Shown: positions 1 to 64,000 of the stretch, in pieces | Layout: each line of letters begins with the position of its first letter | Position numbering within the stretch: position 1 is the first letter of the stretch | From: Chrysoperla carnea | Taxonomy: Eukaryota > Arthropoda > Insecta > Neuroptera > Chrysopidae | Length of the DNA stretch: 64,000 bases | Assembly: GCF_905475395.1 (NCBI RefSeq) | Contig: NC_058337.1 | Location: 28,482,983 to 28,546,982, forward strand | Direction of reading: 5' to 3' | The notes under the pieces: model-generated | What the model saw: the letters and a program-made list of their open reading frames with translations, nothing else | Told to the model about the DNA's origin: nothing | The model's database searches: none | Translations under genes and position numbers: made by a program

Positions 1-2632
1 AAGAATCAAATTATTTAAATTACAAATCGTTGTTGTTAGGCAATGCATTTATTATAATAAAATGACCTGACCCTCGAATTTTTCAAAAATAATGAACATT
101 TAGTCTTTATTTCGTTATAATTAATTTCACATTACTTCAAATAATATTATATCTATTATACTATTAGTCTGAGAGTCAATTAAATAATTAAGTCACTGCA
201 TGCCACTACATAGCGATGAGTCACAGCTACATTCAATGTTTCTTTTCAGCTTTTATCAGTTAAAAAATCAACATCAGAAGCAAGTTTTTTCGGTGTAATT
301 ACTGTAGTCTATGATTAAAGAAAGCATCTACATTTTCTGCACGAATTCTCTAATCAAAAAGGAAACGTCTCCATTGCTGAGAATCAAAATGAAAATTATC
401 ATATTATTTTGCAGGCTTTATTAAAGAAAGTCCAAGACTTGATTTTATTGGCTTGATTAGCTAATTGGTAGAATACATAACTTATAAAATAAATTTATTT
501 TGAAATGATTGCACTTCTCTTGAACATGTGTATTCAAGCAAAATAGAAAGAACAGTCTTATTTGAAAATAAACACACTCCTTCTGTATTTTAACCTTAAT
601 AAAGTAAAATCAGAAGAATCTGTTATCGATTCCAGAAACGTAGCAGTCACTTCTGTTTTTGCAAAAACATATTCTACTAATTAATTGATTAATGTAAATT
701 TAATTTTTAAGAAACTTTTAGACGTCGCGTGAATCAATTCATAAAAAGATGGTTTATAGGTATATTTCAATTAATTCATATCCACTTAATGTAAGTACTG
801 GTTTTGTTTAAGCATAATGATTTTTTGTCTAGAACATCGATAAGTGCACTATAGGAATTAGAATACTTAGTTAATTGGATATGAATTTTAGCACAATATT
901 TAATTCTAATGACTTAAGATGCTCAATTTCATACAATGTTAGAATAGTGTTTCTCAGGAACCTATGTGCGAGAAATATTTTATTATAATATCAGTGTCCG
1001 TAGCATTTTCAATAAAGTCTATGGCCCACCCATTATCAATAAAATCTAAAATCTATCTAATTTGGGGGCAGAACGTTAAATTTATACGTATTGCCATTTT
1101 TGAGACACAGTTATAACCAAATAATAATAATAAAATTAGAAAATGTTCACCCTATTCATGAGAGAGCAATGCTTGAAATAACATTGTTATTCAATTTTAA
1201 ATTTGATTCTTTTTAATTTTCTAGTTCCCTTTAAGCTAAGGAACTAGATGTTATGTGTCAAGTTCAAGTTCCTATCTTATGTGGTTTCAAAATTACAAGT
1301 CTAAATGAATGAATGGAAACAGTTGCCTAAACAGGATTTTGATTTGACCTTTGAGTATGGTAGTAGATTTAAAATAGAAGCACAAAATACAGAGACAAAC
1401 TATTTAGTAAGAGCAGAAATAAAACAAACATTGAAGATGATATAACGTTGGATGAAGTTGAAGTTTTATGACTTTTGTCAAATAGATGTTAACAGTTTTT
1501 GACAAACATGCAATAAATAACACTTGCAAATTATAGACAGATTTTATTCATTTTTCTGATATAGATTATTAAACTTTTCTTAGCTTGTACTTTATCTTAC
1601 CAGTGTAGTAATTTAGCTAAACCATCGATTTATTTTGTATGATTAAAAAAAAAACATCACTTGCTGAAAATAAAAACTGCTCCTTTCTGTGTGAATTGAA
1701 TTAAATTGCACTAAATTAAAATTGTTTTCGGAGTGTTTAAATTAAGCTTAAAATTACTTTTTGGTAGTAGGTCTATATGATATTGGGAAAATTTTTAAAT
1801 TGTGATTGTACAAAATATTTTTATATATAAATTTCTTATTGGATTTTGAAAAGAAGTCAGTATTTTTATTAGGCAATATATTGATTGGCAATCAAATTAT
1901 TGAAAAAAAAAAGTATTTAATTTCAATATTTTCAAATATTGGAAAATTAAAAGTGATATTTAATAATAATTTTTAATATTAAGGATATAATATTTTTAAA
2001 TTATGTATAATTTAGAGTGAATTTTTTTAAACATACCATTAACATTTAAACATTCAAAATTTTATAAAAATAACTTAGTTTTTTCTCGTGTAGGAGATGG
2101 TGTAATTAAATACTTACCTAAGGATGGCGTAAACAAAATTATTAATTTCGATTTAAAATCTTCATGTAGAAGTCTTTTTCAGATTCCTATGACTATGTTT
2201 TTAGTGTTATGATGATGTTAATTGTAAAACAATTTTTATTGGATTCGATAATTTAACAAAAACTCCGATATCTAAAAACATTGTTAATCTGTCTGCAAAT
2301 TCTTAAATAAAACATAATTTTCAATCTTCAATACAGGCCACATTGGACGCAACAGACTTGCGTCACGGTTTTTAGTCTTCAAAACATTATGGATGCTTTC
2401 CAACCGAGACTTCAGATCCTTTCAAAGTTGATAAATGAAGAAAAAGCAGTTTTATCTTCTAGGATAGAATATTTTTTCAATTCGATCACAGTTGCTGCTC
2501 TGCCTGGTTTTGTATAGGTCTCACACAAGCATTCCCAGATTATCCACTAAAATCGAATGAACGGACTTGTATGTGATGTTCTAAACATAAATTGAGAATC
2601 ATCGAGCGCTAAGTCTTGCATTTTTTTAATAT
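1..2632. other. AT-rich intergenic, no gene seen
   Basis: I find no open frame with protein-like composition and no RNA gene here. The stretch is dominated by A/T runs and short degenerate frames. A tRNA A-box-like string near 450-480 has no matching B box. Confidence 0.6.
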
Positions 2633-2633
2633 T

Positions 2634-2920
2634 GTCCCCATTCGTTCTACAATCTAGAAAATATTTTCTACTTAATAAAATATTTCTATAGAGTAGTTCT
2701 GTATAGCCAGTCCCATAAAATCTTAAGAAAAATAGTTTAGGATCTGTTTTATAAAACACAGGCTTACGAAGTCACGTAAAGGACTTCAAAGACGGTCGAT
2801 AAAGGTTTGATTGAAAACAACTCTCGTTCCAAAATTATATAGGGCTGACTATACAGAACTACTCTATAGGAGGATTTTATTAAACAGAAAATATTTTCCA
2901 GATTTAGAGCGAGTGGGGAT
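2634..2920. repeat. Inverted repeat, about 78-bp arms
   Basis: The left arm (about 2634-2710) and the right arm (about 2842-2920) are reverse complements over their length with scattered mismatches. Both contain ATAGAGTAGTTCTGTATAG or its complement. The 130-bp loop is not repeated. The two short minus-strand open frames here are by-products of the arms. The form fits a small foldback or MITE-like element; no target duplication was recognised. Confidence 0.65.
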
Positions 2921-4025
2921 TGAAGCAACTTATAGGAGTCTGAAAATAGATCTATCAAATTAATTTGAAGTTATGAATCGATTTGCCAATATTTATCAGT
3001 ACTATATTTTAGAAAAATAATAATATTTAATCGCCAAATTATATAATTCTCTCATTGCCATCATAAATTGTTGCCATCCCTAGAATTATTCAAATAAAAC
3101 TTGCCGTAGTAAATGTTTTTTAATTGCATTTTAAAAGGAATATTTTTAGTTTGTATTTAAATTCGCTCAAAAATCATTTCACTGTTGTTTTCTGGTTGTA
3201 TTTCTTTGTTTTTGAATGCAGGTTTTTTGGTGGATTTGAAACTTCATTTTAATGCTTTTGGTAGTGTTTATTATATACAATTATACATGTATACATATAA
3301 TAATAATGTTATTGATTATATACAAAAACATATATATCAATTTAAATGTACTACATTTATTGTGGAAATAATATTAAATTATAAGAAAAACTTTGTGTAT
3401 TTTATTTTATTCTCCAAATTAAAATTTTATTGATGTTTATATTTAGGTGTTTTACTGCAAATATCACAATAATATGTTAGATGAACTATCAACAGTACTT
3501 GGGCGGAGCGAGCTTTGTTCGATTTGCAACCGAGCATTAAAGAACACCACGTAACAGAAATTTAAAATAAAATTCCTGAAAAAATTATCCCCTATCCGAA
3601 CATTCCCTGCAAAATACTCCCTATACTATCTGTATACTAATTTTCATGAAAATCGTTAGAGCCGATATTTATATTATATTATTATATTGTCCAGTTTTTA
3701 CATTCTATAGCACACCAGCTATAAAAAAAAAAAAAACTTTTATAACTATTGTGATATGGAATATAAAAACTGGACAAATTGATAATTTAATAGTGTTATG
3801 TATTCAAATATTCCAATTTAATAAATTCACGGATTTTGAATATAATAACGGCAGGGGAAAAAACTATTTTAAACTCGTGGAACTTTAATGGAGGAGGGGG
3901 AGGGGAAATTGTTGTATCCACTGTAATCGGAAAGTTATTAAATGATTCACGTATTGCTTATAAAGCATTATGAATGTTTATTTGCTGTAATTTTATGTAT
4001 ATGTCGCTAGCCTAGTAATTTAAAT
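2921..4025. other. Intergenic, no gene seen
   Basis: AT-rich sequence with short non-coding-looking frames only. There is a poly-A run near 3724-3736 and a purine-rich G stretch near 3889-3905. Nothing supports a gene. Confidence 0.5.
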
Positions 4026-4275
4026 TTAATTCCACTTTCTGTCACCTGGCGCTGAAATCCATACAATATGAATATGGCGCCAGTAAGCAAAAATATTGTT
4101 GGTATTTCTCACAGTTTGATTGCGTTTACGCAAAAAAACATTTTCATTTGCAGTACTCCGATACCAATGGCGACAATATTTCAGAAAGTCCAATCTCTTT
4201 GAGAGAGGCTTTGGCAAGTCAGTAAAAAATGTAGTTATAAGCTGTTGAGAATCAGTGTCGCAATAGTATGTGTGC
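4026..4275 (+). repeat. Dispersed repeat copy (partner at 28.4-28.9 kb)
   Basis: Blocks of this segment recur in reverse orientation around 28365-28905. Examples are CTCACAGTTTGATTGCG, the TGCGACACTGATT complement, and the TCACCTGGCGCTGA block matching the complement of 28880-28905. It is slightly GC-richer than its surroundings. It resembles an old non-coding transposon copy. The family is unknown to me. Confidence 0.55.
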
Positions 4276-4499
4276 TTGTTTTAAAAACAAAGTTCTTTAA
4301 TAATCAAAATGGCATAGAAGTTGAACTTACGTTAATAAATAATTATTTAATTACTTACATGTGTATTTTGTTATTGCGTTACGCTATTTGATCTCATGAT
4401 GCCCAAATAAAAACGTGTTATATTTTAAATTACGTAAATAAATAATTTCTAATGTCAGATATTTTATCTTTTTTTGTCAAATGGCCTTCCTAGATTGTA

Positions 4500-4680
4500 T
4501 AAATGGCCTAAGCATCAGCCAGCCAGTTCATTAAAAGGTTATATTAAACACTATGGATGAATATGATCCAGATCGCTAGTCGAACGACGTTGTTTAGTAA
4601 AAAGACTAGGCTGTTAACTGAACGGCTAATTAAGCTAGTTGGCTGCGACATAAACAAAATTCAATCCATAGCAACTAATA
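4500..4680 (+). repeat. Dispersed repeat copy (direct partner near 29.0 kb)
   Basis: The segment around 4585-4650, including AACGGCTAATTAA and GTTGGCTRCGA, recurs in the same orientation at about 29005-29075 with moderate divergence. This is an ancient interspersed repeat, possibly part of the same element as the neighbouring 4026-4275 block although the relative orientation differs. Confidence 0.45.
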
Positions 4681-6025
4681 ATATAAACATAACAATACAG
4701 TATAATATGATTTATTACATGATGGTACAGAACTATACAGACTACTGTGATATAATACACAAAATAAATTATCTGTAAAAGTGTTGCTCCGGGCTAAACT
4801 ACAATGCCTTACTGATCTCAGGTTTTTGGCAGTTCATATTAGGTCATTTTCCTACAGATTTAAAGTAGGGGGTGGGTCTACAGATCCGAATACCACTTGG
4901 ATGATTGTCGTTCTGATCTGATCTACAAAATATGCCAATACCATATTTTTGGCAGCTAACAACATTCAAGTGTTACTGGCTCATGGACTATTTGTATCCA
5001 TACAAACCTAATAATGACCAATAAGTGGCGTTTGGGTGACTTGAATGTGCAACGAACTTAATAATCTTTTGTCTCATTCTAATTAAGTATACCTTAGGAT
5101 GTGTATATGGACGTGCTATACTATTAGACAAAAAAATTTTGATTTGCCTCACCCCTTCGATCTAAAAGCTGGGTACGCCCATGCATATGTATACATATAT
5201 TATAAAGAAGGAAAAGTATATATAACAATAAATTGAGTTGATAATGGCAACTAAATCCATTGTGAATTTAAAAATACCAACTAAATCGTCATTTCTCGAA
5301 ATAAACATGATCAGAAATGATCAGGATAAAGCTAGCATTATTATGGCACCATTCAATTGATATCAGTGGCATCTAAATCGGATTCATGACCCATTTTTTG
5401 GCTGGATACCGGACTATAAATCACATACGTAAATAAAGGTAATAAATTAATGAAAGAAAATATTATACTTTCAATAAAAAATATTATTGATATTATATTA
5501 GAATGAAAGATTTACGTACATTTATTCTATAAACCTTTGTAAGTTTGTAAGCCCTGAATGAAAATATTGGACGACCTTTATTCAAGGAGAAATTAGAATA
5601 GAAAATAGATAAAACGTTTTCAGTTTTCTCCAGTGTTATAATAACATGCGTGGAATGTAGTGAGTTTTGTGTTTTTAATAAACATTTTGGTTATTTCTGC
5701 TAATTGCAAACAAAATCATTGCTGATATGTCAAGATTTATACATACAAAAGGTTAAATTTTTTAATCATTGTTATCGTTATCAAAATAATTTCATCACAG
5801 TGTTAAAAATAGTGGTATTTTATTTTTAGGTAAGAAAAATTTCATAAAAAACTTGTTTTTATAAACTTCTTAATTGTCAATTTAAATAAAACAAAAAAAA
5901 ATCTTATCTGTTGGATTTTGGATTTAAATTTTATTGATTACTAGATTTAAGTAGGTACAATAAAAAAAATTAAAAACGCTTTATCATTTGCTAGAAATAA
6001 ATACAAAGTAATTATTTTCTTGCAG
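4681..6025. other. Intergenic upstream of pex13
   Basis: I see no coding sequence. The segment probably holds the pex13 promoter and any 5' non-coding exon, because a strong splice acceptor lies at its 3' end (6024-6025). No TATA-like or initiator element could be assigned with confidence. Confidence 0.4.
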
Positions 6026-6085
6026 TAGGTATGAAGTTCGACATCTAAACATTCAATTTTAATTCATTTGAAAACTGATTCTAAA

Positions 6086-9015
6086 ATGATACCTTCTCCA
6101 ACAAAACCATGGGAGGGTCTAAACAGCTCAGCTGGAGCATCCATTTTACCAAGAATTGAAACAGTTGCACCAGCTCCATCAATTCAACCAACCCAAAACA
6201 TTGCACAACAACCATCACTTCCACCACCGTTAAATCCACGACTTGCAGCAAATATTTCTTCGGGAAATTTTGGACAACCTACTACCACCTATGGCAGCTA
6301 TGGAAGCAGTATGCCCTATAATTCATACGGAACGTCATATGGATCCTATGGTGGGGGATATGGTAGCTATGGGGGTGGCTATGGAGGATACGGAGGAGGT
6401 GGTTATGGAAGTTATGGTGGATATGGAAGTTATGGTGGAATGAACAGTTTCGGTTACGGTGGTGGACTTAATTCACAGTATAATTCATATAATCAACCTG
6501 AAAATCGGTAAGTTTTTTTAATACACTGAGTAAAAGTGATTCCGACATCGCCCACAACAATTATAATCAGTGATTTTAATTATTAAGGGAAGTTATGTAT
6601 CTATGACCTTTCTATCTAACCTTTTATTTATACATTGCATACATAATTTTCAAATCCAATAAATAATAAATTTTTTGAGAGAAAGATCGATTGCCAGTAC
6701 AAAGCATCAAGAAAAAGAAAAAGAAGCTGATCTATCTATTAGAAAGTGGCCACAAACCGAAAATCAAATAAATTGGATACTTATTTAGATTTTTTGTATC
6801 TTATTAATGGCAAAATATAGATTTTAAGAGTTAAAGTATTTAAAAGAATTTTCTCAAATCTTTCTGATAGAAATATTTTTATACACAAAGTATGACACGT
6901 TTTTATCTATGTTTTCCAAATGCATATTGGTTCAGATTGACGCTCGTAAAAAGAATATAGCGTCAACGCTTCAAGAAAATTAAACTTCCTAACGTACTTA
7001 AAGTCAACGTCACTTACTTATTGACTTGAGTCTTGACATGCAAATTAGATGTCAATGAAAAATTATTTTTGCTGGCAAAAAGAGAAATAAAAGAATATTC
7101 TAATAATTACTCGGGAAAGTTTACTATCGATAAAGTCAACGTCTTAAAATTTTTCTTCATACAACCATTTCTGCTAAAAAATGGACTTTGTGATCTTACA
7201 TGGTTGTTTTATAACCATGCATATTAAATTAATTATGAAAGTTATAAATATAAATACAAGGCTGTTCAAAAGTCATTGTATTAATTTTTTGAAGAAATTA
7301 AAAAAATTTATAGTAAAATTAACTATTTTGATTAATTTTTCATTTTCAATTAATTTTTAAATTTTATAGACTTGTCGCATAAAAAATTTTTCTATTTAAA
7401 TTTCTACAAACATGTTTTTATGATTTTAATTTATTAATTAAATTTATTTTTAAAACTTCCGAATTATTTAACCTTTTGGGATATCGAGATCTAGCTTCTG
7501 CTAGAAACAATTATTAAAGCTTGTCACTTAATATTACTGACATTTATGAAAAATTTGATTAATAGGAACTTAAATATAACAAGCATACTATATTTAATAG
7601 CCGAAGGAGCATTAAGTTGTAACGGCATATATATTTTTCGAGTTGATTTTAATTATTTAATTGTTAAAATAAATGCAATATTTTCAACTAATCTGTTACA
7701 AAATGTGTGCTGCAGTTTTATATTTCTATGTTTAATTAGTGATTCGTTTAAAGAAATTTTTATATTTAACAAATTTTGTATTAAAACTGTCTCACGAAAA
7801 TAATAAAAATTCTTTAAAAATTTAAAATACATAAAGAATGATTTAAAAAGGTAACTTAAAATAGTAAGTTTTCTGCTACGAGGCAAAACCTGACTCAGCA
7901 TATTTTTCAATTCCGTTACGAATAATGTTTGTATGAACGAAATTTTGATTCTACAAAAATTTTCTATAAAATATTATCTTCATTTACGAGGAAAATTAAT
8001 CCCATTTTAATCGTCACTAATAATGGATTCATAATCGTTTTGTTTGGGGAGTAAAAGCTCTCGAATTGATATCACAAACATTTCTTAACTTTGATTGAGC
8101 AACTTTCCTAAAATTTGGAAAACTTTTCTGAGACCAATGAGAAAATTATTGATATAACATACAAATTTATAATAAAATTATTTATTTTTTAATACCTTCT
8201 TTATCTCATTTCAATGACAAAACAAATGCTAAGTAAATAATTTATTAAAAAAATTCTTTGAATATAAATTAAATATATATTTTTTTTGTATTCAAAATAG
8301 GTTCATTCAACTGGCGGAAGAGAGTACACGACCTACTTTTCAAAGCATCGAATCAATTGTTCGAACATTCAGCTCAATGGCTATGATGTTAGATCAGACA
8401 TTCTTTGCAATGACTTCATCATTCCGTGCTGTTTTATCCGTGGCAGATAGTTTTGCTCGACTGCGTTCAATGATGCAATATATGTGGTCTTCATTTGCTC
8501 TATTTAAGGCGATTAATTGGTTGTTTAGAAAATTAATGACTTTGTTGCGAATATACGATGCTAAGAAATTAGAAGAAACCAATTTAAATCAAGCGTTTAA
8601 AAATGCTATTACCACACCAGAAGAGGTAGCTAATTCACCATCAAAATGGCCATTAGCCGTATTTTTAGGAGTTATTATTTCCGCACCATATATCATTTCT
8701 AAAATGATTGGATCTTCATTAAATACTACCCCAACAAATGAAGATGCAAATATTCTTTTTAGAAAAGTTAAATCAACGTATGGTTACACTGCACGACAAG
8801 CACATGAATTAAGTTTTGCACCAGGTGAAATGTTATCAATTTATCCAGATGATATACAACAGAAGAATGGTTTAGTTCGATCTGGATGGGTTCTAGCGAA
8901 AAATTCACAAGGAAAACGAGGTGTTGTACCAATTAATTATTTCTTACAAAAATCCGTATCAAATTCAACAGGAAATAATGTACCTGCTTCTACTCAGCAA
9001 GAAAATGTTAATTAA
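6086..9015 (+). CDS. Peroxin-13, peroxisomal import docking protein
   Basis: This is the peroxisomal membrane protein that, with Pex14, docks cargo-loaded Pex5 for matrix protein import. Coding exons are 6086-6507 and 8301-9015, with a GT donor at 6508 and an AG acceptor at 8299-8300, giving 378 aa (family about 400). The start is the first ATG after a pyrimidine-rich acceptor at 6024-6025, so an upstream non-coding exon is likely; no ATG precedes it in this exon. The N-terminus begins MIPSPTKPWE, followed by a Gly/Tyr/Ser-rich tract (about residues 65-130) typical of the family. The second exon encodes the conserved Pex13 core (PTFQSIESIV onward, about 150-240), a hydrophobic membrane segment (about 257-274, WPLAVFLGVIISAPYIIS) and a C-terminal SH3 domain (about 295-358, with ALYDY-like YGYTARQAHELSF and SGWVLAK). 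Residues after 358 are a short polar tail. Identification is firm; exact start is likely. Confidence 0.95.
6508..8300 (+). other. pex13 intron
   Basis: 1.8-kb intron with GTAAGT donor and a CAAAATAG acceptor. It is very AT-rich. The short frames inside lack protein-like composition, and no transposon ends were recognised. Confidence 0.85.
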
Positions 9016-12000
9016 TTTTTAATTAGATAAATTTAATTATTTTTAATTTTTGTTGTACATATTTTAGGTGTTTTTTTAATGTCCTGTTTTTGAACAGGTT
9101 GTGTATAGTATATGTAATTAGCCTCAGAAAAATTGTTCCTTATATTTCTGAATTGATATTGATAATTAATTTAACAGACATCGGCAAAAATTAGATTGCA
9201 TCTGTTTATTGACTAACCAGAGCATGGTCATCAAACAGGGGCGAAGTGTTTTCACCAAGATGGTATCTATTCAAATAATAAAATTGAGCAAAGTAGAATA
9301 GTGAAATTCTCGTTACAGTCAATGCTGTCAAAATTAGATCGTTATTACTTAATACGGAACGCAGTTTAAACCATCTAGCTAGTGTTACTTTAAAGGTACA
9401 TAATTAAAAATACCCGATATTTCTTTAAGCGGACAACGTAATTGGATTGCCAAGTTTTTAAAGGTCTCGAAAAATTAAGTATAGGCTGTCCCCTAACTTC
9501 AATTAATAAAATCAAATGCTTTTTGCCAACTTAACATTTACACTGTACGGCGGTGACGCCACATTGAACTTAGGAAAAAAAAGTTTTGTAGATTTTTCAA
9601 AGGTAAAAATGGACTTTTATGCTACGAAAGCGATAGAAAAAAGAACTATTTGCATTAGCTCGCATAGATATTAACGGAAATGCTTTTTGCTATGTTCTAC
9701 ATTGCATACATCTTCTATATAAAGGAAAATGAATCGCCAAATGTGTTGCTAAGCTCAAAACTTGAGAACTTGAGACTTTCATATTTTTGTTAAGGGGCAA
9801 GAAAGGTTCTTATCGAGAAAAAAAACGTAAAAATTGTGACGAAAATATTAAAAACAACACTTTTCTTTTCTCACTGTGTATAAAGTATACTTAATGTAAA
9901 AAAATTAAACTTTTTTATAGATGGGTATGGTTCAGTACTGGAACTACTGGCTTGCCATGTTCTTTTTATATATTATATACACATTTTTATATTTCTCTCT
10001 TTATTTATTTTTTCTATTGAACTGTGACAGGCTAATTAATATTGACAGAACGAAGTCTGCCGCGAAAGAATTATATAAAACATTAAAATAATTGTTTTTA
10101 TTTGAATTTGGTTCACTATGTCGTTCAAATATCGTTTAACCCGATTTAAACTTCCATAAATTTCCAAAGTATAGTGTAAAAGTTAAAATGAATAGTAAAA
10201 TGCTTAACAGATGGTTGAACAAAGAAAAACTTAAAATTTCAAAGTATGTGTAGTGTGTGCCAGATAATGTTGTCTTAAAAATTCTTTTTTTACTTTAAAA
10301 AAGTGCTTTTTTCAAATTGTAACATATTGTAACATAAATTATTCACACTTGCATATCAACATATGTAAGTACAAATATGATACATCTTTTGTCTTTTCAT
10401 TCAATGAAAAAATCAGACTAACAAATATGATACATCTTTTGTCTTTTCATTTATTGAAAAAATCAGACTAACAAATACATTTTTTTAAACTTTTGGTGCT
10501 GACATCATAGCGTTAAAATTCCATAATTGAAAATTTAAAAAACAAAAAAACATGTGAGTGATATTAGCATAATATTGAATGAAATAATGAGTATTTTACT
10601 TTGACCTTATAAAATTGCCATTTATTTACGACATCGGGAAAAGAGAACCATAATATTCGATTGGCTTAGGTTTTAATAATACTAATTTTAGTTTCTTTGT
10701 TATATGAACGTCATAAAATAAGATCAATTAAATAAATTCCAAACTAAATAAAAAATTTGCAATTTTAAACAAATAAAAAACGTATTGCTATTAACAGCAT
10801 AAATACAAACAACATAAAGCAGGCTTTAAGAAACATAATGGTTGTAAATATATAATAAACATCTCTAAACTAATAACTCCATTGCATTTAGAAATAATAT
10901 GTACGTATCTTCGAAACGGTAATAGAAATTTTCAAGTCTAACAACTATTAAATTTTTTTATATAGAGTATATGAAAAGTCCCAAAATTCGATTACAAAGA
11001 ATTGTGGATAGTTATAAAAGTTAATTTTTTTTTTTTTAATTTGAAAATAATTCGAAAATTACAGATAATTTTAACTTTATATTATTGAGCTTAATCCTAT
11101 ATCAAATAAAAATTAATATGATGGTGTCATTAGTCTTTGAATAAATTTTTTGTTAAACTTTCGAATAAACAAAAAAAAGACGTGTAATGAAAAACCAGGG
11201 ACCTTTTAAAACCAAAGGCAAAGGATAGTGTCGCTAGGAAGAGTATATATTTGATGTATTTATTCTATCTTTTGAAAAATCAATGTTTTAGACATTCTTT
11301 TTATATTATTTTACTACTAAAAATTTAGTATACTTTATCGAAGTCATTGTAAAATAGTTTTCTTTTATAATGACTGTTATAAATCAGTAATATAAAATCG
11401 ATGCCATAAACTGATATAAGTAGGTCAACCACAATGCAAACAGCTCAAATTAGTAAAAATTTATCACAAGTAAATTTTCTTTTTATAATACTACTTATCT
11501 TTTTATGACAGATATCAAGATAACTTTTTTTTATTATTTTTAAATAGAAAATAAATTTTTGATTAAAAATTTGGAACATTTTTTTCTGAGTTATATATTC
11601 TGGTGTATCTGCTATCATTGTGCATTTAAATATTATTTTAATGTCTCAATTATTAGTCAAACGACCACACGGAAGTTAACTAATTCTTATCGAACACTCG
11701 TAATAATTTGAATAACTTTTATAATGGTAATTTTGTCACAATTATTTCGGAAAAATTAAACCTTTTAATTTAAATTAAAATATAATAAATATTTTCCTTT
11801 TTTTCTATAAAGTATGTTGAAAATGCGTTGCTTTTGATCGCTTTTTTACTATTTTTCAAATTTTCTTGATTATTAACTGGATTGGAATGATTCATGTAGA
11901 ATCTCGATAATAACCTTTTAATAACCTTAAGTCATAGATATATGTATAATATATTTTTTTTGATTCGATATTTCGAATACTAAATTAGATATTGCAGTAA

Positions 12001-12327
12001 AGTAAATATTTTAGATAAACTGTATTAAGTGCATCGTAAATTATGGAATTCGTTTGCAATATTATGGGTGTTTGATAAAGATCGTATTTTTCGTGTGTTA
12101 ATAATTATATTGTATGCGGTTTCTTAATTTTAGCTATAACCAAATATTTATGTTTTAAACTTAATTTTTTATAAAAAAATTTTTTTTAATAAATAAAAAA
12201 TGTGACTTAATTCGGTTTTGATTAAAATTATGTTGTTGTGTTATTTGGTAATATTTCAGTAAAACTGTTGCGAGTTTAATAAATTTAAATAGAATTTGCG
12301 TTCGCCCGAATGGAATTTTTAGCTAAG
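9016..12327. other. Intergenic between pex13 and neto, proximal part
   Basis: pex13 3' UTR followed by AT-rich spacer. A candidate AATAAA poly-A signal lies near 9275. No gene is supported. A 50-bp tandem duplication (10371-10478) is listed separately. Confidence 0.5.
10371..10478 (+). repeat. Tandem duplication, 50-bp unit x2
   Basis: ACAAATATGATACATCTTTT begins at 10371 and again at 10421. The two 50-bp units differ at only a few positions around the inner TCATTCAATGAA / TCATTTATTGAA. A third partial start (ACAAATAC) follows. Confidence 0.9.
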
Positions 12328-12362
12328 AAATGTTTCTCCGGGCGAAGTCTGGAGAAACATTT
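12328..12362. repeat. Perfect hairpin, 12-bp arms
   Basis: AAATGTTTCTCC (12328-12339) is exactly complementary to GGAGAAACATTT (12351-12362) across an 11-nt GC-rich loop. It is unusual against the AT-rich background and could be the tip of a MITE. No terminator role is expected in an animal genome. Confidence 0.8.
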
Positions 12363-13335
12363 ATACCATTTTGAATTTTCCCTATTTTATATATTGCTTA
12401 ATTTGTAGGAACTGAAAGTTTCTAAATGAAAAAATTACGTTACTTTTATTATTTATTATTTTTGCGATTATTATGGGCCTTCTTATGAGTAAAAATATAT
12501 AGAAATTAAATAATTAAAATATTGCGGATTTTTTGATATTTTACTTTCAAGTATTTGTTTTCTAATTGTTAGATCTAATATTTCACGAACTCAAGTATAT
12601 CAAATTTTGAATAGATATTGTCTCTTATATTGCTTTAACATGTTAACCATGTTTAAGGAGGCAATGAAAATGTATTTAAATGGTAATTGTCAAAATTTCA
12701 AATCGATTGGTGGCTACACCGTTTTTGAGAAAAAAAAATTCAAAGTTTGATCTTATACAAGTTTGAACTTATTCAATTTTTAATGTTCTATAACTTTTAT
12801 ATGCTAAAATAACACCGTTCTTACAAACTTTCAAATACCGACTTAACTAATCGACCCGTGCGGAATAAGCTTTTACCCACTTAGAATAAATCGATTGGAT
12901 AAAAGTTTCTAATGATTAATCATGATATGTAGATAACTAAAAACACAAAATTATTTTTCATGTTATTATTTTTATGAAATAATTTTAGTAAAATTATTCA
13001 TTCAGTCAGGTGACAGCAAACACTAATCAGAAAGTATTGAAAGTATTACGTCACGCCATGAAAAACGCTATGTAAACAAATTACATTTTAACAGAACGAA
13101 GCAGGTTTTTTGATTACAACTGCTTATTAAACTTGCATGGACAAAATTGGTTTTATGCCGAGTCGTGATGTCATTCAAGACGCAATGACACTCTACTTTG
13201 TTTTAAAGTAAATTTGAATTGGTTTTGGAAAATGCAAAATACATAATGCAAATAGTATTTTTTTTAAATAATACTTTTTTGGTGTAAATGAGATACTAAT
13301 GTAACGCACTAAATCGTTTTATGTGGTATTCCATT

Positions 13336-13975
13336 CTTAAACAAGTGAAAACAAACAATTGACTGAGTTAATTGTTGAAATACCATGAATAGTCAGTGTT
13401 GATTTCTTTATCACATAACACATACAAACATGTGACACATACATAACTAATAAAGTATAGTACATATGTAAATGACTTTATAGGTTTCTGCATTACCGAC
13501 CGACATTTAGTGTATGGTTTGTTAACATATTATAAAATTTCCGCCTAATTGGCGCCCTCACGGGTAAACAGTGATGTTTACGAAAAAATGTTTCAAACAA
13601 AAGTTGTTTAATTTTTGATAAGGAACATTTTTTACATTTAAACTTTTGTTCTATCTCTAACGGTTTATAAGATGGGTCCTACGGACCCAAGACCCAATTG
13701 ACCTATGATGCTCATTTACGAACTTGACCTCACTTTTTATGTCCTGAGTACGCTATAAAAATTTCAGCTCGATATCTTTTTTCGTTTTTGAGTTATCGTG
13801 TCCACAGACGGACGGACGGACGGACGGACAACCGGAAATGGACTAATTAGGTGATTCTATGAACACCTATGACAAAATTTTTTTCCTAGCATCATTATTT
13901 TTAAGCGTTACAAACTTGGGACTAAACTTAATATACTATGTATATTTCATATATGCATGGTATAAAAAAAGGGAG
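13336..13975 (+). repeat. 'GACGGACGG' interspersed repeat, longest copy
   Basis: About 640 bp. It starts with AAACAAGTGAAAACAAACAA, has GTGATGTTTACGAA in the middle, then a GGAC tetranucleotide run at about 13808-13830, and ends near CATATATGCATGGTAT. Related copies occur at 15551-15735 and 22531-22842 on + and at 42092-42912 and 60298-61130 on -. There are no long terminal inverted repeats and no open frame, so a non-autonomous element is likely. Class undetermined. Confidence 0.8.
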
Positions 13976-15550
13976 AAATGACATTTTGAAGAAAAATAGA
14001 AAAAATTAAACGGGTGTTGGTACAAAAGAAGTCATGAGAAGTCAATTGAACACATCAGTACAAATAGCTGTTACACATTCTGTTTACAGAAGCATTTACG
14101 GTCTTATGATTTTAAAAAACTTTCAGAGAAGTGTACATTTTTAGACCATGGGTCTATTTTTAATTAAGGGTAAATCATGGATTTTGATAAAAGAATAAGG
14201 AAGGTCTCGCGGACCGACAGAAAAAGTCTAGATAAATAATATATAAGATCATTATTTCTGAACATATCAATATTTTTTTTAGTTGAATATTGGCTCATGA
14301 TTTAATTATTATTAATGAAATTAGAGGTTATAGGTTAATACAATGTTTAAGTATTATACACTGTTGTTACAAATAGTGCACGAATATAGCAGCATGTTTT
14401 TATGCACTTGACTATAGGGAGTGTACTCCCTTCAGGTGAATAGTTAAGGAGATATAAACGAGATTTATAAATTTCTAATTAAAGTATTTCACAGCTTTAG
14501 GATAGCTAACAATATACACCACTTTCAAGTCTCATCCCTAATTTCTATTTCGAAAACGGTAAATGATGCAAAAAATTGTTTCTTAAAATACTAACAATAA
14601 TTTTCCAAAACACTTTTCGGAAAACCTAATGGAATGAATATTGGTAGAATCAGGTCGTTATTTATGGTACGGAGGTACGGATAAATGTATTATTCTCCAA
14701 GTATAAGAAAATTGATAGTTTGAAACAGAAAAGGTTGCTTTATTTATTGGAGGAGAACTTATACTTAAGCAAATCTTTTTTTTTATCTTCCATTGTAAAA
14801 TATTCAATTTAATATAATTTCAGTTTTACGCAACTCAAATTTGTTTCTTGGAAAACTTGAATCAACACAACATAAAAAGTTTTCTTGAAAATTAAATGAA
14901 AATTCTTTGCTAAAAAACAAAAAACATTACATTTTGGCACGGAAGTAATTGAAAAAAATGTATGTAATTCGATGAAATCATTTGGCATAAAAGCAATTGT
15001 TTACGTCTGGTGGAAACTGATTAAAGCGTACATTTTCCATCATAACATATTTTTTAATATATTTTATGAATGAATCCACCCACATCCAAAAAAAAAGTAC
15101 ATCTGCACTTTAAAGTGAAACGAAAAATTACTTTAACAAAAAAAAAATCTTTAATAAATTTCTAAATAATTTAGAAAATAAATGAAAAATTAATTATAAT
15201 CGCGCATACTCAAATGTTTGATAATATTATGATATATTATATACCAACTCTACTTCACAAGCACTATTTACAGCATCCCACAGGAGTAAGACGGACGAAC
15301 AATGGATAAACAAGTCGTGGTGAATATGATCTTTGAAATGGAAACATACAACTTTCTGGGTAAATAAATTATTGTATTCATTGATGTAAATTCAAGTAAA
15401 ATTTATTTTATACAATTTTGCATTATAGTAAATTTAATGTTCACAACTTTAAAATCGTAAATATCTTGGTAATTATAATTAGATTTACAGAGCAAATGAA
15501 AAATGCTTTGCCCAGAATGAATATAAACGTTTCCTATACTAAAACTAATA

Positions 15551-15735
15551 AAAACAAGTGAAAACAAACAGTTGACTGAGTTAATTGTTGAAATATCATG
15601 TATAGACAGTGTTGATTATACTGTCACATTACACATACATACATGTCACACATATATTACTGATAATCTCTTATAATACATATAACACAATTTGCGCCCT
15701 TACAGAGACACAGTGATGTTTACGAACAGTGCTCC
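15551..15735 (+). repeat. Partial copy of the 'GACGGACGG' repeat
   Basis: It matches the first about 185 bp of the 13336 copy, from AACAAGTGAAAACAAACA to GTGATGTTTACGAA, and then diverges into unique sequence. It lies under 1 kb upstream of the neto start. Confidence 0.8.
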
Positions 15736-16587
15736 GGAGGTCATCTTCCTTCCAACAATTACAAATTTCGATCGAATTTTGTGTCAGTCTATTGAAATCG
15801 AAAAATTTCAAATTTTGTGTCGTTAATGCAGGCAAATATATACGCACACACATAAATTTTTTTAAATTATACTATCGTAGACACACACCTCTAAATGTAA
15901 AGAAAGATATAAAAAAAATTTCGATTTTCGGAGAAAATGCTTTAAATTTCAATCAGAAAATGAACAGACCGTTCCCGACTGACGAGATTCAATAGTGGTG
16001 GTATATGTTTTACCTCCTAAACGACGCCTCAATAACGTCGTATATAATATAGATGAATCCATTTTCACTAGTATTTGTGAGACAAGAAGACAGGAGGATT
16101 CTGGTCTGTCTGTCTCGATCTCAACGAATCCTATAACAATCGTCGTGTTGGCCTTCTACAATGTATTATTGATTTGAATAAAAAACGAATCGTAAATATT
16201 TTTTTTTTTCATATTTTTTAAATATAAAAAAAAACTGTAAATATTTACGAGTGTGGGAGGATAAATTAAAAAAAATAAAACAAATAATTAAAAAGAAATT
16301 AATTAAAATTAGTGTAAATTAAATGTAATATAATTAAAAATAACATAATTGTGTGTTTATAAATATTTGTGGAAATATTTTTATTAAAGTTATGATTTGT
16401 ACAAAGGAATGTGTGTTTAAGGTCTGTGATTGCGTTTATTTTTAACTTTATTCATATTGTTGCCAAAAATTATCATATTTTGTCAACATTATTTTTTATT
16501 CAAGAAAATGATTTTTAAAAATTAATTGATTGACCATAAAATCGATAATTATACTTTAAAAAAATATTTATATTAGAACAAAAGAAT
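15736..16587 (+). other. Region immediately upstream of neto coding start
   Basis: The part around 15960-16160 is GC-richer than its surroundings (for example CGACGCCTCAATAACGTCG and GGTCTGTCTGTCTCGATCTC), which would suit a 5' UTR or promoter. The short frames in it do not look like protein. No TATA box was assigned. Confidence 0.35.
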
Positions 16588-19500
16588 ATGGTGCAGATTT
16601 TTGAACGATTTATAACAAATTTTTGGTTGATTTATTTAGGTAACAAATTTTTCCATAAAAGAACATTTTTTTTATATTAAATTTTATAATAATTGATTGT
16701 TATTTTTATTATTAATTTTTAGTTATATATTTATCGGGAATTGTAAATGTTGGAGGAATTGAAGATGAAGTAATTCGAGGTAAATATTCGAAATTTGTTT
16801 TTAAAATAATTTTTAATTTTAATGATTTTTACAGAATTTTTACCTAAAAAAAATGATTTAACATCACCAACCCCATTTATACGACGAAATTCTTATAATA
16901 AATATGCAAAACATAAAAATGTTAAAAGGGAGACAAAACGGCCTTTCTTCGAATATGGGTCAATAGAAGGACCTTGTCGAAATTTTATTGAGGGTGATGT
17001 TGAAGCGCAAATGTTTACAACACCAGCATTACCTGATGATGACAAATATCCAAATAAAACAGATTGTGTACGAGTTATTGAAGGTAGGTCAGGATTATTT
17101 TATATTTAACGATATTACGACTAGATCAAAGGTGATTTAATTTAATTTAAATTTTCCCGCTCAAACATGTTAAATACGAGTGACGAAATAGTACAATAAA
17201 CGTGTTAAACCATATTTACCTATATAAGTTTTATTTATATATTTGTTAAACCAACATAATATGCCATGAAAATTACTTTTTCTCACCTCCGCGTAGGAAG
17301 TGTCAACTTTCTGCCTAATGTGCAAAACAAAATTGCCGCTTTCCGCCTCCGTCGGGGAGAAAAATAGTATACACACCACGGGAACAAGTGAAAAATGCCT
17401 CAAATCTCATTTTTACCATGAATGAACATGAGATCTAAGACATTCTATACTTTTGCTAACTAGGTGTGTTATATACTACTGAAAAAGTGATTAAACTGCA
17501 ATCATTACCGTTTCCACGGACGAAAAACTAATATTTCAGAAAATAAAAAATTCTCTTTTGAAATTAGTTAGACACTTAAAAAAGTCAATTATTAAGAAGT
17601 TAAAAGTCAAGTAAGTCGGTTCTAACTAAGCGCTTCCGAGCGGTAAACGCTCCCGTTGAATTTTTTTTTTGTCACTCCTTTTTGATTGATTGTTGCAGCA
17701 AATAAAATTTAAAAAAAATTGTAGGCCAGGCTGATTAACCATTTTCATAAATTATAAGTAAAGTGGATTTCTTTTGAAATGAGGGCGTGCTCTCTTATTT
17801 TTAAACATTTTTTAAAATAAATTATCCACGAAATATAATAGTTATTAAATTATTATTAAAAAATCGTTTTAGCCAATTATGTAATTGAGTCTTATATAGG
17901 CTTGTATAAAATAGATAAACTATATTATTTACAATAATCGTACGGACGAAATTATGACTTTTAGAAAGAATATTCAATTTTTCTATAACAATGTTAAACT
18001 CAATTAAATAATTGGCCAATTTTTAGACTCTATTATACTTTAATTCATTTATTTACTTCACGGCTAATTTAATATTTAATTCACTTTATTTGAATGGGTA
18101 TGGTTTAAGCCAAATAATTTTTTAAATTATAGTACTGTTTTTTTGGATATTTATAAAACGGAAATTAGATAAGAAAAAAAGTTTAGGGAAATGAAGTTAC
18201 TATTTACATAGAAGACACTTTCAGCTTTCAAATCACGTCTGGTAGACTTCTATGCGATAATTACTGCAAGAAAAGCTCGTACTCTAACGATAAATAGCGC
18301 TTTTTCTAAAGAAAATAACAAGCTTGCTAATGGTTATCGATTTTCATGCAAAATAATTTTTGTACTTTAAAGCAATAAAATTAATTAGAAAAATGTTTCC
18401 TACTCGTTTATTTTGATTTAAAGGTACATTTTAAGAAATTTGCAAGTGCATGTTTAGGAATGAGGACCAAAATTCTGTACCGGTGAGTGTATGTGAATTA
18501 AATGAATTAAAGAGACTCATATTTCGTCAAATATCTCGTTAAGAAAGTTTAATTGTAAAATATTGATAAAAAGGCCTGAAAAACTAAAAATCTAAAACAT
18601 TTTTGTTTTGCTCCCTTGCAAAATTTAGTTTTTGTGATATGGTATCCTTTTCTCTGGGCTACACAATTTTTGTACTAGGCTCTAATGTGGCGCTACTTTA
18701 AATTTACTTTTCCGACATCAGCGCTCCCATTTGATAACTTTATATTTTAACATAACTAATATTTTTTAAATGGAAATTAACATAATTGTTTATTTAAATT
18801 TTTTAGAAAATAGTATTAAATTTTCAATGTAAACCATATATACAATCCATAGACATATATGTCCATTTATAAAACTATATTAATAAAATAGTGTGTCGTT
18901 ACCCGGTACCTCCCTGAAATAAAAATCATGCACGGAGCGAATGTTAACTATTCACATCACACTTTAACATTTTTTTTTTAAATTTTAGCTCCAAAAGATC
19001 ATTTAATTTTATTGGATTTTCGTGAATATTTTGAATTGGAACAATCGCAAGACTGTAAATTTGATTATTTGGAGGTGCGTGACGGTGCTTATGGGTTTTC
19101 AGACTTAATTGGAGTATATTGTGGTGTTGGTTTTCCTGATATGATTACAAGTTCTGGACGATATTTATGGTTACATTTCAGTTCAGATGATAGCATAGAA
19201 TTACGTGGTTTTAAAGCAGTGTTTGAATTTGTACCACGGCCAACAAATAGTTAGTATTTTTATACAAATTATTATATGTTATTCAGTTACTGTATCTATC
19301 ATATTAAACAATTAGATAATGTCTGATGTATTGCATCAGACATAGCGCATGGAGAAGCGCATGTTCTCCATGCGCTTAACGAACCTTAAATGTGGGAATC
19401 GCTACAATTAAGGACGTTCCTCGGGAAGGACAAAAATATTACATTTTCTTAGGATCATTTTGAAATCGCGTATATGCATTCTCGTCAATGTTCTTTATAA

Positions 19501-22500
19501 GCAGGAAAATTTTAAATACCCCTTACGGTGCTAAATTTAAAGATTTAAGCTGTTAAAGTTTCCATTTTTAACAAGCAAATCCTATATTGAAGTGTTTTTA
19601 AAGGTATGCTTTACATAATAAAGCATACCTTGTTTCATAAAATAAGGCTAACTTTCATAGGATTAATTTGGAAAACTAATATTAAATATTTAAAAACATG
19701 ACAAATATTTTATAACAAGCGGAACTCGTTTTTCCATAAAATACATTTAAATTGAAGAAATGAGTGGCGTTTGTTTGTTATTTCTTCTAAAAGTGATTTC
19801 CTATAAATCTTTAGGCATCGATATTTCAAAACTCAAAGCATCGTGAATTTCTGCGCTCACTGATATTTAATTAATTTTAAAACTATATGGATTGTATAAT
19901 AATAATTTTTTATTTTAATACTAGTGGATCCGTGCGGAATTCTGCAGTACGCACCAAATCGTTTTGTGTGACAAAAAAAGTCTCAATTTTAGAGAAGCGG
20001 TATATTTTTATACCGTGGGTATATTTTTCGTCATTAGCCGACACGCAGAGTTTTAAAATGAAGGGTAAATCATGGAATTGATAAAAGTAGTAGTAATGAA
20101 TAGTAGCCTGGGCCGATTTCAGCACTACCAGCGCCTTGAGCAGTGCCGGAAACATCAGCCGGTGCTTTTTTCTGTTTTTTGGCGCAATTCCGTACAAATT
20201 TGTTTTTTTTTTCTTTTCCCTTTCTCATAAAAATTTTCCTTTTTTACTCTTCTTACCTGTGGCGCCCCGTCATATCTCACGCCCTGGGAGGTCAGCCAAC
20301 CTCACCCTACCCAACGCCTTTACTGATTGTAGCAGTTATATACGAAGTGGAAAACACGATGATTTTTGACGTAGTGAATTAAACTTTTTTATTTTTTTTT
20401 ATATTAATCTAAAAATAGTTAGATATTTCTTTGTCTATATCCTGAATACACAGCGCAAAGAAAATTTAAAGGCTTCAATCTGCGCATATACCTACTTATC
20501 AAAATTTGTTTCCGATGTTAATTTGAATATTAAATTGAGCTGTTTTTAAATCGATATTTCTTTAATTTTCGAATTTAAAAAAAATTTTATAATTTAATTT
20601 TAATGTTAGTTTTTTTTGTAAAGAAAAAACAATTGTAATGAGTTGATACAAAGATTCTGTAAATTAAATAATAAAAGTTATTATATAACTCAAGAAACGT
20701 TACAGAGACTCAGTCAGTCAATCAATTAGTTAATTGTTATTCATTCATTCAAGTCATCCAAGCATTATTATTTTTAATTTTTAGTTCCACCGGAATTTGA
20801 CGCCTGTGAAATAAATTACACCGATGTTGAAGGATTTATAAATAAAACCGACATATCAGATGAACGAATTAATAAATCCATCGATTACCGAGTGGCATTA
20901 GATTGTATGTGGACTATTACAGTTAAAGAAAATTGGAAGGTAAATTCTTGTTAATTCATCAAAGATTATGAAAAGAAAATAGCAACTACAGCTCTATGTT
21001 ATTATCCTTATGGAAAATATAGAACATTCGTACCAAATGGTATCTCGGAATCATTAAATGCAAGACCGCTTGATATTTTGGTGCCCATCCATACAATAAA
21101 AGAATGCGTAAACGAAGTACCACATACTCAAATTAACATCTGTCTTAAATAGTATACATCTAAATTTTAATAAGATCTCCTTTTTTTATTCCGCCCCCAC
21201 ATTAGTTCCATAGAATTAATAAAAAAAATGTCACTAAAAGAAATTTTAATTTTTCAGATTCAATTAAATTTTATAGATTATAAATTAGATCGACCAAATG
21301 AATGTGATAATAATTTCATTGATATATTTTCAAATAAAACGGATATACCATCAAGATTAAAAACTTTTTGTGGTTCCATACCCGATTCAGTGGCATCAAA
21401 GGGTAATATACTGTTCATTCGTTTTTATGCAGCTGTAAATGCGTTAAATTCAACATTTTCGATATTATATACGGCGTATCGAGACCGTGGTGAAACTGCT
21501 AAAAGTAAATTTACTTATTTATATTTCATTATATAATGCGATTTCTTAGTTAGAAAAAGGAATAATGTATGAAACTTTGCCAAAAAATGTATAAATGCAC
21601 GTTCCTTACACTAAGAAATCGTATAATGAGCCTGTCTAACATTTTTTTTTACATTATGCGTTTAGAAATATGGAAATATTATAAAATCACGTCACGTTTT
21701 CTTTAAGAATCGAATTATTTTTAAAATTAAAGACATTGATGCTGATCATTTACATCATTAACTGTAGAATTCCTTCAAAAAACGTTTTTTGTCTACTCCA
21801 AAATTTATTTTTACTGCAAAATGTAATTTTGCAACCCATTAAAAATTTTAAATACTGGTCATTTTGATTGAAATTTATTAAAAAAACTTTGAACTGGTAT
21901 GAATTGGTAAACAATTATTTTAATTTTCTGTTCATTGTAAAATTTACAAAAAATTTGTAAGCAGGCTCATTACATTTTATAAAGTGATCATGTTAATTTT
22001 TAACTTTAATATTAAACTTAATTTTAGATTGCAACGCTGGCGAATACGATTGTCAAGATAATACTTGTATTGATGATTCACTAAGATGTAATAATCGAAT
22101 TAATTGTCGTTATCGATGGGATGAGCAAGATTGTGTGGTAAGTTTAATGATGCATTTATCAGTCAGAAATTAAAACTACAACATGCGATAAATTAATCAC
22201 ATGCAGGTCCCTCGCTCGAAAAGTAGGTCTAGGCTCTAATTCTATTGCTAATTCACACCAATCACAGGAATTTTTTTAAAAACACAAACCTAGCCTACTC
22301 TATTAATTTTTATTCGTGTTCACATCGAAACATAACGATTTAAAGGTTTTTTTTTTTGAAATCTCCGAAATGGATCTCCGATAAAGAATACAAAACAAAT
22401 TTTTTACAAATTAGAGTTTAAAAAATGGTGGCTTTTAGGACGCCATGTATTTGGTTTTCGAAAATTTCGAAAATTATAGCATTTTAAAATCTAGCACTTC

Positions 22501-25500
22501 TTTTCGTTTTTTCGAGAATTTTTCCTAATTTGCAGTCTCACAGATAAACAGTGATGTTTACGAAAGCATGTTTCAGACAAAAGTTGTTTATTTTTTCATA
22601 AAGAACATGTTGCTTGCTCATTTACGAATTCAAACTTACTTTTTTTCTTCTCTATCTCTTTACGTTTTTGAGTTATCGTGATAACGGACGGGCGGACAGA
22701 CGGAAATGTACTAATTGCCTGATTTTATGAACACCTATACCAAAATTTTGTTCGTATTATCAATATTCTTAAGCGTTACAAGCGTTACAATTCTAAAATT
22801 AGTATACTTTGATATATATTTCATATATACAAGGTTATAAAAATTTTTATCATTCGAAGTAAACATGAATCAGAATTATCTGAGTAGGATAAGCACTCAC
22901 CGATTGGTGTGAGTGGCGCCATAGCTCGACCAAATTTTCAGACTGGGAACTGATGATCTGACCTAATACACGTGAACTCTTTGAAAGAATGAATTTCGAA
23001 ATCAATTTTCTATTCGATTAAATTTTGTTTATTTTTATTGTAGACTAAGAAAAAAAATCTTCCAGAACATATTATCATAATTATGGTTGTATTTTGTTTA
23101 ATTGTTTCTGGAATGTGTGCAGCATTTATATTTAACTGTGTGCGAAAATTAATGCGAGACCATCGGCTGATACAGGTGATTTTAATTTAAACATTTCTTC
23201 AAATAAAATATCAAGAAACTCATTAAATGATTGGATAAATCATACCTAGAATTTTACTATAAAAAACGGAGCGAATTTTTATGTATAAACAATAATTTAA
23301 ATAAATAAATAATTATTTAAATATATAAACAATAATTTAAATACAGTTAAAATAATGGGATAAGAGCTGCGTCTAGAAAAAATTGATTTCAATACAGCTG
23401 GAATCTGGATATTATATTTTTTATTGAAAATAAGAAGTGCGCATTCCTGAAAATAGCTTCGAAAATCGCCGATTTTAAAACCATTTCAAGACACTTTTTT
23501 AAAATCATTTTTCATGTTCTTTTAACAATATGAATTATCATTGCCAGACAGTTTTGCCGTTGTTAGCATCCCGCAAGATATTTCTCAAATTCTATATCCA
23601 TGGATAAATGGGCCCAGATTACTTGTTATTGAAAATTCTGATATAAAAATGTGGGTACAGTCTTGAAGGTTCATGTTCCAGTAATTTTAAATGTTTCCTT
23701 CTATAGCTGGCTCATAAAGGGCCTTCTTAACCCTTAGATAAAATCCATAATTATTTTTGGGACTCCTTTCATATTACTATATAAGTCGACTATTAAGCAT
23801 AAAACTGTAAATTTTTGTATTAACTGTTTTGTAGGAACATATACGGCAAAGTCGTGAAAATCGATTAGATGAAATTAAAAGTAGAAAAAAGAAATCGTCA
23901 TCATCAAAAGATGATTTAAAAAAATCAACAATATCGTTAATTGTACCGCCAACGGCCGTTACAATGCCACCACCTCCATTGCCACCTGCTCAAGTTATGC
24001 AGGGACGTATGTCACCAACGAACAGCGTACATTCTTCAAGTTCACAAGGTTTTCCAATACAAAACCCTTGTTATGTACCATCTAGAGGCTTACATCAAGA
24101 TTTAATTCCAATTTTAAAAGACACTAGTACAGGTTTTTATATTTTAAGGGCTATCCATTAATTACATCACATAAGTCTCTCCTCTAATATTGCGATTCCA
24201 CTTTTTGTAAGTTTAAATCCATTCATTTAAAATAATGAAAGAAATCGTTATCGTAATATAAACCTTTGTTAAATTTCCGGTTAAAAAAAATGCATTCGTT
24301 CTGTTGAAAATGTTATAACGTTTAAAAAATAAAATTATTATTTTTATCCATTTTTTATTCGTACAAAATGAACATTTCTCGAATGCTCCTTAGAAATATT
24401 TCGTTATCTATACACAGAGTGGGCCATTTTAATTTATTATGGCTAATAGCTCGTTTAAAGTTGCTGAATTTGATGGTGGAATTAATATTCTGACATCAAA
24501 TTGGACTTAGTTCTCCGCGTTGCTTTAATAGTCAATTTGGATCCTAACAGGTAAGAGTTAGAATAACACTTTAATTTAGAAATTTGATTCTTATAAAAAA
24601 ACTATCATTTTTTATTTAAAACATTTTTTCGCAAATCGTTAACTTTCGGTGAAATATGTTATTATTTATTAACTGAATGCCCTCTATTATCAAGAGCAAT
24701 AGAGGCCATTCGCTTGTACTCATGACTTTGTCATGGAATTCTAGTTTCAAGATCATTTGACCTTGATCTTCAAATGACCTTGTAAATTTACCTGGACTCA
24801 AAAGTTATTAACACAGACGAATAACCTTTGTTATTCTGAATAACTTTTGTCTACAAATTTTTCCTAAAGCCCAGCGTATTTTCTTTCGATTAAATACAAT
24901 TAATAATGTCATATATTTAAGTCACATTTCCTCCGAAAGCTAACGATTTTCGAGAAAATAATTTAAATAAAAAATGATAGCTTTATGAGGAAAAAACTTT
25001 CTAATTTAAAGTTTTATTCTATCTCTTACCTTTTAGGATCTAAATTGATTATTAAAGTAACCCGGAGAACTAAGTCAAATCTGATGTCAGAACTTGATGC
25101 CTCCCATCAAACTTTGCAACTGTTGTTTCAGTTATTTTTTGACTGGTTAATTATAAAACGAGCCATTAGCCATAATAGATCAATATGGTCCACCCTGTGT
25201 AGACGTAAAATTTTTGAGACATAAAAATTAACTTTTTAACGTGTTCACATCAATTTTCAGCAGATTTGCAATCGAATTGAATTGATTTTTTTACCTATCA
25301 CATCAGAGCACAATTTTTGGACTTTTTTACTGTCCTTTTTTATGTGATGGAATATATGAATGGCTTCATTATAAACTAGATCATATTTGAAGAAATTAAA
25401 TATTATGTTTTTGGTTTATTTTAGGAACTATGAATAGTTGTGAAGAAGGTCCAGAAGTTGTTCCAGAAATGTGTGACATGGCATGTCAAACACGTGAAAG

Positions 25501-25831
25501 TTTATTCACTACAACACCTCATCGAAGCCTATCAACATTTTCTGGTGGTAACAATAGTATAAATAATCAAAGTTATGGATGGAAAGTGCAAGCAAGTCAA
25601 CATTCCCAAGATAGCAGTAAACATACTAGTAATGATTTAAGTCAAACAACTTCACAACGATCACAACCACCGTATCGAGCGGAAGTGGCCATTGAAGTTC
25701 AACAGCAACAACCAGAAAAATCGGCTTCACCGGGTCACACAAATAAATGTCAAAAACAACATCGACCGCAACAACGACCATATAGTGTTCAAACGACAAA
25801 ATCAGCACCAGATGTGATTGTGACTCACTGA
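16588..25831 (+). CDS. Neto: CUB-CUB-LDLa-TM glutamate receptor auxiliary protein
   Basis: Neuropilin and tolloid-like proteins are single-pass membrane proteins. In Drosophila, Neto is required to cluster ionotropic glutamate receptors at the neuromuscular junction. Ten coding exons give 655 aa: 16588-16639, 16723-16779, 16835-17083, 18989-19249, 20785-20939, 21258-21504, 22028-22137, 23044-23175, 23835-24132 and 25425-25831. All junctions are GT-AG and keep frame. Domains in order: signal peptide (1 to about 30, hydrophobic core FWLIYLVIYL); CUB1 (about 84-203, with C84, FDYLEVRDG and the SSDDS calcium-site-like motif); CUB2 (about 214-333); a six-cysteine LDLa repeat (about 342-376, ending RWDEQDC); a transmembrane helix (about 387-409); and a cytoplasmic tail of about 246 residues, with a Pro-rich PPPPLPPA stretch and a Gln-rich section. 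The start is the only ATG giving a signal peptide. The first stop is TGA at 25829-25831, followed by a notable open extension. The CUB-CUB-LDLa-TM order makes the identification strong; isoform structure is not known from sequence. Confidence 0.93.
17084..18988 (+). other. neto intron 3 with a dispersed repeat
   Basis: 1.9-kb GT-AG intron splitting CUB1. It carries one copy of a moderately GC-rich repeat at about 17283-17450. The rest is AT-rich without genes. Confidence 0.8.
17283..17450 (-). repeat. Dispersed repeat (partner at 27.9-28.1 kb)
   Basis: The stretch shares CATGAGATCTRAGACATTCT, a GTGTGTATAC/GTATACACACC block and a CCGCCTCCGTCGG-type block with 27935-28125, in the opposite orientation. 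Frames read through it (minus strand) but are not conserved between copies, so this is a repeat rather than a gene. Confidence 0.6.
19320..19376. repeat. Two adjacent perfect hairpins
   Basis: TGTCTGATG (19320-19328) pairs with CATCAGACA (19334-19342). One base later, AGCGCATGGAGAA (19344-19356) pairs perfectly with TTCTCCATGCGCT (19364-19376) across a 7-nt loop. Perfect GC-containing stems back to back are unusual here. Confidence 0.9.
19601..19631. repeat. Perfect hairpin, 12-bp arms
   Basis: AAGGTATGCTTT (19601-19612) is exactly complementary to AAAGCATACCTT (19620-19631) with a 7-nt loop. It lies in the same intron as the double hairpin. Confidence 0.9.
20105..20345. repeat. GC-richer block, probable old mobile-element fragment
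   Basis: Within the AT-rich intron this block is distinctly GC-rich (for example GCCCTGGGAGGTCAGCCAAC and CCGGTGCTTTTTTCTG), with internal poly-T runs. Two overlapping open frames cover parts of it but do not resemble a protein I know. A transposon remnant is the simplest reading. Confidence 0.35.
21537..21633. repeat. Short inverted repeat in neto intron 6
   Basis: ATGCGATTTCTTAGT near 21537 pairs with ACTAAGAAATCGTATAAT near 21618, with about 60 bp between. It directly follows exon 6 and may be a very small foldback element. Confidence 0.6.
22531..22842 (+). repeat. Partial 'GACGGACGG' repeat in neto intron 7
   Basis: It matches the second half of the 13336 copy: GTGATGTTTACGAA, TTTTTGAGTTATCGTG, ACGGACGGGCGGACAGACGG, and the TTATAAACACCTAT-like and AAGCGTTACAA blocks. 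It lacks the 5' portion. Confidence 0.75.
24133..25424 (+). other. neto intron 9
   Basis: 1.3-kb intron in the cytoplasmic-tail coding region, almost filled by the foldback element at 24413-25199. Failure to splice it would end the protein ten codons later (stop at 24159-24161), giving a short-tail form. Confidence 0.8.
24413..25199. mobile_element. Foldback MITE with TA target duplication
   Basis: Almost the entire 787 bp is one inverted repeat: arms of about 370 bp around a short centre near 24800. The ends are CACAGAGTGGGCCAT at the left and the complement ATGGTCCACCCTGTG at the right, flanked by TA on both sides (24411-24412, 25200-25201). Shared internal blocks include CTGACATCARATTKGACTTA and TATCATTTTTTATTTAAA. 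No transposase frame is present. TA duplication and ends suggest mobilisation by a Tc1/mariner-type enzyme. Confidence 0.85.
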
Positions 25832-26005
25832 CAATATCTATCCCTGCCTAGGCCAACTTGGGAACCATATAGACGCAGAGTACCTCGACAATATCTACGA
25901 ACTTCACGTAAATTAATTAATAATTATGTATCTAATACTTCTTTTGATGATCATGTCTTAATTCGTGATGCTGAAACTCAAACTTCGAAATTTTTTAATT
26001 GTTAA
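25832..26005 (+). CDS. In-frame neto extension after the TGA (candidate readthrough)
   Basis: Directly after the neto TGA, the same frame runs 57 codons to a TAA at 26003-26005. It begins QYLSLPRPTWEPYRRR and ends in an ETQTSKFFNC-type tail. The first third is clearly GC-richer than the flanking DNA and encodes an Arg/Pro/Trp-rich peptide, unlike translated AT-rich spacer. The stop context is TGA-C, the leakiest known. No GT-AG intron that would skip the TGA and keep frame is visible: the nearest candidate, 25814-25851, is 38 nt and shifts frame. Alternatives are a recent nonsense mutation, an allele or an assembly error in a formerly longer neto tail. Confidence 0.55.
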   Translation, partial: QYLSLPRPTWEPYRRRVPRQYLRTSRKLINNYVSNTSFDDHVLIRDAETQTSKFFNC

Positions 26006-26393
26006 TTATTTTTTTGATCTTTCATTAAATGAGTTTACACTTTTGATGTATAGATAAATTGATTTCATGATTTAAGCTTGTCTTGGCACGGAAAATAGGT
26101 AAAGAAAAATTTCTAAAACATGAGGTTTTTCAAGCAATAGTCTGAATACCAGTAAGCATATGATATCATTGATAAATATATCTCTAGAAATTATTATATG
26201 AATGAATTATGCTTAACCTAGTAACGTTTTTCTCTGCGGAAATTCCTCGATAAAACTCGGTGTTCGTTGTCTGACATTCTAAAAATTCTAATTTTTCTCA
26301 AATTTCAAGGACTGTCATTTTACATAGTTGGGCCAAAATTAACTGTAACAGATACAGCAATATTGTAATATTTGCTTTATAGTTGTCTCACAC
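26006..26393. other. neto 3' flank
   Basis: Probable neto 3' UTR and spacer; no gene seen. No AATAAA was found in the first 300 bases after 26005, so the transcript may end further downstream. Confidence 0.4.
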
Positions 26394-27008
26394 TAGGGAT
26401 GGGCGATGTTGGTAAAAAACATTGACATCGGAACATCGATTTTTCAATTTCTTGCCAGCGGACCATCGATGTTTTTAAGAAAACATCGTAACATCTATTG
26501 TTGATATCGATGGTAAGAATAATCCCGAAAATTTGAAAGAACAAAAATCAACATTTATACATTTAAGTAAATAACAATATTACTAAATCTAATCTCAAAT
26601 TTTTTCGATTCTTTTCAACTTGGTAATTATCAATAATGATAGATAATTTTTATAATTTTCAACTCATCACACTCACTGTAACATATGCAGAAGAAACGAA
26701 AACAAACATTCTTTTAAATAATAGAAATAAATTCATTTTTCTCAAATCGATTTATTATTGAAAAAAGAAAAAAAGTTAAAATTTTATATCAAGATAATAA
26801 TTTTCGTGTCTTCTTACTTTCGACTCGACGATGTCGATGGTTCATTACATTCCATCGAACATCAATGTTCCGACTTTTAAAAAAACGACCATCAACATCG
26901 ATGTTACTCCGCGGAAACATCAATGTATTTCGCCCATCTCTGACATGGAAAAATATCTTCCCAAAAAATATTGATAGTCGAAACATCGATGTATATCGCC
27001 CATCTCTA
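26394..27008. mobile_element. Non-autonomous hAT element
   Basis: The ends are TAGGGATGGGCGAT (left) and ATCGCCCATCTCTA (right), an inverted pair with one mismatch. They are flanked by perfect 8-bp duplications TCTCACAC (26386-26393, 27009-27016), diagnostic of hAT insertion. The 615-bp interior is non-coding and carries many subterminal ACATCGAT/ATCGATGT-type motifs. A second right-end-like string, CGCCCATCTCTGACATGG at about 26930, suggests an internal end duplication. No transposase is present. Confidence 0.93.
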
Positions 27009-27016
27009 TCTCACAC

Positions 27017-27934
27017 TAATTATTTGCTCTTCAAATAATAATCATATTAATAAATGAACAGTTTATACTTTATAAGTAGTTATTGATATAAAATTGTATT
27101 TTTATTTCGAAATTTCATTGAATAATTCTGATTATATTTTCGGAAATCATTGTTCAATAAATATTATTACGATTATAGAAAAATCATACGCCAGGATAAG
27201 CTTAGCAAGAGCAAAGAGATATGTGATTTAAATGTATTTCAAATATCGGCCTAGAATTTTAAGACTTAAATCTTTATGTTGACAGTGTAAACTCTGGTTG
27301 TCGCTTGAAAGTTTAGCTCGAAAAATTAAAAAAAACGTATTTTTAAAGTAACACTGCGTCTTAAACAATTTGTTGACGTGATTTTTTTTTAGAAAATAAT
27401 TGTTATTTATTGAGATGTGCTCTAAACAAAGACTGTTTTTGAATGTTAAACAATTTTATTAACAGTATTTAATAATAAGTCTAGTAATAATGGGGTTTAA
27501 CTTCCGTTCTTTGAGCTTATTTAATACGATCAATGTTATAGTAAAATTAACAGGATATAAGATTTAAGAGTTATCAAACTACAAAAATTTACGAAATTAA
27601 TCGGTATAAAAGAACGTTAGAATTGTGTTCTATATTCTCTAAAAAGCATTATTTACTCGGGGCTTTACTTGAAAATAGGGTCATAATAATTTTGATGGTT
27701 TATGGCTCAATTATAATTTATTTACATATTTATATAACTCACCTTTTTAACCTTATGGCAAATTGTAACTGAGGCATAAACACCTATCATCATTTTGTCA
27801 ATTTTTTCCATTTTATTGCTAGATTTACTACACCTAAGCACGGAGTAAATATTGCAAGTATTGCAAGTAAAAATTTAGGATTGTTAAGACTAATAGTATA
27901 TTACACATCTAGGGAGCAAAAGTAAATAATGTCT
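27017..27934. other. Intergenic spacer
   Basis: AT-rich without a gene. A short AATGGGGTTTAAC stretch near 27490 matches the tail of the tRNA-derived SINE family but is too short to annotate as a copy. Confidence 0.4.
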
Positions 27935-28125
27935 AAAATCTCATGTTCATTGTCGCCCAAGCCGAAACCGAGGGTGGCAAACATGAGATCTGAGACATTC
28001 TTTACCTGCTCCCGTGGTGTGTATACAATTTTTCTGCTCGACCGAGGCGGGAATTGCGGCAACTTCGTTTAGCACAGCGGGGCGAAAGTTGACATTTTCG
28101 CCCGGAGAGGAGAAAAAATTATTTT
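27935..28125 (+). repeat. Dispersed repeat (partner at 17.3 kb)
   Basis: This GC-richer block contains CATGAGATCTGAGACATTCT, CCGTGGTGTGTATAC and GACCGAGGCGGGAATT. It is the reverse-oriented counterpart of 17283-17450. Confidence 0.6.
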
Positions 28126-28364
28126 TACACGGCGAATTTACATTTTTCTAATGAATAAAGTGTAAAAAAAAAAGTTGATGAGTTGGTTCTCTAAAATTCT
28201 CACTAATTTTAAAGTAATTTAAAATAAATAAAGAGTTGGTGATCATGAGATCAAATAACTTAAAAACAAAGAACATATGCAAGTAATTAAAATATTATTT
28301 GCTAACGCAAATTAAACTTCCACGGCATTTGGATCAGCAAAGATGTCTGTTTTTAATAGCAAGC

Positions 28365-28905
28365 ACATCTATTATCGCGACACTGATTTACTGTAGGCTT
28401 ACAACTACATTTTTTGAATCCCTGGTCACCGAAAGTTGACTGACTTGCGACAGCGTCCCTCAAAGAAATTTTATTAAATGAAATTTTGCCGGCCTATCTG
28501 AATACTGTAACTCGTTCAGTGAAATACAATTTTTAATAGTACCACAATTAATTCCAATTTTTGTCACTACACTCTTTCTTCGTACTAATTTTTGGGTAAA
28601 CGCAATCAAATTGTGAGAAACACCAACAACTAGTGGTGTTGAAATACCTGCAGCCGTTGCTCTCAACTTAAGAAAAATGATTTAAAACAATTCAAAACCA
28701 TTAAAATTTTAATAATTTTGAATGATTTTAAATCATTAAATCGTTCGTTACCGTTTAAAACGATTCAAAAATTTATATAGAACGATTGATATAGATTTAA
28801 ATAGTTTTGAATCGTAGCAGACAATTTAAAACTATTAAAAATGATTGAACGATTGGAAATGCTTTGGCAGTGTGTGGGTATCAGTGCCAGGTGGCAGAAA
28901 CTGGA
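28365..28905 (-). repeat. Dispersed repeat with AT-rich insertion
   Basis: Reverse-oriented relative of 4026-4275. The matching blocks (28375-28460, 28585-28625, 28880-28905) are interrupted by AT-rich sequence at about 28680-28850 rich in AACGATTCAAAA-like motifs. It looks like an old copy with a later insertion. Confidence 0.5.
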
Positions 28906-30634
28906 AATAAATTTAAATAACTTGGCTAGGCAAGTAGTTAAACGTTATCGATCCAAATCATTTGCTTAGCTGTTAGATTGAATGACTGAATATCCTTCAG
29001 GCTACTAGATAAACGAAGCTGTTTAGAAAAAAAGGCTCGACTATTAATTAAACGGCTAATTAAAGTTGGCTACGAAATATGTATACATTTAAAAAAATTT
29101 ATATACATTCAAACGAAATTAAAAAAATACATCACATGAACTGAATTTAAACCCCATCATTAACAGTATTACATACATGTATGAATTGACCAAAATTTTT
29201 ATTAAACAAAAATCAATATTTATTTGATTAAAAAAAAAAAAAGAATCTAACTTAAAATAATATGGCTATAATTATCACATATATTTGGAAATACTAAAAA
29301 AAGCTCAATATAATATATCAAAAAAAAAGAAAATGTAGGGAAATTGTATTTTTCTTTATATTGAGAGAAATAAGACAAAAAAATCTACAATTTTAACTTT
29401 TAATTTTTTTAAAATACTATTTAATATAATATAACTTAGATTAAATGTTATAATAAAACTAGTTCAAATCTATGTTTATTTTTTCATTATATTAATGAAG
29501 GAAAAAATTTTATCGTTTTTTACATAAGTTTCTTGGGGGCAAACAAAAAAATAGAAATAAAATATAATTGAATAAAATTTATACTTTGTGTTGTTATTTA
29601 AGCCATCGATTTTGAACGATAATTTAATAATTTATAGAAATTGATAAAAAATTTAGATTAAAAATTGTGTTTTGAAAAAGGCGAAATTTATTTCACATTA
29701 AAGCAAAACAGCTGGTTCGGGCTATTTACATCAAACTACTTCAAAGGTTTTTAGATTCGAATACTGACGCAATATCACCGAAAACAATAATAAAGTAAGT
29801 ACTTTATATTTTTATAGCCAATTTGCATTGATTTTTCCTAAATTTTCTAGAATTTCGATTAGTGAAAGTTGCACCTAAATGCGATTGAAAAGTTTCGTTT
29901 TTTAAAGTCGGTTTATGTTATAACTGTTACTGTTAAATTAACAAAATATATATTGATTTATTACCTTAGGCTGGAAATTAATTTTTATCTCATAATTCGT
30001 TTTAATTAATTGTAAATGATTTCTACTTTTCCCAGTTAAGCGGTTCAAGTGGTCAACATCTTATGTGTTGATCCGGCATTTTTTGTAACGAATGTGCAAT
30101 CCGGATCGAAAAATCGATTCGTTAATTACTAATTGGTTGGCTATATACTTGCGCATGTCTTCCTCAGGGAATTTTATACCAGATATATTAATGAAGGCGG
30201 TAAATTATTGTCTAAAGTTGAAATTGAATCCTCTCCCAAATTTGAAAATCCTAGTTTTAAGGAATTTTTTTCCGTGGAGACTTTTGATCTTATCAAAACT
30301 ATGGTGGTTCAAAAGTCGGTACCCATTGAAAAAAGTCATTTTGTTTATGATTCGACATTACTTTTTTTTAGATAACTACGTTATCTTAACATGAGTAGTG
30401 ATTTTTGACCCACCCTGTATAGAGTTATATATTCAAGGAAACCAAATAATTCATAAGGAATAAATCGTCTTAAGTCGGCGGCTGCGTTGAATAGTATAAA
30501 ATACATTACGGAGGAAACCAGGATTTTTGATTTCTAAATCTAAATTAAGTATTTGTTCTTTAAAAATCGGTAATTATTAGTTAAATTCAACAGGGGGATA
30601 ATTAATTATAACGCAAGGCGATAAGAAAAAATTT
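28906..30634. other. Spacer downstream of ORC1
   Basis: No gene is supported. Two overlapping frames at 30092-30394 are unusually long for this AT content, but I do not recognise them. CCACCCTGTATAGAG at about 30410 resembles the end of a TA-inserting transposon. Confidence 0.4.
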
Positions 30635-30640
30635 TTTATT
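30635..30640 (-). promoter_or_regulatory. ORC1 poly-A signal
   Basis: AATAAA on the minus strand, about 40 nt past the ORC1 stop. Confidence 0.6.
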
Positions 30641-30679
30641 TATAATAAAAATCAATTTTTTTTGAAATACTTAACATTT

Positions 30680-33600
30680 TTAAATCATATCATTCAAAGC
30701 AAATTGTACATCATCTTGGCAAACATTCAAATACATTTGTTCAATAACATGATGTTTTGATTTCTCAATAACAATCATTTTTTGTTTAGCTAAATATTGT
30801 GCAACAGTTGTTAATATTGTACATGCAGGTTTTGTGATTCCTTCAAGTGTGCATAACGTATAGAATTGTTTTAAAACATTTTGATATGATGTTTCTTCTA
30901 CACCGATTCGCGTTACCTCAGCAATAATTGATTGTAAAAATAATTTTTCAATTTTCGTTAAACTTTTTATTAATTTTATTTGATCGGAGTTTATCATTTC
31001 ATTTAATGCTTCATTCACATGTTTTAAAGTAACACGAATTTCTGTTTGGTTTGTTGTTTCTTGATGGGCAGCTATTTCAGCAGCTCGACGACAAATATCT
31101 AAAGCACGTCGTGCATCTCCAGAAACAGCCGCAACTTTTCTAATGTTTTACAAAATAAATAATTTTTTATTTAAAAAATGAATATGAACTTAGAGATCGA
31201 TTGAACTTCGATTAATTGATTGACTCTTCCGATTGCTATCTAACTTAAAACTTTTTGATTTCCGATTTTTTAATTACACAGATTTATTTAATAGGATATT
31301 ATCCTTAGTCAAAAATAAATCATGAAATTTGAAAAAAGTTAAAATTTATGTAAAAATATACTTAAATATTCTGATTTCGAGTCATAAAAGTACATTTTTC
31401 TTTTATAATATTAAAATTAAAAATCGTAATTTTTAAACTGTATATCACGTGACCTAAAACGCGGGTAAGCCCTGCTGTGATGTCATATCGGTATGAGCCA
31501 TAGACAATCAGTTAGTTCAATGTAGACAGCTGGGTATAATATATCCATAGATAATAAGTATTTATATTTATTATAATCAGATGTCTATGAATAATATATC
31601 TGTCAAACTTTTCTGTGTTATTTCGTATAATGATACCGATATTACGTCACCAAATTGGATGCCCGCGTTTTTGACAGTTTAACAAAGGTTTAAAAATTAA
31701 TTTAAGTTATTATCAAGAAAGCGAGTGTATTTTTCCGAAATAAATTTTTGGTGGCTTTTTATTAGCAAAATCAACATTTTGAAGTACTTTTTCAAATATA
31801 GAATACCCTATTAGGATTTTAATAAGATTTTTGGATTGGATTGAATTAGATGGACAGAGAGAGTATAATAAGTTTTAAAAATTATAACAATAGCCGTACA
31901 ATCTTAAAATCTAGTTTCATTTGATCTCATATTTTCATTCCATTCATAAAATTAATTTTCCTTACCTTGCAACAAGTTGAATTGCTTCGCTTTGAAAAAT
32001 ATTTATTCCATCTAAACGGGTTGCGACAATTTGTTCTAATTGTTTAAAATTATATGGTTGGAATGGTAAGCGAGTTAGACCTAAACGACTAGCTACACGA
32101 CCCATTAAAAGTCTAAAAATGCAAATGATTCAAGTTATTTTCGTTATTAAATATTTAAAAAAAAAATAAAATTACCGTTCAGGTAAATCCATGGTATTTG
32201 AAATAGCAATTATAATTATTTTTGAATTTAATTTGCTTGGCCAGTCTAAAATATTATAAACTACGTCTTGGCGTTTCGTATGAATGATATCCAACTAAAA
32301 ATAAATTTAAATCCGTTAATATTTTAACTTTAGACAATTATTTCTATTTAAATTACCTCATCGACTAATAACACTATTGGTCGTTTTCGTTTACCATCAC
32401 CGAATATTTTCTTTTTAAGGCATTCATAAGCTTGATCCCAAACCAATCTTTTATTTGTGAGTTGTTTATAAATCTAAAAAATTGAATTCTACAATTTTCT
32501 TCAATACTTTTAATTTTGACTTGCTCTAGTGGAAAAAGTATTTGTAGAAAGAATAACTCTTAAAAATTCTGAAAATGTCTCAGGAACTCTGAATTTCTCA
32601 ACGTTTTTGGACTGTCTAATTCAGATTTAATAAGCCTGAATAACTCTGAATTAGACAGTCCAAAAATTCAGAGTTCTTAAGACTTTTTCAGAGTTTCTAA
32701 GGCTTAATAAGACTTATTCTTTCTTCAAATATTTTTTCCATCAAGGTGTTACTGAAATAACAAATTTGATGTTTAATTTTCTTAAGTTTTAGCGAAATTT
32801 CGATCCAGTTTTATGTATTTTGCATAGTTAAAGGATATTATTAACTTACCTCCACGTAAGCTTGTCTGGGTTCTGTTAATCGCATACCATTAATGTTTAC
32901 ATAATCAAAAACTGGAATATCACCATGATCAATTGTGCCCAAATTTTGTAAATTTCGTATCACTTCAGTGACTGTAGCTGTTTTACCCGTACCAGGTACT
33001 CCTGCTACATACATACACCTAAAAATAAATAAGCGAAATTAGTTATAAAATTTCGTAAGGAATCTCTTGAATTCTTACCCGCTAGAATCTGTAGATAATT
33101 TACTGTAAACAAAATTAAAAATATCAGAATATTCACTCTCACGGCACGGTAAAGATTCAGGTACTTTTGAAACGTGTAATTTTTCTCGAACCACATCTAA
33201 TTCAGTATTTTCTTTATGTAAATGATTTTTCATTGGATGTGGTGAATCGATTACAAATGATATTCGTCTACGAATAGGAGTTTGTTTAGGTGTATTTGGA
33301 GTTTTGATTATACTTTTAATATTTTTTACTCTATTAACTGGAGTGTTCTCTAAAACAATATTAACTGTTATTTATTTAAAAATTATTGTAAGTCTTTTGT
33401 TTAACGAACCTGGTTTTATTTTCTCAATTGTTTTCGTTTTTGGTTTTTTTGGTGAGCTGATATTTAATGGTAATAGGTCTTCAGTTATTTCTGCCAATTT
33501 TTTTCGAGTACGAGGTGTTGTAGTTGATGTCTTGGTTGTTGGTTTTCTTTTAGATGGTGATTGTAAAAATATTGAATCACTTGAATCAGAATCATTATCA

Positions 33601-33803
33601 CGCAAATGTTTTGAAATAATTTTTCGTTTTGGTGATGATTTGATAGAAATATTTTCAGTTTCTGAATCACTCTCATTGTAACTTTTAATTCTATTAGATC
33701 GTCTTAGAGGTCTAGCCGGTTTTTTCCCTGGAGATGATTCTGAATCGGATTCCATCTCCCGATATGAATTAACTTTTATTTTTCGACCAGATCTTGTAGC
33801 CAT
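30680..33803 (-). CDS. Origin recognition complex subunit 1 (Orc1)
   Basis: Orc1 is the AAA+ ATPase subunit of ORC that binds replication origins and, with Cdc6, loads MCM helicase. Seven exons on -: 33803-33410, 33349-33079, 33018-32850, 32473-32357, 32294-32176, 32112-31966 and 31139-30680, giving 558 aa; all junctions are GT-AG. Residues 1 to about 170 are a charged, Ser/Lys-rich disordered region. The AAA+ core follows: Walker A GVPGTGKT at 228-235, Walker B LLVDE ending at 317, sensor-1 Asn350 in AISNTMD, arginine-finger motif MGRVASRLG at 360-368, and sensor-2 region [13 protein letters not shown] at 412-424. A winged-helix domain fills the C-terminus (about 460-558). The start ATG is preceded by an in-frame TAA, so this is the first Met of the exon. 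The usual N-terminal BAH domain is not seen, making the protein much shorter than fly (about 920 aa) or human (861 aa) Orc1. The function call is firm; completeness of the N-terminus is not. Confidence 0.93.
31140..31965 (-). other. ORC1 intron 6 (826 bp)
   Basis: The longest intron of the gene; the others are about 60-380 bp. GTAAGG donor and ACATTAG acceptor on the minus strand. AT-rich; no further feature recognised. Confidence 0.85.
32530..32740. mobile_element. Palindromic MITE in ORC1 intron 3
   Basis: About 211 bp forming one near-complete palindrome. The outer ends are TGGAAAAAGTATTTG and the complement of ATATTTTTTCCA. The inner arms share GAAAGAATAA, AACTCTGAATTT and TTTTTGGACTGTCTAATTCAGA (positions 32609-32631 against 32654-32672). 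It has no coding capacity and is the main content of the 376-bp intron. Confidence 0.85.
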
Positions 33804-34780
33804 TTTGATTTTTTATCACAGATATTTATTTCACTACGAACAACTAGTAATGTATTATGTTTTGGACGTTTTGGTAAGAATTCCACTTTGACAATTTATG
33901 TGATGACCATTAAGAATTTTTACCGCGCTTTTCTTAGCCATATGTGATTTAGTTTTTTGTTTATACACAGAGGGATGAAAGAAATTTTCAACGAATATAG
34001 ATGCCAGCACCCAAAGTGATAATTTTGTCAACAAAAAAAATGGGAAAAGGAGAAATTAAATAGTTATTTAAAATTTTTAGTAGTTAGACAAGATAATAAA
34101 TACTAAAAATGATGCAATAAATTTTTCTGCATTTTTCATATCTTTTAAAGTTTTCAGCGATCTCACAAGAAACTCATTTCAAATTTAACCGCTAGATGTC
34201 AGTTACATTAGTTTTGGACGCAAACCTTATACATACAATATTTAGTTCAATATTTTTTCAAAAGATAGTAGCATATGTATTAATAATTTGTAACAATCAA
34301 CAATGATATTGTTGATTATACATTTTTTTAAAATTATTTTATCAACAATAACTTTTTTTTCCTGTTTTTCAATTAGAAATTTTATAAATTTATTACAAAA
34401 GTATTTTTATTTCAAAATATAATTTTTTTTTCAATGTTATATCATTTTTAGAATATACATCATATTTAATACATTTTATTGATAAGCGGCTCGTATAAAT
34501 AAATATGAAAAAAAATGAATTTTTTTCTTTGGAAAATTAATATATTGATATTGATATCTAAAAAAAACTTATTGATTATAAATATTTTATAATACATGGT
34601 GATAATATGAGTCGATTTATTTCCTGGTTTTATGTCAATAGAAAATCAAAGATCAAATAATTTAGAGGGATATACATGGATTAATGTACCTTTTTTTTTT
34701 ACAAATTATTTTACCTATAATTGCGGCTTTAGGTTCATGCAATTGTAATATGTTATGGATTAATCAGTTAGAGTTTGTGG
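33804..34780. other. ORC1 upstream region
   Basis: Probable ORC1 promoter on the minus strand, then AT-rich spacer. No divergent gene is seen on +. No defined promoter element could be assigned. Confidence 0.4.
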
Positions 34781-35086
34781 TTTTGAATAAAATTCCCCAT
34801 TTTGGTGTGTATCCCAAGGATGATTAAGTGATAAGGTTAGAGGTCTTCGAACTTATGTGTACGTGCAATATTCAATGTTAACTTGTAGATCGCAATATAA
34901 GGGCCTTTTCCCCAAGAAATTTCTAATAAGAATTTTTGAATAAAATTCCCCAGTTTGGTGTGTATCCCAAATATGATTAAGTGATAAGGTTGGAGGACTT
35001 CGAACTGATGTGTACGTGCAATTTTCAATGTTAACTTGTAGATCGCAATATAAGGGCCTTTTCCCCAAGAGATTTCTAACAGAAGA
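34781..35086 (+). repeat. Tandem duplication, 153-bp unit x2
   Basis: TTTTGAATAAAATTCCCCA begins at 34781 and again at 34934. The units are about 93% alike through CTTGTAGATCGCAATATAAG and GGGCCTTTTCCCCAAGA. Overlapping minus-strand frames in both units arise only because the period is a multiple of three. Confidence 0.92.
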
Positions 35087-38000
35087 AATTACGAATGTGG
35101 CTTGGTATTGAGAATAAAAAAAATTGTTATTTGGGAAAATTTTGAAAAATGGCAGTTGATGGATATAATTTTTTCTAAAATGTAAAATTTTTTAGATTTT
35201 TGGTTACTTCTCAGAAATTACTCGTCCAATTGTCAAGGGAACAATTTTTGTATTTTTTTGACAAAAATGATTATAGAAACTGATTTTTATCCAAATGGGA
35301 AATAATGATTTTCTCTATTTTTTGCAATTTTTTTAAACTTCCCCCTTTGAAAAAATCGAGTATTTAAGGAAAAAAATTTATTTCGATTTAATTAAACATC
35401 GTAAATAGGGTAATTTTGATGCAAAAAAAAAAAAAAATCAAATATCAAATTCATTGATTCATGGGGTGAGTTGGTAGTTTATCAAATCACCCGTAAAATC
35501 CTGTATGAAGAGCTTTTATTTCGGAGAGATTCTGCACATCTCAAAAATAATTAATCTAATCGTCAATACAGTATTTTATTGAACGGCAAAGTTTTAGAAG
35601 TGTCCATTCGCCCAATCGACAGAGACATCCGATTTTTGCATTTTTTGCATGGGCCATAGTTATTTTAGGAAAATAATTTAAAATATTTTTTTGTAGGATT
35701 TCATTCTAGCTATGAACTATCCGACCGTATTACGAATTATGGTTAGAGAAAATATTTTACCTCTTTACATTTTGTAGCAGGCATTTGCCTCGATTGCGAC
35801 TTTTTGGCTCTAAGATTGACATCTTACGAAGTTTGTATGATACGTATTGCCCACTGCCAACCAGAGGCCTCCACCAAAAAAGGGCCTACACAAAAAAAAA
35901 AAAAAAACGTGAAAAGGCTCCCGTGTGGGGCCGTAGATAGATTTACGGGAACTGGAAAAAAGAAAATTGAACAAATAGAAGGAAAGTGGAAAGAAGTAAG
36001 CCATTTTTTGGTTAAAGGTTTATGAAGACAAAAACAAAATGAGCGCATTATCAACCGTGCTAAATCCGCTTTTGAGTGGTCCTCTACCATAAATCTGAAT
36101 ACGGACCACAAAAGTGGTAAATGCGGTACTGTTCTAGATTTACATCTCGGACATTTCTAGTAATGAAATCCATTTATAATGACTAATAAATGGGTTTAAA
36201 ATCAAGCTTTCAGTATTATCAATATCACATACAGCGAACTTGTTTCAACCATCCAGCCGCAATTACATAAAATTTGTCGCGTCCCTACCGTCAAATGGTG
36301 AACCCCTAAGGATTTGCTTACCCCAATTTGAGTAACTCTAGTATATTGGATCAAAAAATTACAAAATAATATTTTGAATAGAAATTCACAGTAGCATTTC
36401 TTGTGTTCTTCTGTCTTGCTAGTAGTTATCTGAAGCACTCTGTATATTTTATTTAAAATGGTTGTGCCGGTTTCTTTATTTTCGTAACTGATTATTTTCT
36501 GGAGCACGTTTTTTCGTAAATCACGTTTATGTAATATATTATGAATGCAGAAAAAAATAACGACAATAATACTTATACTAATGATACTTAATAATACTTA
36601 ACCATCCAACTAAAAAACTTTCTACTTGATATTTTCAAAAAAAAAAAATTGTTTTTAAAAAAAAGTTCAAGGATTCTGCAGTTTATTAAAATAAATAGTT
36701 CTTACAAAATTTGTACAAAGTATCAATCATGCAACTAACAGTATATATTGATCTATTCATCTATTTCACGAGAAATTAGCATCGTGACTGTGGTGGAAAG
36801 AAAAATTAGGTAAAGATTTTTGCGAGGATAGTTTTAAGACTGCATATTATTAAAAGATATGTCATATTGAACGCATTTGGACAATATATGAAATTCAAAG
36901 TAATAGGCCAGAAAAGTTTTTCGATTTGTCATCTCATTATTTGGTTAGGTTTTCGTTAATTATTCTTTTCAATTTTTGAGAATTTCTCGATCTTTGGCAG
37001 AGATATTTAGAATTATTGTTCTAAAATGTTCTTAAATAAAAAATTTGACTTTTTGGCAAAAATTTTGAGACCAGTTGCAACTTTTATATTTTTTCTCACT
37101 TCAATCAAACTGAAGGTGCGTATTTTCTACTGGCAACATGCATTTCTTTACTTTTCTGTAGCTCCAAGGTAAGAATCTACTGAGTAATTAAGTGGCGTAA
37201 CTTTCCTTATGTTGACCTCCGTTTAGGTAAAGGTCTTCTATTAATATACCACAGGAAGGACATAACCAACCAAAACCAAAACTGTGGATTGGTTTTGATT
37301 TATCATTTTTTAAGAAATTTTAATAATTCAAAGAATTATTTTATTTTAACAGATAAATTATTAACTATAATTTTATAATATTAGGTTTTAGATTTAAGTG
37401 CAAGACCGCGATAATATGTTATCAAATTATTGAACTTGATTAATTTTTATAGATAATTTAATAATATCAGACGAAAAAAAAGGAAATGCATCCTTAAAAC
37501 TTGAGTTTTGAGATTCCACCGAGAATGCAGTGATATAATATTTGATGGAGCTTAATATCCCTAAAAGTCATCTCAAAAACATGAAAATCTTGCAGGAGCT
37601 TAGTTTTAGAAGTCATATTGTATTTCTAGACAGAAAGGGTGCTTTGTAAAATGATAAATTCATATTTGCAATTTCGTGAGTGGCTTTCTTTTGGAAAGTC
37701 TTCCAAACTTCTCTTTACCACTTTTTTTCGAAAGCGTTGTACTCAAATGCGCATGATATCGTCATATTTAAGCTATCGGTCTGAAAAAATGCAGCAAAGA
37801 TTTTGTCGGACACCTATGACTACTTGGTAACATTAATAATTATTAAACAATATAATATTTTGTCCGGCAAAAATACTGCACCAATGAGCTTGCTTACGAC
37901 CTCGAATATACCGTAATTAAGTATTTTTGCCTTTCAATACATACATAGTTTATTTTTGCTGAATTTTTAAATAATTATTGTTATCAAGTGCTCCTAGTGT

Positions 38001-39699
38001 CCGACACATTAATATGACGTCATTGTATTCATTTGAGAACGCAGCGTATGTATCGCACATGCACGTATTAAACCTGGAAAAGTTAAATGTAAAAATATTT
38101 TGATCGGAAAATTTGTTAATGTTTTTTGAAGACTATCCTTAAAATATAAAAATTTAAATTTAAATCTTTTGTATAATAGAAGTATTCAGATAATTTAAAT
38201 AACGTTTTTGTATAGGAGATTACACGCTAAAAGTATTCCTATATAAAAACATATTAAACTTAAATTTTAAAATAATAAAACAGTAAAATCCCAAAATCTG
38301 ATAAAATTTTAGTATAAGAAATTTCATAAAAATTTCAGCTTTTATATATTAAAGTTACTTTATTATTTATTGGAGATCCGACAAACGAAGATAATAGCTT
38401 CAATGTGGAGTTCAATTGCTTGACCTGATTCAAAAACTTCATTGTAATCGATCTGAAATCTAACGAAAATGATTCTACTGTTGAAAATTTGTTCACAATC
38501 ATGGTTCTCGATAGGTACATAAGCTTCATAAGGCTCAAATTCAAAATCCAATGACTCGACAAATTTATATCCTGAAAAAGACAGATAATACGTTGAAATA
38601 AACGAGATTATCGTAGCAAAATCACCTAAAAATATAGAATTTATGAAGTGAGTTTAGCGGAGCCTAGAAAATCGTAAAAAACACTTTAATTTTGGAAAAT
38701 TTTAAATAAATTTTCAGATGTTAGTCACGTGGGCGAGATAACCAAATGTTAGTCACGTGTTAAAGAAGTGAGAAAATAAGGTATTCTGATTTGCTACCTT
38801 CATAGGGTCTATAAACAAAATCGTATTGAAATATATAGCACCATCCTTTTTGCATGTCACAAAAAACAGATAATTATTTATCCAAGCTGATGGTGGAAGC
38901 GTCGAGCATATTTTGTTTTTTATCAAAAGGGTATGTTCGATGCACTGATTTTACACTCTCAATGAAGATACTTTGAGAAAGTTGATAGTGTATTGTGTAA
39001 CATATCGGATAAGTTATCAAAGGCACTTTTGAGAGAAGTTTTTCTTCAAGTTTCAAAAAGTATTAAAATTTGCCATTTAATTACAAATTTAAAAGCGCAT
39101 GTTTCATAGTTTTTTTCTTTGAAATTATAAAATAAAATCAAACATAAATTTTCCAAAAATTACAAGCATAAATCGTTAAAATTTAAATTTGTCTGTAAAC
39201 ACAAAAAAAAAACATAAAATAAAAATTTTAAACGTCATAAAGTTTACAAACAATTACATATAAAAATCGGGTAATTAGTTAATTATCAGTTTTCCTTTTA
39301 AAATATTATTGTTAGTTTTATTGTTTAAAAAATAAACAAAAGTAAACAATTTTTACAGTTAAGAAAATTTAAAATATTATTATTATTAATTATATCATGA
39401 GCGTTACAAAATTTTATTAGATATAGAAAATATCATTGGAAGATGATGCTCCATAATGTGAGGCATGACGGAAATTTGCAAGAGCATTCTATTTCTTTCG
39501 AGGGCTATTTTATTTATATGAAAGCACAGAGAAAAATTAACATTATTAAGACAAAAATCATCACCCAATTCTTACACAACCAGCAAAGGATAAATAAATT
39601 CTATTTTAAATACAATAAAATTTGAAATTAACTTGATATTGAAATTTTAAATTAAAGTTTTATCAACATATTTGAGAAATTTACAAAATTTTAAAAACC
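35087..39699. other. Gene-poor region
   Basis: No convincing gene. Items seen: a GC-richer block with poly-A (35830-36120), a minus-strand 101-codon frame at 36202-36507 I do not recognise, and two copies of ATGTTAGTCACGTG (38718, 38746) 28 bp apart. The rest is AT-rich spacer. Confidence 0.45.
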
Positions 39700-39905
39700 T
39701 CCGACAAATGCGGAGTTTCCTTGCAGCTCTCTCCAAACTGAACTGATTTTCTTAAAACATAGCTAAGAACACTCTCGATTAAAAAACCTTCAAAAAAAAA
39801 AAAAAAAAAAAATCGGTTCTCCGTTTAGAAGCTACGTCGCCACATACAAACAAGAAGACAGACAGACAGACACTCCACACGCGTTTTACGTCGGGAGTTA
39901 AAAGG
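39700..39905 (+). repeat. 'ATAGCTAAGAACACTC' repeat copy
   Basis: It carries CTAAGAACACTC, ATCGGTTCTCCGTTTAG and a GACAGACAGACA run followed by a GGGAGTTAAAA end. It shares this order of motifs with 50110-50530, so the two are copies of one interspersed family. A 20-nt poly-A interrupts it. Confidence 0.65.
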
Positions 39906-40347
39906 AATTTACCTAGGCCTTCAGTGGAGTCTGTAATTTATTTCCTTTTTGTCTAATAATTGGAAAATTGATAAAAGTAAGTTTGATAGTAAAGTTTGAA
40001 AATGTAACTTTAACTTTGGCTTGAATGGCGAATTTATGGAAATCGAGTTATTCGATTTTTGAATTTCAATGATGTTTTTGTGTCTGCTGTTTATATTAAA
40101 AGACAGCCTTTGCTAAGATAATATGTAAAAACAAATATCAAGAAGTTTACTACTGTCGAAAGGGTTGAAAAATTGGAGCTCATTTTTCAGTGGGTTCACG
40201 ATCTATTGATAACTAGGAGTTACAACCCGCCAACTGGCGATAATAATTCGTACTAATTAAAACAGGAAGTGGACTCGTTTTCAGTAGTTCCAATTTAGAC
40301 TACCAGGTTACTTACCATTTATCAATACTGGTATGGTAGTATAATAT
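39906..40347. other. Spacer
   Basis: AT-rich; nothing recognised. Confidence 0.4.
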
Positions 40348-40633
40348 AATAATAATAATAATAATGGGGTTTAACCTTCGTTTTTCAGATTTATCTATAA
40401 CAGAGGCCACTCACATCATTATTTTTTAATCTTTATATATTTTATTTTAAACTACATCTAATATACAATAAAATTTGCATTATGTGGGTGGGGTCGGTTA
40501 CTTCATTTTTATCCAAGCCATTAATTATAATTGTTCACACTACCGCTGCCTGGATTCGAACCCACAACCTCCAAGTTAGTAGCCGAACGTTTTAATGACG
40601 ATATAATTCGCACGACCATTGAGCCGGTTGTAT
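40348..40633 (-). mobile_element. tRNA-derived SINE, family 1
   Basis: Read on the minus strand, a tRNA-like head holds an A box (GGCTCAATGGTCGTGCG) and a B box (GGTTGTGGGTTCGAATCC). A body follows (AGGCAGCGGTAGTGTGAACA... and a CCGACCCCACCCACAT block). The tail ends GGTTAAACCCCATT followed by an ATT microsatellite. This is the classic layout of a Pol III SINE. Copies at 42222, 48336 and 57062 share head or body. Confidence 0.85.
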
Positions 40634-41071
40634 GGTAGTATATATAACTCTTCAATTCGAGGTTGCTGCGTCCTTTGATTGTGTAATATCCATGTGCATT
40701 AATAAGAAATTAAAGATTTAAGCAACGCCACTGATAAACAAAATTTTTATTAGTGCTTGTATTGTATTTACAACTGATTTGAAAATTATAGTTTTCCAAA
40801 TTTCATGGTCAACATATTTGATAAAAATCAATATATTTTAAATAAAATTAAAATGTACAAATTTAATTTATTTAGTTTTCATCGTAGGTAAATAAATTTT
40901 ACATTTGGTAAATTAAGTCGCCGCTCCGCACTAGGATGACTTGCACTTATAGTTTGTAAAAGAACAAAAAAGTATATACAAATTCCTCTACAAAATACAA
41001 ACAGACCACAAATACAAAATTAATACCATTTTAATCTCTACTTTCGTAGACAAGGGACCAAAACTAAAAAT

Positions 41072-41361
41072 GGGAGGATTGGTTTGGAGAAACTGAATCC
41101 GTTGGTCGCATGTCTATGGTAGCGGGTTCGATTCCCGCTGTCACAACACAAATTAATTTAATTAATAGTTGTGATGGGCTGGTGTAGTGCATGGTATATG
41201 CATGAAGAAGGTGCAGTACTCAGCCTCTGAAAATAATTGAGGAGCTGATAAATGAAATTATCAGCGGAAAAGGTAGCAAAACACATATATGGTATTACAA
41301 TGAGCTCTATAGCTTAAGTGTGTCTTTCGTGGACAGCCAATATATCCTAACCTAACCTACC
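41072..41361 (+). mobile_element. tRNA-derived SINE, family 2
   Basis: The head has a B box (GGTAGCGGGTTCGATTCCCG) and an A-box-like stretch about 45 bp upstream. The body includes GGGCTGGTGTAGTGCATGGT and AGCTCTATAGCTTAAGTGTG, ending AGCCAATATATCCTAACCTA. A reverse copy lies at 60794-61062. It differs from family 1 in body and tail. Confidence 0.82.
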
Positions 41362-42091
41362 ACGTAAACTTACAATCTTATACTTTTGAACAACTATGTA
41401 ATAAACTTCTAAGACTCTATCCAACTGAGAATATTTAAATCTTTATTTTTACAGACTTATCGTTGGTCTGATTCTTAAATTTGATGATACCATGAAATTA
41501 TATCTTTATTTGTAGATAATAGTTAGGGATTTTTCACCGGTATTCTTCCATATGAATTATTGGTTGTGTACCCATAATGAATTTTTATTAAATCAATTGT
41601 TTTTATCATAATAGAAGTTAAATTATATTTTCGGAAATTCGCTAAATGCTTGGGTCAAAGTGTGATGTAACCAAGAAAGCTGCACTTTTGTCTATATTTA
41701 TTAAAAAAAAGTTAATTTTCCAGGAAATAAACTTGGCAGTGGATAATAAGAAGAAGAAGAAGTTAAGGAACAAAGATTATGTTATATTGAATATTGATAC
41801 AGAAGAAACTTTTACAGTGTATACCTATATGAAAACTGAAACATATGTTTGAATAAACAAAAATGATTGTTCTCACGCTAAATTGTTAGTCCTAAACTAA
41901 AAATGAAATCGTTTGTTGCAATATGTAACATATTTTTGGTGTTAAAAAAATGCAGCAAATGGTTTCACAAAACAGTTATTATATTCAATTAAATATTTCG
42001 TATTTTAAATTGGTTGAAAAGTCGGTTACTTTTATTTTTACGAACTATGAGAGTATTTTAGAAAGCGCTTATAGACTGCAATACAAGCGTC
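41362..42091. other. Spacer
   Basis: AT-rich, with a GAA run near 41750. No gene seen. Confidence 0.4.
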
Positions 42092-42912
42092 TTTTTATAC
42101 CATGTATATTTGAAATATACCTACGTAGTATATTAAGTTTAGTCCGAAGTTTGTAACGCTTAAAAATATTGATGGGACGAAAACAATTTTGGTATAGGTG
42201 TTCATAATAATAAAAATAATCATAAGGGGGGGTGGGTTTAACCTCCGTTTTTATGAAAACCGCCTTATCACAGAGGCCACCCACATCATTATTTGTTAAT
42301 CTTTATTTATTCAATTATATTCATATTTACAATTACATTTTTGATGTGGGTGGAGTCGGTTACTTCGTTCTTATACAAGCGACGACAATGTGATCAATTC
42401 TGTACTCCCATTAATTAGGCAAAATTATCATTTCATAAAATCACCTAATTTGTCCATTTCCGGTTGTCTGTCTGTCTGTCGTCTGTCTGTCCGTTTGTCA
42501 TCACGATTACTCAAAAAATAAAAGATATATCAAGCTGAAATTTTTATAGCGTACTGAAGACGTGAAAAGTGAGGTCAAATTCGTAAATAAATGAGCAGCA
42601 TAGGTTAATTGGTTCTTGGGTCCTTAGGACCCATCTTGTAAGCCGTTAGAGATAGAACAAAAGTTTAAATGTAAAAAAATGTTCCTTATAAAAAAAAATA
42701 AACAACTTTTGTTTGACATTTTTTCGTAAACTTCACTGTCTACCCGTGAGAGTGCAGTTTATGCGTAAATTGTATAGTATGTATTATATGGGTATGTCAG
42801 TTAGTTATATATGTGTGACATATATGTACGTGTAATATGACAGAGTAATCAACGCTGTCTATACATGGTATTTCAACAATTAACTCAATCAATTGTTTGT
42901 TTTCACTTGTTT
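42092..42912 (-). repeat. 'GACGGACGG' repeat with a nested SINE
   Basis: Reverse copy of the 13336 element, including GTCTGTCTGTCGTCTGTC at about 42466-42490 and the terminal TTGTTTGTTTTCACTTGTTT. It is split by a family-1 SINE at 42222-42412, so the SINE inserted later. Confidence 0.85.
42222..42412 (-). mobile_element. SINE family 1, head-truncated, nested
   Basis: It retains the tail and body (GATGTGGGTGGAGTCGGTTA, AGAGGCCACCCACATCATTA) but lacks the tRNA-like head. Short TTCATAA strings on both sides (about 42202 and 42433) may be the target duplication. Confidence 0.75.
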
Positions 42913-44169
42913 ATAAGTGATTACTAATACCGGGAGACTTTGTATGTAGCTTCATTTACGTTGAACCTTAAACATTTTTTATAAAAAATTAAAAATGGAA
43001 GGTTTTCTTGCACCTCCAGCTCAATAATTATTTTCTACTTTTGAGTTCAATAAAAGCTTGTCTCTTAAAAGTTTTTTTCTTTTTCAATACCAAATATTAT
43101 GGTAGCCATGCGAAAATCACGTATTGTTTACCAAGAAATTACATACATTGCAAGTTAAGTAAAAGCTTGTAAAAAGGACCTTTGTATTGCTGTCCATCAG
43201 TATTAAAAAAATAAATTTTTACTTAAATACATACAAACTTCGAAATTTTATTTGAAAAACCTCTTTTAATTTCAAGTCAATTTTGATTTCATGGCCTGCC
43301 TTTAGAACTTGAAGTTCTCTTTATAGCTGCATATAGCCACTTTTAGAGTTCCCAGGGTACCGTATGTTGTAAATAGTTGAGATCTGTATAGCTGATCATT
43401 TTAGATCGGGTACTGGAATCCGTAGAAAAACTCAATAAGTTCTATGAATTTCGAATTGTTTGAATTTTTTTCGAATTTTATTATTTTTAACAGCGAATAG
43501 CAAAGTTTAAAGAAAAATCCTAGGCTATGAAAAATTTTTTAGAGGAAAAAATTTGGACGCGCGACTTTATTAAAAGTCTCGAATACCTGCTCTTACCAAA
43601 CTGCGTTGCCGAAATGTATTGTCTTACATATACTCTAAGTTTAGGATTGTACCATTGATTTCCAGAATGTTTCATATTACTTCAATTGACTATTGACAAA
43701 TGATTAGGAGTTATTCGAACACATAAAATAAAAGACCTCCCAAAATTTGTATAAACAATTGCTCACATATTTGAACAAGTACAAAAGTGTTAAAATAAAC
43801 GATCTGTCAATTATTATTGAAAAATGAATGAATGAATGAAACTTCTTATTTATTTATGCAGCGTTAAATGTGAATTGAAAACAAGTAATAATGCAACAAT
43901 TATATTATTATTACTTAATTGAATAATGTTAATAGTGAAATTGTTACATATTTTTCATTCAAATTATAAAATAATTATTATTTTTGTATGTATTTTTATT
44001 TTATAAATATACATATTTTTTAACATATTTTTGACATGTTACTGTGTGTTTGAAAAGTATGAACATGATACATGCTTTTAACACGCTTTGAATTAGCTTG
44101 GAAAATCATCAATAAAGAACCTACAAAAAAAAAAAAAAAATTATTTAAAAGTCAAAAAACCCGACTACT
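42913..44169. other. Spacer
   Basis: AT-rich. No gene or defined repeat recognised. Confidence 0.4.
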
Positions 44170-44342
44170 TGAAATAATAGCTGAAAAGAAAAAATCAAAT
44201 CCAGTAGTTTACATAGCGACTTAAACAGTTGGGATCCATTATTGGGAAGATTTGAGTGTCGTTCTAGATTTTAATGGACCCCGACTGTTAAAGTCGCTAT
44301 GTAAACTACTGGACTTGTATTTTCTATTCAGCTTTTATTTCA
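44170..44342. repeat. Inverted repeat, about 65-bp arms
   Basis: The left arm (44170-44240) and right arm (44272-44342) both contain CCAGTAGTTTACATAGCGAC or its complement and AGCTGAA ends, with a 31-bp loop. Palindromic MITE form. Confidence 0.85.
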
Positions 44343-44516
44343 CGCTGTTTTTTTTTCTCTTTTTTTTTCTTTTTTTTTTTTTTTTTTAATTATTTTATTA
44401 TATTTTACACTTTTTAGTTTGAATTTTCAAATGTCTATTCAATGACACTCCACTTAACATACTTCGTCGACTTTCTTTTTCAGTTTCATGTTTATATCCT
44501 TGGTACTTCGTGGCAA

Positions 44517-44676
44517 TCTCGAGACCAAACTCGTGTGTCGATTTTTATTATTCTCACGTCAATCGATTTCTATTTAATAGCTATTAAATGATATCCTACT
44601 CAACATAACTTTTGCAAGATTAAGGGAAATCGATTGACGTAAGAATCATCAAAATCCGTCAACGCGTTTGGTCTCT
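44517..44676. repeat. Inverted repeat, about 52-bp arms
   Basis: 44521-44571 pairs with 44624-44676 at about 80% identity (GAGACCAAAC, ACGTCAATCGATTTC). A different family from the inverted repeat just upstream. Confidence 0.8.
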
Positions 44677-44841
44677 AGTTTGTTACATAAGATCAATACA
44701 TACATACATAAATTCATATATAGACTCATAAACACATTACCACTCCTTTGCGTCGCCCAGTCGGGTAAAAATCATATAATATTTTAAAATTACTACTATG
44801 TGTTGCATACAAGGGTGCCACCAGGCAGTTGGGCTAGGTAA

Positions 44842-45173
44842 GAGGGAAGCATGAAGGTTATAAGAAGGAGAACGATCGCTACAGAAAATTTTGTCCCCGC
44901 AATATGGATAAAATAAGTGAGGCGCTGCGACCGCTAAGTAGTATCAATAAAAGCGGGCTGTTGTGCGCTAATTTGAAATGATAGTACAATTTGTACATTA
45001 TGCAACTAACTTCATCTACTAACAGCTAACTTCGCAGATACTACTTCTTGATGACAACGCGGCTGGTGGCGGAAAAATGAACTATAAATTCTACAAATTT
45101 TCAGGGACAGACGCGCTAATGCTTTAACACGTAGGGATCGTTCTCCTTCTTTATAGCCTTCATGGAGGGAAGG
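44842..45173. mobile_element. MITE-like element, about 43-bp TIRs
   Basis: The left end (44842-44884) and right end (45131-45173) are reverse complements with few mismatches (GAGGGAAGCATGAAGG, AAGGAGAACGATC). The 246-bp interior is non-coding and GC-richer than its surroundings. Confidence 0.75.
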
Positions 45174-48100
45174 ATGATTGACAGATAAAATTGGTAATCG
45201 TGAAATGTAGGTTATGCCAATTTAAAAATAAAAAATCAAATTCGAGGGATTCGAAAATTTGATTTTTCATGTTAAAAGTATGTGTGGACAACAAATTACT
45301 AGCCTTTCGACTCGTCCTTCTTGCACGGTTGTGGCACTCGCACGGGTTATTTTTGAGAAAAACACCTACTTTCTTTGAATCTTCTACTTGATTCCGAATG
45401 TACCACTTTGGAATATTCAACACCCATTACACACTACTACAAAACTGATTTCCATTCCTGCTTGCTTGTTCAAGCATCAAGCAAAAACTACTTGACCGAT
45501 TTTGATAGAATTTGGTTGTTTAAAAGCTCATATTATAGTTACAAACCAGTAGATTAATAAGTTTTGCTATGATGTGGAATTTCGAGGTAAATAACTTTTT
45601 TCACATTTCATACTTATTACGTAGACCTAAATATGTATTGCAAGCGAAAGGAAAAGATCAAAGTTCTCAATGGTGGAGGGGAATAGGTAAGTAATCGTTG
45701 ACTAAAAGATTCAAGTAGGGGTACAGGTAAGCAACTATTCTAAAGGTAGGGAGATTAAAGGGTATTGTATGATGGTGTTTTTAAACCAGTTTCTTCCAAA
45801 ACCTGTCCGAAAATAATCTTTCTTCAGTTGTTTTTATTTTTTATCAAAAGACTCTTAATTTTGTAAATCTGCTATATTATGACTGCTAGTAGTAGATGCT
45901 GGACCTGGAACTCCACTGTTGGCTTTTTATGGTCGAAACCAGATAAGCATTCAAATCCAAAAGTTTATAAAACTCAGCCTAGTTATGGAGAAGGGATTTA
46001 ATTGGAGTATGGAGTTGGCATAGGTTGCTATTACGAGACTTTTTAATTAATATCTGGCTAGACAAATGATAATTGTCGTAATTGCGTTGACTGCATTCGT
46101 TTTATAACTTTTATAACCCACAGTAATTTAATGATAAAAAAAGAAAATAAAATTCTTTTTTTTTGTTTTTAAAGTGCGTGTGTTTTAATGCGTATGTATG
46201 TTACTTACTTATACTTACTGAGTAACATGACTTTGGTCATTCGCATAACACTAAATTTTAAATAGAATTAACACAACTTAATTTTACAGATATAGATAAC
46301 TGCTATTCGTTTTATAACATATGTATATATATGTATGTATGTATGTATTAAAAAGTCTTAATATAAATGATGAAAAGTAGGTCACACATGCCCTGTTTAT
46401 ATGTCGATGCCTATAAGCAAATATACTCACTCAACTCATATGATGAATATGTATAAGTAAGTGTATATTTGAATAACGTTGAGAAGATAGTTGACTTTTG
46501 ATGATTCGAATTAGTGATGGACTGATTAAGTATGATTTAACAAGAGATTACTTTTTAAGGGTCTGACAAAATACCTAATTTCTAGCATTCATTTAACGGA
46601 CCGATATCCTGATTCCCAGAGTTGCGGACACATTGACTGATTGGTTTACCGAGAAGTTCTGCAAGCTCATCTGACCAACTCGTCAGACTGACTTATTGTA
46701 TAAAATCATTTTATAATAACTATCTATCATATGCTATTAGCTTGTCACCACAGTTATGTGTATCAATTGTTTAGTTAATCAATCAACATTACAGTCTACT
46801 CTGATAAATCTAAGCTAACCACACATAGGAGAGCTAGTCCGCCAATATCAGGCGTAACAGATCCAGAATTTGTTGATGTTGTATATTTGCTAGCGCACAT
46901 ATACGAGCACATATAGAATAATCTGTATGATATTAGCACGGAAGGGTCTAAGGTAGATTCTTTCCATGGATCTTCGCATCTATGCAGTTGAAAGTGCAAA
47001 AAGCAGAGTTATGTAGCTAAAAGTACATGAATGCGAAATCACTACAAAAAAAGAAAGCTAAAGTTCCGAAGTCTAGGAGAGCTAATCTCGAATGCTATAA
47101 ATTGTTTATCGTTAATGTGTAGGATGCCACAATGTCGCAAATCAACTTACACTTGTATACTTGCGGACTTCACTTGTATACTTGCGGATATCAGATATAC
47201 AGCCAGCTTTGTCGCATTTTTTAAAGCTTGCAAGAATACAATCTTGTTTAAAGCATGACTTCCCCTTTTTGTTATAGGTAAAATTTTTTTTAATTATCTG
47301 TTTTGCCACTGGTAAGAAAGTCTTACTCGACCAGAAAGTTATGAAAGCATATTTATCAAGCATATTACTTAGAAAAACCATCGATGGAAAACTCCATCTT
47401 TGTCTTTTATCGGGGTAGATAAGATCTTCTTGTATATATAAAAGGCATTGATTGTCTTATCAAATAATATTGTTTCATATAGGTATAAGGCTACAGTACC
47501 ATTTTTGGACTTATTTGTAGTATGTAGTATAAACCTTTGTAATTTTCAAAGTATTGACGGATAGGCACGTCGGAAGTTTTATTGAGTGTCGGAAAAAATT
47601 TACAGTACCGAAGAATTGATTATCTTTTTATAAGAATAACAAAAAGAGAAAATCTGTATGAATTTTAGTCTAGGAGTTAAATTTAAGATTTTCCGAGCCC
47701 AAAACTTAAAAAGCGCAGCATTCTCGATAAAACCCTTGGTCAGGATTGTTAGATTGTTTACAGACTATGCTCAGTTCAAAAAATGAAGGGTATAATAGGT
47801 GTTATATCTATATAGTTCTCTCAACATAAAAATTAATACGGGTTTACTTAGAAACTTATTAACAAGAAATTTATTATCAAGTATGAAAACCAAGATAAAT
47901 ATTTCTAGAAATAAAACTGCTTGCATAGAAAGCGATCATATGGAATAAAAATGATAAATGAAATCCAACTTTCTATTTTCCTCAAAACTGAATGATAATT
48001 GATGATAACCGTTTCACTTTGGTATGTATCAATCTATCTCTATGTCCTTCCATGAAGATTTAAATGAACCACATTCTATGTAGAAAAAATCATTAAAAAA

Positions 48101-48335
48101 ATGAAATACGGTTGAAGATGACTTGCCCTAGAAAAATCTCACTAGGTCAGTTATCTCATGACAGTCTAAAGTTGTTTAAGTCAGTAGTGCTAAAAATAAA
48201 TCTAACAAGTCGTTAGTTTTTATAAAAGCAATTTTGAAGCAAAATTTTCTTAAAATAGTTGAAAAATACACAACAGATCCTTTAGTCCAGGTATGTCCCA
48301 CTTCAAGACAGCTGCCCTTATCTGTTCAACCTAAT
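45174..48335. other. Gene-poor region
   Basis: No gene. It contains a TATG/GTAT microsatellite (46318-46349) and a 22-bp tandem duplication with CTTGTATACTTGCGGA at about 47151-47190. The rest is spacer with unremarkable short frames. Confidence 0.45.
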
Positions 48336-48595
48336 TAATAATAATAATGGGATTTAATCGGCGTTTTTCAGATATCTATCTATAACAGAGGCCAGCCATA
48401 TCATTATTTTTTTAATCTTCATTTATTTTATTCTAAACTACATCCAATATACAATTAAATTATGATGTGGGTAGAGTCGGTTACTTCGTTCTTATCCAAG
48501 CAACGATAGTGTGATCAATTTTACCACCCCAATAATTATAATTGCTCACACTGACACTGCCTGAATTCGAACTCGCAACGTTCGTTCAACCTAAT
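48336..48595 (-). mobile_element. SINE family 1, near full-length
   Basis: Minus-strand copy with an (AAT)n tail, ATAACAGAGGCCAGCCATAT, GATGTGGGTAGAGTCGGTTA and the B-box region GAATTCGAACTCGCAACGTT. The A-box end is missing or degraded. Confidence 0.8.
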
Positions 48596-48949
48596 TGAAA
48601 AATAGACTATAGTCCATTTTTCAATATATAACCACGGAAACTGACTGATTTCAAACTAGTTTATAAATGGTGTGAAGCCTTGATTACAATCGTGTAGGGA
48701 GGGCCTTATATTAACATTTGAAACAACAAAATCTTTGCCTTTTTTCTTGAACAGTTAACCACATTATAAGCTTTACTGTACAAAGATTCCAGGGTAGCAA
48801 ATAATACAGCGCAGGAGTTGTGCATTTATTTCATTCTTTTTAAAAAATAGTTTTTCACTTTTACTTTTATTTGAATTAGTGTCGTTCAATTCAACACTAA
48901 TTTGAATAGGCGCAAAGTATTATTCGTTCATGATTAGTATAGTATCGCG

Positions 48950-49320
48950 TTCTATATACCGGGTTAATCTATATAACTGGTACATGGAGGCGGAGTTTAC
49001 ATACATAAGGGCTTACCCTTATACAAAAATTTTTAAATAGTAGGATATTTTTGAATCATTCAAAATTGTAATTGACCATTTAGATAAATTTTAACCTTTA
49101 TTGATTCGTTTTAACATGAAATATTTATTGCTTTATTGCTTTATTGCTTTACAATGAGACAGATAATATATTTGAAAATAGATATTTTTTATTATTTACA
49201 AAAATCTCCTACTATTGGATATTTGTATATCCAATGAAAATATTAAATTAAATTAAGGCGGTCAACTTAAAATACTCAATGTACTCTATATGTTGGCTGA
49301 CCCTGTATATATACGTACTT
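48950..49320. repeat. Possible MITE with degenerate ends
   Basis: TATATACCGGGTTA near 48954 and the complement of CTGACCCTGTATATA near 49305 look like diverged terminal repeats. Inside, AATAGTAGGATATTTTTG pairs with the complement near 49205-49222. A TTGCTTTA pentuple-like run sits at about 49130-49152. Weak evidence. Confidence 0.35.
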
Positions 49321-50109
49321 GTGAATCTGTTTTTATGTTTATAATGCACATAATATGTGCGTAATATAAGAATTTACATTGACTGTGTGTATAGTGTGCA
49401 TGATATATTAATGTGTGTATTATTAGTTGTGGTCTGACTGTCTTATAAAAATAAACATCTAATAATAATAAATACAGAATGTATCGATATTAAATTGTAT
49501 TATGTATCCAGCAGCTTTTATTCCAATGACAAAAAAGGTCATTTTTGTGAAATCCGAAATTGGGCATGAATAATTTTCGCGTGGAAAATTTTTACAGGAT
49601 CCCGTTTAATACATGCTCCTGAATGTAAAAGTCCAGGTTGCTGGTGGGTAATCCGATAGGATATTGTTTAAACTAATTTTTTTTAAACAAATAAATAATA
49701 TTGACCGAATCGCTTCGGAAGTGATTCGATTCTTTTTCTTTTATCATAAAATTGGGGTCAAAATTAACAAAAACTGTTATTAGACATTTTTCACTAAACT
49801 CTCCAGATTTCGAATAAAAAATTCGTAAAAATTGAAAAAACTTGATTTTTACGATTTTCATCCCTCAAAAAGTGTATGAAAAAAGATCTTCCTCTAGATT
49901 TTCCGAAGCAATTCAGTCAATATTATTTACTTGGTTAAAAAAAATTAGTTTAAACAATATCCTACTGGGTTACCTACCGGCAGTCAGCACTTTTACGTTC
50001 AGGGGCATGTTCCAAACGGAAATCTTCAAAAATTTCTCATGAAAACTTAATTTAATTCAATATATATATATATTTGATACGTAAATAAAAGAAATTCCAC
50101 TGGCTACAT
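49321..50109. other. Spacer
   Basis: No gene. A partial inverted relation exists between 49668-49680 and 49945-49960 (GTTTAAACTAATTTTTTT). Confidence 0.35.
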
Positions 50110-50530
50110 CGTAAGAAACCCCGATAAATTTTTCGGGTATGGAATCCTAAACATGCACTTGCAACGTTTATAAGAACACCTTTTACTTTAGAGCCTTTTC
50201 CAAGCTGCACCGATTTTGAGGATCAACGCCAATTTTGTAGTTGTTCCGGATACGGAACCCTAAACTCGCACTTGAAACATGGCTAAGAACACTCCCCGTT
50301 AAATTTGTAAATTTTATTCGATTAATAAATTTTAACTTTGAAGTTTGATTTATTATTTGCGCGTCAATTCATCTTTCAGAAGAAGGTTCTAGAGAAGACT
50401 TCATAAATTCAAACGAAACAAAAAAAATCCTAATCGGTTTATCCGTTTAGGCGCTATGATGCACAGGCAGACACACAGCCACAGAGACAGACAGACATAG
50501 CGGTCAAACACCCTTTTTTTGGTTCGGGGG
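50110..50530 (+). repeat. 'ATAGCTAAGAACACTC' repeat, longer copy
   Basis: Same motif order as 39700-39905: GGCTAAGAACACTCCCCGTT, AATCGGTTTATCCGTTTAG, a CAGACAGACA run, and a GGGGGTTAAAA end. Related words near 56650-56790 on the other strand may be a third, decayed copy. Confidence 0.6.
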
Positions 50531-53500
50531 TTAAAAAAGAAATACAATATAATAAACGTAAAAGCAATTTTTTTTTTTATTCCTATTTTGTATTATCAGT
50601 TCTTAAAAGAACTATAAATAGATCTAGTGACTAAAAGGTTGACTTGAACGGTAATCTACCCACTGGCGATCACCGTACATATAAGGCAATAATAAAAAGA
50701 AATAAAGGCAATATTAAAAATAAAACAAAAACATGAAGATAAGTGTACACAAAGTAATCAAGAAAGATATTGACTGTGGTTAGAGCAAACTTCAGGTTTT
50801 ATTTTGCAATTGGCGAAAATTGCATGAACGTCTTAATAGCTGAGACACTATATATAATTAAATCCATTAAAAATTGCATTCAAAAACCTATTCGTTGTTG
50901 TAACATAATATGCATTCGTATGGTACTTTTTGTATTATATAGTTCTTTTAAATTTATTAAAATCTTAGGGTATTTGAATGCATATAATGTTGTGTATGTA
51001 TATGTAATATATAATAAATGTTGATGAATTGATTATTTCAAATGTAATAAATCCGATTATTATTCAATTAAATATTTGAATATTAGTTTGTGAATAACTT
51101 TTTGTTGTAAATTCAATGTTATGTATCAATTTTTATTCAAATGGAAATAATAAATATTTTATTATCGATAAAAAATATTTAAAATAAAAATCATATTTTT
51201 TTTTGGTGTTACTACATGAGAAAATTTGATTATAAACTGAAGGTTTTTAAAATATTTTATCAAAATATTGTATATGATTATCAAAAAATTTTACGGATTA
51301 TATAATTTTTATGGTAAATAATATGTTATGTTTTATTAGGTAAAAAGGTGTGCCTCCCGTTTCGGATAGGTCGTATTTAATTTAAAAATAATATGCAATA
51401 AATTTTTTTAATTACTACTGTTTACGCACACAGTAGTAGAGTAGTAGAGGATACTTAGAATGCTTTAACTAGTGCAAATATTTTGACGAGTAGATGCATA
51501 CAAAGTTAAGTGATTTAGGTAGTTCTATCCCAGCAACCCAGTCAAAAATTATTGACTTATTACCCATGCTACACGTATCTAAGATAATATAAAGACAGGT
51601 ATTCTAATCATTCATGCGGTTGCCGCCACGAGTGTGACCAGTACACTAACTGACTGTCAACTAATAGTACTTCCATACTAACTCCGTTAAGACGTATTTC
51701 TCTAGCGAAAATAACTTTCAACAAGTTAAAACGAATATTATGTAATAAAGTGATAAGTTTAAACACTAAACAAAAAGTTCTACTATCGTGTGTGTGTGGC
51801 CAGTGTTAACTTATGGTTGTGAAAGTTGGGTTGAAACAGGATTTTTGGGGTTTTTTATAAAACGGTTCTAACGATTTCGATTAAACTTGGCACAAGGCTA
51901 GACTTTAAGGTGTTCCTAGGATTGGTATAAGCCACATATCCGGGAAATTTCGAGAAGATCTACACACTAGGAAAAACCTTTCCAAATAGAGCAAAATGGG
52001 ATTTTCTAGGGAGATGCTGAGGGGACAGCAGTGAAACTTCGTATCAGGGTTTATATCAACAAGGTCCTAGGTTGGATATTAACTCTCCTCTAGGACCCCT
52101 TCCCCTAGAGCCGTGGAGCTGGAGGGGATGAAATCGTCAAAATTGGTCAAATCAACCATACCCAAAATTAATCAAATATTATTTAAAATGTCTTTTTAAG
52201 TAACTTTTGTAACTTGGAAATCTTTGCTTAACCTCATCCTTACCAAACTAATCGCATAATTATTCAAATTGCTCACATAATCAAATAAATCAAATAAAGA
52301 AATAATTAAAACTAAATTAAGCCAAATTAGTGAAGTTAATAGCTTACAATTGGCTGCTTTCAAAAAAAATATTACAAAAATAAGATATCAATTTTATATT
52401 ATAATAAAGTCTTGTCCGATGTTTCGGACCGTTTATTTAGTTTTATACAGAATTAACGTCTTCAGTAATACAACTTTTTTTTAAATTTCTGGAGTTTTTG
52501 AGATACTTCTAACAAAAGTTTTTCTGGGCTGAAGAGTCCAAAGTTTTTATGTTGGGCTTACGTTAGAGATGTAAGCTTTTTATATTAGAATGTACTCATC
52601 AAGTTCTATATGGCACCAAAAGTTTACTTTGTTTGCAAAATGTAAGAGTTATCTTATAATTTTTAAAACAGATTAGATAATTTTCCCTTTTTATCCCTTC
52701 TGATCGAGGATCCCGGGGCACCAACTCGGTAGCCTCATTGTACTTCCAGCCCTGGTCTGTTGTAATCACGTGTTGTAGAAAATTAAAAGCTAGTTGATTT
52801 CGTTTAAAAATAATGTACAGGTATTTTGACATCTACAACATATTTTGTTATCATTTTTGAAGCAAGTTATTTTCCAACATTTTGACAGTATAAATACTTA
52901 TGTGTTAGTTATTATGATATGCGTGTTCTTCTTCGTTTTAAAATATTATTAGGAGTCTTTAATAAACTTTTGTTGTTGTTTTTTTATATAAATAAAATGT
53001 CACCAAGTGATATTATAAAAAGTTGCGTAATATTTTGAGGTTATTACATATTAAAATTAAAAAAAAAAAAAACATAATATCTACATAATACTTGACTTTA
53101 GTTATGTTTTTGTATGTATCTTATATTTATAAAATGTCATACTTTTTGTTTTTATTCGTATATATTGTTGTAGAATATTTATTGTATTGCGCATACAATT
53201 TTTTTGTTACATAATACTGTGTTTGGTATCATAATTGTTGTCCTTTTTGATACGGAAGTTTTATTGTTGTCAGAGTGTTATTAAATAAACTCTTAGTAAA
53301 AATAAGACGGAACAAATTTTTTTTTTCTGAAGTTTTGCAGTACATTTAATCTGCGTTCCAAATACTGTTGAATTTACGGAAATTTGAGGAAAAACATTAT
53401 GTTTTCGTTCTCTAGGTCAAAAATTTCTATTTTTCACTTTCTTTAGCCAAAACCTCGGTACGTCGATGGAAGTGCAGACGGAGTTTATTAAAGCTAACAT

Positions 53501-56500
53501 TTTCTTTTTGAATAATCTGCCAATGGACAAAAATGTCTGAAGTGTGAGTGTCTTATTTCAAAAGTGAATGAGATACTGACTTCGACAACATACCAATAGT
53601 TTCAATATAGGTACATCGTTGATATGTTTAGAAAGCAGAACCATACCTAATCAAAAGCTGCAGTTTTTGGTCTCGAAAACATACTCATTTTTGCTCTGCT
53701 TGAAGTATGCAGAAATAAGGTATTGATATTTTACAAAATAGCGGTAACGCAAACACCATTGCATTTGTTGAGGAAACCTAAATTGCCATTCCGTTATGCT
53801 GGTTTCATAACAGGTTAAGGATTACAGCTTTGGATGTCGGAAAGATATAATTTTAATTCGGGTAAGAACATATAAAATGTTTCCTTAACTGGTCTGAGAG
53901 AAGCAGTAGATAGTATGGATTGCAGATAGTGGTGGGGACGGCTGGAACATTCTTGATTTTGCAGAAAGGAGATAAAAATAAAATTGTATTTATTTATATG
54001 AAATTGAGCTTTAATAACTTAAATTTTACTAAAGAAGCAAAAACTAGCGAACTCGCATATCATAACACATAAAATTCAATATTTATTCTAAAATAATAAT
54101 ATAATTTTTCAGCGTTTTTCCTCACCAAATATATCGCCACCATAATAAATTCTGTAACTGAAAATTTATTTATGGACCCCTCTGTAATTTGAAAACAAAG
54201 AAATTAAAGGTTTAGTTAATATAATTTAAGTTTAAGCGATTCATGAATGTGATTTAAAAATTAATATATGATAAAAAGTGAATTCAAAATGTGTCAAATT
54301 TGATTTCTTTAGATAAAATTTAAATTATATCACATAATAGGTTTATAAAGGTTGATTCAATTTTGGCTTCCACATTAAATTAATAAGAAAAACATAATTT
54401 TTACAACCTTAATCTTTTTTATTAAAATTTTTATTTTCTATTCATTACAATACGGTAGTTAGCTGATATCGATTTCAATGTATCTTTCGTAAAAAATTTG
54501 AAAATGTGCGAGAATAGGTGACAAGAACTAAACTAAAAATAAATTTGGTTGATAAACATGAAAGATATAAGCAATTAAATAATTTTATCTACCTTTTCTT
54601 GCAAAACGACTTTTGATATGTAGGCCTACCTAGTCTCTATGACTATCTTCGTGTTATCTTCCTCTCTTTGCATTTGTTCATTCAAATCCTTCATATTTTC
54701 GTAGTTTTTGATGTTATCCAAAAATTGATTTCACAAGATGTTTTAAAAAATTTAAGGCATCTATTCTAGTGTGTAGAAATTATGCGAATAGCGAGTTGCT
54801 CCTGAATAAGGATATCTTAAGAAAGGCTAATCTTAGATTGGGGAAGAAACGCACTTGTGGCACTACAAGACAGACTTGCAAAGTAAGCAAAATTGTTGCT
54901 TCAATAAGCAGAATTGTTGTGGCTATTACTAGACACTAAGGTTAGGTGGCAAGTACGCTAAACAACTGGATTTACCATAGTGCTTCACAATAAATGCAGG
55001 AGCTAGCACAGTGGGGAGGAGGAGGAAATGTCTCATCTTCTCTTGCCATGGGACGATGAACTCATTTGAGCCAGTCTTTCTTTGACACTTTGACCGAAAT
55101 TCCGCTGTCGACAATCCTGTTGTAATTAAACATCTCTAAATGGTTCATTTAATAGTGGCCAGGGATCGACCAACAATCTTTTCGATATCACAAGGGACTC
55201 TATGGTATAAGTGTGTCAACTTAGGACAGTCACTCTAACCAAACTCTGAGTCTTTTCGACATCATTTCTACATTTCTAGTTTAAATAAAAAAAATGATGT
55301 TTTTCTTAATAATTTAATGTTGAAGCTAAAATTGAATCACCTTTTACAAACACACGGTGTTATTTAGTGTAGGAGGTTGCGATTTGTATTTGAAGTAGAA
55401 ATTGTATCAGATCTTTATTAGTATGCAATGTACGAGATCATTTTGCACGATAAGTTAGATATAATAGTTAAGTTGCTATTCTAAATAAAACCATTGTTCT
55501 TAACTTTTTAAAAAAAATACAAAATGTATTACTCTACATTAATTTAGAGTCTTAATTCCCATTCTGTTTTTGTTTTTTAAGCAGGATATAATGGGAAAAT
55601 ATGCCTAATTTTAGTAAAATCTCAAAATAAAAAGTTTACACTTATAAAGTTGAGCAGAAAAAATTTTGGTCTATTTGAAGAGCGGAAATTTAATTTTAAG
55701 TTAGAAAAATATATAATGTATGATGGCGTTGAGCACTAGAATTAGTATTTTAATATTACAGTGTTTTTCTTTCAGAAAATTAAAGAATTGCATATATTGT
55801 CAGGAATTTTGTGCATTTCTACGCATGAAAAACAGTGAGATATAATTATTACTATTAGAAATAATTTTTTTACACTACTGACACTAAGTCTAAGAAGAAA
55901 ACTATAAAAAGTTATTCGATTCTATTAACATGTTATAACACTATATTTTTCTAATACTTACACTGAGTCTAACAACAAGTTCTGCAGATAATTACCTATA
56001 GTTTTAATGATTTTAAATATTTTTAAATGGGTTTTTAGAACTGGACAGAAAATAATTTTGAAATGCACAAATCGGAAGTAGATCTGTACAATTTTTAAAA
56101 AACTGCACGTTAAAAGAAGTGCAAGGAACGAATAAACAAAGGTATAGTAAGAAATTTTAACTTAGTTTTGTGATCAAGACGATATTATTAGACATCTGAA
56201 AATCTAATACATATGCATATAAATATTGCACAAATACAAACAAGAAAACATATGGCCTTTTATGTGTGAATGAGTGTATCACTTGTTTTCCTTTTTTTAT
56301 TCTATTATTATTATCATTATTATTATTTTTAAATATATTTTATTCATAGACTTTAAAGTTTATGATTTATGAATAATAAAATATAAATAATTAATTGTAA
56401 TAACAGGCGTGTATTCAGTGAATTTTCAAAAACAGTATTAATTAAATTTTATAATTAATTTCACAATATGTTGTATCTTCTTCTTAACAATTCATTACTT

Positions 56501-57061
56501 TCAAGTTATTTCTTTTTCAATTAAAACATTTCCAAAAATTTGTATAAAAAAATGATAGCTCTCTAATCCTTTTCATCTCATCTGATGTCCTTGACCACCA
56601 CTTTGATATTGATTTAAGAAGGAGTGTTATAAGTTTAAAGTGTTTATCTGAGTGTCTGTGTGTTTCTCAGTGGCATCGTAGCCCTTAAACGGTCGAACCG
56701 ACTTGATTGAGAATATTTTATAGCCTAGTTTCCAAAAATCGGTTAACAAGGAATAAATCGCATTTGTCGGGGGTTTTTAAATTTTGTAAATTTCACTTGT
56801 TTTTAAGATAATCTTTTCTTCTAATTGAGTTCAGAATTGTAATTTCAAAACATATTATTTTTTTATACATTAGAGAAGAAGAAGATATAAATTTCTTCAT
56901 TAAAGAAGAAGTTGATGTAAATTACTGATTTCTCATCACTAATTTAAACATATCAATACATTTTAGTCTCCCTCAAACAGATCATCTTTATTTTCCATTA
57001 TTTAAGCCACAAGACGTACGGAGAGTCCATGCAAACTGTTAATTTTAATTATATCAATTTA
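50531..57061. other. Gene-poor region
   Basis: No convincing gene over 6.5 kb. Noted items: a GC-richer tract at 51840-52130, a GC-rich island at 52690-52760 inside a 77-codon minus frame, and a decayed piece of SINE family 2 at about 55185-55245. The remainder is AT-rich. Confidence 0.45.
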
Positions 57062-57200
57062 AGAGCCTAAATGGCCGAGCGGTCTAAAGCATTAGTCTTA
57101 GAACGTGGGACTATTTAGACTTAGGTTGCGGATTCGAATTCAGGCAGCGGCAGTGTGAACAATTTATAATTAATGGGAGTGCAGAATTGCGTTTACCAAT
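57062..57200 (+). mobile_element. SINE family 1 head copy, tRNA-like
   Basis: A box TGGCCGAGCGGTCTAA and B box GGTTGCGGATTCGAATTC, about 85 bp overall as in a tRNA with a long variable arm. It is followed by the family-1 body word CAGGCAGCGGCAGTGTGAAC. The body shows it is a SINE head rather than a working tRNA gene. The 3' part is lost. Confidence 0.82.
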
Positions 57201-59539
57201 ATAAAATTTCACTAAAAACAAAATGTGTATAATGTTTCCACTACTATACAAATAGCATTTTAGTTCAAAAAAATTAGAGCGGATTGAAATACTGCACTAT
57301 TTATTACATAATGTCAAGACTCTGACCCATTTTTGGACTCTTGAAGCTCTATATCTATTTACACAACATAAAAACTATTAAATAAAAATATAATTATAAA
57401 TTCGTGCTATCAGAGGGAATTCACTACACGTACGTCTCACCTATTAGTTAATTTCACTGTCGTGTATTAAGATAATTTTAGCTAAAGAAAATATTACTTT
57501 TATTAATAATAATTTAAATAAATAATATTTGTATGTATATTTAAATATATCTATGTCTATAAGTATGAATATTTATTAATAATGACCTACTTTTATACAT
57601 TATATATCTTTTTGCCATTTCATTTATAAAATAAATAAGAATAAAATAAAAAAGAATACGGTTCTGTTGACATAATAACTTTCATTTTTTATAAATAAAA
57701 TTATATTATTATAATGATCATTTTGTATTCTTTTACAGTGAACAACGTCAATTGTATACAATAAATATATTTTACTATACTATACTATACTATATCACAG
57801 TACAATTATTGATAAAATTACACAGTGTATTTAATTTGTTAAATGTTATGTAACTGAATTTCTTGTTTAAATTAGATCATAAAGAGGAGCCAATTAGCCA
57901 CCATGTTAGTCACCATCCATATAGAATCGGAGCTAGCAACGCTACAGAATAGTTGATTTCAACACGAATGGACTTAGAAACTATATAGGAGGCCAGGACG
58001 CTAGTAAGCTTTTAACTTTTGTATAACAATTTTTTGTGTAACAAATATGTATATAATATCTCTATGGTAACAAATTATAGTGTAACAAAAAAACGACACC
58101 TATGTAATTGGAGCTATGCAATGAAATAATTGATTATGATCTTTGGTAAGTTCTGATTATTCTGTTCGTAGATGGCGTTTGTCTATTTTCATAACTTTAT
58201 AAAGGAAAACTTGACAAAAAATTATTAAAAACTAATTTATTACCATTCCTTCAACGTGCTAGTTATTCAATAATACATAATTTATTACGAAAGGAGCATA
58301 GTTCCTACCGGGTGTCCCACAATACCCCTTGATATTTTTTCTTCTTATTGATATTAGATGTTGATGCAGTACGTGCGAGTGGCTGCTTATACCCTTTTAG
58401 CAAAATGAATTATAAACAGTTTTGCCGTTGTTAACACCGTGTCAGATATTATTTTCATAATTTAAGATAAAACGTTTTTAAATCGTTTTAGTGTGGCTCT
58501 AATTTTACTTTGATTTGGTTATATACTAAAAGAAGATTTTGCCTTGTTTTTGACACAAATGCAACTGCTTTACTAGCGCGTAATTAGAGTTAACGCAACC
58601 GCTTTCAGGTTCAAGACGTACTTCATTCCTATCTAAGTTCAATAAAACATATAAAGCAGTAAATGATATAGTAATTTATCTAATTTTATTTAAATTTCAG
58701 ATTTCGCTTTTTCGTTCTGAAAAGAAATCTCCAGTCTTTAACTCATTTCCAAATATATGCATTTTTGAGATTATTTTCGATTTGCTTGCCTAGTTCTAAT
58801 ATTGGAGAACATTGAAAGCTATACACGCAATTAAAATATGGGACATATAACACCATTGAAGTTAACCTTTTGTGTCATTTAAAAATCAGATACATAATCG
58901 ATAAGAAATAAGACTTTAATTTAGAAATTGATTCATTGTAAAAAGCTAATAAAAAATCGGTCTGACATGATTCTCTGTTCTTGAAATTAATTTTTGATAA
59001 TGGTTAGTGGTAGAGAGAAAGTTTCACTAATAGTTGTGCTTCAATATTATTAGAAATTGAATGAAAAACACACTGTATTGTGAGCATAGACAGATTTTCA
59101 CAGTCAATTTCTGCCAAGTTTCTTGGATTTGAAAATTTTAAAAACCCATAAATTCCATTTAACTTTGGTTTGAGACAGTTTTTCGTAAAATTACTTTTTT
59201 CCAATGTCTATTTCATTATTAAATTATCTCAATTTGGCCAACTGTCACATATACCTCTGTATCTATTGTATGATTTCCTCGATAGTTCATAATTTTTTTC
59301 ATAATAAATTTGCATTGTACCCTCCCCCATACAATCTTTTATCGCTTTTTTCTCCTGGGATATTAGATTATATAAGTTTACGCTATTTTCTTGCGAAAAA
59401 ATTTGTCAAGTTCCGAATATCTGTCTCAATACGATATCACATTGATTAAAAGTTTTCTTAGATATTTCTTATGAAAACTTACGTGTATCGTTTTTAGGCG
59501 TCTATCAAATGACCGGTTTTAACGAGCGACTTAAATTGT
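57201..59539. other. Spacer
   Basis: AT-rich, with a TATAC pentanucleotide microsatellite at about 57770-57795. No gene seen. Confidence 0.4.
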
Positions 59540-59576
59540 AAGCAGTCGATATATTATTCTGTAGTTCTATATTATT

Positions 59577-59606
59577 AACAGTTCTGCAGTTATCTGCAGA
59601 ACTGTT
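59577..59606. repeat. Perfect hairpin, 13-bp arms
   Basis: AACAGTTCTGCAG (59577-59589) pairs exactly with CTGCAGAACTGTT (59594-59606) over a TTAT loop. GCAGTCGATAT and CTGCAGTTCTGCAGAT repeat within the next 150 bp. Confidence 0.9.
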
Positions 59607-60297
59607 GTTGATTTTATGATATTTGAAGTTGAATATTTGATATTTCAGTAGAAATTGCAGTCGATATGTACTCAACTGCATACATTTGGAGGGTTTGACT
59701 GCAGTTCTGCAGATCACAACATGCATATATGCAATCCGCCTAAAAGCATTGACTAAAAGCATATCAACATATCAACATGTATCTTACACAACATTTTTTA
59801 AATTGATTACATTTTGTAGTGAAAAAGAGTAACTTCCACACAAATACAAATGTTTTAAAAATACAAACACATACATAATAATAATAATGATTGTGAACAC
59901 ATTAAAATATTATTATGACGAACTTACAGACAAACAGATGGACTGACATAATGTATAAAAATTTTTAATTTCACTTTCGCTGAATATATTTTTATTTTTT
60001 TTTTTGTAAAATAATTGATTAAAATTGTTGTTGTAGGTTTATTACCGTGGAAGTGTACCGTGTTAGATTTATAAGTTAGTGTTGAATGGGATGGGGGGTC
60101 CCAGTATCCTAAATTTTTGTTTGTATATTAAAAGAGAATTTTTATTACTGTTTAATATTATTATAAATACCAGTTTTATTTACTACTGTCGTTTAGATTG
60201 TCATTTGAATGTTAATAATCTTTCAGCCCATGATTGGACATAAATTTAAAGTGACAATTTCTTATATAACATCTCTTTTTAATGGGATTTTTTAATA

Positions 60298-61130
60298 TTT
60301 GTATACCCTGAATATATTAAAAATATACCAACGTAATACTGATTTTAGTTCCAAGTTTGAAACGCTTAGAAATATTTATGACACGAACAAAATGATGGTA
60401 TAAACGTTCATAAAATAATCATTTCCATTTGTTTGTCCATTCATCCGTCCGCCCGTGAGTTTGAGTTCGAAAATGAGCAAAATATGTCCATTGGGTCTAG
60501 GGTCGATAGGATTCATTTTGTAAACCCTTAGACATAGAATAAAAGCTTAAATGTAAAAATGTTCCTTGTAAAAAAATAAACAACTTTGGTGTCCATTTTC
60601 TCCAAAACTGTAAAAGATAGAGATTAGGTAGCTTCGACTAATGGTTTTGTGAAAGAGTATCGAAAAACGACAAAAAATTTCTAGAAAATACTATCGAAAA
60701 TTTTCGAAAACCAAAACGAATGGCAAAATTCGAAAACCAAAATAATTGTGTTAGTTTTTTAATCTTCTAATTTATTAAAAATTTTGCAAGCATTGGTTAG
60801 GTTATATTGGCTGTCTACGAAGGACACACTTAGGCTATAGTATCACACATATTGTGATACCATATATGTGTTTAACCACCTTTTCCGCTGATAATAATTT
60901 CATTTATCAACGTCTCAATTATTTTGAGCTGAGTACACCTCTTTCAGGCATATACCATGCACTACTTGAGCCCATCATATAACTATTAATTTAATTAATT
61001 TTTGTTGTTACGGAGAAATTGAACCCGCTACCCTAGGCATACCGCGAACGGAATTATGCAAGTACTGACATTCAGCACTTTCTATACAGAATATTCTAAC
61101 AATTAACTCAGTCAATTATTTGCTTTCACT
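60298..61130 (-). repeat. 'GACGGACGG' repeat, diverged, with nested SINE
   Basis: Reverse copy: AAACGCTTAGAAATATT, CCGTCCGCCCG (about 60450), the AAAGCTTAAATGTAAAAATG block, and the terminal AACAATTAACTCAGTCAATT at about 61092. A family-2 SINE (60794-61062) lies inside. Confidence 0.75.
60794..61062 (-). mobile_element. SINE family 2, reverse copy
   Basis: GGTTAGGTTATATTGGCTGT at the left (tail), ACCATGCACTACTTGAGCCC in the body and GAACCCGCTACCC (B box complement) at the right. The B box is slightly degenerate. Confidence 0.82.
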
Positions 61131-61555
61131 TTTTTGGTATTGAAATTATAAACCAAGAGTCAGAGCTGTAATTTCGCCACACTTTGCACTTTTTCGTGAA
61201 GGGTGGACTTTGCTAAGTATTCATGCTATCTTGTTGTTTTAGGGAGTCCGATTCAAGGATAGGTACCGTCATTTTAAATAGTGGTCATGATATCAAAAAA
61301 AATGCTTGGGTTCAAAATGAATTGACCAAAAATCTGGTTGACATCTGAACTGACTATAGGTGAGACCATATAATACTAAAAATGCTATTATATCGTTTTT
61401 TTTGCGGACAAGACACATCCAGGTCTGGTTTTGCATTCGATTTAGGAAGTAACTTATAAAATTTGTAACCTTTTTTGATTCTATATAAACTATGAAAATT
61501 TTTTTTTGTAATACATTTTCGGTGAAAGTTTCTGGTAAACAACGAAATCGGCTAA

Positions 61556-61840
61556 ATTTTGATATTCAAGGGTTTTTGAAGTTGCTGATCACGAATACGA
61601 TGTTCAAAAGTTTTCTTGATGTACCAGGCCCCTAGGTACACCGAGAAGTATTTTAGGGGTCATGTTCGCGATCAGCGATCTCGAAAACCCTGGAGTAATT
61701 ATTTTTAATGCATTTTATAACAATTTAAAGATAAATGTGGGAATGAGGTGTATAACCAGGTCGTCTTGGTCACGAAGTGCTTCGAGGAAACTTTTGAACA
61801 TAATATCCTGATCTCAAAAACCCTCGTTAAATATTGACTA
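61556..61840. repeat. Diverged inverted repeat
   Basis: AAGGGTTTTTGAAGT...GATGTTCAAAAGTTTTC at about 61568-61617 pairs with the complement at about 61790-61832. A third related word (CGATCTCGAAAACCCT) lies near 61676. Old foldback element likely. Confidence 0.5.
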
Positions 61841-64000
61841 AGTAATAAATTTGTGGATTTACGAAAATGCAACTTGGCGATGGCAAAAAAATATCATGGA
61901 TTGAATAGAATTACTATAGGTCATAAATTGTATAATTGGTTTCTGAATGAAATGAAAAAAATCGCATCTCGATGTGTCTTGCCCGAAAAAAAATCAGTTT
62001 CAAATGTTATATCGTCTCGCCTACTATCTTAACTGTTCTTGTAGTATAAGAAGACTTTTTTGAAGACGTAATATTATGTCTTTTATTGAAGCATAATTGA
62101 AACAACCGAAAATTTTTGTTTTGTCTCTAATATTCCTGAGTTAATAAAACCAATTTTTGTGTGTGTGAACTTTTCAAGGTTTTAAAAAAAAATTTAACAA
62201 CAATTTTCTGTATGTTTATGCCTGCCTGTCTACCTTTACTTAACGGAAATGGTTATTTTAAATAACTTTTTAGGCATCTTTTTTCACTATTTTATGTTAA
62301 CTATAACAAATACAAAAATGTTATGCCTAAAAATAAGTAATGCTTACAAATAAAAATTTTTCCACGTTTTCCAAGAGAACCAATAAAGAATTTTCCTATC
62401 CTCGAAGCTAGTGAGTATATAAGTTGTCATTTTAAAGAACTTTTGTTTGCATTTTTGAATGAACGCTTCGTATGGTGTTAAGAGTATATGGCTTTTTAGT
62501 TTTCAGTAATTCTTGGTTGAGTTACGCAATTGAGGGAAATTTTTACGGTCTTCATCCTAATTGATTCGTTATTTTTTGTAAATGTTTGTATATGTAGCTC
62601 GAAGATTTGTTTTTTAAAATTTGTGTGAAAAGTATCGCAACAAATGAGTTACAAAAATTGTTTCTTTCTTCGAAGATGACTACTCACAAAAATTACTATA
62701 TACTTCCTCAAAAACTTCCTCAGTTTCTTGCAAGCTCCTTTTGTTTGAATAAAGATAAAACAAAGCGGCTATCCGACATCGCAAAGATAAATAACTAAAA
62801 ATAATAATTTCTTCCAAAAGAGTAGGCTTCTTTTAAAAAGTAGTAACAATGTTACTAAAAAGTATTTATTTATTTCCTGATTGACATCCAATTATATACT
62901 TACTATGTTAATTAAGCCAACAATAATAAAATATGACCTAAATTAAAATCTGTAGGTAGGTATATGGATATGTATTATTTTAGTTTAAATACAGGTAATT
63001 ACTAATTATACACTTACACTTTTATATACAAACATAAATATTAATGATGAATAATAATAATAAAATCCAAATATGCATATATAAAAGTTATTATATTATG
63101 ATGCTTTATTTAGATTAAGTATGAAGATGAGAATAGATTTTACTTTCATCCATCCATCCAAGCATCTATCTGAGTGTATATGTGTGTGTGTGTGTGAGTT
63201 GTCTGAAAAGATTCATAATTATTATATTGTTTGAACGATGAAAAAAAAATAGATAATTTAACATTTACAATAAAAAAAGTATGTTACTTTTTAATTATTC
63301 TTTATGATTATATATTATGTACAATATGTTTGGTATGATGTCATAAGTACTGTAATATAAGCGTCGTGCGTAAGATTTTAATAGATGAGGAGTATCCACG
63401 TACTTTCGCGTTGTATTAACTCCCCTTGATACCATTGGGGTCATCAAGTAGGATGTCCAAAAAGTGCATGTGCCTCCCTGGCAAAAATCGGAATCCACAA
63501 ATATGTTTATCCTTTCTCGGATAGACTTTATACTACGAAGTGCAAATATCGACAAAGCACCATTATTCTAAGTAGGCAAGACTATCAGAAGGCTAGCCAT
63601 ATCTTTAACCGTTGCCCAATTCGGCGGACATAAGTACCGTGGTGCACGCCTTTAGTCTGCTGATCTGCAAAGACACCATTGTCATAAAAACGCTGTGGCC
63701 TTAGGAATAAAGTTTAGAAGCCTTTGGGAATAATACCTTAGTATACACAGACTATGGCTTGGTTGATGGTATCAGACACGATCTGTTGGTAACGCAACAT
63801 CTATATTGAACACCTAATCGGACAGAGACAGTACCACGATCAGCCTCTTGACCCTATACACAGGTATCCCCGATAACCCAAACAGCTGAGTCATTTGTCC
63901 TTCCACCATGTGTGATAATAGTGAGTGTTTGCTTTTATTACTCATCTATGATCCTATATGTGTGTGCGATTATTTTAATAGACTGTCAGCTCGTGACACA
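61841..64000. other. Spacer to window end
   Basis: No gene recognised. A TG dinucleotide run lies at about 63180-63197. The last 650 bp (63330-63900) are clearly GC-richer and may be a decayed mobile element or pseudogene that continues past or near the window edge. Confidence 0.4.

Follow-up and report, generated by a model that had tools for sequence, protein, structure and literature searches.

A candidate leaky TGA-C stop and a 57-codon in-frame extension at the end of neto in the lacewing Chrysoperla carnea

The TGA-C that ends the neto coding frame of Chrysoperla carnea is most likely a leaky stop, and in the one genome examined we regard readthrough as the best single explanation of the sequence behind it, giving it about an even chance. 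The window, the whole stretch of 64,000 nucleotides that was analysed, corresponds to positions 28482983-28546982 of chromosome 1 in assembly inChrCarn1.1; coordinates below are those of the window, and features lie on the plus strand unless stated otherwise. A sequence-only reading had claimed that the neto frame stops at a TGA followed by C (25829-25832) and then stays open in the same frame for 57 codons, and this is confirmed: the TGA occupies 25829-25831 and the in-frame extension 25832-26005, including a TAA at 26003-26005. According to the mechanism that we propose, most ribosomes would terminate at the TGA and yield a 655-residue Neto, and a minority would read the UGA with a near-cognate tRNA and continue through the 57 codons to the TAA, so that the basic cytoplasmic tail would grow from 245 to 303 residues. 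A basic stretch and a TQT motif in the extension may then give a fraction of the receptor complexes extra contacts, for example with the dynein light chain LC8. We infer all three of these things, namely actual readthrough by ribosomes, selection on the extension, and extra contacts. The shares assigned below to readthrough, chance, nonsense change, and splicing are judgements, not computed posteriors.

Neto is a helper protein of glutamate receptors. The gene is complete in the window, with ten exons that have GT-AG borders and consistent phases and together encode 655 amino acids. Chained in frame, these are exon 1 (16588-16639; start codon and signal-like sequence), exon 2 (16723-16779), exon 3 (16835-17083), exon 4 (18989-19249; first CUB region according to Pfam), exon 5 (20785-20939), exon 6 (21258-21504), exon 7 (22028-22137; LDLa-like), exon 8 (23044-23175; transmembrane helix by eye), exon 9 (23835-24132; cytoplasmic tail, ending in phase 1), and the last exon (25425-25831; cytoplasmic tail to the TGA, with a positive codon score). 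In a Pfam search with the last 535 residues, two CUB stretches lie above the cut-off (E = 3.1e-32), and the LDLa match is full length (1-37 of 37) at 21.8 bits, just under the curated cut-off of 24.1. The hydrophobic stretch from residue 387 is a putative transmembrane helix; like the signal-like start, it was recognized by eye. Up to the TGA, the 245-residue tail has a pI of 9.5, and it has one matching locus in the genome (559 Mb, 337 contigs). The donor at 24133 (CAG/GTTTTT) is weak, and reading past it (24130-24161) gives GFYILRAIH and then a stop; thus, retention of the last intron would yield a short tail.

The extension encodes the peptide QYLSLPRPTWEPYRRRVPRQYLRTSRKLINNYVSNTSFDDHVLIRDAETQTSKFFNC (pI 10.0), from which trypsin would release LINNYVSNTSFDDHVLIR. 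The earlier description of it as rich in Arg and Pro and containing aromatic residues holds, with 8 Arg, 4 Pro, 4 Tyr, and one Trp among the 57 residues. So does the description of its start as richer in GC than its surroundings: the first 60 nt have 48% GC, compared with 33% over the full extension, 40% in the last exon, and 29% across the window. No Pfam domain was found in the extension at E values up to 1. When the genome was searched with it, both as protein and as DNA, no second copy was found, the single match being the extension itself (the DNA search skips very common words); a repeat origin was set aside on this ground.

How often would chance alone produce such an open run? In the window, real exons included, 157 of 9,099 stop triplets are followed by at least 57 open codons; in a random sample of the same genome (20 pieces of 10 kb, 200 kb in total; not purged of genes), 565 of 27,240 are. 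The sequence-only reading had called an open run of this length in such AT-rich spacer unlikely; this is right, but the effect is modest, as about 2% of stop triplets are followed by one. It is therefore conceivable, and in our judgement somewhat unlikely, that the extension belongs to the 3' untranslated region and that its neto frame lacks a stop for 57 codons by luck. The 565 chance runs from the random sample serve as the reference for this explanation in what follows.

Codon usage was scored as log-odds trained on 5,986 codons, mostly from 20 kinase domains with the addition of the neto, PEX13, and ORC1-like exons; because kinase domains predominate, the amino acid composition of the training set is biased. 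The extension scores +1.3 bits, which is between coding and noncoding. It beats 524 of the chance runs, whose mean is -13, leaving 41/565 that score as high, while a score this low is seen for only 2 of 94 coding windows in leave-one-out scoring and for none of 89 in-sample. With synonymous usage alone, it scores 2.1 bits, a value reached by 45/565 chance runs, and 14/94 coding windows are as low. The signal is specific to the frame: over 20-codon windows that lie within the extension, scores run from +0.8 to +3.7 in the neto frame and from -5.5 to -10.5 in the other two, and the lead of the neto frame is equalled by 33/565 chance runs. Past the TAA, all three frames are negative, so that the signal ends at the TAA. 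It is also uneven, the last 50 codons being coding-like and the first 7 noncoding-like. The former score +6.2 bits (31/565 chance runs are as high and 23/108 coding windows as low), and the latter score -4.9, a level reached by 6 of 5,800 coding windows, 8.4% of noncoding windows, and 41/565 chance runs. Among 93 coding windows, 3 have a dip this deep at some point within 57 codons.

The noncoding-like start and the chance runs that match the extension in score or in frame lead speak for a chance open frame. Against it, an open run and a coding-like score are jointly rare, the signal stops at the TAA, and the stop context is TGA-C, which makes up 3.8% of stop triplets in the random sample. Readthrough is favoured over chance because of the open frame, the partial coding signature, and the TGA-C taken together. 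The claim that TGA with a following C is a leaky context also agrees with a 2016 survey, in which both features are favoured among insect readthrough candidates: 61 to 76% of grouped candidates have TGA and 49 to 63% have C as the next base (PMC5100048).

Because the codon signal is uneven and a pyrimidine-rich sequence ending in CCTAG lies at 25851, we considered alternative splicing, in which 25852-26005 would be an alternative last exon, the candidate 3' splice site (25832-25851) its acceptor, and the TGA intronic. The 7 noncoding-like codons precede this acceptor and the 50 coding-like codons come after it, and the 2016 survey generally classed such a noncoding-then-coding pattern after a stop as splicing (PMC5100048). 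With a generic matrix, the acceptor scores 4.7, compared with at most 2.7 for the eight neto acceptors tested (that of exon 2 is left out), and among 17,307 coding positions just 1 reaches that value. With matrices made from the genome itself, the picture is reversed. The acceptor scores -6.6 when 20 genome acceptors are used, whereas 19 of these score from 1.8 to 9.5 in leave-one-out scoring (the 20th, at -14.6, is probably mis-assigned), and 1.7% of coding positions score as well. Genome acceptors are T-rich, and the site at 25851 lies below the credible ones. A separate genome-derived matrix likewise puts it below known sites, which were part of the training of that matrix. For the genome splice matrix, 21 kinase exon junctions were tried, of which 12 gave introns and 9 none; one of the 12, at kinase locus L052, is probably mis-assigned, and locus L060 was left out.

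The acceptor at 25851 also requires a donor in phase 2, whereas the neto exons all finish in phase 0 or 1. Within the last exon, the strongest phase-2 GT lies at 25471; it scores -0.6 with a generic donor matrix, above three of seven neto donors, but -2.1 with the genome matrix, below all 19 donors. Nine candidates for a hidden exon were found between exon 8 and position 25800; two are shortened forms of exons 9 and 10, and the other seven score 0.4 bits or less. Joining the normal donor to the acceptor at 25851 shifts the reading to a different frame, in which 20 codons score -10 bits. A splice around the TGA is thus possible and poorly supported, with an outcome that depends on the splice site matrix, and we hold it to be very unlikely.

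A coding-like signal would also be seen without any readthrough if the extension were the ancestral C terminus of Neto and an Arg codon CGA had changed to TGA in this lineage or haplotype, leaving a shorter protein. This explanation is suggested by a short repeat: TGACAATATCTA at the stop (25829-25840) has an in-phase near-copy, CGACAATATCTA, 57 nt further on (25886-25897), and their first base is the sole difference. When the codons of the extension were shuffled, 12 of 2,000 shuffles reached the 11 nt of the in-phase repeat with the TGA; without the TGA, the repeat is 9 nt long and is reached by 106 of 2,000, and it was spotted post hoc. In Drosophila melanogaster, 17 recent nonsense changes have been reported against 333 readthrough candidates (PMC5100048). 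Because of these base rates, readthrough is favoured over a recent nonsense change, which we consider unlikely. A base error at the TGA is unlikely as well, because the assembly was built from long reads (40x PacBio, hifiasm) and polished with 147x 10X short reads (PMC10116181).

The proposal that the neto stop is read through therefore stands in part. It is strengthened by the TGA-C context, by the lead of the neto frame up to the TAA, and by the poor support for splicing and the low likelihood of an error; it is weakened by the intermediate codon signal and by the first seven codons. Other ways of passing or changing the stop were put aside. Selenocysteine insertion at the UGA was rejected, as the window has no match at gathering scores to any Rfam model, the SECIS models that belong to Rfam included. 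ADAR editing of UGA to UGG was put aside on general knowledge; ADAR disfavours a G preceding the edited A. A search for an unusual RNA fold after the stop found none, with z scores of +0.4 and +0.6 for longer stretches and -0.5, -0.6, and 0.0 for shorter ones; a predicted RNA structure is present in only 9% of known readthrough candidates (PMC5100048). No insect relative of Neto, be it as contaminant or as captured DNA, was found among genome contigs searched with 535 amino acids of the protein or among viral contigs searched with the extension and the CUB region.

Readthrough has been reported as abundant in most insects tested, and readthrough of TGA-C is well established (PMC5100048). Neto resembles the insect candidates of Jungreis et al. 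(2016; PMC5100048) in having TGA-C, a long in-frame second open reading frame, and a coding-like signal that does not continue past the second stop and in being a long gene of the nervous system. It differs from them in four respects: the extension exceeds most in length, the 7 codons at its start are noncoding-like, a possible acceptor lies 20 nt past the stop, and the case is built on one genome, whereas the insect candidates are based on alignments of many species (PMC5100048). If real, neto would be a further case of the already known insect readthrough. We found no report of neto readthrough in the literature on Neto, Chrysoperla, or Neuroptera; supplementary lists, which may include neto, lay outside this search. 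The corresponding fly gene numbers are CG32635 and CG44328. The word "neto" is absent from the main text of PMC5100048.

In Drosophila, Neto is made as two splice isoforms with different tails, while a single isoform, related to Neto-beta, is said to be present in most non-dipteran insects (PMC4408064, PMC11188076). The lacewing protein is like Drosophila Neto-alpha and Neto-beta in its CUB domains, LDLa-like stretch, and putative transmembrane helix, and its variable, basic tail is beta-like (PMC4408064, PMC11188076). Alternative exons account for the difference between the two fly tails, of 206 and 351 residues (PMC4408064, PMC11188076), whereas the proposed difference in the lacewing, 245 or 303 residues, would be translational.

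The codons for RDAETQTS (25964-25987) in the extension encode a candidate LC8-binding TQT motif. By published motif rules (PMC6607443), it is like LC8 ligands in its TQT anchor, its Asp at -4, and its Arg at -5, and it is unlike favoured ligands in its Ala at -3, which is disfavoured; many TQT peptides fail to bind LC8 (PMC6607443). When the residues of the extension are shuffled, 1.7% of the shuffles contain a TQT triplet. A parallel case is the postsynaptic scaffold GKAP, which binds LC8 (PMC12797016). The ordinary Neto tail contains two more QT motifs, DMACQTRE (25475-25498) and SVQTTK (25784-25801), which by eye resemble weaker LC8 anchors.

The sequence-only reading had proposed a regulated longer form of the cytoplasmic tail. 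A regulated longer Neto tail that makes new contacts with receptors or scaffolds is conjectural and might be imagined as follows: lacewings, perhaps together with other insects that have a single isoform, would use a translational switch in place of splicing, and UGA-C readthrough would add a basic, TQT-containing tail by which a small fraction of glutamate receptor complexes is coupled to LC8 or another scaffold. We consider this broader scheme quite improbable. If true, translation would be a point of control for the tail that decides which partners glutamate receptors have at insect synapses, the tail diversity that splicing provides in flies could be reached by a second route, and a lacewing would be added to the insects with readthrough. 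If the extension is due to chance or to a recent nonsense change, the case is an ordinary one.

Several other features of the window were observed. The last neto intron contains a fold-back repeat (24404-25208) with three pairs of inverted arms that are 82 to 86% complementary; it has many relatives in the genome, with at least 127 matches when 40 out of 4,913 candidates were scored. Repeat sequence is also present in the 3' flank of neto at 26394-26905, with 11 partial genomic matches elsewhere at 75 to 94% identity. A dispersed noncoding repeat with ACAGTGATGTTTACGAA was seen by eye in neto introns and flank (13567-13590, 15708-15730, and 22540-22565). Neighboring genes include PEX13, with an exon at 8233-9015 that encodes Peroxin-13_N (E = 6.9e-41) and an SH3 domain; a Gly/Tyr-rich open frame at 6035-6511 may be the first part of the same gene. 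On the minus strand, an ORC1/CDC6-like exon lies at 30680-31147 (Cdc6_C, E = 3.9e-10).
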